NCBI RefSeq assembly: GCF_026222555.1
Contig: NZ_CP098511.1
Location: 4,321,501-4,385,500 of the forward strand
Direction of reading: 5' to 3'
DNA: 64,000 nt
DNA from: Aquimarina sp. ERC-38
Lineage (GTDB): Bacteria; Bacteroidota; Bacteroidia; Flavobacteriales; Flavobacteriaceae
Part shown: positions 1 through 64,000 of the stretch, piece after piece
How positions within the stretch are numbered: position 1 is the first letter of the stretch
Layout: each line of letters begins with the position of its first letter
Made by a program: the position numbers and the translations under genes
The notes under the pieces: generated by a model
The model's database searches: none
Seen by the model: only the letters and a program-made list of their open reading frames with translations
What the model was told of the DNA's origin: nothing

Positions 1-87
1 CTTTGATCTTATAAAATAGAGGTATGAAGAATGTACTAGTTCATTTTTAAAGTAAAATCAACAGTAAATAACATGGATCTTTATACA

Positions 88-129
88 AAAAGCTATCAGT
101 GGGATCTTCGGATTCCATTGATAGCTTTT
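88..129. terminator. Bidirectional intrinsic terminator with UUCG loop
   Basis: Two 19-base arms (88-106 and 111-129) pair with two G-U or mismatch positions around a TTCG tetraloop. A-rich and T-rich flanks make it usable in both directions. It lies just beyond the stop of the minus-strand protease gene and probably ends that transcript, and perhaps also a plus-strand gene lying before the window. Positions 1-87 hold no gene I can support. Confidence 0.75.
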
Positions 130-146
130 ATTTCTAACATAGTTTA

Positions 147-1625
147 TTATTGTACCGCTTTTAAAGCGTTAATATTACCGTACCCAAAGCGTTTATCTCT
201 TCTTGGATAAAATTCTCCTGACCTTTTTAATTTATCTAAAACCTGATTTCGGTTAAGACGTGGGTTTTTTGCCCAGATCAACGCTGCAATACCAGAGGTC
301 ATAGCCGTAGCAACTGAAGAACCACTGGAATAGCGAGTAGTTCCATTATTGAATCCTAAAACAGGTACGTTTCTGTCAGGATTAGACCTACGTTGCATAA
401 CAATGGTAAAGTCCATATTACCATCATGACATATATCACATCTTTTGTATCCATTATCACTAATTCCGGTAACCGCAACGGTTTCCCTCATACTAGCCGG
501 AAAAATAATTCCGTACCAATTGGTAAAATTAGTAGAGGTTCCCCCCGCACAAATAATTAATTTTCCTTTGCTATAAGCGTATTTTACCGCATCCCTAATA
601 TTCCCTATGGTATATAAGAAACCAATAGACATGGATATAATTTTAACATCAGACCTATTTGCCAGTGCAACCAAAGCATTACTTACTCCTTTTCTTTCGT
701 GAAAATCGTCAAGTAACACATCTGAAGTACCCCGGTATACTACCAAATTTGAATTATAAGCCACTCCTACCGGCATTCCTTTATTATTTCTTGGAGACCC
801 TATTACTGCACTCATTTGTGTACCATGACCGCATCGATCTTCCGGACCATCTACCCCTTTTGCCCATGGCCATGGTGATTCAATATAGGTTCCAAAACGC
901 TTTACTGACCTTCCCCTTGAAGCTCCATTATTGATGTCACCATTTAGTAATGACTGACTTGAAGACAACCCGGTATCAATAACCCCGATGGTTACTCCGG
1001 CACCAGTACTCTTTGCCCATGCTTGCGGAATTTTGTGAATAGCAAAATTCCAGGGTAGTAAAGCATTGGGTGTAATCTTGCTCACGTCTCTACTGTTTAT
1101 AGGTTCGTTCACCATATCACAGCCTGCGTTTTTCTGCTGATAACCTTGTCCGGAGGGTGCAAACTGGTTGTATCCCATAGGATCCAAGTACCGTATTTGA
1201 CTAGTTGACAAGAGTGCCTTTACCGTTTCGAGTTTAGAAATCGGGACATCAATAACATTTAACACTCCGTCTGTCTCTTCAAAACGTGATTTCAACACTC
1301 CTTCGTTTTCTGCGACAATATTCATAACATTTTGTCGTGCATTTAACGTACTTTTAGTTTTACTACCATTTGAGAAGCTTTCTCCTTTATCTCCGTAACC
1401 GACACTCAGTACTTCTCCGCCACGCATGACTGCACTATAGAGCATTTTAGCTTCGGCTTTTTTCCAGTCTACATCGCCGAAAGTTTTGATTTGATCTTCC
1501 ATAAAAGCGTTAATTTCTTTTACCGAATACAAATCCTGGTCTTGTAAAACTTCAATTTCTTTTTCTTCTTTTGAGCATGCCATAAAAAGGTGTAAGCCCA
1601 CACATAAAGCAATAATTTTTTTCAT
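147..1625 (-). CDS. Subtilisin-like (S8) serine protease, lipoprotein
   Basis: Predicted secreted S8-family endopeptidase. A lipoprotein signal with lipobox HLFMAC (Cys17) suggests membrane anchoring. Residues about 95-155 look like an I9-type propeptide/inhibitor region. The catalytic triad is recognisable: Asp217 in GVIDTG, His267 in CGHGTQ, Ser437 in SSGSSVATA. The oxyanion-hole Asn expected in an AAGN-like motif is not obvious; the matching place reads ICAGGTS (about 358-364), so activity may be altered. There is no T9SS tail. Monocistronic, with a terminator downstream at 88-129. The ATG start gives a good signal peptide. Family call is confident; substrate is unknown. Confidence 0.9.
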   Translation of the reverse strand: MKKIIALCVGLHLFMACSKEEKEIEVLQDQDLYSVKEINAFMEDQIKTFGDVDWKKAEAKMLYSAVMRGGEVLSVGYGDKGESFSNGSKTKSTLNARQNVMNIVAENEGVLKSRFEETDGVLNVIDVPISKLETVKALLSTSQIRYLDPMGYNQFAPSGQGYQQKNAGCDMVNEPINSRDVSKITPNALLPWNFAIHKIPQAWAKSTGAGVTIGVIDTGLSSSQSLLNGDINNGASRGRSVKRFGTYIESPWPWAKGVDGPEDRCGHGTQMSAVIGSPRNNKGMPVGVAYNSNLVVYRGTSDVLLDDFHERKGVSNALVALANRSDVKIISMSIGFLYTIGNIRDAVKYAYSKGKLIICAGGTSTNFTNWYGIIFPASMRETVAVTGISDNGYKRCDICHDGNMDFTIVMQRRSNPDRNVPVLGFNNGTTRYSSGSSVATAMTSGIAALIWAKNPRLNRNQVLDKLKRSGEFYPRRDKRFGYGNINALKAVQ

Positions 1626-1910
1626 TTTTAAAATGTTGAGTTTAAAAGTAATTATTGATAGGAACCAAAAACTACTTAAATTAGTAAATTGATAAAAATA
1701 TAGGCTAATTTAGTAATATTATTGTGAAATTCATTGTAAAATGGAGATCTAGATCACAAATTATTAACTTATAAAGCTATTAGTATTAACGCTATCGATA
1801 AATCTAAAAAAGAGAAGTAATTTTATAGAATTGTAAAATCAAAAGAATCCATTCTTAGTATTTTAAAATCTTACTTTTTCAAAAAGCTATTACAGATGTC
1901 ATTAGTAATT

Positions 1911-2207
1911 TTACTTAAAAGTACGTTTGACCGAGCCGGTTATTTCGTCAAGGTCTTTTTTAACATCTTTAAATTGTTCAGAAACATTATTAGATACGGA
2001 TTTTGGTAGTTCGGAATTGATACCGTTTTTTTCAGCACTTTTAGTGATTTCACTTTTAATATCATTAGTTGCATCCTTAACAATGCGCATTCCTTTTCCT
2101 AAGCCTCGAGCTATTTCGGGAATTTTATCGGCACCAAACACCATTACTACAATAAAGATGATAAATGCAATTTCAGTACCACTAATAAATAAAAAGGTGC
2201 TAAACAT
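1911..2207 (-). CDS. tatA: Twin-arginine translocase subunit TatA/TatE-like
   Basis: A 98-residue protein with one N-terminal transmembrane helix (about 8-25), a hinge FGADKIPEIARGLGKG and an amphipathic helix followed by a charged tail. This is the TatA/B/E architecture. TatA oligomers form the pore that exports folded twin-arginine proteins. The conserved F-G-x-x-K/R-x-P-x-[IL] motif after the membrane helix is visible. The length fits TatA better than TatB. No tatC is adjacent, which is common in Bacteroidota where tat genes are scattered. The 285 bases between it and the protease hold no gene I can support. Confidence 0.85.
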   Translation of the reverse strand: MFSTFLFISGTEIAFIIFIVVMVFGADKIPEIARGLGKGMRIVKDATNDIKSEITKSAEKNGINSELPKSVSNNVSEQFKDVKKDLDEITGSVKRTFK

Positions 2208-2290
2208 AGACTACAAAGATACGTAGAATCTTTTTTTGTAAAGTAAAGAGTATACCAAAAAATTGATGGATAGGGTACAGTTGTTTATTA

Positions 2291-2380
2291 ATATTAATGT
2301 CTGGTAAAGATTTAAGACCCACCTGCGGATAGACGAGTCGCTATCGCTTCTAGAATCAAGGCTAATTATTATAACATTGA
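2291..2380 (+). repeat. Dispersed intergenic repeat, copy 1
   Basis: This stretch aligns with the reverse complement of 16400-16500 almost end to end. Shared blocks include GGTAAAGATT.AAGA.CC, CCTGC.GAT, GTCGCTATCGCTTCTAGAA and TCAAG.CTAAT. Shorter relatives are at 10629-10680 (minus) and 62157-62225 (plus). It lies in the 337-base gap between tatA and the M1 peptidase gene, which otherwise holds only the terminator at 2490-2522. A 68-codon open frame across it is not credible. Confidence 0.75.
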
Positions 2381-2489
2381 AAATTAAGATTATAAAATTA
2401 TTCGCGTTAAAAGACAAACCGCCTTTATTCTACTATACTTTTTAAGCTATTATCTAGCTTAACCGAACACTAAGGGTATATGAACTAAA

Positions 2490-2522
2490 AAGGTTCGGTT
2501 TGTTATGAACAAACCGAACCTT
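2490..2522 (-). terminator. Intrinsic terminator of the M1 peptidase operon
   Basis: A perfect 15-bp stem (2490-2504 with 508-522 of the same thousand) with an ATG triloop and GGTTCGG core. On the minus strand it lies just after the M1 peptidase stop and is followed by T-rich sequence, as expected for an intrinsic terminator ending the four-gene minus-strand operon. Confidence 0.85.
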
Positions 2523-2544
2523 GCTTTACTTTTTTAATAAGAGA

Positions 2545-4851
2545 TTACTGCCCTTTTACCTTTTCTTTAAATTTTTCAAACCTACTAGGTTGATTAGAAG
2601 AAGGCCAGCTATTATTAGTAATATCAATATCTGCCGTTTCCAGATTAGGATCCACCGTGATTTTGGTAATTGCTTTTTCTGAGGCTATTGCTTTTTTGAC
2701 CCGATCGTCATTTTTTCTCCAGATTTCTGCCGGATACGTAATCATTTCCTTAGTTCCGTCATCATAGGTATATTCTACAATTAAGGGCATTACCAATCCA
2801 CCCGGTTTGTTAAAAACTACTTCGTAAAAATATTTAGGTTGTTTAATTGTAGCTCTCTCCTCTTTAGTAAAATTATCCATTAAATATTCATTCATAGTCA
2901 CCGGATCTTCCAGAATAGCTCCATTTTCTTTTAGGCGTTTATAATCTTTACCTCCTTCTTCTACCATAAAGATATTGTTACCATAGGTTCTCACCGATTT
3001 ACTTTGTGCATTTACCATGGCTGTTGCTTCCAGAGTAGGTACTTTTGATACTACGAATTTTTTTACCTCTTCTACCCCGATATCTGTATAGTCTGTCGTA
3101 TAAAACCATCCTCTCCAAAACCAATCCAGGTCTACCGCAGAGGCATCCTCCATCGTTCTAAAAAAGTCCTCAGGGGTAGGATGTTTAAACATCCAGCGTT
3201 GCGAATAGGTTCTAAAAGCGTAATCAAAAAGATCTCGTCCCATTACAGTTTCCCGTAAAATATTTAATCCGGTAGCTGGCTTAGAATACGCATTAGGACC
3301 AAATTGATGGATATTATTGGATTGCGTCATAATAGGTGAGATACGGCGTTGATCGCCACTCATATACGGTACAATTTTAGCTGCCGGCCCCCTTTGAGAA
3401 GGATAAGCTTTATTAGGAGCAACCGCTTTAGGATAGTTTTCACCAAAATCCTGTTCGGCTACGTATTGTACAAATGTGTTTAATCCTTCGTCCATCCAGG
3501 TCCATTGCCGTTCGTCGCTATTAACGATCATAGGGAAGAAGTTATGACCTACTTCATGGATGATCACACTCATCATTCCAAATTTGGTACGATCGTCATA
3601 CGAACCATTGGGTTCAGGACGTCCGTAATTCCAGCAAATCATAGGATATTCCATACCCTGATTTTTTGCATGTACAGAGATCGCTTTGTGATACGGATAA
3701 TCAAAGGTCATCCGACTATAGGATTTTAAGGTACTTGCCACTACTTTAGTAGACCATTCTTCCCATAAAGGGTTTCCTTCTTTAGGATACAGCGATACGG
3801 CCATTACGTCTTTTTGACCTACTTTAACTGCCATCATATCCCAAATAAACCTTCGGGAAGAAGCAAATCCAAAGTCCCTGACCATTTCTGCTTTGAACTT
3901 CCAGGTTTTTTTATCTTCGGCAAATTTCTTTTCTTTTGCTTTTGCTTCTTTTTCAGTTACAATAAAAACCGGTTTGTCATAAGATTTCTTAGCTTTTTCA
4001 TAGCGAGCCACCATTTCGTCAGTAAAAACTTCTTTGCGATTGCTCAGTCTGCCTGTAGCATCCAGGATATGGTCTGCAGGAACGGTAATATTTACTTCAA
4101 AGTTCCCAAAAGGCAAAGCAAACTCTCCTCTACCCCAAAACTGATGAACCTGCCATCCTTCAACATCGTTATAGACTGCCATCCTGGGATAGAATTGTGC
4201 GATTACAAAAGACCGGTTACCATCTTCAAACTCTTCATATCCCGACCGACCACGATCTTTAGTATGTTCATTAATATTATACCACCAATCGATTGAAAAA
4301 GTAAATTTTTCACCTGGTTTTAACTTCTTATCCATTTCAACCCGCATCATGGTGCTGTTGATCATATAGGTGATTTTTTTTCCATCTGCTCCTTTTACAG
4401 AAGTAATATTAAATCCTCCGTCAAAAGGTTCTGACAAATATTTCTTTTTAAAGAAAGTAGAAGGTGTTGCCGGATCAATACCATCACCCTGGATTAACGG
4501 TGTCTTAGAATTCTTTGCCCGCATGTTCTGATCCAGTTGTACCCATAAAAACTCTAAGGGGTCCGGTGAATTATTATGATAGGTTATGGTTTCTTTACCA
4601 TATAACTTAGCGTTTTTATCGTCCAGTTCGATATCCATTTTATAATCAGCCTGTTGCTGATAATATTGAGGCCCAGGAGCCCCGGAACCGTTACGGTATA
4701 CATTAGGCGTAGCAAACTCATCATATAGTTGCTTAAACTTGTTTTGATTGGTATGTCCTAAGGCTCTTTGATTAGTATTATTTTCCTGAGCATAAGAATT
4801 TGAAACTAATACCGCCATAAAAACGGCAATCATAAAATAAGCTTTCTTCAT
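2545..4851 (-). CDS. M1 family zinc metallopeptidase (exported)
   Basis: A 768-residue protein with a cleavable signal peptide ending near SNSYAQ. It carries the gluzincin zinc site HEVGH (432-436) followed by 18 residues and Glu455 in WMDEGLN, the HExxH-x18-E pattern of M1 aminopeptidases. The upstream GxMEN exopeptidase motif is modified to a GMEYP-like sequence, so the exact specificity is uncertain. It is probably periplasmic or outer-membrane associated, acting in peptide turnover. It is the last gene of a minus-strand operon after two CarboxypepD-like proteins and DUF6702 (77-base gap to the latter), closed by a strong terminator at 2490-2522. Confidence 0.92.
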   Translation of the reverse strand: MKKAYFMIAVFMAVLVSNSYAQENNTNQRALGHTNQNKFKQLYDEFATPNVYRNGSGAPGPQYYQQQADYKMDIELDDKNAKLYGKETITYHNNSPDPLEFLWVQLDQNMRAKNSKTPLIQGDGIDPATPSTFFKKKYLSEPFDGGFNITSVKGADGKKITYMINSTMMRVEMDKKLKPGEKFTFSIDWWYNINEHTKDRGRSGYEEFEDGNRSFVIAQFYPRMAVYNDVEGWQVHQFWGRGEFALPFGNFEVNITVPADHILDATGRLSNRKEVFTDEMVARYEKAKKSYDKPVFIVTEKEAKAKEKKFAEDKKTWKFKAEMVRDFGFASSRRFIWDMMAVKVGQKDVMAVSLYPKEGNPLWEEWSTKVVASTLKSYSRMTFDYPYHKAISVHAKNQGMEYPMICWNYGRPEPNGSYDDRTKFGMMSVIIHEVGHNFFPMIVNSDERQWTWMDEGLNTFVQYVAEQDFGENYPKAVAPNKAYPSQRGPAAKIVPYMSGDQRRISPIMTQSNNIHQFGPNAYSKPATGLNILRETVMGRDLFDYAFRTYSQRWMFKHPTPEDFFRTMEDASAVDLDWFWRGWFYTTDYTDIGVEEVKKFVVSKVPTLEATAMVNAQSKSVRTYGNNIFMVEEGGKDYKRLKENGAILEDPVTMNEYLMDNFTKEERATIKQPKYFYEVVFNKPGGLVMPLIVEYTYDDGTKEMITYPAEIWRKNDDRVKKAIASEKAITKITVDPNLETADIDITNNSWPSSNQPSRFEKFKEKVKGQ

Positions 4852-4928
4852 ATGAAATCCTGTTGAGTTATTAATCTAAGTAATACTACTTCCTATGGCA
4901 AAATAATATATTTTAAAGGTTTATATTT

Positions 4929-5453
4929 TTATTCACCAAACTTTAACATGCCTTTAATTTCTTCATCCTGTAAAATGATACTTTTACGTTCCTTCTCGGT
5001 AATTACATGGATAATATTTTGTTGTTCAGAAAATAAATCTAACAACAGCGAATTTTCTACGGTAATTTGAGCTAATTCTTTTACATTATTTACTTCAAGA
5101 TAACATAGTAACAAATCGTTCTCATATTCCATTCCTATAAAAACAGTTTCTACTTTCTGATCATTCACTTCCAGATTGAATTTCTTATGAAAATAGTTGT
5201 TTACGTATTTTTGAATTTCAGGTTGTTCTTTTTCAGGATCTAACCGAAAGTTCGTTCCAAAACGCTCGTTAAGCACCTTCTCGATATCATCAACAAAAAC
5301 ACGTGAAATAATTTGTAATGCTTTTTTTTCTTTTACAAATTCGATTTGGGTAACACTTACGTAAAATTTATGGAGGTTTATAAAAGAAACCAGTATAGAA
5401 ATCAATAGTAAAAAAGAAACGTATTTAAAAAAACGGAAGTAAAAAGATCCCAT
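4929..5453 (-). CDS. DUF6702 family protein
   Basis: A 174-residue protein with one N-terminal hydrophobic segment (about 11-25), so probably anchored or exported. After it comes a sequence of the DUF6702 type (HKFYVSVTQIEF, then a region typical of this Bacteroidota family). Function is unknown. It lies between the CarboxypepD-like genes and the M1 peptidase gene on the same strand with short gaps, so it is likely co-transcribed and perhaps functionally tied to the peptidase. No catalytic motif can be seen. Family assignment is from memory of sequence character and should be confirmed by profile search. Confidence 0.75.
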   Translation of the reverse strand: MGSFYFRFFKYVSFLLLISILVSFINLHKFYVSVTQIEFVKEKKALQIISRVFVDDIEKVLNERFGTNFRLDPEKEQPEIQKYVNNYFHKKFNLEVNDQKVETVFIGMEYENDLLLCYLEVNNVKELAQITVENSLLLDLFSEQQNIIHVITEKERKSIILQDEEIKGMLKFGE

Positions 5454-5494
5454 ACTTGATATATTATAAAGATCATGCCAAGATAGTTTAAAAA

Positions 5495-6274
5495 TCAGTC
5501 AATAGCGATCGGTGTTTGTAGGTTTACATAATCTTTAGCTTTTTCCTGTAAAAATTCAAAGAGTTGATAGGTTTGTTCTTCTTTAATGTACTTTTTATAC
5601 AAAGCATCTTCTTCACAGAAATACAAAAAATCATCTACGGAATCTATAGGTATTCCTAGTCCTTCAGAAAGTAAGCGTAGCGAAAGTACCTGTTTGGTTT
5701 TAGCAATCCTAGCTTCGGTTTTTTCAATTTCAATTAATTTTTTAATCATTTTAATCTTCCCGTTAAGCAGGTTTATAATCAAATCCAAAGGGATACCACT
5801 TGCAGAAGTAGTGGCCGTATACAATTTACGCTCAGCAGGTGTTTTTTCTTTTTTAGTCCTATAAGGTAACCCCAGATTTTTTGCGGTAAGTACCGGAGCG
5901 GAAGTAATCCCTCTTACGTCTTTATCTAACCTGCCGGATAGACTAATATTACTAATAGTTACGGGTTCCAGTTCTTGTGTTTGCGTAGTAAGCTGTACAA
6001 TCAAATTCTGTTTACGAAAATCCGCCTGATTAATCACTACTATTTTTTGTTCGTATTGCACAGACGAGAATATAACAGAATCCCCTACTTTTACTGGAAT
6101 GGTAAAATTACCAAATGCATCGTTAGTAGTTCCTAGGTTTTGAGTTAAGTTAATAATATTGATAGCATATCCCTGTAGCTGATCCGCTATAATTCGACCT
6201 TCAATCTCCTGTGCTTGTAGACCTTGCCAAGAAGAGATCAAACTAAAAGTTGTAAAAAGTAATTTTTTGACCAT
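5495..6274 (-). CDS. Carboxypeptidase-like regulatory domain protein (second copy)
   Basis: A 259-residue exported protein with signal peptide (cleavage near LQAQEIEG) followed by a CarboxypepD_reg-like beta-sandwich: GRIIAD, then TNDAFGNFTIPVKVGD and VIFSSVQY, the fold often seen at the N-terminus of TonB-dependent receptors. The rest is an alpha-rich region with no recognised domain; no barrel follows. It is a paralog of the gene immediately upstream (6321-7106), with the same layout and a similar C-terminal pattern around VDDFLYFCEEDALYKKYIK. Gap to the next gene, DUF6702, is 41 bases. Role unknown; probably an envelope accessory protein. Confidence 0.75.
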   Translation of the reverse strand: MVKKLLFTTFSLISSWQGLQAQEIEGRIIADQLQGYAINIINLTQNLGTTNDAFGNFTIPVKVGDSVIFSSVQYEQKIVVINQADFRKQNLIVQLTTQTQELEPVTISNISLSGRLDKDVRGITSAPVLTAKNLGLPYRTKKEKTPAERKLYTATTSASGIPLDLIINLLNGKIKMIKKLIEIEKTEARIAKTKQVLSLRLLSEGLGIPIDSVDDFLYFCEEDALYKKYIKEEQTYQLFEFLQEKAKDYVNLQTPIAID

Positions 6275-6320
6275 ACTTTTAAAAAGACCTGGTCTCCTGA
6301 GAAATGTGACTAAAAAGGAT

Positions 6321-7106
6321 CTATTTTTTTATGTGATCCTTATAAGCCTCACTTTGTACAATTAAAAATTCGATCAGATCTAGTTCTTTTCCTTTTTTCA
6401 GATAAGAAGCATTCAGGCCTTTTTGTTCGGCGTAATCCATAAAGTCATCAATTTGGGTCAACTCCAGATTTAGATTTTCTTTAAAAAAGCGATCGTCATA
6501 CATTCTTTTTACTGCAACGTCCACGTTTTCTATAGTTTTTTTATTTTTTTTACTTCCGAAGGCTGCCTTAAATAAGTTAATAAAATTAAGTCCATATTTC
6601 ATCCGAATCCCAAAAGGAATATTTGTTTCGGCAGTAGACAATTCATCCGGAGTCCAGCGATAATCAACGTCATTAATCGGTGCGCTTGCCTGCTCTTCTA
6701 CGTTAGCTAAATTCCCATAGTTTACCGCTACCCGAGACACATCTGCCTTTACATTTCCGGAAAGGTCATAAGGCGTTACCACTACTTCATCCAATAGATT
6801 AACGGATTCATTAAGATAAACCGTCATCTTTTTAGTATCAATTATACTTTTATCCACTACCACCGTAAAGGTTTGATACTGCATGGCCGTAATTTCAATT
6901 TTATTATCCAGTGCTGCATTTATTTCAAACTCCCCCTTTTTATTAGTGATCGTAGCTTGATTTAAACTTTTATTATAAATTACAATCCCTTCTACATCAT
7001 CTCCTACCGGAGCATTTATTTTTCCTGTAATGGTAATATCTTTTTCTTGAGCTATGACACATCCTACGGTCACCAGAAATAGTAATAAAAGAAGTTTAGT
7101 TTTCAT
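6321..7106 (-). CDS. Carboxypeptidase-like regulatory domain protein (first copy)
   Basis: A 261-residue exported protein, signal peptide ending near GCVIAQ, then a CarboxypepD_reg-like domain (ITGKINAPVGDDVEG, NKKGEFEINAALDNKIEI, then ITAMQYQTF). It has the same architecture as the following gene, suggesting tandem duplication with strong divergence. First gene of the probable operon 7106-2545; the divergent 253-base gap to pepE must hold both promoters. No enzyme motif is seen. The domain is known as a fold, not a function, so I give none. Confidence 0.75.
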   Translation of the reverse strand: MKTKLLLLLFLVTVGCVIAQEKDITITGKINAPVGDDVEGIVIYNKSLNQATITNKKGEFEINAALDNKIEITAMQYQTFTVVVDKSIIDTKKMTVYLNESVNLLDEVVVTPYDLSGNVKADVSRVAVNYGNLANVEEQASAPINDVDYRWTPDELSTAETNIPFGIRMKYGLNFINLFKAAFGSKKNKKTIENVDVAVKRMYDDRFFKENLNLELTQIDDFMDYAEQKGLNASYLKKGKELDLIEFLIVQSEAYKDHIKK

Positions 7107-7359
7107 AAATATTGAATAGTTTCAATCAAATTACCAAATTTTTGAAGATACACCATTAATTTTTTCACAAATAAATATATACTATCTAAAAACAAGAATA
7201 AATACTACAAATCTCTCCGTAAAAGTTAGAATTTTTAAGTTAACACGCTATATCAACCAAATTGATTTTTATCATTCTAGTATAGCTTTCTACTATCTAC
7301 GATCTTACGTACCACTAATTATTATTTAGCTATAGTGTACCTTTACAAAAATTCTTTTT

Positions 7360-8067
7360 ATGGCAAATTGTATTATCGCAAGTACTTCTTCCCTTTTTGG
7401 TCAACAACCTTTAGCATATTTTAAAGACACAATACAAGAATTGTATAAAGGGTGTAGAAAGGTACTTTTTATTCCTTATGCCCGTCCGGGCGGAAGAACC
7501 CACGATCAATACACAGCACTCGTGGTTCCTATATTTAAGGAACTCGGAATTACCTTAGTGGGTATTCACACCTTTGAAAATGCCGTACAAGCGATTCAAA
7601 ATACTGAAGCTTTTTATACAGGAGGTGGTAATACCTTTATGCTAGTACACCAGTTATACCAAAACCAATTAATAACAAAATTAAAAGAAGAAATCTTAAA
7701 AGGAAAACCGTATTTAGGAACTAGTGCGGGAAGTAATATTTGCGGACTCACCATGCAAACCACAAATGATATGCCCATCGTACAACCTCAAAGTTTTAAG
7801 ACTTTGGGAATTTTACCTTTTAATATCAACCCACATTATCTAGACCCTAACCCGGATTCTACACATAACGGAGAAACCCGGGAAACCCGAATTAAAGAAT
7901 ACCACGCGTTTAATACGCCCCCGGTAATCGGCCTGAGAGAAGGTAGTTGGATAAAAATAAAGGACGAAAAAATTACCCTACAAGGCAAGCTAACCGCACG
8001 GATTTTTGAGCAAAATAAAACCCCTTATGAAATTACCCCGGAGACGGATGTAAGCTTTTTAAAATAA
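7360..8067 (+). CDS. pepE: Alpha-aspartyl dipeptidase PepE (S51)
   Basis: A 235-residue cytoplasmic serine peptidase of family S51, which hydrolyses dipeptides with N-terminal aspartate. The nucleophile is Ser122 in GTSAGS, preceded by YTGGGNTF (about 86-93); His159 in NINPHYLDP fits the catalytic histidine. Length matches the family. No signal peptide. The stop is two bases before the glutaminase start, so the two form an operon that could release aspartate and glutamate for metabolism. Confidence 0.93.
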   Translation: MANCIIASTSSLFGQQPLAYFKDTIQELYKGCRKVLFIPYARPGGRTHDQYTALVVPIFKELGITLVGIHTFENAVQAIQNTEAFYTGGGNTFMLVHQLYQNQLITKLKEEILKGKPYLGTSAGSNICGLTMQTTNDMPIVQPQSFKTLGILPFNINPHYLDPNPDSTHNGETRETRIKEYHAFNTPPVIGLREGSWIKIKDEKITLQGKLTARIFEQNKTPYEITPETDVSFLK

Positions 8068-8069
8068 TT

Positions 8070-8984
8070 ATGGAATACGCAGACATACTAAAAACCATTG
8101 AACAAGAGATTAAACAACAAAAACTTACCGGAAAAGTTGCTAATTATATCCCGGAACTGGCTAAAGTAGACCCAAATGCTTTTGGGATGCACGTACTTTG
8201 TAACGACGGGAGTCATTTTGGGTTCGGTGAACAACATACTCCTTTTTCTATTCAGAGTATTTCTAAAGTATTTATGCTTACCCTGGCTTTTAAGTATCTT
8301 GAAGAACAAGAAATTTTTAAGCGTGTAGGAGTTGAACCTTCCGGTGATCCTTTTAATTCGTTGATTCAATTAGAACAAGAAAAAGGAATCCCCAGAAATC
8401 CTTTTATCAATGCCGGTGCCCTTGTAATCTGTGATATTTTGCTGGAGGTTTGTGGCAACCCTCAAGCAGAATTGGTTAAAATGATACAAAGAATGGCTGA
8501 TATAGATAAAGTTCCGATCAATCAGGATGTTTTTGATTCTGAAATGAAGTGTAGCCAACGTAATCAAGCGCTTATTAACTTTATGAAATCCTTTGGTAAC
8601 ATAAAACACGAAATAAACGAAGTATTGACGTTATACACCCATTTTTGTGCAATCGAATTAACCTGTGCGGAACTTGCTGGAAGTTTTACTGTTTATGCGA
8701 AAAACGGTAAGTTATCTGACGGAACACAACTTATTACCGCTTCTCAAACAAAACGGATTAATGCCCTGATGCAAACCTGCGGATTTTATGATGAAGCCGG
8801 CGAATTTAGTTACCGTATCGGTTTACCTGGTAAAAGTGGCGTAGGTGGCGGTATTGCAGCGGTACACCCTAATGAATTATCCGTAACTGTCTGGAGCCCC
8901 CCATTAAATAAAAAAGGAAATTCGGAATTAGGAATGTATGCCTTAGAACGTTTTACGACCTTAAGTGGAGTTTCGGTTTTTTAA
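8070..8984 (+). CDS. glsA: Glutaminase A
   Basis: A 304-residue serine-dependent beta-lactamase-fold glutaminase converting glutamine to glutamate and ammonia in the cytoplasm. The Ser-x-x-Lys catalytic pair is visible as SISK (Ser63, Lys66). Other family blocks are NPFINAGALV, ELAGSFTVYAKNG and GLPGKSGVGGGI near the C-terminus. Length is normal for bacterial glsA without extra STAS or ankyrin domains. It starts two bases after pepE, so is probably translationally linked to it. Confidence 0.95.
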   Translation: MEYADILKTIEQEIKQQKLTGKVANYIPELAKVDPNAFGMHVLCNDGSHFGFGEQHTPFSIQSISKVFMLTLAFKYLEEQEIFKRVGVEPSGDPFNSLIQLEQEKGIPRNPFINAGALVICDILLEVCGNPQAELVKMIQRMADIDKVPINQDVFDSEMKCSQRNQALINFMKSFGNIKHEINEVLTLYTHFCAIELTCAELAGSFTVYAKNGKLSDGTQLITASQTKRINALMQTCGFYDEAGEFSYRIGLPGKSGVGGGIAAVHPNELSVTVWSPPLNKKGNSELGMYALERFTTLSGVSVF

Positions 8985-9100
8985 ATTGGATTTTAAAGTT
9001 GTTTGGCAATTGAATGATCATAGTAGTTTTCTGCATAAATTGATAAATCCCACAACATATCGTAAATTATGCCTGCTAATACGACTATGTATATAAGCTT

Positions 9101-9976
9101 ATGAAAAAGTATTTGGAAGGTTTTATAGAAGCAATTACAGGAACGCTTAACTGGACCTGGCAATCCATATGTTTTGAAGTCCCCTGGTATACAAACTATT
9201 TTTATGGATTGATCGCTATTTCTTTGTTCGTTTGGGGTTTAGAAATTATATTCCCCTGGCGGAAAGAACAGGCGGTATTGAGAAAAGACTTCTGGTTAGA
9301 TGCGTTTTATATGTTCTTTAATTTTTTTGCTTTTTCCATAGCCATCAGTGGGTTCTATAAAATATTACAACTAGTTTTTACAGATATAGGTATTCAGGAA
9401 AACTCACTGGCCCTTTTTGATCCATCGGATTGGCCTCTCTGGACGCAACTCCTGGTGTTTTTTATTGTTTTGGATTTTGTACAATGGTTTACACATACTT
9501 TATTGCATAAATACGCTGTTTTATGGAGATATCATAAAGTGCACCATAGTGTAAAAGAAATGGGCTTTGCCGCACACCTTCGCTATCACTGGATGGAAAA
9601 TATTTTATATAAACCTTTAAAGACTTTTGCCGTTATGATCTTGTTTGGCTTTGAACCCCAACAAGCCTACGTTGCACATTTTCTTGCAATTACCATTGGT
9701 CATATAAATCATGCTAATATTAAAATTACCTGGGGACCTTTAAAGTATATTTTAAACAACCCGGTAATGCATTTATACCACCATGCCTACGAGCTTCCTG
9801 AAGGTACCTACGGAGTAAATTTTGGGATTAGCTTAAGTCTGTGGGATTACCTTTTTAAAACAAATTACATTCCTGAGGATAGTGGCACCATACCTTTGGG
9901 CTTTCCTGGAGACGAGGCTTTTCCTTCTTCTTTTATTGGTCAAAACACATACGGTTTTAAAAAAGGGCAACACTAA
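9101..9976 (+). CDS. Sterol desaturase / fatty acid hydroxylase family membrane protein
   Basis: A 291-residue integral membrane di-iron enzyme of the fatty acid hydroxylase superfamily. The histidine clusters are visible: HTLLHKY, HKVHHS, an intervening HFLAITIGHINHA and HLYHHAYE. About four hydrophobic segments surround them. Such enzymes hydroxylate or desaturate lipids or carotenoids; the substrate cannot be told from sequence. Starts 116 bases after glsA, so it may or may not share the transcript. Confidence 0.85.
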   Translation: MKKYLEGFIEAITGTLNWTWQSICFEVPWYTNYFYGLIAISLFVWGLEIIFPWRKEQAVLRKDFWLDAFYMFFNFFAFSIAISGFYKILQLVFTDIGIQENSLALFDPSDWPLWTQLLVFFIVLDFVQWFTHTLLHKYAVLWRYHKVHHSVKEMGFAAHLRYHWMENILYKPLKTFAVMILFGFEPQQAYVAHFLAITIGHINHANIKITWGPLKYILNNPVMHLYHHAYELPEGTYGVNFGISLSLWDYLFKTNYIPEDSGTIPLGFPGDEAFPSSFIGQNTYGFKKGQH

Positions 9977-10026
9977 TTTACAGCTGGATTAGGCTTAAAA
10001 GATAATAGAGCTCTTCATCTATTAAA

Positions 10027-10524
10027 TCAGAACTTTTTTATTCCTTTGTGAAGCCATTGTGACCAATTTTTATCATAGGTATGCACTTCTTGGGTACTAC
10101 CAGTATCATTGTAGACAGGTTGATCCTGATGTACCCATTCAAAAATACCACCATATAAATTAGAGACATTGGTAAATCCGGCATTCACTAATTTTTCGGC
10201 AATTTTCTCACTTCTATACCCTACGGTACAGTATACAATTATTTTTTGGTCTTTGGGAATATCCCTTACTTTTTTTAAAGCAAATGAATTATAACCTACC
10301 CAGGTAGCACCTTTAATACGACTTACTTTATATTCCTTTTTTTCCCGGGTATCCAGGTATATACAATCCTGTTCCATAGCAATATCTCCCGGTAGAACTT
10401 CCTGAACCTGATGGGTAAGTAACGAATCTAACATTTGTTCAAACCGGGGGTTCGTCAGCTTTGCCTGTCCGAAGGAGGTAAATGCTATTTGAATAACTAA
10501 AAGTAATAATCCAACTTTTCTCAT
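10027..10524 (-). CDS. Exported rhodanese-like protein
   Basis: A 165-residue protein with a signal peptide (cleavage near TSFGQA) and one rhodanese domain. Asp58 and Arg60 (LDTRE) and the active-site loop starting at Cys99 (YCTVGYRS) are intact, so a persulfide-carrying sulfurtransferase in the periplasm is plausible. A further family mark is AEKLVNAGFTNVSNLYGGI. It is a single-domain form with no fused partner. Its physiological sulfur acceptor is unknown. Confidence 0.87.
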   Translation of the reverse strand: MRKVGLLLLVIQIAFTSFGQAKLTNPRFEQMLDSLLTHQVQEVLPGDIAMEQDCIYLDTREKKEYKVSRIKGATWVGYNSFALKKVRDIPKDQKIIVYCTVGYRSEKIAEKLVNAGFTNVSNLYGGIFEWVHQDQPVYNDTGSTQEVHTYDKNWSQWLHKGIKKF

Positions 10525-10628
10525 AATCCTAATAATTTATCTTACTAAAGATAAGCCGAATTTAGAAAGGTTATATCTTTTATCTTACTTAATAGATAAC
10601 ACTTCCCAGACTATTCAGGGAAGTACGG

Positions 10629-10680
10629 CGAGCAATAGCGATCTTAAATCTTTACCAAACTTTAATATCTTAAATTCGAT
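10629..10680 (-). repeat. Dispersed intergenic repeat, partial copy 4
   Basis: Read on the minus strand this gives ATTAAAGTTTGGTAAAGATT, AAGATCGCTATTGCT, matching the first part and the GCTAT(C/T)GCT core of copies 1 and 2. The middle hairpin-like part is missing. A six-base inverted repeat CTTCCC/GGGAAG (about 10607-10622) lies beside it. Located between the rhodanese and NTF2-like genes. Confidence 0.5.
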
Positions 10681-10712
10681 CTTATGAAAATACTTCAACT
10701 TGATGCTATTAC

Positions 10713-11078
10713 TTACATAGGTATATGGTAAAAAAAGTGCGCTTCTGTAATTTTATCATTGACCACTTTATACAAACAGATTTCATCAAATTTTTGACGC
10801 CCTCTCTCTTTAAAAGTCACATCCATCATCATTCTTACGGCAAAATAACCATAAGCAACCAGTGGATCAGAAGTATAGTCTTCATGTACTTCTATGATAG
10901 AATTTTGCCATTCTTTAAACGCTTCAAGATGACTTGCTTTACCTTTAATTACTCCATTGGGAACGCCCTCCATCTCTTTACTTACAGCATCCTCAGCATA
11001 CAGTTCTTTATAGGCTTCTTCTATCTTACCATTCTTACAATAATCGACTAACTTCTTTGCAATATCTTTAGTATTCAT
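10713..11078 (-). CDS. NTF2-like (SnoaL-type) protein
   Basis: A 121-residue soluble protein with the compact alpha+beta layout of the NTF2-like superfamily: N-terminal helices (DIAKKLVDYCKNGKIEEAY), an A-x-x-x-E region (AEDAVSKE), and strand-rich C-terminus ending in ITEAHFFYHIPM. These small proteins bind or isomerise ligands or act as orphan folds; no specific catalytic residue set can be read. No signal peptide. Stands alone on the minus strand. Confidence 0.75.
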   Translation of the reverse strand: MNTKDIAKKLVDYCKNGKIEEAYKELYAEDAVSKEMEGVPNGVIKGKASHLEAFKEWQNSIIEVHEDYTSDPLVAYGYFAVRMMMDVTFKERGRQKFDEICLYKVVNDKITEAHFFYHIPM

Positions 11079-11550
11079 TCGTATAATTGTTACAATTCAA
11101 ATGAAAACTATTAAAATATTTTGAAAGATAACATAGTATTCTTGTTAAAAAGCGATAAGAATATAAGTCTATGGGTTACTAAAAAAGACGTTTTTTGCGT
11201 AGAAATGGCACCCGTAAAGAGCTATTAAATTTCTAACTCTACCAAAAACATAGTATTTATTGAATCTATAAAATTAAAATTTTTCGGTACCATTTGGTGA
11301 AACAAAATTTTACTAAAAATGAATTGATTTTTATAGGTTATTATACAGTATTATCAACTATTTACTATTAAATTCAAGATATCATTATTCATTCTCTTAA
11401 TTTTATGATTTACATTAAGGTTTCTACGGATCAGGTTTAATCAATTTTAAAAAAGCATTGTATCTTTATATTTGATAGAGCACATTTTGTGAGTATTTGA
11501 TATTTTTAATATATTACTTTCTAGATTACTAACACACCAATACTTTTATT
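11079..11550. other. 472-base intergenic region between divergent genes
   Basis: Separates the NTF2-like gene (minus) from the beta-helix protein gene (plus), so it must contain both promoters. A TATATTTG box at 11467-11474 fits the Bacteroidota -7 consensus TAnnTTTG for the plus-strand gene, although a clear -33 TTTG is not seen. No small gene, RNA gene or strong hairpin was recognised elsewhere in it. Confidence 0.5.
11467..11474 (+). promoter_or_regulatory. Candidate -7 box (TATATTTG)
   Basis: Exact match to TAnnTTTG, 76 bases before the ATG of the beta-helix-like gene. The -33 element is not convincing, so this is tentative. Confidence 0.35.
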
Positions 11551-12840
11551 ATGAAAAAGGGCAATTCCATCTTCTGTTTATTATTATTAATTGTCTTTTT
11601 ATGTCATAATTTGCAAGCACAGCGTAAATCTCGAAAAGTAGATGACTGGAAAAAAGAGTGGACTTCCTTTACCCCTAATACTATTGAATATCCTGAAGTA
11701 GATACCATTATTAGTGGCAATATTGATAAAGACCTCCATTTATGTAGATATAAAACCTATGCACTTTCCGGAGACGTGTATGTCACGAATAATGCAAAAT
11801 TAAGTATTGGCGCAGGAACTATTATTCGTTGTGACTCTCAAAATCCAACCAATCTTATTGTTACCAAAGGAGCAAAATTAGTAGCTATTGGGAGCAAACG
11901 TATTCCTATAGTTTTCACCTCAAATAAGCGAACGGGAAATAAAAAAGCAGGTGATTGGGGTGGCATTTATGTAATGGGTTCCGGAACTATATCGGATACT
12001 TCAGGACTTCCATCTGACTCATTACCTTCTTCTTTAAAATTAGGGGAGTATGGAGGTACGGACATAGATGAAGAAACGGTTATTATGAGATATGTACGGG
12101 TAGAATATGGTGGTAAGGTTACTAAAACTAACGCTGAGGGGGCAGCTTTAAATTTTTACGCCCTGGGAAATACTTCGTCCTTAGATAACGTGATGGTTAG
12201 TTACTCTCAAAACGATAGTTTTTCATTTACCGGAGGAGATGGTTATTTTAGTAAATTTATCTCTTATAAAACCGGAGATGATGATTTTTATATTCAGAGA
12301 GGTTTTAAAGGAGGAATCAAAAAGAGTTTAGTCTTACGAGACCTTACTACTCTAAATACGGATCATTCTTTTGCAATTGAAGCTAAAGGATTCTCTGTAG
12401 TTGAAGAAACTACAAATACGGAAGACATTGCCTTTGCTTCCTTTAGGAATTTTATTTTTGCAAATGAGATAGATGACCCAAATCAAGATACTATTAAAGC
12501 ATTGGTATCCCTTCAAAATTTGGCAAAAGTCCATATCTACGATTCTACCATTTCCGGATTTTCTAATGTAGTTGCATTTGACAACAGTTATACGGATGAT
12601 AACCAGGTAAGAAAATCATTTACCGTTAATAACTCCATTATTAATATTAACAAAGACGTCCTTATCCTTCCTTCACATATTGACAAGACTTTTGTAAAGA
12701 GTACCGTGAAATATAATCAATATACAGAAAACCCAATAAATTTTAAGCAACTTTTCACCAATACAACACCTGAAAATTTAGAAGATTTAGACGTGGACGA
12801 AACCTTTGTGAAATCCGCCCGATTATCCGGGATGGATTAG
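11551..12840 (+). CDS. Exported right-handed beta-helix-like protein
   Basis: A 429-residue protein with signal peptide (cleavage near NLQAQR). The central part shows the pattern of Bacteroidota surface beta-helix proteins: LSGDVYVTNNAKLSIGAG, then LIVTKGAKLVAIGSK, RIPIVFTSNKR and GDWGGIYVMG, followed by repeated short strands (MRYVRVEYGG, NFYALGNTSSLDNVMVSY). No catalytic residues or T9SS sorting domain are recognised. Probably an extracytoplasmic structural or glycan-contact protein; function unknown. It stands alone. Confidence 0.7.
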   Translation: MKKGNSIFCLLLLIVFLCHNLQAQRKSRKVDDWKKEWTSFTPNTIEYPEVDTIISGNIDKDLHLCRYKTYALSGDVYVTNNAKLSIGAGTIIRCDSQNPTNLIVTKGAKLVAIGSKRIPIVFTSNKRTGNKKAGDWGGIYVMGSGTISDTSGLPSDSLPSSLKLGEYGGTDIDEETVIMRYVRVEYGGKVTKTNAEGAALNFYALGNTSSLDNVMVSYSQNDSFSFTGGDGYFSKFISYKTGDDDFYIQRGFKGGIKKSLVLRDLTTLNTDHSFAIEAKGFSVVEETTNTEDIAFASFRNFIFANEIDDPNQDTIKALVSLQNLAKVHIYDSTISGFSNVVAFDNSYTDDNQVRKSFTVNNSIININKDVLILPSHIDKTFVKSTVKYNQYTENPINFKQLFTNTTPENLEDLDVDETFVKSARLSGMD

Positions 12841-12999
12841 AAAATCCGAGTATATTTTAAATAATCAATTAACAACTCTATATCTAATTTACATTTTGTA
12901 TAAACCTTCTAATTTCAGCTATCCGGAAGAGCTTTAAAACATACCATTAGATGGTAATTATTTACTACTTACCCTCTGTCAAATAAAATCTAGATCTTC

Positions 13000-13407
13000 T
13001 CAAATATATTGATATAATACCTGTGGAGTTATAGCACTATGTGACGAATGATGAACCGTTTCTCCATTACGAATCACGATAAATTGCGGAGATTCATGAA
13101 ATACCTGAAATTCTGCAGCTATATCCTGAGAAATATCTTTGTGGTTTAATAAATCCAGGTAATACAGATCTACTTGTTCGCCTTCCAGGTCAAAACTACT
13201 TTCAAAATTACGCAATGCCATCTTACTGATACCACAACGGGTGGAATGCTTAAAAATAGCTTGGGTACGGTTTTTAGAATCCTCTCTAATTGTTTTTAAC
13301 TGATCTGAGCTCTTTAATTCTTTCCAGGGAATTAACTTCTGATTTTCATTTTCTTTTTTATTCGAACTGGAATCTCCGAAGAGGCTTTTAAATATACCCA
13401 TAACCAT
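13000..13407 (-). CDS. ytxJ: Bacillithiol-system redox protein YtxJ
   Basis: A 135-residue thioredoxin-fold protein of the YtxJ/DUF2847 type. The single active-site cysteine (Cys58) lies in KHSTRCGISKMAL, the monothiol signature of this family; QVDLYYLDLLNHKDIS and HESPQFIVIRNGE (cis-Pro) complete the fold. It is thought to reduce bacillithiol-mixed disulfides (bacilliredoxin-like). ATG at 13407 and at 13401 (MGIFKSLFG) are both possible starts; the second looks more typical. Divergent from clpB. Confidence 0.85.
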   Translation of the reverse strand: MVMGIFKSLFGDSSSNKKENENQKLIPWKELKSSDQLKTIREDSKNRTQAIFKHSTRCGISKMALRNFESSFDLEGEQVDLYYLDLLNHKDISQDIAAEFQVFHESPQFIVIRNGETVHHSSHSAITPQVLYQYI

Positions 13408-13536
13408 TAATTTTTTTATGTTTTAAACAAATATACCTTTATAAACTAAATTAATTTAACCCTTATCTAATTGTTTATAACAGTATTGTCCAACAACAGT
13501 CATTTAGTCAGTTAAATCTTACAATTATCAGACAAT

Positions 13537-13565
13537 TTGACTGTAGTTCAATCCGGGTATATAAT
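13537..13565 (+). promoter_or_regulatory. Sigma70-like promoter of clpB
   Basis: TTGACT (13537-13542), 17 bases, then TATAAT (13560-13565). This is close to the generic bacterial housekeeping consensus and overlaps a TAATTTG sequence resembling the Bacteroidota -7 box. Transcription would start near 13572, which rules out the upstream TTG at 13566 as the clpB start and favours ATG 13602. Confidence 0.5.
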
Positions 13566-13601
13566 TTGAAGAACCTCAAAGAAACCAAAATAGTAAAGCA
13601 C

Positions 13602-16202
13602 ATGAATTTTAATAATTTTACCATAAAGTCCCAGGAAGCTATTCAACAAGCGCAACAATTAGCGCAAAGTTTGGGACATCAGCAAATTGAAAACGAACAT
13701 ATATTTAAAGCCATATTTAATGTAGATGAGAACGTACTTCCTTTTTTATTAAAAAAATTAAATGTAAACGTAACTCTTTTACAACAGGTCTTGGATAGCA
13801 CACTTTCCAGTTTTCCTAAAGTATCAGGTGGAGAAATCCAATTGTCCAGAGAAGCCGGAAAAACGCTAAATGAAGCAAGTATCATCGCAAAAAAAATGAA
13901 CGATGAATATGTTTCCATAGAACATTTAAGCCTTGCCATTTTTAAATCAAAAAGTAAAATTGCTCAGATTTTAAAGGACCAGGGGGTTACTGAAAAATAC
14001 TTAACGGAAGCTATTCAGGAAATCAGGAATGGCGAACGGGTTACTTCACAGAGCGCTGAAGAAACCTATCAGTCTTTAAGCAAGTACGCTAAAAATTTAA
14101 ATGAACTAGCCGAAAGTGGAAAGTTAGATCCGGTAATCGGTCGGGATGAAGAAATTCGAAGAATCTTACAAATATTATCCCGTAGGACTAAAAATAATCC
14201 CATGTTGGTAGGTGAACCGGGAGTAGGTAAAACTGCAATTGCCGAAGGATTAGCCCATCGTATTGTAGATGGAGATGTTCCGGATAACCTTAGAAATAAG
14301 AAGATTTTTTCTTTAGATATGGGGGCTTTAATTGCCGGGGCCAAGTTTAAAGGTGAATTTGAAGAACGCCTAAAAGCAGTAGTTAAAGAAGTTACCTCTA
14401 GTGAAGGAGATATTGTTCTTTTTATTGATGAAATACATACGCTAGTTGGTGCCGGAGGTGGACAGGGTGCCATGGATGCAGCAAATATCTTAAAACCTGC
14501 TTTAGCCAGGGGTGAATTACGTGCAATCGGAGCAACTACTCTAGATGAATACCAGAAATATTTTGAAAAAGATAAAGCTCTAGAAAGACGTTTCCAAAAA
14601 GTCATTGTAGATGAACCGGATACAGAAAGTGCCATATCGATCTTAAGAGGAATAAAAGAAAAATACGAAACCCATCATAAAGTTCGAATTAAAGATGAAG
14701 CTATTATCGCTGCGGTTGAATTATCACAGCGTTATATCACCAATCGTTTCTTACCGGACAAAGCTATTGATTTGATGGATGAAGCAGCTTCTAAACTACG
14801 GATGGAAATTAATTCAAAGCCGGAAGAGTTAGATGTTTTAGATCGAAAAATCATGCAGTTGGAGATTGAAATAGAGGCTATTAAGCGTGAAAATGATGAG
14901 AGTAAACTAAAATCTTTAAATGCAGACCTTGCTAATTTTAAAGAAGAAAGAAATGAAATTTATAGCAAATGGCAAAGCGAAAAAGAAGTAGTAGATGCGA
15001 TTCAGAACGCTAAAACAGCGATTGAAGAATATAAGATGGAAGCCGAACGTGCGGAACGAAACGGTGATTATGGTAAAGTAGCCGAATTGCGCTACGGAAA
15101 AATTAAGGATACACAAGCAGAACTGGACGAGCTACAACAGCAATTGGATCAACAACAAAGTAAATCTTCCTTAATTAAAGAGGAAGTTACTAATGAAGAT
15201 ATTGCTGAAGTTGTGGCTAAATGGACAGGTATACCGGTAACCAAAATGTTACAAAGCGACCGTGAAAAATTGTTAGTTTTGGAAAAAGAACTACAAAAAA
15301 GAGTGGTTGGTCAGTATGAAGCCATACAAGCGGTAAGTGATGCCGTTCGCCGTAGTCGGGCTGGCTTACAAGATCAGCGGAAACCTATCGGGTCCTTTTT
15401 ATTCTTAGGAACAACCGGGGTAGGTAAAACCGAATTGGCAAAAGCCTTGGCAGACTACCTGTTTAATGATGAAAATGCGATGACTCGAATCGATATGAGT
15501 GAATATCAGGAAAGGCATTCGGTGAGTCGATTGGTAGGTGCACCTCCGGGATATGTAGGTTATGATGAAGGCGGACAATTAACTGAAGCGGTTCGAAGAA
15601 AACCATATTCCGTAGTATTGTTAGATGAAATTGAAAAAGCACATCCGGACACCTTTAATATTTTATTACAGGTACTGGATGAAGGTAGGTTGACAGATAA
15701 TAAAGGAAGAACGGCTGATTTTAGAAATTGTATTATCATCATGACGAGTAATATGGGAAGTCATATTATCCAGGATAAATTTGAGACGGTACCTGACGTG
15801 CATAGTGCTATGGAGGGTGCTAAAGTAGAAGTTCTAGGTTTATTAAAACAAACTGTACGACCTGAATTCCTGAACCGTATTGATGATATTATCTTGTTCG
15901 CTCCGTTGTCCCAGTCGAATATTAAAGAAATTGTTTCTTTACAATTACGGAATGTTTCCAGAATGTTAGCGCAACAGGGAATTACGCTAGATGCAACCGA
16001 GCAAGCTACAGAATGGTTGGCAGAACGTGGTTTTCAGCCGGAATTTGGAGCCCGACCAGTTAAACGAACCATACAAAAGGAAGTACTTAATAAACTTTCA
16101 AAAGAGATCTTAGCGGGTAAGGTAACGATTGACAGTATTATTCTACTTGATGCTTTTAATGACGAATTGGTTTTTAGAAATCAAGCAGAACTGGTTTCTT
16201 AA
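13602..16202 (+). CDS. clpB: ATP-dependent disaggregase ClpB
   Basis: Hsp100 chaperone, 866 residues from the ATG at 13602 (MNFNNFTIKSQEA). An in-frame TTG at 13566 adds 12 residues but overlaps the promoter. Order: N-terminal double-repeat Clp_N domain, AAA+ module 1 (Walker A GEPGVGKTAIAEG, Walker B VLFIDEIHTL), long M-domain coiled coil rich in E/K/Q (roughly 400-530), AAA+ module 2 (Walker A GTTGVGKTELAKAL, Walker B VVLLDEIEKAH), and C-terminal domain (ARPVKRTIQKEVL). It solubilises protein aggregates with DnaK. Monocistronic with terminator at 16226-16254. Confidence 0.97.
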   Translation: MNFNNFTIKSQEAIQQAQQLAQSLGHQQIENEHIFKAIFNVDENVLPFLLKKLNVNVTLLQQVLDSTLSSFPKVSGGEIQLSREAGKTLNEASIIAKKMNDEYVSIEHLSLAIFKSKSKIAQILKDQGVTEKYLTEAIQEIRNGERVTSQSAEETYQSLSKYAKNLNELAESGKLDPVIGRDEEIRRILQILSRRTKNNPMLVGEPGVGKTAIAEGLAHRIVDGDVPDNLRNKKIFSLDMGALIAGAKFKGEFEERLKAVVKEVTSSEGDIVLFIDEIHTLVGAGGGQGAMDAANILKPALARGELRAIGATTLDEYQKYFEKDKALERRFQKVIVDEPDTESAISILRGIKEKYETHHKVRIKDEAIIAAVELSQRYITNRFLPDKAIDLMDEAASKLRMEINSKPEELDVLDRKIMQLEIEIEAIKRENDESKLKSLNADLANFKEERNEIYSKWQSEKEVVDAIQNAKTAIEEYKMEAERAERNGDYGKVAELRYGKIKDTQAELDELQQQLDQQQSKSSLIKEEVTNEDIAEVVAKWTGIPVTKMLQSDREKLLVLEKELQKRVVGQYEAIQAVSDAVRRSRAGLQDQRKPIGSFLFLGTTGVGKTELAKALADYLFNDENAMTRIDMSEYQERHSVSRLVGAPPGYVGYDEGGQLTEAVRRKPYSVVLLDEIEKAHPDTFNILLQVLDEGRLTDNKGRTADFRNCIIIMTSNMGSHIIQDKFETVPDVHSAMEGAKVEVLGLLKQTVRPEFLNRIDDIILFAPLSQSNIKEIVSLQLRNVSRMLAQQGITLDATEQATEWLAERGFQPEFGARPVKRTIQKEVLNKLSKEILAGKVTIDSIILLDAFNDELVFRNQAELVS

Positions 16203-16225
16203 AGACTATACTTCTTTAATATATG

Positions 16226-16254
16226 AATCCCCATTCCTTTATAGTTTGGGGATT
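16226..16254 (+). terminator. Intrinsic terminator of clpB
   Basis: AATCCCCA (16226-16233) pairs with TGGGGATT (16247-16254) around a 13-base loop, followed by a TTTTGTTTT tract, 24 bases after the clpB stop. Confidence 0.85.
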
Positions 16255-16399
16255 TTTGTTTTAAATATTATTAGTGTCAGGTTAGAATAAATAAAAGTTT
16301 ATAAAGAATAGTAATATAAGGTGATACCAAACTTTAAAGTGTTTGTAAGTTGCTTTTTCACTTTTTTAAAAGTAATTCCTTCTTTAACATAAATATTGA

Positions 16400-16500
16400 T
16401 TTTCAATACTATATGATTAGTCTTGATTCTTGTTTCTAGAAGCGATAGCGACCTGCTCATCTGCAGGCGGATCTTGAATCTTTACCGGACACTAATGTTT
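16400..16500 (-). repeat. Dispersed intergenic repeat, copy 2
   Basis: Reverse complement matches copy 1 (2291-2380) over its whole length and copy 3 (62157-62225) in the TCTAGAA.CAA.AATCAAGACTA part. It contains a short inverted repeat (CTGC.GATGAGCAG-type). It lies in the 513-base gap between clpB and the GH5 gene, which also holds the clpB terminator and a separate structured segment. Confidence 0.75.
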
Positions 16501-16508
16501 AAATAGAT

Positions 16509-16625
16509 GGAATTAATTTAAGTTATCATGTTAAGTTCAAGGCGAGCAAATTTTAAAATAGTATTTTTCTACTTAAAATTTAATTCCGTATAAAGCTTGT
16601 TCATTTAAATGAGCGGGCTTTTTTT
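16509..16625 (+). ncRNA. Candidate structured small RNA ending in a terminator
   Basis: GGAATTAATTTAAGT (16509-16523) can pair with ACTTAAAATTTAATTCC (16571-16587) with a two-base bulge, and inside it AAATTTTAA can alternatively pair with TTAAAATTT. Directly after, AAAGCTTGTTCATTT (16592-16606) pairs with AAATGAGCGGGCTTT (16607-16621), with G-U pairs, followed by a T-run. A terminator-like hairpin here is unexplained by any gene, because clpB already has its own terminator. Could be a small RNA or a leader of the GH5 gene. No known RNA family is recognised. Confidence 0.4.
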
Positions 16626-16682
16626 ACATACATAAATATTAGATTTTTTCTACCTAAAATTCATAAAATTTAAAAATTATTG

Positions 16683-16690
16683 TACTTTTG
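16683..16690 (+). promoter_or_regulatory. Candidate -7 box of the GH5 gene (TACTTTTG)
   Basis: Exact TAnnTTTG match 26 bases before the ATG at 16716. It lies inside the longer open frame that begins with TTG at 16680, so it supports the ATG as the true start. Confidence 0.5.
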
Positions 16691-16715
16691 GGAACCTTTT
16701 AACAAACTCGTAATT

Positions 16716-18083
16716 ATGAATACAGGAATTAACTACCTAAAGCAAGTCGTAGCACTTGGCTTTATTTTATTACTTACATCAAATCTAGACATCACCGCAC
16801 AAAACGGAGCGGTAGGTAAATTTGGGCGGCTACAAGTAAACGGAAACAAAGTAACTGCAGAAGACGGTACTGAAATCAGTCTCGCTGGAATGAGTTTATT
16901 CTGGAGCAATGCTGCCTGGACACTGAGTGATTTTTACAACAAAGAAACAGTAGATCATTTGGCTAATAACTGGAATGCTTCCATAGTAAGAGCTGCAGTT
17001 GGTGTTACTGAAACCTGGGATGGTGGTCGTGGCTATATTGGCAATGGGACTGATTTTTATGCAGCAGGAAGAGAATGGAAAGATGCGAAGGAGTTTAATT
17101 TAGTTCGTTTAGAAGCCGTGATTGATGCTGCTATTGCAAATGATATATATGTCATCGTAGACTGGCATACGCATGAAGCTGAAAAATATGTAAACGAAGC
17201 CGTAGAATTCTTTGGCTATATTTCTAAAAAGTACGGATCTAATGATCATATTATATACGAAATCTATAACGAACCTTATGGAGCCAGACAAGGTAATCCT
17301 AAAACCTCATGGTCAACTATTAAAAATTATTCACGACCTGTAATTGCAGAAATCCGTAAGAATGATAAGGATAATTTAATTGTGGTAGGTACTTCTACCT
17401 GGTCGCAGGATGTTGATGAACCTGCTGCAGATCAAAACTGGATAAACGATCCTAACATAGCATATGCCTTACACTTTTATGCCAATACTGCTGATCACCA
17501 ACAACCTTTAAGAAATAAAGCGAAATTAGCTATGGATGCTGGTATTGCTCTCTTTGTTACAGAATTTGGATCTGTAAGTGCTGATGGGAACGGAGGTTTT
17601 AATCGAAACCAAACTAACCAATGGATTAATTTCTTAAAAAATAATAAAGTAAGTTTTGTAAACTGGTCTTTAAGTGACCTAAATGAAACATCCGCAGTAA
17701 TAACTGCCAAAGCGGACCCTAGTAATCCCAGTAATTCTGATTTAAACGGAGTACAACGATTTTTAAACAACGATCTGACCGCTCCTGGTAATTTCATGAA
17801 AAGTATTGTACAACAGCAAAATACCTTATCTGCACCAGAGGTTATTTTAAATGGCGAACAAATTAAAATCTACCCGTTACCTGCTGAAGATAGGATTACT
17901 ATTGAAGCAGAAGATATAATCAACACGATTTCAATCCTGGATTTAACCGGAAAATTATTGGTTACTCAACAAGTAAGTAAATTAAATCCTGAAGTTTCTA
18001 CGGAAGCCTTGACTACCGGTAACTATATCTTAAAAATAGAAGCAAACGGAAAAACAGCAAGTGCTTTGATTACTAAAAAGTAA
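16716..18083 (+). CDS. GH5-family glycosidase (cellulase-like) with T9SS sorting domain
   Basis: Secreted endo-glycosidase, 455 residues from the ATG at 16716. Signal peptide ends near DITAQN. A GH5 TIM barrel spans about 35-365, with acid/base Glu186 in YEIYNEP, nucleophile Glu283 in FVTEFGS, and the supporting VIVDWHTH motif (about 147-153). The C-terminal 75 residues form a type A T9SS sorting domain (IKIYPLPAEDRITIE, ISILDLTGKLL, GNYILKIEANGK). This predicts surface delivery by the gliding-associated T9SS. It resembles GH5 endoglucanases; the exact beta-glucan or mannan substrate cannot be told. No other polysaccharide-utilisation genes are adjacent. Confidence 0.93.
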   Translation: MNTGINYLKQVVALGFILLLTSNLDITAQNGAVGKFGRLQVNGNKVTAEDGTEISLAGMSLFWSNAAWTLSDFYNKETVDHLANNWNASIVRAAVGVTETWDGGRGYIGNGTDFYAAGREWKDAKEFNLVRLEAVIDAAIANDIYVIVDWHTHEAEKYVNEAVEFFGYISKKYGSNDHIIYEIYNEPYGARQGNPKTSWSTIKNYSRPVIAEIRKNDKDNLIVVGTSTWSQDVDEPAADQNWINDPNIAYALHFYANTADHQQPLRNKAKLAMDAGIALFVTEFGSVSADGNGGFNRNQTNQWINFLKNNKVSFVNWSLSDLNETSAVITAKADPSNPSNSDLNGVQRFLNNDLTAPGNFMKSIVQQQNTLSAPEVILNGEQIKIYPLPAEDRITIEAEDIINTISILDLTGKLLVTQQVSKLNPEVSTEALTTGNYILKIEANGKTASALITKK

Positions 18084-18115
18084 ATTAAACTTTTAAGAAG
18101 TTGTAATTTTACAGA

Positions 18116-19228
18116 ATGCCGGTAAGATTACATAGACTAACGCTACTTTTGTCAATACTATCGTTAATGATAGGTTGTAAAAGTAGCGTTACTTTTTTTA
18201 GTAATCCGGAAATTCAATTTTTGGATGAACATATCGTTACTAATGATTCCATATTCTCTGGTTCTTCTATCGGTGGTTTATCCGGTATTGATTATAACCC
18301 AATTTCTAATCATTTTAACCTGGTTTGCGATGATGCCTATAATCCGAGGTTTTATCAAGCTAATATTGCTTTTAAAGATTTTAAAATTGACACTATTATA
18401 TTTGAAAAACTGACTAAGTTTGATACTACTTCTCAACTATTGGTAAATCGAAATGTATTAGATTTAGAAGGTATACGAATGTTTGATAATACGTTTCTTT
18501 TTTCTAGTGAAGGTTCCATTAATTATCAAAAAGAGCCTAGTATATTTCAAACGGACCGTAATGGAAAAATACTTTATTCTTACACACTTCCCTCCTATTT
18601 TTTAGCAGATAGTACGGCCATAAATCAACCTCGTCACAACGCGGTTTTTGAAGGTATTACTGTTTCTTTTGATAAAAAAGGCTTTTGGGCAGCGACAGAG
18701 CTTCCGCTGGAAAAAGACGGATACGAACCTTCATATAACTCTAACGGAGCACCTGTTCGTTTGACTTATTTTGATTTTAAGTTAAAAAAAGCAATAAAGC
18801 AGTTTATTTATTCTTTAGATAAACTATCAAAAGACCCAAAAGGTACATTTGCGGTAAACGGTGTAACCGAAATACTTCAAATTTCAAAAAAACAATTTTT
18901 AGTTCTGGAAAGAGAATATGTTGCAGGTTATGGTACCCAAGGAAACAACGTTCGGATTTACCTGGCAGACTTTACAAACGCTACTAATACATTAAACGAC
19001 GTAGTTTTAAAAGAAAAACATATTCCAGCAACTAAAAAACTACTATTTACTTTTGAAAGCGTTCGGTCACAACTTACTCGTCAAATCGTAGACAATCTGG
19101 AAGGAATGACCTTTGGCCCTAAATTGCCAAACGGAAATTTATCCTTACTTTTAGTAGCAGATAATAATTTTAATCCCCCTGCACAGCAATTAAACCAGTT
19201 TATTTTATTGGAACTTAAATTTAACTAG
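18116..19228 (+). CDS. Phytase-like esterase-domain lipoprotein
   Basis: A 370-residue protein with a lipoprotein signal (LSLMIGCKSS, Cys21). The rest fits the esterase-like activity of phytase family (PF13449 type), a beta-propeller-like fold: SIGGLSGIDYNP, FNLVCDDA, LDLEGIRMFDN, FEGITVSFD, FWAATELPLEKDG and IVDNLEGMTFGP are characteristic. Substrate is uncertain. Starts 32 bases after the GH5 gene and ends one base before the histidine phosphatase start, so a three-gene transcript is likely. Confidence 0.85.
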   Translation: MPVRLHRLTLLLSILSLMIGCKSSVTFFSNPEIQFLDEHIVTNDSIFSGSSIGGLSGIDYNPISNHFNLVCDDAYNPRFYQANIAFKDFKIDTIIFEKLTKFDTTSQLLVNRNVLDLEGIRMFDNTFLFSSEGSINYQKEPSIFQTDRNGKILYSYTLPSYFLADSTAINQPRHNAVFEGITVSFDKKGFWAATELPLEKDGYEPSYNSNGAPVRLTYFDFKLKKAIKQFIYSLDKLSKDPKGTFAVNGVTEILQISKKQFLVLEREYVAGYGTQGNNVRIYLADFTNATNTLNDVVLKEKHIPATKKLLFTFESVRSQLTRQIVDNLEGMTFGPKLPNGNLSLLLVADNNFNPPAQQLNQFILLELKFN

Positions 19229-19229
19229 T

Positions 19230-19754
19230 ATGTATAAAGCACTCATTCTGCTTCCGTTTTTACTATTTCTTTTTGCCTGTCAGCAAATTAAAAAGGTAGA
19301 TCAACCATCAGAAAAATCACAGGATAAAACCACTACTTACTATTTTATCAGACATGCCGAAAAGGAACTTCAAGGGGGTAATCCTGATCTTACGGAAGAA
19401 GGAAAGCAACATGCCAAAAAATGGGGTTCATACTTTACTAATAAAAACTTGGATGCTATTTACAGTACCGATTATAACCGAACCCAACAAACCGCACAGA
19501 TAATTGCGGATCAATTAAACCTTAGCGTAACAAGTTATAATCCAAATGATAGTTATACGGAAAATTTTAAACAAAACACTCATCATAAAAATGTCCTGGT
19601 GGTAGGACATAGTAATACCATTCCTGATTTTGCTAATACTATTATTGGAGAACATAAATTTTCAGATATATCTGAGGATGACTATGATCAGCTTATCACT
19701 ATTACAATTAAAGATTCAACCGTTACCAGTTCAATAGCTACTATAAATAACTAA
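19230..19754 (+). CDS. Histidine phosphatase (SixA/PGM-like) lipoprotein
   Basis: A 174-residue protein with lipobox LLFLFAC (Cys17) and a histidine phosphatase domain. The phosphate-accepting His42 lies in YYFIRHAEK (RHA variant of RHG), followed by DLTEEGKQHAKKWG, YSTDYNRTQQTA and the second catalytic His in VVGHSNTIP. The short length resembles SixA-type phosphatases, but the lipid anchor places it outside the cytoplasm. Starts one base after the phytase-like gene, suggesting joint work on extracellular phosphoesters; this pairing is inference. Confidence 0.87.
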   Translation: MYKALILLPFLLFLFACQQIKKVDQPSEKSQDKTTTYYFIRHAEKELQGGNPDLTEEGKQHAKKWGSYFTNKNLDAIYSTDYNRTQQTAQIIADQLNLSVTSYNPNDSYTENFKQNTHHKNVLVVGHSNTIPDFANTIIGEHKFSDISEDDYDQLITITIKDSTVTSSIATINN

Positions 19755-19768
19755 CCTTTGAAGTAAAT

Positions 19769-20536
19769 CTAACAACAATCCTGTTCAAAAAACACCCTGA
19801 TATTTTCTGTGTTTATTTCAGATAATAATTTCAGCTTTCCAGCTTCATATAACTTGTCTAATTGATGTAGCGAAATTGAAAGATCATCTGTTTTGTAATT
19901 TTTATAATCTACAAATCGAATCCCCTTGATCACCCTAGGATTAAAAGCCTCCCTAAATCGGATACCCCCGCCATTTACCGCATATTGATATGCCAGGTAA
20001 TCTATGGTAAAATTTTCTTTATGAATCCAATATAAAAATACATCTTCAAAATCGGTTCCGCCACCTTCCTGGATAAAAGTTACTTCTACTTTATAATAAG
20101 GTTGATATTTGATCGTACCCTCCCCAATCAACTTTTTATTAACCGCCGGGGCATTAAGTCCGAAAGGTAAAGAAGCAAAATAATGTACCGAATTTACTCC
20201 ATCGCTTATACGGGTTAACAAAGAATCAGTTACCAATTGCGGACAGTGATCCAGGTATCGTTCTAGTCCATTATTAGATACAATATCTTGCAGTAAACCT
20301 TCAGGTTTTATTACTGTTCTTTCTAAACGGTAGGCTCCTAAGTTACGCCAACTTTGATATTGATTTCCCCTAAAAGTAAATTGAATGGTTGCTTTATCGA
20401 ATAACGCACCGCCAGCTTTTTCTATAGCTTTATCAATAATTTTATCTGCACTTACCTGTGCATTAAGAGTATTGGTAATTCCAAGAATTATTAATATTAA
20501 ATATACAATTTGTACTATCTTTTTTATCTTTTTCAT
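19769..20536 (-). CDS. DUF6503 family exported protein
   Basis: A 255-residue protein with signal peptide (cleavage near TLNAQV). The mature part begins SADKIIDKAIEKAGG and contains IQFTFRGNQY, SWRNLGAYRLER and DVFLYWIHKENFTIDYLAY, consistent with a LolA-like beta-sandwich fold of the Bacteroidota DUF6503 type. It ends in Cys-Cys. Function unknown. Converges on the histidine phosphatase gene with a 14-base gap, so the two strands share a termination region. Confidence 0.7.
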   Translation of the reverse strand: MKKIKKIVQIVYLILIILGITNTLNAQVSADKIIDKAIEKAGGALFDKATIQFTFRGNQYQSWRNLGAYRLERTVIKPEGLLQDIVSNNGLERYLDHCPQLVTDSLLTRISDGVNSVHYFASLPFGLNAPAVNKKLIGEGTIKYQPYYKVEVTFIQEGGGTDFEDVFLYWIHKENFTIDYLAYQYAVNGGGIRFREAFNPRVIKGIRFVDYKNYKTDDLSISLHQLDKLYEAGKLKLLSEINTENIRVFFEQDCC

Positions 20537-20900
20537 ATGAAGAATTTTGCTAAGTATTTAGCGAACTTTTATTTTGCCGTAATAAGATAAGAAAACTTAC
20601 GTCATACGATTGTTTTAAAGTACACTTCTGCCTTTTTACTAACTTGATATTATCTTAGTATTAACATTAACAAACATATAATTTTAGGTATTAGTGTTAG
20701 TTCTTAAAAATAAACTTATCAATATAACAGCCTTCATCTTAAGAATAGGAATTAATTATATTTCTACTCTTAAATATTAGTTCGCAACTCTTTAAAACAA
20801 AGTTTTGCCAGTAAAGGTTTACTACATTCTATCTATAATACAAAGATGCTTTTTGTAGCTTTGCATTTTTAAAAGACCAAAATATAAGAACACTTATAGC
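20537..20900. other. 364-base divergent intergenic region
   Basis: AT-rich region between DUF6503 (minus) and smpB (plus). It holds the candidate smpB -7 box at 20856-20863. No small gene, RNA gene or strong hairpin was recognised. Confidence 0.5.
20856..20863 (+). promoter_or_regulatory. Candidate -7 box of smpB (TAGCTTTG)
   Basis: Exact TAnnTTTG match, 37 bases before the smpB ATG. No clear -33 element. Confidence 0.45.
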
Positions 20901-21359
20901 ATGCTGCAACAAAATGTAAATATATTAAACCGAAAGGCAAAATTCGAATATGAATTTCTTGATACTTACGTTGCAGGAATAAAACTGGTTGGCACTGAAA
21001 TTAAAGCTATTCGGGAAGGAAAGGCCAGTATTGCAGAGAGTTTTTGTGAATTTCATAACGGAGGTGAACTTTTTGTAATTAATATGCATATTCAGGAGTA
21101 TTCGCATGCTTCACATTTTAACCATAATCCTAAAAGCGAACGTAAATTACTTTTAAACAAAAGGGAATTACGAAAACTAGAAAAAGAAGTTAAAAATTCA
21201 GGATTAACAATTGTACCTACCCGACTTTTTATTAATGAACGAGGTTTTGCTAAATTAAAAATTGCACTGGCAAAGGGTAAAAAATTATATGATAAACGAG
21301 AAACTATTAAAGATCGGGATAATAAACGTGCCCTGGATCGTATAAAAAAGAATTTTTAA
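20901..21359 (+). CDS. smpB: SsrA-binding protein SmpB
   Basis: A 152-residue tmRNA-binding protein for trans-translation rescue of stalled ribosomes. Motifs: NRKAKFEYEFLDTYVAGI, VGTEIKAIREGKASI, HIQEYSHASHFNHNPKSERKLLL, and the basic C-terminal tail GKKLYDKRETIKDRDNKRALDR with KK. Full length. No tmRNA gene is seen nearby. The gene is single, with a candidate TAGCTTTG box upstream. Confidence 0.96.
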   Translation: MLQQNVNILNRKAKFEYEFLDTYVAGIKLVGTEIKAIREGKASIAESFCEFHNGGELFVINMHIQEYSHASHFNHNPKSERKLLLNKRELRKLEKEVKNSGLTIVPTRLFINERGFAKLKIALAKGKKLYDKRETIKDRDNKRALDRIKKNF

Positions 21360-21424
21360 GTTGAATTGAAGTGGCTTGATTAACCATCTATTTAAAAACT
21401 GCCTAGTCCTTTCTTTAGATATAC

Positions 21425-22111
21425 TTATATTTTGAGCATTACGTTCAAATTAACATCGTTGATATTAAATTTAGCTGTTCTATTTTCAATAAATACTAGA
21501 TTACCATACATAGGTTTTCCAATAATTCCAGCAACATTATTACAAAAATCTGGGTAATCTTTTAGAATTGAATAGTTATCGTCAAAGTTTAGATATTCCT
21601 TTAAATCTTTATCTGTAATAAAATCTTTTTGTAGATTAATAACATCAATGCAAATGATCAATTTATAATTATTTAATGTTACTAAATCTCGGTATGTTTT
21701 TTCTTTATTTGTTATTTTCGATAATTGAGGAATAAAATTCGTAATTGAAGTACAATAGGAATTCTGTTGATTTCCGTAATAGCCATTTCTCTTAAACAAA
21801 TTTATTCTGTCATTTAATTCTTTCTCTATCGGGTTTATTTTTTTTACTTCAAAAATTATATTTTCACTTTCAGATTTCACCAACCAGTCAGGGGTTTTTC
21901 CATTTATTTTAGGTTCATAAATAACCTCTGAAAATAATTGATTTAAAGTATAGCCAAATTCCATTTCAGAAAAAATTGATAGTATGTTAATTTCATTTTT
22001 TTCTTTAATTAATTTCCTTGAAAATATTCCGTCATAGTTTAGATCTAAGAACTTAAGATTTCTTCTATAATCAGATTTATTATTAAGAATTTTCTTAGCT
22101 ATTTCGTTCAT
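21425..22111 (-). CDS. Unknown protein with PD-(D/E)XK nuclease-like signature
   Basis: A 228-residue cytoplasmic protein I do not recognise as a named family. A possible PD-(D/E)XK core is visible: acidic residues in a helix (Glu49/Glu51 in IFSEMEFGY), Pro74-Asp75 (KTPDWLV), then Glu88-Val89-Lys90 (IIFEVKK). This is the spacing seen in restriction-type and repair nucleases. It is lysine/asparagine rich and visibly more AT-rich than smpB and pcm on either side, hinting at horizontal gain. No methylase or toxin partner is adjacent. Nuclease activity is a hypothesis only. Confidence 0.55.
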   Translation of the reverse strand: MNEIAKKILNNKSDYRRNLKFLDLNYDGIFSRKLIKEKNEINILSIFSEMEFGYTLNQLFSEVIYEPKINGKTPDWLVKSESENIIFEVKKINPIEKELNDRINLFKRNGYYGNQQNSYCTSITNFIPQLSKITNKEKTYRDLVTLNNYKLIICIDVINLQKDFITDKDLKEYLNFDDNYSILKDYPDFCNNVAGIIGKPMYGNLVFIENRTAKFNINDVNLNVMLKI

Positions 22112-22166
22112 TGTAATGCTTACAACCTTAATTTATAATTTTAAAAGTGGCAAAACTAAGAACTAT

Positions 22167-22814
22167 TTAATTCTTATTCTCTAAAAGTGGTACAAATCTA
22201 AATTCTCCAAATTCGTGCTTTTCAAATTTAGTTTCACTTTTACGAACAAATAATGTCATAATTTGCGGATCATTACCTACGGGAATGACCAGGCGCCCAC
22301 CGATTTTTAATTGCGCCAACAGGGGATTGGGAACAAAAGGGGCTCCTGCGGTTACAATAATGCCATCAAAAGGTGCATACCGATCCAGGCCTTTGTACCC
22401 GTCACCAAAAGAAAGGTGCTTTGGGCGGTAGCCTAATTTAGGTAAAAAGAGTTTAGCTTTTTTAAACAGTTCCTTTTGTCGTTCAATACTATATACTTTT
22501 ACCCCTAATTCACATAGAACCGCCGTTTGAAATCCGGAACCGGTTCCAATTTCAAGAACCCTGTCTCCCGGCTTAATTTCTAACAATTCTGTTTGAAAAG
22601 CAACGGTATAAGGTTGAGAAATAGTTTGATTTGCACCAATAGGAAATGCTTTATCTTGATAGGCATGGTCTTCAAACCCTGAATCCATAAATAAATGCCT
22701 GGGAATTTTACCAATAGCATTTAGTATGGAAGTATCTTCAATTCCTTTTTCCATTAAAATAGTAAGCAATTGTTTGCGCTTACCAGCATGTTTTAATGTA
22801 TCGCGGTAGATCAT
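22167..22814 (-). CDS. pcm: Protein-L-isoaspartate O-methyltransferase
   Basis: A 215-residue SAM-dependent repair enzyme that methylates isoaspartyl residues in damaged proteins. Motifs: RHLFMDSGFEDHAYQDKAFPIG, ISQPYTVAFQTELL, motif I VLEIGTGSGFQTAVL, then GDGYKGLDRYAPFDGIIVTAGAP and GGRLVIPVG. No signal peptide. Minus strand, following the nuclease-like gene in coordinate order, with 55 bases between; transcription runs from pcm into that gene. Confidence 0.95.
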   Translation of the reverse strand: MIYRDTLKHAGKRKQLLTILMEKGIEDTSILNAIGKIPRHLFMDSGFEDHAYQDKAFPIGANQTISQPYTVAFQTELLEIKPGDRVLEIGTGSGFQTAVLCELGVKVYSIERQKELFKKAKLFLPKLGYRPKHLSFGDGYKGLDRYAPFDGIIVTAGAPFVPNPLLAQLKIGGRLVIPVGNDPQIMTLFVRKSETKFEKHEFGEFRFVPLLENKN

Positions 22815-22947
22815 TTGAAATGTAGCAGTTAAGAAGTTAAAATTACATAAAGATTCTTAATTTTTACTAACAATTTTAAGAAAATTTTAGCTTTTTTTAT
22901 ATCTTCTTATTTTTGAAAGTATTATGACTTTACCTGTCAAATAATAT

Positions 22948-22955
22948 TATTTTTG
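22948..22955 (+). promoter_or_regulatory. Candidate -7 box (TATTTTTG)
   Basis: Exact TAnnTTTG match 15 bases before the ATG of the Gfo/Idh/MocA gene, implying a short leader. No -33 TTTG at the expected distance. Confidence 0.45.
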
Positions 22956-22970
22956 TGAAAAACCAAACAT

Positions 22971-23930
22971 ATGCTAAAAGCAGGAGTGTTGGGTGCGGGA
23001 CACCTGGGTAAAATTCATCTTCGCTTGTTACAACAATCCGAATTATATGACCTTATCGGATTTTATGATTCTGATCAAAAAAATGCAATGCAGGTTGCAA
23101 AAGAATACGGATATCCTCTGGTAGCTTCTATTAAAGAACTGATTGACATCGTAGAAGTAGTGGTTATCGTAACCCCTACTCTTTTTCATTTTGACGTGGC
23201 AAAACAAGCTATTCTTGCCGGAAAACATGTATTTATAGAAAAACCGATTACAAATACGGTAGCAGAAGCCGAGGAACTGATTGCGTTGGCAAAACAGCAA
23301 CAAGTATTAGGGCAAGTAGGTCATGTAGAACGTTTTAACCCGGCTTTTACTGCTGTTTTCGGACAAATTAACAACCCAATGTTTATTGAAGCACATCGAT
23401 TATCTGAATTTAATCCCAGGGGTACGGATGTCCCGGTAGTTTTAGATTTAATGATTCATGACCTGGATGCTATACTCAGTGTAGTTGATGCTCCTATTAA
23501 AAATATCAGTGCCAGCGGTGTTTCTGTGATAAGCGAAACCCCGGATATTGCTAATGCTCGTATTGAATTTGAAAACGGATGCGTAGCCAATTTAACGGCA
23601 AGCCGAATTTCCTTAAAAAATATGCGCAAATCGCGTTTTTTTCAAAAGGATGCTTATATTTCTATTGATTATTTTGAAAAAAAATGCGAAGTGGTCAAAA
23701 TGAAAGAAGCCCCGGAACAACCGGATGATTTTGCTATGATTTTACAAAATGCAGAAGGGGTAAAAAAACAAATTTATTTTGATAACCCTCATGTAGCAGA
23801 AAATAATGCTATCCTAGATGAACTGGAATCTTTTGCAAAAGCAATTAAGGAAGGTACTGTACCGGTAGTAACTTTAAAAGACGGAAAGCGGGCATTATCT
23901 GTAGCTTATCAGATTATGAATTGTTTTTAA
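22971..23930 (+). CDS. Gfo/Idh/MocA family NAD(P)-dependent oxidoreductase
   Basis: A 319-residue Rossmann-fold oxidoreductase. N-terminal nucleotide motif GVLGAGHLGKIH, the family lysine in FIEKPITNTVAEAEE, and a C-terminal alpha/beta domain with VLDLMIHDLDAILS carrying the catalytic-region His. Members act on sugars, inositols or related ketones; the substrate is not readable here. First gene of a three-gene plus-strand operon with 3-hydroxyacyl-CoA dehydrogenase (31-base gap) and DUF1015, an arrangement I recall as common in Flavobacteriales. Confidence 0.88.
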   Translation: MLKAGVLGAGHLGKIHLRLLQQSELYDLIGFYDSDQKNAMQVAKEYGYPLVASIKELIDIVEVVVIVTPTLFHFDVAKQAILAGKHVFIEKPITNTVAEAEELIALAKQQQVLGQVGHVERFNPAFTAVFGQINNPMFIEAHRLSEFNPRGTDVPVVLDLMIHDLDAILSVVDAPIKNISASGVSVISETPDIANARIEFENGCVANLTASRISLKNMRKSRFFQKDAYISIDYFEKKCEVVKMKEAPEQPDDFAMILQNAEGVKKQIYFDNPHVAENNAILDELESFAKAIKEGTVPVVTLKDGKRALSVAYQIMNCF

Positions 23931-23961
23931 ATCTACTATTTACACAAATTAATCATTTATT

Positions 23962-24852
23962 ATGAATAAAATTGTTGTTATTGGCGCCGGAACTATGGGC
24001 AATGGCATTGCTCATACCTTTGCTCAATATAATTACCAGGTAACGCTGGTAGATACTTCTTCAACGGCACTGGAAAGCGGAATGGCGAATATTACTCATA
24101 ACCTGGACCGTATGGTTCAAAAGGAAAAGATTACTGATAAAGTAAAAGAACAAACTTTAGCTAATCTTATTACAGCTACTTCATTATCCAAATGTGTAGA
24201 AGATGCTGATTTGGTAGTGGAAGCTGCAACCGAAAATCTGGATGTTAAACTGGCTATTTTTAAAGAATTAGACAACTTATGTCCTGAAAAATCAATTTTA
24301 GCTTCTAATACCTCGTCTATTTCTATCACTCAAATTGCAGCGGTTACGCAACGGCCGGAAAAAGTCATTGGCATGCATTTTATGAACCCGGTTCCTATAA
24401 TGAAACTAGTGGAAGTCATTAAAGGTTATTCCACTTCAGAAGAAGTGCTACAGGAAATTATGGAACTTTCTCAAAAACTTCAAAAAGAACCTGTTTTAGT
24501 CAATGACTACCCCGGATTTGTAGCTAATCGTATTTTAATGCCTATGATTAATGAAGCCATAGAGACCTTATATCATGGAGTAGCAGGCGTTCCGGAGATT
24601 GATACAGTCATGAAATTAGGTATGGCACATCCTATGGGGCCTTTACAATTGGCTGATTTTATCGGATTAGATGTATGCTTATCTATTCTGGAAGTATTGT
24701 ACCGTGGGTTTAAAAATCCGAAATATGCACCTTGCCCGTTATTAGTAAACATGGTTCGAGCCGGAAAATACGGGGTAAAAAGCGGAGAAGGTTTTTACAA
24801 TTATTCAACTTCTCGTAAAGCAGAAGTAGTGGCGAATCAGTTCAAAAGGTAA
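23962..24852 (+). CDS. 3-hydroxybutyryl-CoA (3-hydroxyacyl-CoA) dehydrogenase
   Basis: A 296-residue NAD-dependent dehydrogenase acting on 3-hydroxyacyl-CoA. NAD motif VVIGAGTMGNGIAHTFAQ, catalytic-region SNTSSISITQIA and HFMNPVPIMKLVEVI (catalytic His), NDYPGFVANRILMPMINEA, and C-terminal PMGPLQLADFIGLDVCL. It is the stand-alone short form (Hbd/PaaH type), without an enoyl-CoA hydratase domain. Gap to the DUF1015 gene is nine bases. Role in beta-oxidation, butanoate or phenylacetate pathway cannot be chosen from context. Confidence 0.93.
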   Translation: MNKIVVIGAGTMGNGIAHTFAQYNYQVTLVDTSSTALESGMANITHNLDRMVQKEKITDKVKEQTLANLITATSLSKCVEDADLVVEAATENLDVKLAIFKELDNLCPEKSILASNTSSISITQIAAVTQRPEKVIGMHFMNPVPIMKLVEVIKGYSTSEEVLQEIMELSQKLQKEPVLVNDYPGFVANRILMPMINEAIETLYHGVAGVPEIDTVMKLGMAHPMGPLQLADFIGLDVCLSILEVLYRGFKNPKYAPCPLLVNMVRAGKYGVKSGEGFYNYSTSRKAEVVANQFKR

Positions 24853-24861
24853 TATCAATTA

Positions 24862-26097
24862 ATGGCAAAAATACTTCCATTTAAAGCAGTACGCCCTCCG
24901 CGAGATAAAGTAGCTCTGGTAGCTTCGCGCTCTTATCAAAGTTATACTCCCGAAGAACGGGATTCCCGTATGGACTATAACCCGTATTCTTTTTTACATA
25001 TCGTTAACCCTGGATATAAGTTCCAACAGGAAATTTCCGGCGAACAGCGATACACTTTGGTTCGTAATCGATATTTAGAGTTTAAGGAAGAAAATACCTT
25101 GCAACAGGATGCAACAGCTATGTATTATATCTACAAGATTATTAACCGTGAAGGAGAGTCTTTTTGTGGGATTATTGCTGCAGCCAGTACTTCGGATTAT
25201 GAAAATAACGTAATTCGTAAACATGAAAACACACTTTCTGAACGAGAAACGGTTTTTAAAGATTATTTAAAAACTGTTGGTTTTAATGCAGAACCGGTTC
25301 TACTAACTTATGCGGATAATAAAGAAATACAAAATGTACTAGAGCAAATTTGTAAAGAACGTCCGGAGTATGAATTTACCACTACCTATAGAGATACCCA
25401 TTATCTGTGGATGCTAAGCGAACCTGTAACTGTCGCGATTATAGAACAAATTTTTGATAAAATCCCGGTATTGTATATAGCGGATGGACATCATCGGTCG
25501 GCTTCCTCCTATCTACTTTCTAAGGATATTTCCGAAAACTCAGATGGAAAAAAGAAAGAATCGTATGATTATTTTATGAGTTATCTTATCCCGGAATCCC
25601 AGCTTCGTATTTACGAATACAACCGTCTGGTAAAAGATTTAAACGGATTGACCAAAGAAGCATTTTTAATAAAACTTGACTTCTGGTTTCGTATTGAAAA
25701 TCGAGGCCTGGAAGTTTATCAGGCATCCAAAGAACATCATTTTAGTATGTACCTAGATGGCGAATTTTATTCGTTATACTTACGTAAAACTAGATATACC
25801 TTTGATAACGCACTTGACAAACTGGATGCCCAGATTTTATTTCAGACAGTATTGGACCCAATTCTGGATATCAAAGATTTACGAACGGACACCCGAATTG
25901 AATATTCACATGGTAAGAATGGTATTGTATATATTAAAAGCCTAGTAGATAAAGGTGAATTTGCCGTGGGATTCCACCTTTTTCCAGCAACTGTCGAACA
26001 AATGAGAGCCATTGCAGACCAAGGACTAGTTATGCCTCCTAAAAGCACGTACATCGAACCGAAATTAAGAAGTGGGGTCACGATTTATGAGTTTTAA
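24862..26097 (+). CDS. DUF1015 family protein
   Basis: A 411-residue cytoplasmic protein of the DUF1015 family. Recognisable blocks: ILPFKAVRPPRDKVA at the N-terminus, YNPYSFLHIVNPG, the conserved YIADGHHRSASSYLL, and the C-terminal GLVMPPKSTYIEPKLRSGV. Function is not established; family members often sit near amino-acid metabolism genes. Third gene of the operon. The IS30 remnant begins about 70 bases after its stop, so the operon end borders the accessory island. Confidence 0.88.
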   Translation: MAKILPFKAVRPPRDKVALVASRSYQSYTPEERDSRMDYNPYSFLHIVNPGYKFQQEISGEQRYTLVRNRYLEFKEENTLQQDATAMYYIYKIINREGESFCGIIAAASTSDYENNVIRKHENTLSERETVFKDYLKTVGFNAEPVLLTYADNKEIQNVLEQICKERPEYEFTTTYRDTHYLWMLSEPVTVAIIEQIFDKIPVLYIADGHHRSASSYLLSKDISENSDGKKKESYDYFMSYLIPESQLRIYEYNRLVKDLNGLTKEAFLIKLDFWFRIENRGLEVYQASKEHHFSMYLDGEFYSLYLRKTRYTFDNALDKLDAQILFQTVLDPILDIKDLRTDTRIEYSHGKNGIVYIKSLVDKGEFAVGFHLFPATVEQMRAIADQGLVMPPKSTYIEPKLRSGVTIYEF

Positions 26098-26167
26098 ATT
26101 TTAATGAAATTTCATTTTAACTGATACTTTTGAACAACTAATTAGAAGAAAAGTTTAAATTCAACAC

Positions 26168-26992
26168 ATAAATGTGACAGCTTAGCTGTTGATAAAAAGC
26201 CCCTACCATAGTTTTAGCCCTAGGGCTAAAACTATGGTAGAGTAGCGAAAAATCTCATACCTTTGGGTTGGAAAACTTAAAGAATATAAAGCATTTAACG
26301 CTGGAGGAAAATTACAAAATATCAGTACTTGCAAAACTTGAAATAAAAAAAGTGAAATAGCCCAGGAGTTAGGTCGAAGCCGTTCTACTATATATGCTTT
26401 ATTTGTGTAATCAGGGAAAAAAGTACTAGAAAAGAGGCGGTAAGCAGGTGGGTAGGGGGTGCATCCCTAATAGAAGGGACATAACAGAACGCCCCCCAGT
26501 AGTAGACAAAAAAGAAAGGATAGGTGACCTTGAGATTGACCTGGTGATAGGTAAAGACCATAGAGGTGCCCTTGTCACTATAAATGATAGGGCTACAGGG
26601 ATGCTAAGGATGGGACATATAGAAAACAAATCAGCCCGGGAAGTCCAGGTGAAAACGGAAGAACTACTGGAAGATTGGAAGCCTTTCATTAAAACTATTA
26701 CCAGTGACAACGGGAAGGAGTTTGCAAACCATCAGGAAATAGCAGAGGAGCTTGACATTGATTTTTACTTTGCAAAACCCTACCATAGCTGACAAAGGGG
26801 TGCCAATGAAAACCTCAACGGGCTGATAAGACAATATTTCCCAAAAGGTAGTAGCTTTGCAGAGATAACTAAGGAAGCGGTAGAGAAAGTAGAAAACATT
26901 TTAAACAATAGGCCTAGGAAAAGGTTCGGGTATAAAACACCCAATGAGGTATACGCAACTTTTATCAACAAAACGCAAACTGTCGCATTTAT
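26168..26992 (+). mobile_element. Decayed IS30-family insertion sequence
   Basis: Ends are marked by imperfect terminal inverted repeats: ATAAATGTGACAGCTT (26168-26183) against the reverse complement of 26977-26992, ATAAATGCGACAGTTT, 14 of 16 matching. Between them lies a broken IS30-type transposase. The element lacks an intact reading frame, so it is immobile unless helped in trans. No clear target duplication was found. It forms the left border of the peptide island. Confidence 0.75.
26203..26240. repeat. Perfect 38-bp palindrome
   Basis: The half CTACCATAGTTTTAGCCCT (26203-26221) is followed by its exact reverse complement with no spacer (26222-26240). It lies just inside the left terminal repeat of the IS30 remnant and before the transposase helix-turn-helix. 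As RNA it would form a 19-bp hairpin with essentially no loop. It might be a transcription stop protecting the transposase from read-through, or two inverted ends joined together. Confidence 0.9.
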
Positions 26993-26999
26993 AACTTGA
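26274..26999 (+). pseudogene. IS30-family transposase, broken
   Basis: N-terminal helix-turn-helix is readable from 26274 (LTLEENYKISVLAKLEIKK, AQELGRSRSTIYALF) but has no ATG and ends at TAA 26408-26410. The central part is deleted. The catalytic core resumes near 26448: IPNRRDITERPPVVDKKER, GDLEIDLVIGKDHRGALVTI (first Asp), TSDNGKEF (second Asp), then a TGA (26790-26792) replacing the Trp codon of YHSWQRG, after which GANENLNGLIRQYFPKG (catalytic Glu) and NNRPRKRFGYKTPNEV continue to a stop at 26997-26999. At least three inactivating lesions. Confidence 0.9.
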
Positions 27000-27071
27000 A
27001 TGTAGGTATGATAACTATCTACTCCACATTCTCAATCCCTAAGTGAAAAATTATAAATAACAATAAATAAA

Positions 27072-27106
27072 AAAGACTGCCCAAATAGTTTTTAGACAGC
27101 CTCTTT
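27072..27106 (-). terminator. Probable terminator of the peptide gene
   Basis: On the minus strand, AAAGAGGCTGTC can pair with GGCAGTCTTT with a two-base bulge, followed by TTTTTT and an AT-rich tail. It lies a few bases after the stop of the double-glycine peptide gene. Pairing is imperfect, so confidence is moderate. Confidence 0.5.
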
Positions 27107-27112
27107 GTTTTA

Positions 27113-27265
27113 CTAATAGCAAACACACATACCTCTCCAAATATAACCTCCGGTAGAACCACATCTTGAATAGCATACTCCAAAAGGTGAGGATGAACCA
27201 CCTCCATTAATAGTTTTCTGTTCTGCTTTAGATAATACTTTTCCTAAATTTTTTAGATTTTTCAT
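27113..27265 (-). CDS. Double-glycine-leader peptide precursor, four-cysteine core
   Basis: A 50-residue precursor starting at ATG 27265. A longer frame from 27306-27304 adds 13 residues that look unlike a leader. The leader MKNLKNLGKVLSKAEQKTIN ends in Gly-Gly-Gly (21-23), the cut site type used by C39 peptidase transporters; a lysine-rich amphipathic MKNLKxLGKxLSKxEQKxI leader is typical of Bacteroidota bacteriocin-like precursors. The core of about 27 residues is Ser/Gly rich with Cys31, 35, 47 and 49. The preceding same-strand gene encodes VKOR and DsbA-like domains, so disulfides are likely. Target and activity unknown. No transporter gene adjacent. Confidence 0.8.
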   Translation of the reverse strand: MKNLKNLGKVLSKAEQKTINGGGSSSPFGVCYSRCGSTGGYIWRGMCVCY

Positions 27266-27377
27266 AATATAAATTAGTATAATAGATAAGTACTTAGTGA
27301 ACATTTAAAGACACTCACATCTATGTCTATTTTTTACATATAAGGGGCTATATTCATTTTATAGTTTCATAAGTTTT

Positions 27378-28976
27378 TTATGAATATGAAAATTCAAAAT
27401 TAGCAACTAATAAATCAATCAAATCTTCTACAAAATACAGCAAATCTTTTCTTTCATACATTTCAGGAAACGACCTCCCGTTGAGTAGAATTTTAGGTGT
27501 AAAGTTTATACCATTATTCTCACACCATTCCCTTTCCTTTTCTAATATCTCAATTACATTTTTAAAATTTAAAGGTTCATTCCATTTAGAAAACCATTCC
27601 TTGACTTGGACTCCTTCGTATATGGAGTGTATTGCTTCTTTAAAAAGTTTCTCACCTTCGACATGGTAAATTTCTATTAGTCTACTCGTAACTTTTACCA
27701 AGTCACTCTGCTCATTTTTTGTACTAATATTGAATAAAACAGTAATTTGAACATTTTTGTCATATGTTTCTAAAATATTTTCCACCAAATAATGAGCTGA
27801 TTTACAATGTACACAAAACGGGTTAGTAATTAATGTAATATTGAGAGGAGCATTTCTATTACCAAAAACTATTTTAGATGAATTAATACTACTCATATCT
27901 AAGCTTTTAGAGTTTTGCAAAATAGCATTAAACAACTTAAAGTTCTTTTTAAATTTTACTGATTCAATTTTCAGTTTATTAAACTTCTGATTTTTTTTCA
28001 TACTTGAAAAAACAAGAAGCCAAATACTAATCATACTAGTTAAACTAAAAGCGAATATTAGAATAGATACTATACTGACTGTATATTCAGAAATCTCAAA
28101 ATTAGGTAATAGTATTAATTGAGCTAATAATACCGTAACAATACTTAAACAAAGTACACACCATTTGTGTAAAATGAATGCTTGATAATATAAAGAATAA
28201 ATTATCGCAGGTATTGAAGCTATGCTAAGGTAGATAAGTAAAATTGGGCTTATTCCTGTAAGACTAAATAAAAACCATATAATGCATATTGTAGAAAAGT
28301 AAATTAAGCTAATTTCACTTATCTTAATATCCTTATAAATATATGATCCTTTAGAATTTAAAACAGATCCACAGCTTACTTTTTTACTATCTTCAGAACA
28401 AACACCACTAATAAATTTAGCATCACCATTAATTTCATATTGAACAATTAGTAAACTAGTTATAACGCCAACTAATGAAAGAAGGAAATGAAAACTTTCA
28501 TAAAAGTTATTTTTAGTAATTAATACTAAAATAGCAAGTGATAGCATCGAAAGATAAAAGAAAGGCTTGGTGTAGTTCTTCTTGTTCTTTAATAAAACAT
28601 TTTCAACTGCCTCAACGATAACTACAACTCCAGTAAATTGAAGTAGAAAATCATCAAAAGAAATAGTTTTTGATATTTTTTGACTAAATATTAATGTATA
28701 ATCTGAATTTTTATTAATAACAAGAGCAAACCTAGTACCTTCCGAAGTCTTTACTTGTGCTATAAAATTTGAAGGGAGTTGAGATAATGTTGTTTTATCT
28801 AAAGGTAACTCAATTGCTAAATTTTGAATCTTAAAGTGGGTTAATACACCAGTTATTGCATGCAGACTTGGGTATGAAGGATGACTTTCAACTTGAAAAA
28901 TTAATTCTTCAGAATCAATTTTCACTTTATTTTCTTGAAGCAACCTCTCTATAACGTATGCAATTGAGTTTTTCAA
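27378..28976 (-). CDS. C39-like / VKOR / thioredoxin fusion membrane protein
   Basis: A 532-residue protein in three parts. (1) Residues 1-125 resemble the C39 peptidase fold (SHPSYPSLHAITGVL, FIAQVKTSEGTRFALVI) but have neither the catalytic Cys nor His. (2) Residues 135-325 form a VKOR-like membrane domain with several helices, cysteine pair Cys193/Cys202 (CSEDSKKVSCGSVLNSKG) and Cys273/Cys276 (KWCVLC). (3) Residues 365-525 are DsbA/thioredoxin-like with Cys388-x-x-Cys391 (NPFCVHC) and cis-Pro494 (FTPKILLNG). It should oxidise cysteines outside the membrane. The start is a TTG; an in-frame stop lies shortly upstream. The peptide precursor follows 112 bases downstream on the same strand. Confidence 0.85.
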   Translation of the reverse strand: MKNSIAYVIERLLQENKVKIDSEELIFQVESHPSYPSLHAITGVLTHFKIQNLAIELPLDKTTLSQLPSNFIAQVKTSEGTRFALVINKNSDYTLIFSQKISKTISFDDFLLQFTGVVVIVEAVENVLLKNKKNYTKPFFYLSMLSLAILVLITKNNFYESFHFLLSLVGVITSLLIVQYEINGDAKFISGVCSEDSKKVSCGSVLNSKGSYIYKDIKISEISLIYFSTICIIWFLFSLTGISPILLIYLSIASIPAIIYSLYYQAFILHKWCVLCLSIVTVLLAQLILLPNFEISEYTVSIVSILIFAFSLTSMISIWLLVFSSMKKNQKFNKLKIESVKFKKNFKLFNAILQNSKSLDMSSINSSKIVFGNRNAPLNITLITNPFCVHCKSAHYLVENILETYDKNVQITVLFNISTKNEQSDLVKVTSRLIEIYHVEGEKLFKEAIHSIYEGVQVKEWFSKWNEPLNFKNVIEILEKEREWCENNGINFTPKILLNGRSFPEMYERKDLLYFVEDLIDLLVANFEFSYS

Positions 28977-29151
28977 GTTGTATTTAATTAATATTACTTA
29001 AACTATTTAATTCCCTTAATTTATAAATTAAAAATATTTTTTTTTATGGGAAAAACCTATTTAAAAAATATAATAAAAACATAAAATTATAGAAATAGTC
29101 TTAACTATTGAATTACCCTCTTCTGAAAATTCTTTAAATATCCGCAAAGCC

Positions 29152-30047
29152 TCATAATCCTGTAATGTTAGCAATGACTAATCTTTCGAAGAGTTCATCT
29201 TTGAAGTACCTTCAATTAAGTTTGTAGACAAATTCATTAAGGTAGAGCTGTAGGTACTTGCCTTTAATTTTATGGTAGTTAACCAGTAGGTTCCTTTTAG
29301 CATTGCTAATAAAGATGTGTACCCCTTTAGTGTTTCTTTGGTAGATTTTTCTGTAATGTGTAGCTCTACATAGTCTGCAATATCAATGTACGAAGTACTC
29401 TCATCGGTAAATTCAATACTTTTTTCATCCAGTGAGCCTTTTATGGTATCTTTTACTTCTTGGGATTTGTGGGTGTTAAGTACCTTTGCTTTAAAATAGC
29501 GATCTTGCTTGGATACTTTCCCTATGTTCGGATCTTCTAAAGGGGTGCTCTCAGACATTACCGCTACGTTTTGTTTGCCCGCTGTACCACGGCCACGTTT
29601 TGCCTTAGATTGCTCTAACTCTGAGGGTTCAACAGTAAAATAACCTTCGTTCATCTCTATCATTCCTTCTAGACTATATCTAGCATCACGGTTGCCCATT
29701 GCTATTCGTAGTTTATGAGTCATTGCCCAAACAGGTTCATAACGTTTTAACCCTAATTGGCGTTACATTTCTTTGGATGAAAAACTTTTCTTTGTCGTAC
29801 TCATTAAAAACATAGCCCGGTACCATATTAAAAAAGAAAGGTTAGAGTTTTGCATGATCGTACCACTTCGAAGTGAGGTACGGCTACGGCAAGACTTACA
29901 TTCGTAGCTCCACCTGCTTTTGATCCAGTAGTGCTTATCACCACCACACCTATGGCAAATTACCCCAATCTTATCACATTGTTCTTTAAAATGTTCCCTA
30001 CAGGTGTCTTCATCCCCAAAGTGGGCAGTAAAAGTAAATATGTTCAT
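29152..30047 (-). pseudogene. IS1595-family (ISXO2-like) transposase, broken
   Basis: Read from 30047: zinc ribbon with CHRCGGDKHYWI and YECKSCRSRTSLRSGT, then WYRAMFLMSTTKKSFSSKEM, a TAA in place of a Gln codon, and in the same frame RQLGLKRYEPVWAM, NEGYFTVEPSE and GRGTAGKQNVAV (DDE core). Near 29322 one base is lost from an expected Lys-Trp-Val-His codon run; the other frame continues VHIFISNAKRNLLVNYHKIK and YLQLYLNEFVYKLN, a TGA, then RYFKDELFERLV. Three lesions make it inactive. Element ends could not be fixed. It borders the peptide island on the right. Confidence 0.88.
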
Positions 30048-30229
30048 GTCTGCTACTATCTTATAATCAATACAATACACAAAATTATAGGCAATTATGG
30101 ATATTCAAAAATTAAAATAACAATTTGGAACTAGACTTCTAAAACAGTAAACTAATATAAATTTTAAAAGAAGTTATGATCTCTTTTAATTATCTGCTAT
30201 TTTTACGGGATTGTCAAAACCAAAAACCT

Positions 30230-30916
30230 ATGTCGGTAACACCGGTACTTCATCTATCTAAAGCTTCTATTTATCAAAGAGATAATCTAATTTTATCAGA
30301 CGTAAATGTTACGGTTCATAAAGGTGATTTTGTATATCTGATTGGTAAGACCGGAACCGGGAAGAGTAGTTTTATGAAAACCCTGTACGGTGATATTCCG
30401 TTTACAGAAGGTGAAGGGACTATCGTGGATTTTGATTTATCTACGTTAAAAGAAAGTCAAATTCCTTATTTACGAAGAAAATTAGGGATTGTATTTCAGG
30501 ATTTTAAATTATTAAATGACCGGACGATAAAAGATAACTTGCTTTTTGTATTAAAAGCAACCGGTTGGACGGATCAAAAAGGTATGTCTAGTAAAATAGA
30601 TGAGGTTTTAGGTAAAGTAGGAATGAAAACCAAAGATTTTAAGTTCCCTTATCAATTATCCGGCGGCGAACAACAGCGAATTGCTATCGCCAGATCCTTA
30701 TTAAATGATCCGGAATTAATTTTGGCTGATGAACCTACCGGGAATCTTGACCCTCAAACTTCGGTGGAAGTGATGGAGGTATTACAAGAAATAAATAAAA
30801 ACGGAAACACTATTTTAATGGCTACGCATGACTATGCTTTGTTATTAAAATATCCCTCTAAGACCTTAAAATGCGAAGGCAATAAGGTGTTTGAAGTAGT
30901 ACAGCGTAAAGAATAA
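30230..30916 (+). CDS. ftsE: FtsE-type ABC ATPase
   Basis: A 228-residue ATPase from ATG 30230 ([16 protein letters not shown]); the open frame extends upstream to 30176 but those 18 residues are not conserved-looking. Walker [11 protein letters not shown], signature [16 protein letters not shown], Walker [15 protein letters not shown]-loop ATHDY. FtsE with FtsX links peptidoglycan hydrolases to cell division. No ftsX is adjacent, as I recall for many Flavobacteriales. A methyltransferase gene follows after 15 bases. Confidence 0.85.
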
Positions 30917-30931
30917 TTAATCCCATTTACT

Positions 30932-31912
30932 TTGAGACTACTAACCCCAGATGATTTTATTGATGTTTACGTAAAACTAAAACAAAGGGGGTTTGGTTTT
31001 ATACGTTCTAAATTTACTACAGATTCTTTGGAACGAACAAAAAGTGCATTTAACGATACGGATATACAAACATCTAATTTTTGGTCCATCCCAAAAATAA
31101 AAGAACGATGGAATCTAAAGATTACCGGGAATTCCGGATTTCGTTACGAAGACTTTGTAATGCAAGAATTTTTTGAAGAAAAACATAACCTAAAAATGTT
31201 GTCTCTAGGAAGTGGTAGCTGTGATCATGAACTGTATTTTGCTCACTACAAAAACTTTGCAAAAATTACTTGTGTCGATATCAATGACCTCCTTTTTGAA
31301 CAAGCGAAACAAATTGCTTTAGATAGACAGCTAGAAAATATGGAATTTGTATTGAAAAGCATCTACAATATGGACTTTAAAGCTGAAACCTACGATATCA
31401 TATATTTCCATGCATCCTTACATCATTTTGAAAAATTGGAGGATTTATTAGGTAATCAATTAAAGAATGTATTAAAAAAAGAAGGTAAGCTGATCATCAA
31501 TGAATTTGTTGGTCCGGATCGTTTACAATTTCCAAAATATCAAATTCAGGCAATTAATAAAAGTCTGTCAAAGATACCTGCTAAGTACCGAATACGTTTT
31601 AAGACTTCGCTTATCAAAAAAAAAGTGACCGCACCAGGATGGTTACGGATGTATATCGCAGACCCATCAGAGTGTGTAGCTTCCAGCCAAATACTCCCAA
31701 TCATCTATAAACATTATAATAAAATTTACGAAGCTCCCTATGGTGGTAACCTGTTAATGTTAGTTTTTAAAGATATTGCGCATCATTTTATAAAAACGGA
31801 TAAAGAGAAGGAAGCGGTTTTACAGGAAATTTTTAAGGAAGAAGATCAATATTTGGAAGTGTACCCCAGTGATTTTATTTTTGGGGTTTACGAAAAGAAG
31901 AATTTACACTAA
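30932..31912 (+). CDS. Class I SAM-dependent methyltransferase
   Basis: A 326-residue protein with a central Rossmann methyltransferase domain: motif I MLSLGSGSCDHELYFA, an acidic loop CVDIND, and YDIIYFHASLHHFEKLEDLL then LKKEGKLIINEFVG. N- and C-terminal extensions are unassigned. The start is TTG at 30932 with no nearby in-frame ATG. Located 15 bases after ftsE and converging with the GT-C-type gene (four-base overlap of stops). Likely acts on a glycan or lipid intermediate of the following cluster, but this is inference. Confidence 0.8.
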   Translation: MRLLTPDDFIDVYVKLKQRGFGFIRSKFTTDSLERTKSAFNDTDIQTSNFWSIPKIKERWNLKITGNSGFRYEDFVMQEFFEEKHNLKMLSLGSGSCDHELYFAHYKNFAKITCVDINDLLFEQAKQIALDRQLENMEFVLKSIYNMDFKAETYDIIYFHASLHHFEKLEDLLGNQLKNVLKKEGKLIINEFVGPDRLQFPKYQIQAINKSLSKIPAKYRIRFKTSLIKKKVTAPGWLRMYIADPSECVASSQILPIIYKHYNKIYEAPYGGNLLMLVFKDIAHHFIKTDKEKEAVLQEIFKEEDQYLEVYPSDFIFGVYEKKNLH

Positions 31913-33213
31913 TCTAACACCCTACTTGTTTCTGAAGGAAAAGTAGCTTTAATGTATTGATCAATTAGTAATAGCAGTGCGATAAACAAAGTCCAGTGAT
32001 GATAGAAGATATATCGGTTTTCAGAATGGGAAACCAAACCAAGTAATAAAAGGCTACAAAATGTACAAAGTGTAGTAAAAACAAAAAATAAACCTATTTT
32101 ATTCCTAGGGTTTTTAAAAAGTAAAAACACCCCAGTTATCAAAAGAGAAAAGTATAGCAAGAACATTTTAGTATTTCCTAGTGCATACCTAATATTTTGA
32201 ATATAAAGCACTGTCCACTGCTTATAATTATCGATCAGTAATGGCCAAAACATACTCTTAAATAATTGTTCAGCTTCCAGTAAGCGGTCTTTCCTACTCT
32301 TATTGGGATCAGTGAACTGGTTTACCGCAATTTCATGTAACGTTTGATTACAAATTCGGGAAAACCTGGTTTGGTAGAGTCCATAGAGTATGTAGTAATC
32401 AGTTTCAGGTAAAGAAGAAGCTAATAGTTGTTTACGCTTTAATTCAGCCATTGCGGTGGTAAAAAACTGTACTTCTTTATCTGAGGTAAATAATTGTACA
32501 TCTTTTTCATCTGCTACAAAAAAAGCAGCCGCCGCCGGCATATGGGCACCAGGCATATTGGTAAAAGTACCAAAAGCAATATAATTAAATGTTCTTTCAA
32601 AAAACGTGGTAACCACAGGTAAACATATGATGGTAAGAAGTAAGAATAAGTACTTTTTATGTTTGGACTTATACCATAGAAATGATATAAGTATGATTAA
32701 GACCGGTACCATAGCTAAAAACTGGTTACGGGTAATGATAAGTAGAAATAACACCAACAACGCTTTTGTAAAATATTTATTTTTTTCCTGTATTAAAAAT
32801 TGAAGTGTATATACATTAAAAAGTAAAAATAGAGGATACGTTAGTGCCTCTGTTAAAATTTTATTTGCAGTGAGATAGGTAGATACCAAAGGAGTAATAA
32901 AAATAACTAATACAATAGTAGAAAATACTGAGTTCAGGTTAAAAAGTATGGTTAATCTTTGGGTAGCAAAAAGGCATACAGAAAGATTAAAGATTAATTG
33001 AGCTATTAATAGAGGAATCTCGAAATAATTACCAAAAACCGAAGTAAAAAAGGAAGCAAAAAGCATATATCCGGGGGATCGGCTAAAGATAATTGTGGTG
33101 AATGCTAAACTATCCGGGTCGTATAAAATACCGGTAAATAGGACTTTTACAATGACTATAAGTACAATTAAAGATTTAAAAATTACATCCCATTGACTAA
33201 ACAGTTTTTTCAT
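31909..33213 (-). CDS. GT39/GT-C-like membrane glycosyltransferase
   Basis: A 434-residue polytopic protein with about ten hydrophobic segments. Near the N-terminus are YDPDSLAF and RSPGYMLFASF, reminiscent of the acidic and Arg-Pro motifs in the first periplasmic loop of GT-C enzymes that use polyprenyl-phosphate sugars (PMT/ArnT-like). A large soluble loop lies at about 205-320. Its start overlaps the stop of the 2OG-oxygenase gene by four bases, so the two are translationally coupled. Donor and acceptor unknown. Confidence 0.65.
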   Translation of the reverse strand: MKKLFSQWDVIFKSLIVLIVIVKVLFTGILYDPDSLAFTTIIFSRSPGYMLFASFFTSVFGNYFEIPLLIAQLIFNLSVCLFATQRLTILFNLNSVFSTIVLVIFITPLVSTYLTANKILTEALTYPLFLLFNVYTLQFLIQEKNKYFTKALLVLFLLIITRNQFLAMVPVLIILISFLWYKSKHKKYLFLLLTIICLPVVTTFFERTFNYIAFGTFTNMPGAHMPAAAAFFVADEKDVQLFTSDKEVQFFTTAMAELKRKQLLASSLPETDYYILYGLYQTRFSRICNQTLHEIAVNQFTDPNKSRKDRLLEAEQLFKSMFWPLLIDNYKQWTVLYIQNIRYALGNTKMFLLYFSLLITGVFLLFKNPRNKIGLFFVFTTLCTFCSLLLLGLVSHSENRYIFYHHWTLFIALLLLIDQYIKATFPSETSRVLD

Positions 33214-34046
33214 TCCGGATTTTTCTTTGCGTCTGGTTTATGATAAACATGTGGGTTTTTTACAATGCCTTTGCTAAAGACCTTGCGAACCGCCATACGT
33301 AGTTGCGCATCTATCTTTAATAACTGATTCTGGAAGCTTTGCCCGGGTCTGGCTCTAAAAGTAGTTACATGAAAACTTTCTTTGTTGTCTAATGGATGAT
33401 TAGAAAAATAATAATTAGAAACACAACAACGCACTCTATCGGTAGTAACCTTACTTACGGAGTGCCAGGATTTTTTATGCGTAGCCATAATCACCAATCG
33501 GTTAAACCGTGCATCTATGGTTAAGGGTTTTCCTTTTACCCCATTAGGCCAGAGTTCGAGGTTTCCCCCATTTTTCGGATTCCAATCCGGGGTTATATAA
33601 AACAATAAATTTAAAACACGCCATTGTTTTCGGTCTTTATCATGTGAATTATCCAGATGAGGTTGTAGATAATTACCTTGTCCCATCATAGAAATACCCC
33701 CTGCATACAAATGACTATCCGGGTATACCTTTTCTAACTTACAAATGGAAGCAATAAGGTGAACCACCTTAGGTTCTTGGAATGCATAAATCACCTCCTC
33801 TAGTAGAGGATCGTATTGATCCATCTGGGCCGCCACGTGTTTAAACTCTTTTAAACTCTTTTTTTGCCTGGTTTGAGATATATTCGGAAACTTGTTGAAA
33901 ATCCGGAGTGTTATTTCTTCAGGTAGTAAGTCATCTATAAAAAAATATCCGATATCATTCGAGGAAGTGGCAAACTGTTCTTTTAGTTTGTCTTCCTTAT
34001 CTTTGATAGCTTTATAAATAAGTTGACTAATTTCAAAACGATTCAT
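33210..34046 (-). CDS. 2OG-Fe(II) oxygenase
   Basis: A 278-residue prolyl-4-hydroxylase-like dioxygenase. The iron triad is His130-x-Asp132 (LQPHLDNSHD) and His195 (SWHSVSKV), with Arg204 or Arg206 (TDRVRCCVS) for 2-oxoglutarate. The double-stranded beta-helix context (WRVLNLLFYITPDW, GGNLELW) is clear. No signal peptide. First gene of a two-gene unit with the GT-C-like gene. Substrate may be a sugar, lipid or protein; unknown. Confidence 0.85.
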   Translation of the reverse strand: MNRFEISQLIYKAIKDKEDKLKEQFATSSNDIGYFFIDDLLPEEITLRIFNKFPNISQTRQKKSLKEFKHVAAQMDQYDPLLEEVIYAFQEPKVVHLIASICKLEKVYPDSHLYAGGISMMGQGNYLQPHLDNSHDKDRKQWRVLNLLFYITPDWNPKNGGNLELWPNGVKGKPLTIDARFNRLVIMATHKKSWHSVSKVTTDRVRCCVSNYYFSNHPLDNKESFHVTTFRARPGQSFQNQLLKIDAQLRMAVRKVFSKGIVKNPHVYHKPDAKKNPE

Positions 34047-34103
34047 CCTGACGTTTTCTTAACAAGAAAATTAAAAATAACTATATTCTTTCAGTAATCC
34101 TGT

Positions 34104-35000
34104 ATGCTTTCTATTTTAATTCCTGTTTACAATTACAATTGTGTTGCTTTAGTAAAAGAATTACAGAAGCAGGCTGTAGAAACATCAATACCATTTGAAA
34201 TCATTGTAGGTGATGACGGATCCAATTTATTTACTAAAGAAAATAAAGAAATCAATAATTTAAAGTTTTGTACTTTTATAGAAAATCCTAATAATATAGG
34301 CCGAAGTGCCCTGAGAAATAAATTAGCCAAATTAGCGCAGTATTCTTATTTACTTTTTTTAGACGCAGATACTTTTCCTGTTTATAAAACATTTATTACC
34401 AACTATTTAAAATCTATTACCCCTAAAACGGAAGTAATTTCCGGCGGGCTTCAATATGACAAGGCTTATACCCCAAAAGATCACGAAATCCTACGGTATA
34501 CATTTGGAATGCACCGAGAAGAAATTCCTCTTGAAGTTAGGGAGAAGAAACCTTATGCTACTTTTTTAAGTTCCAATTTTTTAATAGCCAAAAAGCTTTT
34601 TAATACGGTTTCTTTTAATAGTACCATACCTAATTTAGCTTGTGAAGACATTGTTTTTGCTATGGATTTAAAGAAAAAAGCCATAGAATTAAAACATACG
34701 GATAATCCGGTATTTCATAACGGTTTAGAAACCAATGCTATTTTTCTACAAAAATCAATAGACTCTCTACGTAGCCGAAAATATATGGTTCAGAAAGGCC
34801 TGTTAGACCCTAATTTAACAAAAATTACTTCTTTGGCTAATCAACTGGAAAAATTTTGTATTTCGGGAATGATTAAAATAGTATACAGGTTATTTAAGTC
34901 AACCTTAAAACGAAACATACTTTCTAAAAACCCATCGTTGAAGTTTTTTGACTTTTACCGATTGGGTTATTATCTGTCGGATAACGAAGAAATTAATTAA
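34104..35000 (+). CDS. Family 2 glycosyltransferase
   Basis: A 298-residue GT-A fold enzyme. N-terminal SILIPVYNYNC, EIIVGDDGS (donor-binding Asp pair), NIGRSALRNKLAKLA, and the DxD-type motif FLDADTFP. A later CEDIVFAMDLKKKA fits the catalytic ED region. No transmembrane segment. Single plus-strand gene between minus-strand units, divergent from the 2OG-oxygenase with only 57 bases between starts. Sugar specificity unknown. Confidence 0.88.
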   Translation: MLSILIPVYNYNCVALVKELQKQAVETSIPFEIIVGDDGSNLFTKENKEINNLKFCTFIENPNNIGRSALRNKLAKLAQYSYLLFLDADTFPVYKTFITNYLKSITPKTEVISGGLQYDKAYTPKDHEILRYTFGMHREEIPLEVREKKPYATFLSSNFLIAKKLFNTVSFNSTIPNLACEDIVFAMDLKKKAIELKHTDNPVFHNGLETNAIFLQKSIDSLRSRKYMVQKGLLDPNLTKITSLANQLEKFCISGMIKIVYRLFKSTLKRNILSKNPSLKFFDFYRLGYYLSDNEEIN

Positions 35001-35071
35001 AACAACATCAACTTACAGCAGATGTAATATGGAAGTAAGAAATTCATAAATCTAGCAGATTCCAACCACTC

Positions 35072-35512
35072 CTACTTTTTATAAGATAGAAAATCCGTAA
35101 AGTCCCGTATATAATCTTCTTCGTCAAAGGTTGCGGATGCTAATACCAGACAAACGGAACCTGATGAAAAATCTTCTAATTTTCTCCATATGCCCGGTAC
35201 TAAAAGGAGTCCTTTGTCCGGTTTATTTAAAGAAATTTCTTTTTGCTCTTTTCCATCATGCAATAACACGGTAAAACTTCCACTTAAGGCTATAATAAAC
35301 TGTTTCAGTTCTTTATGTGCATGACCTCCACGAACCGCATCACTCGGTACATCATATAGGTAATACACCCGTTTACTTTCAAAAGGGAGTATTTCCTTCT
35401 CAATTACTGCAATGTTACCCCGTGGGTCTTTAATTTTAGGAATTGTAAGTATTTTACAATCATCAATACGGGTGGTTTGAATTAGGTCCTTGATGTGAGC
35501 AGGTTTTTCCAT
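35072..35512 (-). CDS. FdtA/QdtA-type sugar 3,4-ketoisomerase cupin
   Basis: A 146-residue single-domain cupin. Motifs: KDPRGNIAVIEKE, RVYYLYDVPSDAVRGGHAH (metal-free His pair of the family), FIIALSGSFTV, and WRKLEDFSSGSVCLVLAS. The family converts dTDP-4-keto-6-deoxyglucose to 3-keto isomers for amino-sugar synthesis. No rmlA/rmlB or aminotransferase is in the window, so the pathway would be completed elsewhere. Its start overlaps the upstream glycosyltransferase stop by 31 bases, implying coupling. Confidence 0.83.
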   Translation of the reverse strand: MEKPAHIKDLIQTTRIDDCKILTIPKIKDPRGNIAVIEKEILPFESKRVYYLYDVPSDAVRGGHAHKELKQFIIALSGSFTVLLHDGKEQKEISLNKPDKGLLLVPGIWRKLEDFSSGSVCLVLASATFDEEDYIRDFTDFLSYKK

Positions 35513-36567
35513 TGTTTGGCAATATAATCCATTTTAAATTTTTCGACACTGGGTACAGTTCCTTTTTTACAGTTTTTATAAAAATCGGGCTCCTCCACCA
35601 TTTTATTTAAAGCTCCTACAAATTGAACCGAATCTTTAAACGGAACTAAAACCCCGTTAATTCCGGTTTCTATTATTTCAGAGGGTCCGGATTTGCAATC
35701 TACTGCGACTACGGGGGTACCTAAAACAAGGGACTCTACTAATACCATTGGAAAACCTTCGAAGTTACTGGTTAGGGTCGTAAACAAGGCATTTTGGACA
35801 TATGGAAAGGGATTTGAAGTAAAATCTTTAAATATAACGTGTTCTTCTAACTTTAATGAGCGAATCAAATTTTTGATTTTCACCTTATCCGGACCATCTC
35901 CCACTATCATTAATTTAATATTTTGTAATGGTAAAATAGAACGTTTATAGTTGTTAATTAAAAAAGTGTAATCCTTAGATTCATCTAGAATACGCCCGTA
36001 TGACAAAATATAAGGTTGCTCCTCTTCTACTGTAAATGCATTTGCCTGTTGATAAATTTCAGTATCAAAAGCATTATAAATACAAGATATTCTTTTAAAT
36101 CCGTAGATATTAGAAGCATGTGCTATACTATCTTTAGAAACACCCACGATATGCCTGGCATGCCTGTAAAGTATTCTGGTCAATGTTTTTTGCCTGGGAA
36201 AATAAAGAGATAAGTTAAAATTATGTAGCATAAAAATTGTCTTTCTCACAGGAAAAACAATACCATTGAAGATGATCTGTTTTAAAGTACTTTCGCGAGC
36301 TCTGGTATCTATGATGACGTCAAAGTTTTCCTCTTTTAATATGTGTCTAAACAACTTTGTTCTTAATACTTTACCGAGAAGTCCATTTTTTATTTTAAGT
36401 AGATCATCCAAAATAATTAATCTACCCGAATAACTGTAAGTTATAGTAGCAGAATCACTAATAAGAACCACATTGAAATTTTGATTTACCAGCATTTTTG
36501 ATAAAATAGCACTTGACTTTTCAGCGCCCCCATCGGCTAAAGAAGAAACTACAATACCAATTTTCAT
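35482..36567 (-). CDS. Family 4 glycosyltransferase (GT-B)
   Basis: A 361-residue GT-B enzyme. N-terminal VSSLADGGAEKSSAIL (glycine-rich acceptor-domain motif), linker NAFDTEIYQQ, and the C-terminal domain with LMIVGDGPDKVKIK, VLVESLVLGTPVVAVDCKSGPSEII (E-x7-E nucleotide-sugar motif). Retaining transferase of surface polysaccharide synthesis; sugar unknown. Middle gene of the minus-strand unit flippase - GT4 - cupin. Confidence 0.9.
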   Translation of the reverse strand: MKIGIVVSSLADGGAEKSSAILSKMLVNQNFNVVLISDSATITYSYSGRLIILDDLLKIKNGLLGKVLRTKLFRHILKEENFDVIIDTRARESTLKQIIFNGIVFPVRKTIFMLHNFNLSLYFPRQKTLTRILYRHARHIVGVSKDSIAHASNIYGFKRISCIYNAFDTEIYQQANAFTVEEEQPYILSYGRILDESKDYTFLINNYKRSILPLQNIKLMIVGDGPDKVKIKNLIRSLKLEEHVIFKDFTSNPFPYVQNALFTTLTSNFEGFPMVLVESLVLGTPVVAVDCKSGPSEIIETGINGVLVPFKDSVQFVGALNKMVEEPDFYKNCKKGTVPSVEKFKMDYIAKQWKNLLTSRT

Positions 36568-36573
36568 TTTTAA

Positions 36574-37869
36574 TTATTGATTTGAAGATTTATAAAAGTA
36601 TTTTCTAAAAATAAAAACAATGACCATTAGATAAATTACAAAATTTCCTAAATGCGCCATGGAAGCTCCTACAAAACCAAATTCATCAATTAATATTGTA
36701 CTCAAAACGTATAAACTGATAAAAGAAAGCAGTTCACTAATTACATATTCCCAAAACATCTTTTTGGCTAATAATTGACAGGCGATGGTGATGGCGATGA
36801 TTTTTAATAAATCTCCTGATAATTGCCAGATAAACAAAGCTTGCATCGATTGAAAATCCTCAGTAAATAACAGAGAAATAATATATTTTTTTAAAATAAA
36901 TAACAATGCAAACCCTACTATAAATACAGGAAGCACAGTTTTTAAAAATTTACCTACTTCAATTCTAAAAGTTGACGTATGATCAGCATTAGACAGTTTG
37001 GGTAACAGATATAGTGAGATTAAAGTAGTAACAAATAGCATGTACTGATTACTGATTCGCTGCATTGCTTCCCAAAATCCAGCTTTAGTCACTCCTTCTA
37101 CCTGGGCAATATAATTGCGAATATAAATATATACCATAGGAAATATAATAGCAGATAACAACGCCATGATCCCGTATGCACTCAGGTTTTTTATATATTT
37201 TTTTGAAATTTTATTAGCTTTTAAAAAAACAACTAAATTTCGCTGATAAAGTATAATAGTTAAAGTAAGCAGTAAAGATATAGCAGGATTGATAACTAAG
37301 GCATATAAGGCGCCAAGCAAGGCGTATTGCCAGATTAAGAAAAAGGTAATTGTAAAACCTACAATACTACCTGCAATATTTAATATTATAAAAATCTTAT
37401 ATCGGGAAAAACCATTAATAATAGCCAGGCACATTATATTAGAAGCATAGAAAGGAAGTGCTATAGCAATATATTTAAATAATTCTGGGTTACTAAACGT
37501 TGAACCAAAAATCCATTGATCCCAAAAATCCGGCCAAAAATACATCCAGAATGACATGGACATGGTAACTACAAAACAGATATAATAAGAAGTAGATAGC
37601 ATTGCTACCAGTTCTGTTTTATTCCTTTTCAATTCTGACACATACTTTACAAACCCATTGTAAAGCCCTAGAGTAGCTACCGTTTGTATGGAAGCTAAGA
37701 AATTACGGAGATTTCCTAAAATAGCCATTCCCTCCGCACCCAGATATAAAGCAATAATCTTGGAACTTGCAATACTACATAAAGAGGTAATCAGCACTCC
37801 CACCGAATTGACGGAACCTATCTTTACCAGGTTGTTTTTTCTAAAATTTTTTAATATTGGACGTAACAA
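36574..37869 (-). CDS. Wzx-type polysaccharide flippase
   Basis: A 431-residue membrane protein with about 12 helices, of the MATE/MVF polysaccharide transporter type. Supporting features: NSVGVLITSLCSIASSKII at the start of helix 1, YLGAEGMAILGNLRNFLAS, and alternating hydrophobic segments throughout. It would flip undecaprenyl-linked repeat units across the inner membrane. First gene of the minus-strand unit; six bases before the GT4 start. No Wzy polymerase is obvious in the cluster. Confidence 0.85.
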   Translation of the reverse strand: MLRPILKNFRKNNLVKIGSVNSVGVLITSLCSIASSKIIALYLGAEGMAILGNLRNFLASIQTVATLGLYNGFVKYVSELKRNKTELVAMLSTSYYICFVVTMSMSFWMYFWPDFWDQWIFGSTFSNPELFKYIAIALPFYASNIMCLAIINGFSRYKIFIILNIAGSIVGFTITFFLIWQYALLGALYALVINPAISLLLTLTIILYQRNLVVFLKANKISKKYIKNLSAYGIMALLSAIIFPMVYIYIRNYIAQVEGVTKAGFWEAMQRISNQYMLFVTTLISLYLLPKLSNADHTSTFRIEVGKFLKTVLPVFIVGFALLFILKKYIISLLFTEDFQSMQALFIWQLSGDLLKIIAITIACQLLAKKMFWEYVISELLSFISLYVLSTILIDEFGFVGASMAHLGNFVIYLMVIVFIFRKYFYKSSNQ

Positions 37870-38136
37870 GTTAAAACCCTTATCTTATTTAACTGAGTGT
37901 ATGACAAATTTTAACAGTTAACTTTAAAACGTATCTCCCCTCCCTTAAAGAAATTGGAACTGAAAAATAAAATTTACCATACACCTGTTTAACTCTACAA
38001 TGCTAACTATAGATTGTAAAACAAATGTTAACGGAAAGATACTTAAATTAACGAGGTGGTAAATAATAGTATTGTATTTTTTTGATTTTACATACTAATT
38101 ACCTTTAAAAAGGCAAATTATTCGATATTTACATTT

Positions 38137-39309
38137 ATGAAGATATTATTATTAGGTGAATTCAGCAGACTTCATAATTCGCTTAAAGAGGGATTAATAA
38201 AATTAGGCTATGAGGTAATACTTGCCGGTAGTGGTGATTCTTTTAAACAATATCCGGTTGATATCAACCTGGATGCAACTTTTATAAAAAAATCTCGGTT
38301 ACTTACTTTTGTTAGACATGCTTTTTTTAAGATTACCCGCTTCGATCTTGCCAGTATAGAAACCTATTTACGATTTAGAAAAATAAAACACGTAGTAACC
38401 CATTTTGATGTAGTACAATTGATAAACGAATTTACTTTTAATACCACTCCTATTGTTGAAAAAAGATTACTAAGACATTTATTTGATAAACATAATAATA
38501 TTTACATTTTGGCTTGTGGAGATGATTACACCTTTATTTCTTACTTACTGGCAGATTCATTTCCCCATAGCACCTTAACTCCGTATTTAAAAGATAAAAC
38601 ACTTAAAAAACAATATATACATACCCTCAACTACATTTCTTCGGAACGTAAAGAAATTAGTCAATTAATTCGGAAAAATATAAAAGGAATTATACCAGTT
38701 AGTGTGGAATATCTGGAAGCTTATAAAAATGAGAGAAAAGTAGTACCCATGATTCCAAATCCTATAAATATTGAGAAAATTAAGTATTCGGAGTTAAAAA
38801 ACGAGAACGTTATAAAAATTTTTCATGGAATCAATAGCGCCAATATTCTAAAAAAAGGCAATCAATATTTCACAACTGCTCTTGATATTATCAAACAAAA
38901 ATATCCTTCAAAAGTTGAAATTACCATTGTACAGGACGAACCTTATGAACTATACATACGCCAGCTGGAAAAGACACATATTTTATTAGATCAGGTATAT
39001 GCACATGATCAAGGCTATAACGCCCTGGAAGCTATGGCAATGGGTAAAGTGGTATTTACCGGAGCCGGAGCATATTTTCAAAAGTATTACCAACTAGAAA
39101 AGAAAGTAGCGATTAATACTTCTCCGGATGTAGATCGAATTGTTTCGGATCTGAGTTTATTAATTGAAAATCCAGATCGATTAATAACTATAAGCAAAAA
39201 TGCCAGATGGTTTATTGAACAATATCATGATTTTCAAAAGATTGCAAAAACCTATACCACTACATGGACTAAAATAAATGAAAGCGTTCAAAGCAGTAAC
39301 TCTAAATAG
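38137..39309 (+). CDS. GT-B-like glycosyltransferase
   Basis: A 390-residue protein with MKILLLGEFSRLHNSLKEGL at the N-terminus and a C-terminal Rossmann half containing VEITIVQDEPYELY, HILLDQVYAHDQGYNALEAMAMGKVVFTG, which matches the GT-B nucleotide-sugar site (E in NALEAMA). The N-terminal half is divergent. Its 3' end overlaps the oppositely oriented FemAB-like gene by 22 bases. Probably part of glycan assembly; family number is uncertain. Confidence 0.75.
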   Translation: MKILLLGEFSRLHNSLKEGLIKLGYEVILAGSGDSFKQYPVDINLDATFIKKSRLLTFVRHAFFKITRFDLASIETYLRFRKIKHVVTHFDVVQLINEFTFNTTPIVEKRLLRHLFDKHNNIYILACGDDYTFISYLLADSFPHSTLTPYLKDKTLKKQYIHTLNYISSERKEISQLIRKNIKGIIPVSVEYLEAYKNERKVVPMIPNPINIEKIKYSELKNENVIKIFHGINSANILKKGNQYFTTALDIIKQKYPSKVEITIVQDEPYELYIRQLEKTHILLDQVYAHDQGYNALEAMAMGKVVFTGAGAYFQKYYQLEKKVAINTSPDVDRIVSDLSLLIENPDRLITISKNARWFIEQYHDFQKIAKTYTTTWTKINESVQSSNSK

Positions 39310-40214
39310 TCCTGATAATAAATATTACAGCCCAGCTCTTCTTTTTGCTTTAACAATCCGAAATTTTGGTCTGTTACACTTCCCATATCAAAATAAAGAT
39401 AATTCTCCCTCTTGAAATCATCTATGAGGCTCATAAATAAATAATCAAGGGCGTACTTCTGTTCTCCCACTTCTGAAGTTGCCCCGTATTGTGATTTGAC
39501 TACGTTTTTATCCTTAAAAATAGTAATCCCCGCTAAAATATTATTATCAAGATATACATTGTACTGTAAGATATTATTTGGGAAATTTGATTTTAAGTTT
39601 GTAATTTCAGGTAACGTATGCACTGGTTTTACCTTGTGCTTTTCTTTTAACCTGGGAATTAGAATTTCTTCCCAAAAATCATTTAGCTCATCTACCTTTC
39701 TTATCTGTAAATTAAAATCCTTGGCCTTTCTAAATTTCTTATGTTTACTCTTATGAAATTGTAAAGGAACTTTATAATCTATTGCTAAATTTAGATCCCT
39801 GCGTACTGGTAAACTGCCTTTCTCGTATAGAAAAAATTCCATTTCATTACTTGGAAACTGATGATAAAAACGTGGAATAGGCTTTACAAGAAGTTTTGTA
39901 ATTTGTTGTTTCTTAAAATAATGTAATAAAGCATTAATTATCTGATCAACTTTTTTTCCACCTATATTGTTTTTTAAAACCAAACCCCCGTACGTCAATC
40001 CTTGATGAGAATATACGGTATGACCAACTACGTTTGCAGGGAAAAGTGCGACAAGTTTATTCTTTTCATAAACCAGTAAAGAAAAATCAACAAACCGATC
40101 CGAATGATACTCCATAAATTCACGGTAGAATAAAAAGGTTCCATTCTTTGATTGAGAAACAAAATTATTCCAATCTGATCGATCTGACGAAGTATATTTC
40201 TTTACCGAATACAT
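39288..40214 (-). CDS. GNAT/FemAB-like acyltransferase
   Basis: A 308-residue protein resembling FemAB/GNAT-fold peptidoglycan or glycan-modifying transferases: YTSSDRSDWNNFVSQSKNGTFLFYREFMEYH at the N-terminus (given here in parts: SDRSDWNNFV, GTFLFYREFM), a second half with NVYLDNNILAGITIFK, KSQYGATSEVGEQKYALDYLF and FDMGSVTDQNFGLLKQKEELG. The last motifs recall the C-terminal GNAT lobe of FemX-type enzymes. Probably transfers an acyl or aminoacyl group onto a sugar. Tail-to-tail overlap with the preceding glycosyltransferase. Confidence 0.7.
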   Translation of the reverse strand: MYSVKKYTSSDRSDWNNFVSQSKNGTFLFYREFMEYHSDRFVDFSLLVYEKNKLVALFPANVVGHTVYSHQGLTYGGLVLKNNIGGKKVDQIINALLHYFKKQQITKLLVKPIPRFYHQFPSNEMEFFLYEKGSLPVRRDLNLAIDYKVPLQFHKSKHKKFRKAKDFNLQIRKVDELNDFWEEILIPRLKEKHKVKPVHTLPEITNLKSNFPNNILQYNVYLDNNILAGITIFKDKNVVKSQYGATSEVGEQKYALDYLFMSLIDDFKRENYLYFDMGSVTDQNFGLLKQKEELGCNIYYQDYLELLL

Positions 40215-40376
40215 GTGCCCTTTACTTTAAAAATGAAAATACGGATTTTAATAAAGCTATAGCTAAGTGAATATAAAATGGTATAGAATATTTACAAAAA
40301 ATCCTATCATTTAATGTTAATTCAGCTATAGAACCAGATAAGTATAAAGTTTAGAATCCTTGAACTTAACGTAAAA

Positions 40377-40407
40377 AAATTGCCCGATTTTGTAAAACGG
40401 GCAATTT
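40377..40407 (-). terminator. Intrinsic terminator of typA
   Basis: A perfect 10-bp stem AAATTGCCCG (40377-40386) with CGGGCAATTT (40398-40407), extendable by inner A/T pairs, with T-rich sequence following on the minus strand (complement of the A-run at 40373-40379). It lies 49 bases beyond the typA stop. Confidence 0.8.
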
Positions 40408-40455
40408 ATAACTTATTAAATTATTTGTTAAAGTGGTCTAGAGATTATGAACTAC

Positions 40456-42255
40456 TTATACAATTTTATTTCTCTTTCGATCTACCTCAGTTAAATGCAC
40501 TTTTCGTAATCTTAAGTGATTAGGGGTAACTTCAACCAGTTCATCTTTTTGAATATATTCTAAAGCTTCTTCTAAAGAAAATTTAATCGCCGGAACAATC
40601 TTAGCCTTATCATCAGCTCCCGAAGATCGAACGTTACTTAACTTTTTAGTTTTTGTTACGTTTACCGTCATATCGTCTCCACGTGAGTTTTCTCCGATTA
40701 CCTGACCTTCATAAATATCTTCGCCCGGATCTACAAAAAACTTACCTCTGTCCTGTAATTTATCAATGGAATATGGAATCGCGGTTCCTTTTTCCATAGA
40801 TACTAACGAACCGTTAATCCTTCCGGGGATATCACCTTTTAAAGGTTGGTATTCCTTGAAACGGTGCGCCATAATGGCTTCACCTGCTGTAGCCGTTAAT
40901 AATTGATTACGTAACCCAATGATTCCACGTGACGGAATTAGGAATTCGCAAACCATACGGTCTCCTTTAGCTTCCATACTTAGCATCTCCCCTTTTCGCA
41001 TACTTACCATTTCTACCGCCTTTCCGGATACATGCTCCGGTAAATCGATGGTTAATTCTTCAATAGGTTCGCTTTTTACACCATCTACTTCCTTAATAAT
41101 TACCTGAGGCTGTCCGATCTGCAATTCGTATCCTTCTCTACGCATGGTTTCAATCAGCACGGATAAGTGTAATACTCCACGTCCGTACACTAAGAATTTA
41201 TCCGCACTATCCGTTTCATTTACCCGTAGGGCAAGGTTTTTTTCTAATTCCTTGTCTAGGCGTTCTTTAATATGTCTTGACGTTACAAATTTTCCATCTT
41301 TCCCAAAAAACGGAGAATCATTAATGGTAAATAGCATACTCATGGTAGGTTCATCAATACTAATAGTTTTAAGACCTTCCGGGTTTTCTGCATCAGCTAC
41401 CGTATCTCCTATTTCAAACCCTTCTAATCCTACCAGGGCACAAATATCACCAGCTTGTACTTCCTGTACTTTTTTACGGCCTAAACCTTCAAACGTATGT
41501 AATTCTTTAAATTTTGATTTTTTAATACTTCCGTCCCTCTTTACCAGAGCAACCGGCATTCCTTCTCTTAACTGCCCCCTTTGCAAACGACCAATGGCAA
41601 TACGACCGGTAAAAGATGAAAAATCCAAAGAGGTAATTAACATTTGAGTGGTTCCTTCTTCAATTTTTGGTGAAGGAATATGTTCAATTACCATATCTAA
41701 TAAAGGCTCGATACTATCCGTTTCATTCTTCCAGTCTTCGCTCATCCAGTTATTTTTGGCAGAGCCATAGACCGTAGGAAAATCTAACTGCCATTCCTCA
41801 GCACCCAATTCAAACATTAGGTCAAATACTTTTTCATGAACTTCATCCGGGGTACAATTCTCTTTATCCACTTTATTAACAACCACACAAGGTTTTAAGC
41901 CCAGATCAATGGCTTTTTGTAATACAAAACGGGTTTGTGGCATAGGCCCTTCAAAAGCATCTACCAATAGTAGTACCCCATCTGCCATATTTAATACACG
42001 TTCTACTTCTCCCCCAAAATCGGCGTGACCCGGTGTATCAATAATATTAATCTTAGTTTCTTTATAAATGACACTTACATTCTTTGAAGTGATGGTAATC
42101 CCCCGTTCGCGCTCCAGGTCATTATTGTCAAGAATAAGATCTCCGGTATTTTCATTCTCACGAAACAACTGACAGTGGTACATTATTTTATCAACTAGCG
42201 TTGTTTTACCGTGGTCAACGTGAGCAATTATCGCAATATTTTTAATAGCAGTCAT
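40456..42255 (-). CDS. typA: Ribosome-associated GTPase TypA/BipA
   Basis: A 599-residue translational GTPase. G1 [13 protein letters not shown]2 region [12 protein letters not shown]3 [10 protein letters not shown]4 NKVDKE, then domain II, EF-G-like domains III and V, and the C-terminal BipA-specific domain ([17 protein letters not shown]). It binds 70S ribosomes and aids 50S assembly under stress or cold. Full length. Monocistronic, closed by the terminator at 40377-40407. Confidence 0.97.
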
Positions 42256-42356
42256 ATACGCCTTATTTTAAGGCTGCAAAAGTACATAATATTTTACCAG
42301 TATTTTTAAGAAAACGGATTAATTACATTGTCCTAAAATTCAGTAGACTAGAAAAG

Positions 42357-42908
42357 TCATGAATTTTTATTAGTACTAAAAACATAACCTAAATTGAAGT
42401 TTAAGATTGGTACTACAGAATGGCCTAAATTACTAAACGCATACCCCACTCCAAAGTCCAAACCTAAATTAAGGCGCTTCCAGTACGTCCTTTGAAACCC
42501 GTACACTGCACCAATCTGAGCTACATAATTTTCACTAATATCAATATTTCCTATTACAACAGTACCAGGAACTATGGAAGAAGTAATTCCTACATAATTT
42601 GCAGAATTTTGATTTATGTTTTTACCCTTTCTAATACGTCTTTTAAAGTTATAATAATATCGATAATAGGGTGAAAAAGTTAAAAATATGCCGTAAGCTT
42701 CTCCCCTAAAATCCCCTGTAGTATAAATCAGTCCGGTGCCTAAATTAAATCCTAGAGTACTATTGTTTGATATGCCTATTTCATAATCAAGACTTGGGGT
42801 AAATAGTAGATTAGCTTTAAATTGGTGTTTTTCTACATGTACATCCTGAGCGGATAGCGGAATACAGGCAACAGTGAGACAGGTGATAATAGCCCAAATT
42901 AATTTCAT
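42357..42908 (-). CDS. Outer-membrane beta-barrel-like protein
   Basis: A 183-residue exported protein (signal peptide ending near PLSAQD). The mature part alternates hydrophobic and polar residues in short strands, with aromatic residues at strand ends (YYRYYYNFKRR, IGAVYGFQRTYWKRLNLGLDFGVGYAF in part) and finishes GYVFSTNKNS. This is a small barrel pattern of eight or so strands. Function unknown. Located alone between typA and kdsA. Confidence 0.65.
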   Translation of the reverse strand: MKLIWAIITCLTVACIPLSAQDVHVEKHQFKANLLFTPSLDYEIGISNNSTLGFNLGTGLIYTTGDFRGEAYGIFLTFSPYYRYYYNFKRRIRKGKNINQNSANYVGITSSIVPGTVVIGNIDISENYVAQIGAVYGFQRTYWKRLNLGLDFGVGYAFSNLGHSVVPILNFNLGYVFSTNKNS

Positions 42909-43111
42909 AGTTAGTTGTTTTTTAAGGTTAATTCTTGGGCAATCAATTTTTATACCAATAACAAGGATTCGTATAGATTTAGCTAACCTCGATAAACACT
43001 CTTTTATCCTTCAATACATCTATTTTAAGTTGTAAAAAACTCGGGATAACTTGTGGGCTTACCTACTCTTGAAAACAAGAAAAACGTATCTTCGTTCCAT
43101 AAAAAACACCT

Positions 43112-43933
43112 ATGGATTTACACCGAATTCCAAAGCTTAAAAATCTTGATAGCAATAACTTTTTCCTGTTAGCCGGACCTTGTGCTATTGAAGGCGAAAG
43201 TATGGCGCTTCGTATTGCCGAAAAAGTAGTAAGCATTACGGATAAGTTACAAATTCCATATATTTTTAAGGGTTCTTTTAAAAAAGCCAACCGAAGTCGG
43301 ATTGATAGTTTTACCGGAATCGGAAATGAAAAAGCACTTAAAATTTTGCAGAAAGTAAGTGAAACTTTTGATATCCCAACGGTTACTGATATTCATGAAA
43401 ATGAAGATGCTAACCTGGCGGCAGAATATGTAGATGTTTTACAAATACCTGCCTTTTTAGTACGTCAAACAGACTTAGTTGTTGCCGCTGCAAAAACAGA
43501 TAGGATTGTAAACCTTAAAAAAGGCCAGTTTATGAGTCCGGAAGCGATGCAACATGCGGTAAAAAAGGTAAAAGATAGTGGTAATGACAAGGTAATGATT
43601 ACTGATAGGGGCACTATGTTCGGGTATCAGGATATGATTGTAGATTTTAGAGGGATTCCCACTATGCGCGAATATGCAACGACCGTACTAGATGTAACTC
43701 ATTCGTTACAACAACCCAATCAAAGCAGTGGAGTTACCGGTGGACGACCGGATATGATCGAAACCATTTCCAGGGCGGGAGTGGTTAATAAGGTGGATGG
43801 TTTATTTATTGAAACCCATTTTGATCCGGCTAATGCAAAAAGTGACGGAGCAAATATGCTCGATTTAAAGTACCTTCAACAATTACTGGAAAATTTAGTG
43901 GCTATCCGACAAACTATCAATCGATTAAAATAG
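43112..43933 (+). CDS. kdsA: 3-deoxy-8-phosphooctulonate (KDO-8-P) synthase
   Basis: A 273-residue aldolase condensing phosphoenolpyruvate with arabinose-5-phosphate in lipopolysaccharide core synthesis. Motifs: LLAGPCAIEGESMALRIA, FKGSFKKANRSR, DIHENEDA, DVLQIPAFLVRQTDL, FGYQDMIVDFRGIP, VLDVTHSLQQP and IETHFDPANAKSDGAN. Cysteine in the GPCA motif is present. Full length. The DUF1801 gene is convergent, nine bases between stops. Confidence 0.96.
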   Translation: MDLHRIPKLKNLDSNNFFLLAGPCAIEGESMALRIAEKVVSITDKLQIPYIFKGSFKKANRSRIDSFTGIGNEKALKILQKVSETFDIPTVTDIHENEDANLAAEYVDVLQIPAFLVRQTDLVVAAAKTDRIVNLKKGQFMSPEAMQHAVKKVKDSGNDKVMITDRGTMFGYQDMIVDFRGIPTMREYATTVLDVTHSLQQPNQSSGVTGGRPDMIETISRAGVVNKVDGLFIETHFDPANAKSDGANMLDLKYLQQLLENLVAIRQTINRLK

Positions 43934-43941
43934 CGCTATGG

Positions 43942-44295
43942 CTACACAAACTTTTTAAGGGAAGAAAGTTCCGTTAACACCTCGATCACATCATTATCAT
44001 TAATATCTTCTACGGTATAAATCTGAAGCGAACGTAGCTTTTTTCGACCTTCTCCTGCAATTAACAAGTGAGATGTATCTGAAAGTTCATCCCCATAAGG
44101 AATACCCAGGTCTACAAATTTTTTTCTAAAGTTTAAAAAACAAAACATTTTATCATTCAGATAGTAAAAAGGTAGATGCCATTTGTATTTTAAAGTTACC
44201 TCTGGAATCGTTAAGGTGATAATTCCATCCAGATGAAGTAAAATGCTTTGAAAAGGTTCCGGTTTTTGAAATATATAATTCTGTGCTGGATTCAT
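43942..44295 (-). CDS. DUF1801 family protein
   Basis: A 117-residue protein from ATG 44295 (MNPAQNYIFQKPEPF). A longer frame to 44376 adds 27 hydrophobic residues that do not look native. The fold follows the YdhG/DUF1801 type: FQSILLHLDGIITLTIPEV, YKWHLPFYYLNDKMFCFLNF, and VDLGIPYGDEL. Function is not established; members resemble small-molecule binders of a frataxin-like fold. Convergent with kdsA. Confidence 0.8.
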   Translation of the reverse strand: MNPAQNYIFQKPEPFQSILLHLDGIITLTIPEVTLKYKWHLPFYYLNDKMFCFLNFRKKFVDLGIPYGDELSDTSHLLIAGEGRKKLRSLQIYTVEDINDNDVIEVLTELSSLKKFV

Positions 44296-44399
44296 AATAT
44301 GATAAATAGCTATTAAAACTTGTAGCAAATACAAATTTATTGATACTTGATATGGATAGTGAAAATAATTTATCAATTTTGTAAAAAATATATTTTTAG

Positions 44400-44888
44400 A
44401 TGAAAAAAGTTCTTATTCTTTCTCAATGCTTCCTTTTTGTTTTTTTGATGTCATGTAAAGAAGAGGTTAAAGAAATAAAGCAAACTAAAATTGAATTTCA
44501 AAAAGAAGGAGAACTTATTATTTACAGCAAGCAAGACAGTATTTTTAAACAAATTAAGAATTTAGATATCGAACTTGCCGAAGATGAATACGAACAGCAA
44601 ACCGGACTTATGCACCGTACCTCCATAAAAAACAATCAGGGGATGCTTTTTATATTTGACAATAATGAAGTCAGAAGTTTTTATATGAAAAATACGCTGA
44701 TACCCCTAGATATTATTTTTGTAAATGATCAAAATTATATCGTAAGTTTTCAGAAAAATACACAGCCGCTTAACGAACAATCACTACCATCAGAAGTTCC
44801 CGCAAAATATGTGTTGGAAATAAATACCGGGCTTGTAGATCAATGGAAGTTAAAAGCAGGTGACTCTATTTCATTTAACAAGCAGTAA
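44400..44888 (+). CDS. DUF192 family lipoprotein
   Basis: A 162-residue protein with a lipobox (FLMSCKEE, Cys19). The DUF192 domain spans about 50-158: ELAEDEYEQQTGLMHR, GMLFIFDNNEVRSFYMKNTLIPLDIIF (in part), and AKYVLEINTGLVDQWKLKAGD. Function unknown; it is a small beta-barrel-like fold common in envelope proteins. Divergent from the DUF1801 gene, 104 bases from its start. Confidence 0.87.
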   Translation: MKKVLILSQCFLFVFLMSCKEEVKEIKQTKIEFQKEGELIIYSKQDSIFKQIKNLDIELAEDEYEQQTGLMHRTSIKNNQGMLFIFDNNEVRSFYMKNTLIPLDIIFVNDQNYIVSFQKNTQPLNEQSLPSEVPAKYVLEINTGLVDQWKLKAGDSISFNKQ

Positions 44889-44990
44889 CGCTATCCTTTT
44901 GGTTTGCAGCTAAGATCATAATCATATAAGAGCATAGTCCCAGTGTGCATTTTGTAGTTTAACCGATTAATAGTCACAAATAAGCTACTT

Positions 44991-45764
44991 ATGAACAAGA
45001 CTGTAAAGACAACAGCACGAACGGGTTATGTAGCTAAAGGTGTAGTGTACACCATCACTGGAGCTTTAGCCTTAATGACTGCTTTAAATGTAGGCGGACA
45101 AAAAGCCGGAAAACTCCAGGTCATTGACTTCTTAGAAAAACAGTCTTTTGGAAAAATTATATTAGGCATATTGGGCCTAGGACTAGTTTGTTACGCCGTC
45201 TGGCGTTTTATTCAAGCATTTCAAGACCCAGAAGATATAGGAACGGATTTGAAGGCTATGATAAAGCGTTTTAGTTTCGGACTTAGTGGCCTTTTCTACC
45301 TGGGCCTAGGAATATATAGTATTGTAGAGATTTTTGAAAAAACCAGTTCCGGAGGAAGTAATTCTTCCTCCGTTCCGTACGAGTACCGTTCTTACCTTTT
45401 TATTATTATAGGGATCGGACTGGCTATTAAAGGAATCTACCAATTTATCAAAGCCTATAAAGGTGATTTTTTAGATAAATTTAGTTTAAAATCTATGTCC
45501 AGCAGAAAAAGGCGTAGATCTATTAAAACCGTTGCTTATTTAGGATTATGTGCCAGAGGGGTTGTGGTAGGTATTGTGGCGTATTTCTTTATCAAAGCCG
45601 GAATGAACAGCAGTTCCGGATCGGTAGGTGGTACTTCCGAAGCTTTTTCTTTTATTCAGCAAAATACAACAGGATCCTGGTTATATATACTGGTGACCGC
45701 CGGTTTAACCTGCTACGGAATTTATATGTTTTTTATGGCTAAATATCGCTATTTTAAGGATTAA
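44991..45764 (+). CDS. DUF1206 family membrane protein
   Basis: A 257-residue protein with three repeated DUF1206 units, each of two helices: ARTGYVAKGVVYTITGALAL; MIKRFSFGLSGLFYLGLGIY; and IKTVAYLGLCARGVVVGIVA, each followed by a second helix with Y-x(2)-F/W-x-F-like ends (CYAVWRFIQAFQ, AIKGIYQFIKAYKG, CYGIYMFFMAKYR). This gives six predicted membrane segments. Function unknown. Single gene. Confidence 0.85.
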   Translation: MNKTVKTTARTGYVAKGVVYTITGALALMTALNVGGQKAGKLQVIDFLEKQSFGKIILGILGLGLVCYAVWRFIQAFQDPEDIGTDLKAMIKRFSFGLSGLFYLGLGIYSIVEIFEKTSSGGSNSSSVPYEYRSYLFIIIGIGLAIKGIYQFIKAYKGDFLDKFSLKSMSSRKRRRSIKTVAYLGLCARGVVVGIVAYFFIKAGMNSSSGSVGGTSEAFSFIQQNTTGSWLYILVTAGLTCYGIYMFFMAKYRYFKD

Positions 45765-45882
45765 ACTGCCCGTATATAAATCATCTACTACGAGGCTTTT
45801 AAGAAGAAGTTATTTTGATTATACCTTAATAGGCTTACAATTACTGATAGTAACTACACAGAAACTTACATACAATTACCAA

Positions 45883-47235
45883 TCATTTCCGTTGATAAAA
45901 TTCAGAAATGGTCTGAGCCGTTTTCTTATGTCGCGGACTGAAATTAAGCCATTGTATAGCATCGGCTTGATCATCTTCATTAATATCATATTCCCAAAAG
46001 TAAGCACCCCTACACCAGGGTTGATCCATAACGCTACTTAAAAACGCACGGTAAGCCAATTCCTGGTCAGCTTCAGAATATACTTTGGTAAGCACATCAA
46101 GTTCTTTAAACCACGCCCAGGGTTCATCTGTGTTATCTTCTATACTCCGAAAACCAAATTCGGTAAACAGTACCGGTTTATTATAGCGGGTAGAAAAATC
46201 AGCCAAGGTATCCAAATAAGGCTGTAACCCGGATTTTAACTTAGATAAGCTTTTTTGATTTTTAATTTTCATAGGAAAATACCCCTGTACTCCAATATAA
46301 TCCAACGCCTTCCAAAAAGAAATATCCTGATATTCCTTATCCCAGTTGGCTGCATAGGTTAGTTTTCCTTTATAAATAGCCCTGATCTCCTTGATCAATT
46401 GTAACCATTTTTCTTCATGATCTTTCATAACCGTATAGAATTCGGTACCAAAACAGTAAACCGAAGCTTTTCCTTCTTGGGCAATACGGGCGTAATTAAG
46501 AGCTAGCTTACGATAATCTTTAAACCAACGTTTAGTTTCTTCTTCATTATAGTCAAATTCGGTACGCCATCCGCTATCTACCCATAAATGTGGTTTTAAC
46601 ATGGTTTTCAATCCGTTTGAAGTACACCATTTCAAGATTTCAATCATCGTACTATCCTTTTTACGGAAGGTAGGTAGTTCTTCTATATGATTGATGGAAG
46701 GTTTTTTAATATCGCTTTGATATTCAAAAGGAAGTACCGCCACATGGGTAATCCCGTAGTATCGGATGGAATCTATGGAATTTTTATTCAAAGCTTCCCA
46801 CCCAAATACATTGGCTCCCCGGTGCCATTCGGGATTAACAACCGCTGTAGTAATGGTAAGGTTTGATGTATAAGCCGGAAGTGTATAGTGATATTCTGTT
46901 TTTTGGTCGTTTATTTTAACCCATTTTAAAGTACCGTAAATAATGGCAAATATGGATCCTATAACTACTACCGAATATAAGATGGCTTTACTTTTTTTAT
47001 ACTTATACCAATAATGCTTTACAATTAAAATTCTCGCTCCATATGCAGCAAGTAATAAAAGTAGCACGCCCAAACAATTCCAAAATAAAGTGGTAAATAA
47101 CGGGCTAAACCATTCGGTTAAAGATACGTTTGCCAGTTTTTTATTAATACCTAAGACAACAACTCTTATCGTTATAAACAAGACAAAGAAAAGAGAAATG
47201 ATCCATATTAAAACTCGGAGGGATTTTTGTATCAA
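45883..47235 (-). CDS. Membrane-anchored GH113-like glycoside hydrolase
   Basis: A 450-residue protein with three hydrophobic segments (about 11-30, 50-72, 84-104) followed by a TIM-barrel hydrolase from about 130. The catalytic part resembles GH113/GTA-TIM beta-mannanases: RGANVFGWEALN, THVAVLPFEYQ, LKPHLWVD, acid/base Glu265 (CFGTEFYT), GVQGYFPM, and nucleophile Glu359 (VLFTEFGFRS). Most GH113 enzymes are soluble, so the N-terminal membrane part is unusual. No T9SS tail. Substrate unknown. Monocistronic. Confidence 0.78.
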   Translation of the reverse strand: MIQKSLRVLIWIISLFFVLFITIRVVVLGINKKLANVSLTEWFSPLFTTLFWNCLGVLLLLLAAYGARILIVKHYWYKYKKSKAILYSVVVIGSIFAIIYGTLKWVKINDQKTEYHYTLPAYTSNLTITTAVVNPEWHRGANVFGWEALNKNSIDSIRYYGITHVAVLPFEYQSDIKKPSINHIEELPTFRKKDSTMIEILKWCTSNGLKTMLKPHLWVDSGWRTEFDYNEEETKRWFKDYRKLALNYARIAQEGKASVYCFGTEFYTVMKDHEEKWLQLIKEIRAIYKGKLTYAANWDKEYQDISFWKALDYIGVQGYFPMKIKNQKSLSKLKSGLQPYLDTLADFSTRYNKPVLFTEFGFRSIEDNTDEPWAWFKELDVLTKVYSEADQELAYRAFLSSVMDQPWCRGAYFWEYDINEDDQADAIQWLNFSPRHKKTAQTISEFYQRK

Positions 47236-47742
47236 GAGGTTAGTTTTTACTATAGTCTCTATTTTGTTATAAACATTACAAATGATGGAAAGGCTGGTAA
47301 AATAAGTGAATTTATTTACAGTCTATATTAATAAAAAATTTTAGTCTAAAAACCATAAAATATTGAGTTAGAGCAGAGGGTCTAGTATCTTGAATTAGAT
47401 TTAAGATTAGTTATTGTTTTCATTTATTACCAACCGCAGTTCAATACAAACAGCTGATAAAAAGCCTTTAAATTAAGTAACTTTTCATAGTAAAATAACG
47501 ATAAACACATCAAAATAAAGCTTTTAATCGAAAATTATCTTGTCTTCGATACAATTTTCTATCAAAAATCACTCGGACTGACGCTAATTTTCTCACAATA
47601 AGTTTAAAATAAGAAAAACAGTAAAATTTACACGTTTTTAATAAATGTATAAAAGTTTCAAAACTCATATAAAAGCAAAACCCCTTTTCAACTTTACACT
47701 GAAAAGGGGTTTAAACTTTATTATTAAATTAAAATCATCAGC
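47236..47742. other. 507-base intergenic region
   Basis: Between the GH113-like gene (whose promoter must lie here) and the end of secDF. It contains the secDF terminator at 47678-47712. A stretch around 47375-47415 (GAATTAGATTTAAGATTAG) has weak likeness to the dispersed repeat but is too diverged to call. No gene was recognised. Confidence 0.5.
47678..47712 (-). terminator. Intrinsic terminator of secDF
   Basis: A perfect 13-bp stem AAACCCCTTTTCA (47678-47690) with TGAAAAGGGGTTT (47700-47712), nine-base loop, followed on the minus strand by a T-rich tract. Placed 31 bases beyond the secDF stop. Confidence 0.9.
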
Positions 47743-50700
47743 TTATGCCGGTACTTCTTCTAGTTTAGGTTTCTTTTCTTTTAAACCTACTTTATTTACC
47801 GTATCCCTCATAATCGGAGTTGCAATAAATAAGGAAGAATAGGTTCCTACTAACACCCCTATAATTAATGAGAACATAAATCCACGTAAAGGCTCTGCAA
47901 AAATAAAGATAGCCACCAGTACTAATAAGGTAGTCAATGATGTATTTAACGTACGGCTTAACGTACTGTTTAAAGCTCCGTTAATATTTTCATCTAACGT
48001 CCAGGTTTTATGCTCCTGGAAATATTCTCGAATCCGGTCAAAAACAACCACCGTATCATTTAAGGAATATCCAATAACCGTAAGGATTGCGGCAATAAAC
48101 GCCTGGTCAATCTCCATGTTAAACGGCATAAATTTATATGTAAGGGAGAAAATACCTAACACCACTAAAACATCATGAAATACTGCGGCAACGGCTCCTA
48201 AACTAAACTGCCATCTCTGGAACCTAAATAAGATATATAAGAATACTACAATTAGAGATCCAATTACCGATAATAAGGCAGAATTTTGAATATCATCCGC
48301 AATAGTTGGTCCTACCTTCATAGAAGACATAATACCCACTTGCTTATCTTCTTCTCCGCTAGTAAATTGATCATAAGTTAAACCAGCCGGTAAATAAGGT
48401 TTTAAGGTTTGATACAAGGTATTTGAAATTTCTTCATCTACCGCTGACCCGGTTTCATTCACTTTATATTTAGTCGTAATTTTTAACTGATTATTTGCTC
48501 CTAAAGTTTTAGCCTGCGCACTTCCAAAAGCACCTACCAGGTCACCTTCTACCTTAGTAGGCGTTACATCATCTGCAAAACGTACGGTATAGGATCTACC
48601 TCCTACAAAATCAACTCCCTGATCCAATCCTTGGGTTATTAAAGATATGGCACCTCCTATAATTAATACTCCGGAGATAATATAAGCCAACTTTCTCTTA
48701 GCTAAAAAGTCCACATTCATTTTTGTAAACAGGTTCTTAGTAGCTCCCGTAGAGAAAGCCAATTCTTTTCCGTTCTTTCCGTATCCGTCAATAAACAATC
48801 GGGTGATGAAAATTGCGGTAAATAACGAAGTTAAAATACCAATCAATAAGGTAGTGGCAAATCCTTTAATTGGACCAGTTCCAATCAGTAATAAAATCAA
48901 ACCTGTTAATCCCGTCGTGATATTTGCATCAAGAATGGAAGACAAAGCGTTGTTAAAACCATCTTTAATGGCATCTTTTTGAATTTTCCCTTTGGCTAAT
49001 TCTTCTTTAATACGTTCAAAGATCAGTACATTCGCATCCACCGACATCCCTATGGTCAGTACAATACCTGCGATCCCGGGTAAAGTCAATACCGCTTTTA
49101 GTCCGGCTAATACCCCAAAAATGAACAGGATATTTACTACTAATGCAACATCAGCAAAAAGACCAGCTTTTCCGTAATAAAACACCATCCAAATTAGGAT
49201 CAGTACTAAGGCAATAATAAAAGACATAATCCCACTGTCAATAGCTTCCTGTCCTAGTGATGGTCCTACTACTTCACTCTGAATAATATCTGCAGATGCC
49301 GGTAATTTACCCGCACGTAATACATTGGCCAAATCTTTTCCTTCTTCTACATCAAAATCCCCTGAAATTTCACTACGTCCTCCACTAATTGGACCGGAAG
49401 TTACACCTGGTGCGGAGTATACAATATTATCCAGGACAATAGCTATACGTCCCTGAGTATTGAAGGCATTCCCGGTCATTTCTTCCCACTTTTTAGCTCC
49501 TTTCCCATCCATTTGCATGGTTACCACTACATTATTTGTCTGACCGTAGGATTGTGCAGCATCGGTAATAACCGCACCGCTTAATTCCGGTCTGCTATCC
49601 CTGTTTCCTCGTAAAGCGTACAAGTCTACTACAGTAGCGTCTTTTACCGGTTTACTCCAGGCAAACTTAGTATAACGTAAACTCTGTGGTAATAACTTAG
49701 CTATATCAGGTCTTCTAATATATTGACCGAATTTGGCCGTATCCCGAATGGCTACAGAAACCATTCCCCCGTTAGTAGGAGCTCCAATTAGGTCCATAAT
49801 TGGATTTACTTCAGCTTCTATTGCTGTAGAATCTTCTGCATCTTCCAATAAGTCCGCAATTGCATCTTCTTCATCAACATCTGTAGCCGTACTATCTGTT
49901 GCAGTGCTATCTACTTCTTGAGCAATGGCAGCTATTTCATCAACTACTTTTTCTTTATCTGTAGCTTCTTCAGTTGTTTCTCCTTTTTGAGCATCCTGTT
50001 CCTTTTTTACAATCGTATTAGCAGATTGTAAAAAGCTAAAAAGTTGTTGTGAAGGTTCAACTTCCCAAAACTCTAACTGTGCGGTACTTTGTAATAATTT
50101 CTGAACCCGGTCTACATCTTTGGCTCCTGGTAATTCTACCAGAATACGTCCGGATTCTCCTAAACGCTGAATATTGGGTTGAGTTACCCCGAACTTATCA
50201 ATACGTTTCCGTAAAACTTCAAAAGCAGAAGTTACGGACTCGTCAATTTTTCTTCGTAAAATAGGTTTTACCTGATCGTTTAATTGATCATAAGTAATCT
50301 CGTCGCTTAAATTTTTATTAGCAAAAATATCGGGTGAAGCCAGTGTTGCATCCGGTATTTTCTCAAACTCGGTAAAAAAGTCTTCCAGATAAGTGTTCTG
50401 ACTGTCTTTTTGAACTTCATCTGTTGCTGCTAAGGCTTGTAAAAAAGCTGGATCTTTTGAATTGTTAGCCAATCCTTTTAAAATATCCTTTACGGAAATT
50501 TGAAGGATCACATTAATTCCTCCTTCTAGGTCTAATCCCTTATTAAGTTCCTTATCTTTTGCCTGAAAATAGGTGATTCCGGCAAAAATGGGTTCTTTTC
50601 CGATAGAATCCAGATAGGTTTCTTCAGCTTCCTGCCTTAGTTGTGAATAGTTCTCAACAGATTCGGGGTACTTATTAATTGCGTATGCTTCTGCATCTTT

Positions 50701-50796
50701 TTCTTTAGAGTAGGTAAAATAGGTATAGGATAATTGATATAAACAGACTAATCCGAATAATATCGCAAACACCCTTACGAGTCCTTTATTTTGCAT
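47743..50796 (-). CDS. secDF: Fused protein-export translocase subunit SecDF
   Basis: A 1017-residue RND-type membrane protein fusing SecD and SecF. SecD part: first helix, GLDLEGGINVILQISV, large P1 domain, TFVGPSLG-like region (VVGPSLGQEAIDSG) and helices with GMSVDANVLIFERIKEEL. SecF part: LDQGVDFVGGRSYTVRF, VGPTIADDIQNSAL, SLNDTVVVFDRIREYF. It uses proton flow to pull proteins out of SecYEG. An acidic, low-complexity insert (about residues 265-330, rich in D/E/T/A) lies in the P1 domain. The operon order on the minus strand is mdh, the 206-residue protein, secDF. Confidence 0.96.
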   Translation of the reverse strand: MQNKGLVRVFAILFGLVCLYQLSYTYFTYSKEKDAEAYAINKYPESVENYSQLRQEAEETYLDSIGKEPIFAGITYFQAKDKELNKGLDLEGGINVILQISVKDILKGLANNSKDPAFLQALAATDEVQKDSQNTYLEDFFTEFEKIPDATLASPDIFANKNLSDEITYDQLNDQVKPILRRKIDESVTSAFEVLRKRIDKFGVTQPNIQRLGESGRILVELPGAKDVDRVQKLLQSTAQLEFWEVEPSQQLFSFLQSANTIVKKEQDAQKGETTEEATDKEKVVDEIAAIAQEVDSTATDSTATDVDEEDAIADLLEDAEDSTAIEAEVNPIMDLIGAPTNGGMVSVAIRDTAKFGQYIRRPDIAKLLPQSLRYTKFAWSKPVKDATVVDLYALRGNRDSRPELSGAVITDAAQSYGQTNNVVVTMQMDGKGAKKWEEMTGNAFNTQGRIAIVLDNIVYSAPGVTSGPISGGRSEISGDFDVEEGKDLANVLRAGKLPASADIIQSEVVGPSLGQEAIDSGIMSFIIALVLILIWMVFYYGKAGLFADVALVVNILFIFGVLAGLKAVLTLPGIAGIVLTIGMSVDANVLIFERIKEELAKGKIQKDAIKDGFNNALSSILDANITTGLTGLILLLIGTGPIKGFATTLLIGILTSLFTAIFITRLFIDGYGKNGKELAFSTGATKNLFTKMNVDFLAKRKLAYIISGVLIIGGAISLITQGLDQGVDFVGGRSYTVRFADDVTPTKVEGDLVGAFGSAQAKTLGANNQLKITTKYKVNETGSAVDEEISNTLYQTLKPYLPAGLTYDQFTSGEEDKQVGIMSSMKVGPTIADDIQNSALLSVIGSLIVVFLYILFRFQRWQFSLGAVAAVFHDVLVVLGIFSLTYKFMPFNMEIDQAFIAAILTVIGYSLNDTVVVFDRIREYFQEHKTWTLDENINGALNSTLSRTLNTSLTTLLVLVAIFIFAEPLRGFMFSLIIGVLVGTYSSLFIATPIMRDTVNKVGLKEKKPKLEEVPA

Positions 50797-50896
50797 GGTA
50801 TTAGTTTTTAGTTCGGTTAGTTATACATTAGAAGTATTACCGAACTGTGATTATTAAATTTTTGAATAGAATTTTAAATGGAAAATGGAATGTCCC

Positions 50897-51517
50897 TTAA
50901 GAAACTGGGCCTGCCCGGGTATCCGGTAGTATGCTCACTACAGGAAAAAAAGTGCTATATGTAGTAAAAAATGTTTTTTTAAGAAGCTGTTGTTTATCGA
51001 AAGCATCAGCGTACGTGTAACCGCTGAAAAAGAGGTGATTCTTTAATTGAAGCGGATCAATTTTAATTCGTTCGAATTGTAGAATACCTAATTGCGATGT
51101 AATTTTTGTATGAGGTGCGTCTTGATCAATTTTATGGACTGCTACCGTATAATCGTAATCAAGTGTTTGCTTAAATGGTGTTCCTGATTCCTGGTGAGAA
51201 GTTTCCTTATCTTTAATATAATCGATATGACGAGAGCTTGCCAATCTTTTTTCAATAGTAGTAACCGCATTATCACTATAATAAGATAAGGTAAGGCTAC
51301 GGTTCTCTTTATTAGCAAAAACGGCAACTTTAGTAATCCCAATTGCCCGTAGTTCTCTTTGTACCGTAGCAAGGGTACGTTTAGCTTCGGATTGGTAACT
51401 AGTGGTTGTATCAAATTGAAGAACAATCTCTTGATTAGGTACATACGAAGGTTGTTGTAAGGCAATTATAAATGCCAACAAACCTATAAAAGTAAGAACA
51501 TACCCTTTTCTAAACAT
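50897..51517 (-). CDS. Unknown membrane-anchored protein between mdh and secDF
   Basis: A 206-residue protein with one N-terminal hydrophobic helix (about 7-22) and a soluble part: FDTTTSYQSEAKRTLATVQR, ELRAIGITKVAVFANKENRS, then strand-rich sequence. The alternation of helices and strands near TLATVQRELRAIGITKVAV vaguely recalls SecD periplasmic domains, but no family was recognised. Co-directional with secDF (100 bases upstream of its start). A possible -7 box TATATTTG (51522-51529, minus) sits only four bases from the ATG, which would give a leaderless message or mean a later start. Confidence 0.65.
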   Translation of the reverse strand: MFRKGYVLTFIGLLAFIIALQQPSYVPNQEIVLQFDTTTSYQSEAKRTLATVQRELRAIGITKVAVFANKENRSLTLSYYSDNAVTTIEKRLASSRHIDYIKDKETSHQESGTPFKQTLDYDYTVAVHKIDQDAPHTKITSQLGILQFERIKIDPLQLKNHLFFSGYTYADAFDKQQLLKKTFFTTYSTFFPVVSILPDTRAGPVS

Positions 51518-51614
51518 GGCGCAAATATAAAAAATAGGACCGGATCGGAATAAAGTTTACACGTAAATTTCCAATTTGGTCCTATTTTATAAAGTTAAAA
51601 GTCCGTTTGGGTGT

Positions 51615-52541
51615 CTATAATTCTAAAAGTCCGTTTGTTTTTTTAACACCCTCCGCACTTTCGGCTAATTTATTTTTTTCGGCATCAGTCAGTTCGATTT
51701 CGACTATTTTTTCAATTCCGTTTTTTCCAAGAACCACTGGTACTCCGATACATAGGTCATTTAACCCATATTCACCTTCAACTAGCGTAGAACAAGGAAA
51801 GATTTTTTTCTGATCACAAGCAATTGCTTGTACTAATCCTGAAACTGCCGCTCCAGGAGCATACCATGCAGAGGTACCTAATAAACCGGTAAGTGTAGCT
51901 CCACCTACTTTAGTATCTGCGGCTACTTTTTCCAAGCGATCCGTATCTATAAATTCTGATACCGGTACGCTATTTCTGGTTGCCAATCGGGTTAAAGGTA
52001 CCATTCCCTTATCACTATGCCCTCCAATGACCATACCGTCCACGTCAGAAATAGGGGCTTCTAAGGCTTCGGCTAATCGATATTTGAAACGGGCACTATC
52101 CAGGGCGCCGCCCATCCCTATGATTTTATTCTTAGGTAAATCCGTAGTTTTATGAACCAGATAGGTCATTGTGTCCATTGGGTTACTTACTACGATAATA
52201 ATGGCATCCGGCGAATGTTTAATCAGGTTTGAAGAAACATCTTTTACAATCCCGGCATTAATACCAATCAATTCTTCTCGGGTCATTCCCGGTTTCCTGG
52301 GAATACCTGATGTAATTACAGCAATATCGCTATTAGCAGTTTTTGAATAGTCACTAGTAGATCCGGTAATTTTAGTATCAAATCCGTTTAAGGAAGCGGT
52401 TTGCATTAAATCCATGGCTTTCCCTTCTGCATAGCCTTCTTTAATATCTAACAAAACAACTTCTGAAGCGAAATTTTTAATGGCAATATACTCGGCACAA
52501 CTTGCCCCTACGGCTCCCGCACCTACTACTGTAACTTTCAT
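51615..52541 (-). CDS. mdh: Malate dehydrogenase
   Basis: A 308-residue NAD-dependent enzyme of the LDH-like MDH group interconverting malate and oxaloacetate in the TCA cycle. NAD motif VVGAGAVGASCAEYIA, Asp in LLDIKEG, substrate loop ITSGIPRKPGMTREELIGIN, VVSNPMDTMTYLVHK, and catalytic His in VIGGHSDKGMVPL. Pro-Arg and Thr/Met positions fit malate rather than lactate. First gene of the mdh - unknown - secDF group, with a 97-base gap. Confidence 0.95.
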   Translation of the reverse strand: MKVTVVGAGAVGASCAEYIAIKNFASEVVLLDIKEGYAEGKAMDLMQTASLNGFDTKITGSTSDYSKTANSDIAVITSGIPRKPGMTREELIGINAGIVKDVSSNLIKHSPDAIIIVVSNPMDTMTYLVHKTTDLPKNKIIGMGGALDSARFKYRLAEALEAPISDVDGMVIGGHSDKGMVPLTRLATRNSVPVSEFIDTDRLEKVAADTKVGGATLTGLLGTSAWYAPGAAVSGLVQAIACDQKKIFPCSTLVEGEYGLNDLCIGVPVVLGKNGIEKIVEIELTDAEKNKLAESAEGVKKTNGLLEL

Positions 52542-52708
52542 ATAAGAAAAATTTTATGATTTATGATTAGAATTGCGAAAATACGAATTATAGAAGGATC
52601 TAATTCCTTTATGCTTCTTAATTTACTTTAAATTTTAGCATAATGAACTATAAATATCTCTAAATAAAATCTTAAATTCGGAAACTATAACTTAAACATC
52701 AATTAATT

Positions 52709-54619
52709 ATGAAACACCACTACGTATCAATTTTACTTTTTTTAAGCATCTCTTTATTTGCACAGCGCACCGCTACAAAAACACTAACATTTGATTCAAA
52801 AGTTCAGGATTTGATTATTGTTCCTTTCAACGGAATCGCTGCGATTTCGGATAATTCAAAGGTTCATGGTTACAACCCTGATACACAAGAGTTAGTTTGG
52901 TCTATAGATATCCCTAAATCAAATGGGGTTGCAATTGCATCAAAAGGTCTTGCAAATGCTTCTTCTCTACTATCTATAAACGGTGGCGACGGTAACGACT
53001 TTGTCGTCATCCCGGACACTCCGTTCTTACAGAAGTTTTTTGACAACCGATTGTATATCATTAATAGCTTTAATGGAGATATCTTATTTGCTCCAACAGA
53101 AGACAAAGAATCTTTCTTTCAGGCCGAATATTTATTTGATGAAGATGCTATGTTACTAAGAGGGCTTCAGGATAAATCATTAGTAATAGCTAAATACAGT
53201 TTAAAAGAAAAGAAATATTTGTGGAAAACTACTGTATCTGAAAAATTTGGGAACTTTTTTACAAAGTTATCATCTGCCATGGGTGAAGACCCAACTGCTG
53301 GAAAAGACGAAATGCAATACAGTGAAGACAAGGTTTTTATCCTGGCAAAATCAAAATTTTATGTATTAGATAAAAAAACAGGAACCTTATTGTGGAAAGT
53401 AGAAGATACTAAGAAGAATGTAGATAGTTTTTTTAATAGCCTGGATGGAGCTTATGTGTTGTTGACTGAGGTAGTCGGACTTTTAGGAACTAAAGAAATG
53501 CTTGATTTACGAGATGCCGCTACAGGAAACAAAATCTGGAAAGACCCGATCAAAACTAAATATCTGGTACTTTTTGAAGATTGGCAGGATAAAATGCTTC
53601 TTGCTCATTATCGTGGTTTTAATTTTTATGACTATAAAACGGGTGAAAAACTGTGGGAAAAAGATCCTAAGGGGAGTGGAATTAAATCGGTTATTCCTAT
53701 TGATCAGGATTTTCTTTACGTATATGATGATGAAATGATGTTATTAGATAAAAATGGTCAGAAAAAGTGGAAGAAAGATATAAATATTAGCGATGATGAA
53801 GAAGATCCAATATTTTTCTTGGAGAAAACAGATAATGGTAAAATTCTTTATGTTACCGCTACTTATGCTAATCTGGTAGATTATACTACTGGTCAAAAAA
53901 TATGGAAAAAAGATTTAAAGTTGAAAAATGATCGGCCTACCTTTGCTAAATACGATGAGAAAATAGGTGATTTTGTTATTTATAATGATGAAAAACTCTA
54001 CCGTTTTAATAAAGCTACTACGGAACGTCCTGAGCCTTTTGCCAAGTTAAAACTGAAAAATGAAAAGTTAATTACCAGCATGGAATTATTCCCGAATAAT
54101 GTATCTATTACCGGTCAAAGTGAAGTAGTAGTTGTAGCTAATAGTGGAAGCGTGGTTTTTCATAATAAATATGTTCAACCTGGAGAATTAGCTCGAAAAT
54201 TTGGAAAAGTTGCACTACAGATAGGTAGTGTCGCTGCTGCGGTAGCTACTACCGAGGTAACAACTTCGGTTACCTACCGGGATGCAAACGGAAATACGAT
54301 CACTCAAACTTCAGAACCACAAGCCTTATTTGGTAAACGGGCACAAGCTATTGGAGAGGCAGGCTACTTTGCCGGGGCTTTTTCACAACAATTTGTTCAG
54401 GATCGATTTAATGCTTTACAGGAAAATGAACGCGACGTCATCATTTTTGCAAAAGGAGATAATAAAGAAAGGCTTTTAATTAAAGTTAACAAAGAAAATG
54501 GAAAGGAAGAAGACAAAATTATTGTTGAAAACACAAAACCTGTATACGATTATGATGCTGTTTCAGGTGATCTTTACTATAGCAAGGGGAATGAAGTAAT
54601 GATTTTTAAAAGTTTATAA
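52709..54619 (+). CDS. Exported PQQ-like beta-propeller protein
   Basis: A 636-residue protein with signal peptide (cleavage near SLFAQR) and many repeats of the PQQ/WD-like type in which a Trp ends each blade: TQELVWSIDIPKSNG, LKEKKYLWKTTV, DKKTGTLLWKVEDTKK, AATGNKIWKDP, YKTGEKLWEKDP, NGQKKWKKDI and TTGQKIWKKDLK. It has no cofactor-binding dehydrogenase residues, so it is probably a binding or scaffold propeller. The C-terminal third holds a small-residue stretch (VALQIGSVAAAVATTEVTTS). Function unknown. Ends in a strong terminator. Confidence 0.8.
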   Translation: MKHHYVSILLFLSISLFAQRTATKTLTFDSKVQDLIIVPFNGIAAISDNSKVHGYNPDTQELVWSIDIPKSNGVAIASKGLANASSLLSINGGDGNDFVVIPDTPFLQKFFDNRLYIINSFNGDILFAPTEDKESFFQAEYLFDEDAMLLRGLQDKSLVIAKYSLKEKKYLWKTTVSEKFGNFFTKLSSAMGEDPTAGKDEMQYSEDKVFILAKSKFYVLDKKTGTLLWKVEDTKKNVDSFFNSLDGAYVLLTEVVGLLGTKEMLDLRDAATGNKIWKDPIKTKYLVLFEDWQDKMLLAHYRGFNFYDYKTGEKLWEKDPKGSGIKSVIPIDQDFLYVYDDEMMLLDKNGQKKWKKDINISDDEEDPIFFLEKTDNGKILYVTATYANLVDYTTGQKIWKKDLKLKNDRPTFAKYDEKIGDFVIYNDEKLYRFNKATTERPEPFAKLKLKNEKLITSMELFPNNVSITGQSEVVVVANSGSVVFHNKYVQPGELARKFGKVALQIGSVAAAVATTEVTTSVTYRDANGNTITQTSEPQALFGKRAQAIGEAGYFAGAFSQQFVQDRFNALQENERDVIIFAKGDNKERLLIKVNKENGKEEDKIIVENTKPVYDYDAVSGDLYYSKGNEVMIFKSL

Positions 54620-54641
54620 ATTATTACCTATCACCGCTATT

Positions 54642-54676
54642 AAAAGGTGCCTGCTTTCTTTAAGTATGCACCTTTT
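54642..54676 (+). terminator. Intrinsic terminator of the propeller gene
   Basis: AAAAGGTGC (54642-54650) pairs with GCACCTTTT (54668-54676) around a 17-base loop and runs into CTATT. It lies 23 bases after the stop; the A-rich left side could also serve the converging DUF6588 gene. Confidence 0.75.
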
Positions 54677-54702
54677 CTATTAGTATTAAAACCTATAACT
54701 AC

Positions 54703-55737
54703 CTACCACCCCACTTTAAGGCCCAAAGTAATGGTACTGTAGTTTTGTAAGGTGTAATCTAAATGTGCAGTTGCAATTTTATAAGTATAGGTAGTCCCTA
54801 AGGTAGCTCTTAATCCGGATTCTTTATTTACCGCACTTACCGGATCACTAACCGTAGAGTTTTCAAAACCTAGCTCCGGAATTTCATAAACACCTAAGAG
54901 GTCCGTAGTTGTTCTACCGGCAAATAACCCAAAACCCCCGTAAAAATTAAGGGCTTTTCTTTTAGTCGATATAATTCCTGAAAAAAGCCATGACCCCCCG
55001 TTCATTTCAATGGATTGTTCCGTACCCTCCAGAGTTAGATCTTCATTTGTAAAATCATAAGTTGACCTAAAATTGGTATAACTAATCACAGCACCAATAT
55101 CTACGGGAAATCGTCTCCAACTATAAATGGAATGCGTAAGTTGATTTTGAATCCCAAAGCCCAGTACCCGGAGTTTGGTTCGATCCGCTATCTTCATTTT
55201 AGGCATGTACCGCATTTTTAATTCAAAACCTTTAATTAATCCTATAGAACCCTGTATATAATTTACCATAAACCGGGAGACTTCGCTATTATCCGGTCCG
55301 GATGGTAAGGTAATATCGGTATCACCCCCGTTACTATTGGTAATATCAACCACGACTTCACCGGGATTTTGTCCCAGGATATTAGCTACGGATTGTACCG
55401 TACCTCCCGTCCTAAAGGCTAAATTAACGTAATCCAATTCATTTAGGTTGAATCTTGTTTTTTCTTCTCTTACAAAAGAAAGAGAAGTAACCAGACCTAT
55501 ATCAAAATCTAAGAATTCCTTGGTTTCTGCAGTGGTATACCAACCGTTGACCGTATTATTAATCAAACTTTCTGCCCCGGCATTAAAGTAATCTTCACTA
55601 AACCGAGTGGCGTCTGCTATTCCTAATCGTAAAGTACCGTCAATAGTAACCTGGGTGTATCCGGTTAAAATTCCGCTAAAGAATATAAAAAGCACAAATA
55701 ACCAACGAAAAGATATGGGTAGGTTTACAGTTGTCAT
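54703..55737 (-). CDS. DUF6588 family outer-membrane protein
   Basis: A 344-residue exported protein with signal peptide (cleavage near GYTQVT), then amphipathic strands ending in a barrel-like C-terminus (TLQNYSTITLGLKVGW, aromatic last residue). Marks seen: YFNAGAESLINNTVNGWYTTA, FDIGLVTSLSFV, and GFELKMRYMPKMK. I recall this as DUF6588, a Bacteroidota barrel family. Role unknown. Lies between the propeller gene and gyrB. Confidence 0.75.
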   Translation of the reverse strand: MTTVNLPISFRWLFVLFIFFSGILTGYTQVTIDGTLRLGIADATRFSEDYFNAGAESLINNTVNGWYTTAETKEFLDFDIGLVTSLSFVREEKTRFNLNELDYVNLAFRTGGTVQSVANILGQNPGEVVVDITNSNGGDTDITLPSGPDNSEVSRFMVNYIQGSIGLIKGFELKMRYMPKMKIADRTKLRVLGFGIQNQLTHSIYSWRRFPVDIGAVISYTNFRSTYDFTNEDLTLEGTEQSIEMNGGSWLFSGIISTKRKALNFYGGFGLFAGRTTTDLLGVYEIPELGFENSTVSDPVSAVNKESGLRATLGTTYTYKIATAHLDYTLQNYSTITLGLKVGW

Positions 55738-55803
55738 AGGTTTGATTTAGGCTTTTGCAATATAAAAAATATCCTTAGATAATAATCTGAATATTTTGCA
55801 TAA

Positions 55804-55840
55804 AAAAACCGAACGCTACTTCATATAACGTTCGGTTTTT
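55804..55840 (-). terminator. Intrinsic terminator of gyrB
   Basis: A 12-bp stem AAAAACCGAACG (55804-55815) with CGTTCGGTTTTT (55829-55840). On the minus strand it follows the gyrB stop by 20 bases and ends in a run of T. Confidence 0.9.
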
Positions 55841-55860
55841 CTATTTATGATATGCAATTT

Positions 55861-58228
<2,368 letters not shown>

Positions 58229-59398
58229 ATGAACACAACACAATTATTAAGGTACGCAAGGTTATCTACTCTAAGTCTAGGTTTATTAGTGGCTTCCTGT
58301 ACGCAAAATGCTAATGATGAAATTGAAGAAACCGAAGTAAACATAATTACAGAAGGACCTATTGTCAAAAGATATTTTGGCGAAGAACTACTGGAAGGTG
58401 TGGATCTGGGTGATGGTACGTATAAAATTTACGGTGATGTCATTGTAGATGAGAATCAGTTTACGGAAAACGCCATAAAATCCAGAGTTGATTTAGAACC
58501 GGATGCTCAGGTTGAGAACAAACTTGCATTATTAGGAGGTGTAAGAAAATGGACTAACAACACGATGGTATACCGTTTAGAAAATTTAAATTCTTTTGTA
58601 AGAGATGAGCTTTTTAAATCTATGAAGGTTTGGGAAGATAATACGAATATCCGCTTTAAAGAATATACCGGTAGTGAAGCTAACTACGTTACCATTCGTT
58701 CTAATGGTGATAATTGTAATTGTGGTTCTGCCAACTTAGGGATGAATGGTTCTCGTGGAGTTATGAACTTAGGTACACGAACTTCTGCGGTAGTTATTAT
58801 TCATGAAATTGGTCATAATTTAGGTTATATCCATGAACAAACCAGGTCTGACCGTGATCAGCACGTAAAAATCCTTTTTGAAAATATTCAGAATGGTGCG
58901 GAAAGCCAATTTAGAAAAAATACAAATTCTGATAACCTAGGTGAATTTGATATTCTATCCACTATGATGTACGGTAATTTTACCTTTAGTAAAAACGGAA
59001 AACCTACTATTACCAGACTGGACGGAAGTTCTTATCCTAGAAGACAGGCAAAGCTTTCTGCAGGAGACATTGCCAATACGAATCAGGCTTATCCTGGCTC
59101 AACCGTAGATCCGGATCCGGATAAAGATATTTGTGCAGGTATTGCAGAATGGGTACGAGGCAGAAGATATCAGGTAGGAGATAAAGTTACCTACAGAGGG
59201 TTTTTATTTGAAAGGGATTTTAGTCAATGGAATCGTTTAGGACAATGTGGAGTTGTAGAAGAAATCCAGGATCCTTGTGAAGGTGTGGATGCATTTAATA
59301 GCAATAGAACCTATAACCCCGGAGACCAGGTTACTTACAGAGGTTTTATTTACATAAAATTAAACAGAGGTTGGAGACAAGAAGGTCAATGTTTATAA
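58229..59398 (+). CDS. Astacin-family (M12A) metalloprotease lipoprotein, first copy
   Basis: A 389-residue flavastacin-like protein. Lipobox LVASC (Cys24) then a low-complexity linker and a pro-region. The zinc site HEIGHNLGYIHE (His192, Glu193, His196, His202) and Met-turn STMMYG (about 244-249) are complete; Cys163 and Cys165 (CNCG) precede the zinc helix. Two Cys-bounded modules follow: 302-340 (EWVRGRRYQVGDKVTYRG) and 350-388 (RTYNPGDQVTYRGFIY), like chitin-binding type 3 (CBM5/12) folds. Predicted outer-membrane or surface protease with glycan-binding tails. Paralog of the next gene. Confidence 0.93.
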   Translation: MNTTQLLRYARLSTLSLGLLVASCTQNANDEIEETEVNIITEGPIVKRYFGEELLEGVDLGDGTYKIYGDVIVDENQFTENAIKSRVDLEPDAQVENKLALLGGVRKWTNNTMVYRLENLNSFVRDELFKSMKVWEDNTNIRFKEYTGSEANYVTIRSNGDNCNCGSANLGMNGSRGVMNLGTRTSAVVIIHEIGHNLGYIHEQTRSDRDQHVKILFENIQNGAESQFRKNTNSDNLGEFDILSTMMYGNFTFSKNGKPTITRLDGSSYPRRQAKLSAGDIANTNQAYPGSTVDPDPDKDICAGIAEWVRGRRYQVGDKVTYRGFLFERDFSQWNRLGQCGVVEEIQDPCEGVDAFNSNRTYNPGDQVTYRGFIYIKLNRGWRQEGQCL

Positions 59399-59753
59399 CA
59401 TAGCGGGTACTCCAATACTATTATAAATACCATACCCCATGATAAGTCCGGAACCGTAAATTTTTATGGTTCCGGATTTTTTTATGGCTTTTATACATTC
59501 TAGAAATAACGAGCGTAAAAATTAGTATCTTCTTAAAAAAGTGGGAATTTAAAACCATATGTGGATAGTAAACTAAGTTTTCAAATTCTTCACCGAACCG
59601 GACGATTTATTTAGTCATTGTAACGAATAATAGATCGGTAAGAAAAATGAATAATACACTACCAATTTAAGTTATCTTTAATTAAAATTTAGATAGCTTT
59701 AACAACACGAATAACTCATAGTAAACAACTTAGCATAACAACACTAACACGAC
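59399..59753. other. 355-base intergenic region between the astacin genes
   Basis: Holds the terminator of the first astacin gene (59447-59476), so the second is transcribed on its own. A TAGCTTTA near 59694-59701 resembles a -7 box but has A for the final G. No gene recognised. Confidence 0.5.
59447..59476 (+). terminator. Intrinsic terminator of the first astacin gene
   Basis: TCCGGAACC (59447-59455) pairs perfectly with GGTTCCGGA (59468-59476), followed by TTTTTTT. Confidence 0.9.
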
Positions 59754-60911
59754 ATGAAAAAAACTCAACTACTAAAATTAACCAAAGTTTCACTTTTAAG
59801 CATTGGATTGTTCCTGACATCCTGTAGTAACGACGAAAACAATGAAATACCGGAAGAAGTCGGTACCGAAGTCAAGCTAGTTCAAAAATACTTTGGAGAC
59901 CAACTGGTAATGGTTACGGAAGGTGAAAACGGAACCTGGATTGCTGATGACATGCAGTTTTTTAAGGAGCAGTTATCTGATAATCCGGTTAGTTCTGAAC
60001 TGGAAAAAGCTCCGGATGCAGTGAATACTGATAAATTGGCACTGGCAAGTTATGCGGTGAAATGGTCAAATAGCACTGTGGTTTATCGATGGGGAAGCTT
60101 GAATAGTCGTCTTCGTTCTGAGACTAAAAAAGCTATGAACGAATGGAGCTCCAAGACGAATATACGTTTTAAAGAAAGAACTAACGAGGCTACGTATGTA
60201 ACCATTCAGGAAACCACCAGGACCTGTGATGGTTGCGGTTTTGCTACGATAGGTTCCAGAGGAAGTAGCGGAACGCTTAATTTAGGTAAAAATGCCTCTG
60301 CTGCTTTAATTGCACACGAATTTGGGCATACTTTAGGTTTTTTACATGAACAAACACGTCCTGATAGAGACGATTATGTAAAAGTTTTATTTGAAAATAT
60401 CCAGCAAGGTAAAGAAGGGAACTTTAGAAAAACAAATAGCGCGTTACGTACTACAAAAAAGTTTGATATGAAATCTATCATGATGTATCATCCATATGCC
60501 TTTACTAATAAAAGAGGCGTCCCTACTATTGTTGACATAAATACAGGAAAAGCATATACCGGAGCGCAACGTACCATCTCACCTTTGGATATTGAAGGTA
60601 CAAATAAGGTATACCCAAGAAAAACTGTAGATCCGAATCCGGACATTTGTAGAAATGTTGCCGAATGGGTTAGTGGAAAAACATATAACGTAGGGGATCG
60701 AGTTACTTACCGTGGTTCTTTGTATGAAGCGGACTTTAACAAATGGAACCGTATCGGAAGTTGCGGACAAACTGAAATTACTGATCCGTGTGCCGGAGTA
60801 GCAAGTTTTCAAAACGGAAAGAGTTATGCTACTGGCGAACAAGTACGCTACAACGGATACGTATATACAAAATTAAGCAGAGGTTGGAAACAGGAAGGAA
60901 AGTGTAACTAA
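59754..60911 (+). CDS. Astacin-family (M12A) metalloprotease lipoprotein, second copy
   Basis: A 385-residue paralog of the preceding gene with identical layout. Lipobox LTSC (Cys24); zinc site HEFGHTLGFLHE (His188, Glu189, His192, His198); Met-turn SIMMYHP (241-247); Cys158 and Cys161 (CDGC). The two C-terminal modules are EWVSGKTYNVGDRVTYRG (from Cys299) and KSYATGEQVRYNGYVY (from Cys346). The mature domains are clearly related but diverged, so substrate ranges may differ. Followed by a terminator and an AraC-type gene. Confidence 0.93.
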   Translation: MKKTQLLKLTKVSLLSIGLFLTSCSNDENNEIPEEVGTEVKLVQKYFGDQLVMVTEGENGTWIADDMQFFKEQLSDNPVSSELEKAPDAVNTDKLALASYAVKWSNSTVVYRWGSLNSRLRSETKKAMNEWSSKTNIRFKERTNEATYVTIQETTRTCDGCGFATIGSRGSSGTLNLGKNASAALIAHEFGHTLGFLHEQTRPDRDDYVKVLFENIQQGKEGNFRKTNSALRTTKKFDMKSIMMYHPYAFTNKRGVPTIVDINTGKAYTGAQRTISPLDIEGTNKVYPRKTVDPNPDICRNVAEWVSGKTYNVGDRVTYRGSLYEADFNKWNRIGSCGQTEITDPCAGVASFQNGKSYATGEQVRYNGYVYTKLSRGWKQEGKCN

Positions 60912-60945
60912 TCCCTGTCTTAGTAAATCCATAATTAAATTGATT

Positions 60946-60984
60946 AAAGATTGTCATTCTATATTCATTAGAATGGCAATCTTT
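60946..60984 (+). terminator. Intrinsic terminator of the second astacin gene
   Basis: AAAGATTGTCATTCT (60946-60960) pairs with AGAATGGCAATCTTT (60970-60984), one G-U pair, then TTTTT. Confidence 0.92.
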
Positions 60985-61086
60985 TTTTTATGTATATAAG
61001 CTTTATGATCTTCTTTTAAAAAGAAAGCAAACCCATATTTAACGATATCGGGCGCAAATGTGTTAACTATTACGGCTCAATCGTGT

Positions 61087-61094
61087 TATTTTTG
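61087..61094 (+). promoter_or_regulatory. Candidate -7 box of the AraC-type gene (TATTTTTG)
   Basis: Exact TAnnTTTG match, 23 bases before the TTG start at 61118. No clear -33 box. Confidence 0.45.
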
Positions 61095-61117
61095 TACCAC
61101 ATAACATTATAAATATA

Positions 61118-62140
61118 TTGGGGTTGTTGATATTGAATGAAAGTGATATTATTGGATTATTAGAAAATATCTCTAAAGATCTGGGTGGTACATTTGAAAA
61201 AAGTTTTGGTGCAGCTACTTTAAAAATTAATAATGAGAAAGGAAAAGGGGTTATAAAAGCTTATGATCTTTTTCCTGGTCTTAATGCTGTTACTTACGAC
61301 ATTACTTTATTCTCTTCTTTTTCTTTTGAGTTAAAAGGAAGTACTCAAATGCCTTTGTATTTTATCTTTTGTAAAGAAGGTAATTTTAAACATAAATTTG
61401 AGACAGATGACGATTATACTCTAATCGAAAATCAAAAAAATAGTATTGTCAGGGATGTTCCAAATGGTTCTAATACTGTTGTATTACCGGAGCATGTTCC
61501 TTTACAAATTAGCATTATTAGTATTTCGGAAACCGAGGTTTCTAAAAGAGAATCCGATGAGCGAAGAGCACTTAGCCATTATCTTGAAGATTTGTTTAAA
61601 GATATGGTTGAAGAGAAACCCTATCGTTTTACCGGTCACTTTAACCTGAAAATAGCAGGCTTAGTAGAAATGCTTATTAAAAATGACAAAAAAGGGGTTG
61701 TTAGTCGTATTTTGTCAGAAGGTCTTATCATGCAAATTTTATCATCTCAGATTGAAAATCACGATCAGGAAACGGAAGATACGAACTTAAATGCCCCGTT
61801 AAAGAGTTTTGAAATGGATAAAATTATAGAATCTTCGCAATATATTGTGGAGAACATGTCTAAACCCATTTCTATATTCACTTTAACTAACTTAACTAGT
61901 TTATCTGAAAAAAAATTGCAGTCCGGGTACCGTTATTTATTTCATAAAAGTATAAACAAATATATTCTGGAAGTAAGACTGGAAAAAACAAGGGAATTGA
62001 TAGAAACTACGGATTTTACGATTTCTGAAATACTGTATTCCTGCGGACTTAATAACAGAAGTTATTTTTCTAAAAAATTTAAAGAGCGTTATGGTATTTT
62101 ACCTTCGGATTACCGAATTCTATTGAAATCAAAGTCGTAA
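61118..62140 (+). CDS. AraC-family transcriptional regulator
   Basis: A 340-residue one-component regulator. The N-terminal ligand-sensing part (about 1-230) has no catalytic motif; the C-terminal AraC DNA-binding domain has two helix-turn-helix units: ISIFTLTNLTSLSEKKLQSG then INKYILEVRLEKTRELIE, and ISEILYSCGLNNRSYFSKKF with KERYGILPSDYR. The start is TTG at 61118; the first in-frame ATG is about 80 residues in, so the non-ATG start is likely. Lies directly after the two astacin genes, which it may control; no operator was identified. Confidence 0.85.
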   Translation: MGLLILNESDIIGLLENISKDLGGTFEKSFGAATLKINNEKGKGVIKAYDLFPGLNAVTYDITLFSSFSFELKGSTQMPLYFIFCKEGNFKHKFETDDDYTLIENQKNSIVRDVPNGSNTVVLPEHVPLQISIISISETEVSKRESDERRALSHYLEDLFKDMVEEKPYRFTGHFNLKIAGLVEMLIKNDKKGVVSRILSEGLIMQILSSQIENHDQETEDTNLNAPLKSFEMDKIIESSQYIVENMSKPISIFTLTNLTSLSEKKLQSGYRYLFHKSINKYILEVRLEKTRELIETTDFTISEILYSCGLNNRSYFSKKFKERYGILPSDYRILLKSKS

Positions 62141-62156
62141 TTAAATTTCTAACCAT

Positions 62157-62225
62157 CAATGTCTTAAAAATCCAAGATTACTATTGCTTCTAGAATCAAA
62201 AATCAAGACTAGTTATTTTAATAGT
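62157..62225 (+). repeat. Dispersed intergenic repeat, copy 3
   Basis: Shows ATCAATGTCTTAAAAATCCA, then CTATTGCTTCTAGAATCAA and AATCAAGACTAG, matching both ends of copies 1 and 2, with the middle block lost. Located just after the AraC-type stop. Confidence 0.6.
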
Positions 62226-62309
62226 AAAGAATTAGTAAAGGTTTTAGTTTACAATAGTGTTAGTGTATCAAAATTGACCTAACTATATTCTTTTCAGCTA
62301 TTTATCCTA

Positions 62310-62400
62310 TTCTAAATCCTCTCCGAAGAAAAGGACTTTTAGTTACCTTCCAATTTGGAAAAGCTGGGTTGGGATTGACTTATATGAATTAGGATTATCT
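62310..62400 (+). repeat. Degenerate Bacteroidota-type intergenic repeat, cut by the IS
   Basis: The stretch with CCTCTCCGAAGAAAAGGAC, TTTTAGTTACCTTCCAATTT and GGGTTGGGATTGAC resembles a repeat I remember from other Flavobacteria (CTCTCC..AGGAGAGG with a downstream GGTTGGG). Only one diverged copy lies here and the IS begins at its end, so this is a tentative call. Confidence 0.35.
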
Positions 62401-63975
62401 AGGGTCTGCTGAAAAACTCAGCCTTCATTGATTTTCAAGTTTATGATCGAATTGGTTTGGTTTTGAATAAAGTTTTCACTGAATAAGATTGCTTTTATCC
62501 AATAGAGTGCCACCTCAGCCAAATGGACTAAGTTGAGCACTAATATGATACTTGCAATCCAAGACTCACTGGTATTTTCAAGCCTTGCCCTTATACGGTT
62601 TAAACCATATGCTGTCTTTGCTTGACCAAACTTTCCTTCAATTGGATTACGTTCCCCAGGGCTTACTTGATTTGACAAAGCCTTTTTGGAGGGCCTTCCA
62701 AGGGGTTTGGCCCTGAGATTGATCCCTTTTTCTTTTAGGTACTTACGGTTCTCTCGGGTACAATATATTTTGTCAACCAAAACGTTCTTTGGATAATGAC
62801 CAAACCGCTTTCGGTACTTCTCCACACAATCTTTCAATCTGGTACCCTCATTGTAGGCTTCCCAACTAGTATCATCCAAAAATGAAAAACCATCTACCAG
62901 TGCCATGTTTATCTTGGCACCAAACTCCACTTTTGCATTTGTTTTCCCACGCACTATGGGACGAACATGGGGTTGGTGAATGCTCACAATCCTATGGTCT
63001 ACACTTTTGGTCTTAGTATCGTACATCAACTTTTGTTGCCTGTAGAGTTCCTGGATGACCAGCCAATATTTATACTCTTGCCTATCGAAAGGGATCCGGT
63101 CAAGGGTATCCAAAATACCTTCGATGGAACGTATATTCCTATGGAGATACTTTAATTGCTTCCCTATAGCAGACCGTATCTCTTTATGTGTTTTTCTTTT
63201 CTTTTGCGCTGTCTTTAGATATTCTTTCCTTGCTTTTTCCCTGTAGTTCCTCGGTTTAGTCTCTAAAGGGGAAAGTTTATAGGCAATATCCAACAATGAT
63301 TCGGATTTCTCGCGCGCATCATTGAGCAAATTTAGATCCGTAGGATATGCTATATCTTGTGGACAAACTGTTGCATCAACGATCAAAGTCCCTTTGTGAG
63401 GTGGGTCTTCACCATCATCCCTTGCATCATTTGATCCTTTTTCTCTAATTTGTTCTGCTTCTCGTTTTATTTGTAAAATTCGCTGGTTAATAGCATTAAT
63501 CTGTTCCAGGCCAAGACGCTTGCGGAACTCTACGAAAAGAGAAGGGTCGAACGCAGGTGCATCACTAAATGAAGAATAGCCTAAAAAATACTGCATATAG
63601 ATGTTCTCAGAAATCTGGTCAACCGTCTCCCTATCATCTAAATTGCATAAATGTTTGATGATGATTGACCCTAAGACAACCCTTGGGCTTAAATCAGGAC
63701 GGCCTGTCGATTTTTCCGGAAAATGTTTGCGATAAATGGAACACAGTTCATCCCAAGGAAGTAGCTTAGCCAAACGAACCCAACGGTTAGCAGGGTTCAA
63801 TTCTCTCTCAAAAGGACTCTCAAAACCTTCTAAAACCAACTGGTTTTGACTTACATATTTGGGAGTAGGTGCACGCTTTTTTGAATGTTTTGTCATAATA
63901 ACCTTGCACTTGATTGCCTAAATATAACTATAATGCCTTATAAAACAATAGATAAACAGTTTCTCAGCAGACCCT
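62401..63975 (-). mobile_element. IS1182-like insertion sequence, apparently complete
   Basis: A 1575-base element bounded by terminal inverted repeats: AGGGTCTGCTGAAAAACT at the left end against AGGGTCTGCTGAGAAACT (reverse complement of the right end, finishing at 63975), 17 of 18 matching. ATCT flanks both ends (62397-62400 and 63976-63979), a possible four-base target duplication. It carries one intact transposase gene. Intact ends and frame suggest a recent arrival. Confidence 0.85.
62418..63896 (-). CDS. IS1182-like transposase
   Basis: A 492-residue DDE transposase with an N-terminal DUF772-type domain (RPDLSPRVVLGSIIIKHL, FLGYSSFSDAPAFDPSLF) and catalytic core: Asp in TLIVDATVCPQDIAYPTDL, Asp in NVLVDKIYCTRENRKYLKEK, Glu in NPIEGKFGQAKTAYGLNRI. 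A linker of Lys-rich coiled coil (about 145-160, 230-260) lies between. Reading frame is intact. No passenger gene in the element. Confidence 0.92.
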   Translation of the reverse strand: MTKHSKKRAPTPKYVSQNQLVLEGFESPFERELNPANRWVRLAKLLPWDELCSIYRKHFPEKSTGRPDLSPRVVLGSIIIKHLCNLDDRETVDQISENIYMQYFLGYSSFSDAPAFDPSLFVEFRKRLGLEQINAINQRILQIKREAEQIREKGSNDARDDGEDPPHKGTLIVDATVCPQDIAYPTDLNLLNDAREKSESLLDIAYKLSPLETKPRNYREKARKEYLKTAQKKRKTHKEIRSAIGKQLKYLHRNIRSIEGILDTLDRIPFDRQEYKYWLVIQELYRQQKLMYDTKTKSVDHRIVSIHQPHVRPIVRGKTNAKVEFGAKINMALVDGFSFLDDTSWEAYNEGTRLKDCVEKYRKRFGHYPKNVLVDKIYCTRENRKYLKEKGINLRAKPLGRPSKKALSNQVSPGERNPIEGKFGQAKTAYGLNRIRARLENTSESWIASIILVLNLVHLAEVALYWIKAILFSENFIQNQTNSIINLKINEG

Positions 63976-64000
63976 ATCTACGCTATTTTAAAGAGATAAA

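Follow-up and report, generated by a model that had tools for sequence, protein, structure and literature searches.

The window, by which we mean the whole 64,000-nucleotide stretch of Aquimarina sp. ERC-38 DNA analysed here (contig NZ_CP098511.1, positions 4,321,501 to 4,385,500), carries two adjacent genes on its minus strand. The first (27378..28976) opens with a TTG start codon and encodes a 532-residue fusion protein in which a pseudo-C39 domain, an extra transmembrane (TM) helix, a VKOR core, a TM segment and a DsbA-like domain follow one another. The second (27113..27265) encodes a 50-residue precursor whose leader (27200-27265) and core with four cysteines (27116-27199) are followed by the stop codon (27113-27115). 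The original prediction had placed VKOR cysteines at residues 193/202 and 273/276 of the fusion, a CVHC at 388-391 and, 112 bases downstream on the same strand, a precursor with a double-glycine (GG) leader and four core cysteines, and all of these lie where it put them. A terminator-like hairpin of 16 pairs (27070..27106, minus strand) stands just 3′ of the precursor gene; its folding energy of -17.9 kcal/mol (z -4.86) was matched by 0 of 200 shuffles. Some 90 bp past the precursor gene lies an IS30-family element (26155..27021) that contains a transposase fragment and has lost about 267 bp internally; its right part has 11 further copies in the genome at 96-97% identity and its left part stands at 84-85%, so that this copy looks mosaic, and the family recurs at roughly a dozen genomic sites. 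On the upstream side of the fusion a broken IS1595-family transposase extends over 29178..30080 (minus strand) as two ORFs (29178-29723 and 29763-30080). Rfam gave zero matches above gathering thresholds over the window. Elsewhere in the window we observed two tandem lipoprotein-like proteases whose translations contain HExxH motifs (58229-59398 and 59754-60911, plus strand) and a 228-residue ORF (21425-22111, minus strand) that matched nothing in Pfam above cut-off and nothing in NCBIfam at E ≤ 1.

Pfam profiles and fold comparison agree on the three-domain make-up that had been predicted for the fusion. The VKOR profile (PF07884) matches above its cut-off (4.6e-13) with the four redox cysteines, 193/202 and 273/276, present in the translation, and Thioredoxin_4 (PF13462) matches at 7.9e-7 with its CXXC present as C388-V-H-C391. 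Peptidase_C39 (PF03412) reached 9e-4 and 19.5 bits over profile positions 17-130, below its 22-bit cut-off, and the same place scored 23.9 in the genome search, which leaves it borderline. The AlphaFold2 model, built from 92 sequences, has a mean pLDDT of 87.2 and a pTM of 0.66, at which the placement of the domains relative to one another is uncertain. Structural comparison of this model by VIA-align relates residues 1-125/131 to C39 peptidases, including the leader-bound 6mpz, residues 157-297 to VKORs, with superposition on the Synechococcus VKOR, and residues 355-523 to ScsC/DsbA. We therefore delimit a C39 peptidase fold lacking the active-site cysteine and proposed as a leader dock (residues 1-121; 28614..28976, minus strand), a VKOR core with Cys193/202 and Cys273/276 (residues 157-297; 28086..28508, minus strand) and a DsbA/ScsC-like thioredoxin domain with the CVHC (residues 355-523; 27408..27914, minus strand). 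Fold comparison outdid the profile search of solved structures, in which the whole fusion found thioredoxin as its sole match and the VKOR piece alone found a VKOR-like protein at E 0.58. As hhalign of the N-domain against true C39 domains was poor (Prob 32.8 over 38 columns), the sequence-profile link is weak and the C39 identity of this domain rests on the fold match. All six redox cysteines are kept in 110/110 fusion homologs.

The precursor leader is 22 residues long and ends in NGG, leaving a core of 28 residues if cleaved after GG, close to the approximately 27 foreseen. It agrees with the double-glycine leader consensus derived from position counts in 448 leaders, and its cleavage by a C39 peptidase is putative. 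We scanned for small ORFs with the motif L/M/I/F at -12, Q/M/L/I/F at -7, I/V/L/M at -4 and a terminal GG; the precursor is the only one in the 64-kb window even without a cysteine requirement, and a first-order Markov control built from the relatives' loci gave 3 motif matches with at least 3 cysteines in 2926 kb. Together the scan and the control rule out that the precursor is a chance ORF without a leader. The end of the leader also resembles NCBIfam NF047798 (leader_Chryseo) at 18.7 bits (E 0.0014), below the 23.5-bit cut-off. The genome holds one copy of the precursor. A protein search with it matched 14 others, in each case via the leader and at E values from 5.6e-4 to 0.058, and found the core nowhere else; compared with the other cores, its best score was 57, which is not significant given that 40 shuffles averaged 48.6 (sd 4.0) and reached 59. 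Other genomes do carry precursors whose leaders are nearly identical to this one, which speaks for conservation of the peptide gene.

The pairing of fusion and precursor is conserved. Our first set comprised 51 fusion loci, taken at about 20 kb apiece unless the contig ended sooner, from a search of 299 family genomes, 40 of which contain the fusion (E ≤ 1e-10, own genome included). The second comprised 79 loci out of 143 confirmed stretches from a scan with alignment A1 (the same scan with a single fusion protein as query returned no relative); five fusions are identical in both sets, and the second fusion in L054 was excluded from the pairing counts. GG-leader ORFs with at least 3 core cysteines whose start lies no more than 500 bp downstream on the fusion's strand number 39 at the 51 loci and 93 at the 79 loci, with 0 on the opposite strand, a density of 1.55 and 2.40 per kb versus 0.007-0.027 per kb at 2-8/9 kb upstream. 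Within 2 kb downstream such an ORF is found on the same strand at 35/51 loci of the first set, and at 68/79 loci of the second; within 5 kb on any side the first set gives 44/51, leaving seven loci with none. The first gap from fusion to peptide is 75-138 nt at 26 of those 35 loci, making the 112 nt of the window typical. The survey thus bears out that GG-leader genes lie beside most fusion homologs. Both sets together hold 425 distinct cores, about 89% of them with an even cysteine count in a collection pre-filtered at 3 or more cysteines (322/354 in the second set), and within loci leaders share an identity of 0.66 versus 0.21 for the hypervariable cores (400 sampled pairs).

Up to 16 same-strand precursors occur in one second-set locus, and in Tenacibaculum and related genomes one-strand arrays of 13-16 hypervariable cysteine-rich GG-leader peptides lie beside the fusion (L099, L101, L107, L110, L115). 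One genome, G059, has three separate fusion/exporter/peptide copies (L069, L070, L071) with near-identical exporters and different peptide sets. A TPR-CHAT protein stands directly upstream of the fusion in 36/131 loci (for example L091:5832-7946), the one member checked by Pfam giving CHAT at 7e-50, and a response-regulator cluster is upstream in 17 loci. Two fusion copies, in G179:C13 (L037) and G297:C36 (L046), have stop codons inside the match.

In the 83 C39 exporters compared, the DCG motif, the His and the Asp are nearly invariant. At these columns the fusions lack the catalytic Cys/His/Asp set, as they also do when 13 of them are aligned with 4 exporters, in line with the predicted inactivity of the domain. 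Position 4 of the fusions is mostly T or S, and a His stands at column 82 in 9/92. Four divergent fusions (L052, L054, L056, L061) have a Cys at residue 4-5, although the positions aligned with the catalytic His and Asp hold neither residue; the retained Cys suggests descent from an active peptidase. Covariation between leaders and domains is weak and unspecific overall, with partial Mantel r of 0.11 for pseudo-C39 (reached by 12/500 permutations), 0.21 for the linker plus thioredoxin domain (0/500) and -0.15 for VKOR. Across 99 nonredundant loci, L, Y or I at fusion position 39 goes with L or M at leader position -7 in 11/12 cases and H, K, Q or N with Q in 79/86, an association that is clade-linked and hence only suggestive.

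The original prediction noted that no C39 ABC exporter or HlyD adjoins the pair. Indeed, when the window was searched with exporter, HlyD and TolC queries from its own genome, the sole match was the ABC domain of an FtsE-like gene (30290-30847). A C39-ABC exporter lies near the fusion in 34/51 first-set loci, with HlyD in all 34, and in 52/79 second-set loci, with HlyD in 49. Loci without a local exporter (17/51 and 27/79, some of them cut by contig ends) are therefore common, and the description of this locus as an unusually reduced form finds no support in that wording, the more so since an exporter of the same family is encoded elsewhere in the genome. The genome profile search returned two full C39-ABC ORFs. 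One, at C1:1458787 in L006, combines a C39 domain with ABC membrane and ABC ATPase domains and has an adjoining HlyD; its identity to the fusion-linked exporters has a median of 71%, with best matches at 74-78%, and in a quick tree it nests among them beside L051 with support 87. The other is less than 30% identical to fusion-linked exporters. In L006 (G000:C1:1449001-1469000) the exporter and HlyD adjoin a GG peptide and an apparent peptide maturation cluster, which we take to be grasp-type; L005 (G000:C1:1584001-1604000) holds the second C39-ABC, a further ABC protein and HlyD- and TolC-like genes, presumably an NHLM-type system. In eight further genomes whose fusion locus lacks an adjacent exporter, long C39 ORFs occur elsewhere in seven, and in the eighth (G200) the C39 search showed the fusion itself only. 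For the genome studied here, a truly exporter-free minimal system is ruled out by the two C39-ABC ORFs, one of them from the fusion-linked clade. Because an exporter of that clade is present, export in trans by the L006 exporter is possible on sequence grounds; that it adjoins a different GG peptide counts against the assignment. The reduction thus appears mostly local, the exporter missing at the locus and present elsewhere in the genome.

The state of the locus raises an alternative that we regard as tentative, namely that this copy is a decaying remnant whose ORFs are intact but whose working export was lost through insertion sequences. The closest relatives, in Lacinutrix and Bizionia, retain an adjacent exporter, the IS30 element and the broken IS1595 pieces flank the pair, and there is a single peptide gene, all of which would fit such a loss. 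Against it, none of the six redox cysteines is missing, the leader is whole, a terminator follows the pair and the related exporter is available in trans.

The original prediction had the fusion act at the membrane and left the side open. In the AlphaFold2 model the TM helices span 136-154, 158-183, 219-240, 245-269, 274-288 and 302-322, the last being the start of a longer helix, and these six put the N-domain, the Cys193/202 loop, the CXXC and the thioredoxin domain on one side. Helix 136-154 (28515..28571, minus strand), supported by the model, by hydropathy and by the start of the VKOR match, is an addition N-terminal to the VKOR core, because that match begins only at 157, and gives one helix more than canonical VKORs have. 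By the positive-inside rule the K/R-rich side of a membrane protein is cytoplasmic. In 92 fusions the shared side has a mean of 13.2 K/R (9-19) and the other side 1.2 (0-3), and a second alignment gave the same bias in K/R density in 110/110 fusions. With alignment-mapped boundaries 19/19 canonical Bacteroidota VKORs have the excess on the opposite side, which none of 16 fusions does; the 19 controls, several of them nearly identical to one another, were what remained of 30 VKOR loci once fusions, loci read in the wrong frame and those with unclear cuts had been set aside. These boundaries replaced an automatic TM cutting without alignment, which was noisier and placed the excess on the shared side in 75/92 and 37/51 fusions, and on the opposite side in 12/19 canonical VKORs with 5/19 the other way; we read most of the exceptions as mis-cut helices. 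From the reversed charge bias and the extra helix we infer that the cytoplasm is the most likely side for the pseudo-C39 domain and every redox site, the charge bias being an orientation prediction only, and the precursor would therefore be oxidised before export.

VKOR and DsbA-type domains normally act outside the cytoplasm, and a second alternative keeps this canonical orientation for the same client, with VKOR, thioredoxin and pseudo-C39 domains all periplasmic and the peptide oxidised during or after export. Its VKOR core does superpose on the Synechococcus enzyme, and the authors of the bacteroidetocin study read the bacteroidetocin regions, which include a thiol oxidoreductase, as serving disulfide formation in secreted peptides (PMC6671954). 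We nevertheless find it improbable. Some 135 N-terminal residues would have to be translocated, and no signal sequence is obvious ahead of the N-domain (a crude hydropathy measure over residues 1-40 rises above 2.0 in 9/110 fusions). The predicted charge bias argues against a periplasmic redox side such as that of canonical bacterial VKORs, as 13 K/R would lie outside versus 1 inside, opposite to 19/19 of them, and a leader dock outside would meet no leader if the C39 exporter cuts inside. A mixed topology, with pseudo-C39 cytoplasmic, the redox sites periplasmic and helix 136-154 non-spanning, would make the protein an export-coupled chaperone and oxidase and would preserve both the leader dock and the usual VKOR orientation while accommodating the linked GG-leader ORFs; we hold this for quite unlikely, since segment 140-153 ranks first among the six segments in family hydropathy (2.63) and is helical in the model, and the K/R-rich stretch past the last TM helix would end up outside. 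Finally, a general envelope disulfide oxidase adjoining a small gene by chance, for which one might cite that the fusion is the only VKOR above cut-off in the genome and that no DsbB was found there, is dismissed as highly improbable on the strong linkage to GG-leader precursors and the patchy presence in 40/299 family genomes (E ≤ 1e-10), canonical VKORs moreover lacking the N-domain.

We somewhat favour a model in which the fusion serves double-glycine precursors as their dedicated oxidase, docking the leader and oxidising the core on the cytoplasmic side before a separate export step. The pseudo-C39 N-domain would dock the leader in the cytoplasm without cutting it, bringing the core to the DsbA-like domain on the same membrane face, which would oxidise its cysteines. 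From there Cys193/202 and Cys273/276 may relay the electrons to membrane quinone, with the VKOR core inverted relative to canonical VKORs owing to the extra N-terminal helix. A C39-ABC/HlyD exporter, for this genome presumably the one at C1:1458787 acting in trans, would then take over the oxidised precursor and cut off its leader, and the product may be an antagonistic or signalling peptide. That the genome yielded one VKOR and no DsbB also counts in favour of this model. The domains, the pairing, the cysteines, the lost C39 active site and the reversed charge bias are supported by sequence comparison and modelling, and the dedicated oxidation role that had been proposed gains support from the conserved pairing with cysteine-rich GG-leader precursors together with the domains. 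Disulfide formation in the reducing cytoplasm is unusual; most bacteria make disulfides outside. A VKOR pair of Aeropyrum pernix, which Hibender reportedly described in 2017, is said to provide a precedent for VKOR acting in a cytoplasmic compartment; it reportedly belongs to an archaeal hyperthermophile and has no link to a peptide export system.

The arrangement shares parts with several known systems. The Synechococcus VKOR type has a VKOR core and a C-terminal thioredoxin/DsbA-like domain in identical order with the same four VKOR cysteines, whereas the fusion has a pseudo-C39 domain and an extra TM helix in front and a reversed charge bias. The C39 domains of PCAT/AMS exporters, including leader-bound 6mpz, and the C39-like domains of type I secretion exporters have a fold in common with the N-domain, which unlike them has lost the active-site set and is joined to an oxidase rather than an ABC transporter. 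The nearest tested system is that of the bacteroidetocins (class IIf) of Bacteroides, which keeps genes for the peptide, a thiol oxidoreductase, a TM protein and a C39-ABC together, loses activity in part when the peptide, oxidoreductase or TM gene is deleted, and has disulfides supported by gel shift (PMC6671954). The common ground is the GG leader, the four-cysteine peptides, the thiol oxidoreductase and the C39-ABC exporter; the bacteroidetocin region has a separate five-TM protein and thiol oxidoreductase gene, compared here with the fusion by description, whereas our system has one fused protein, hypervariable cores and, by our reading, cytoplasmic oxidation. The window, with one fused oxidase and without an exporter gene, does not hold the four-gene bacteroidetocin set, and antibacterial activity of its peptide is putative. 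In a literature search of partial coverage we recognised no description of this pseudo-C39/VKOR/DsbA-like fusion.

Beyond the single locus, we give an even chance to the existence in Bacteroidota of a family of inverted, cytoplasm-facing VKOR-DsbA oxidases, in which a dead C39 protease would serve as leader receptor and hypervariable precursors would be oxidised before export, coupled to quinone. If true, this would be a mesophilic bacterial case of leader-guided enzymatic disulfide formation on the cytoplasmic face of the membrane, and would explain how Gram-negative bacteria could export cystine-rich peptides that are already folded. With 425 distinct cores at the loci surveyed, it would also suggest that marine Bacteroidota hold a large stock of such peptides that has been little described.
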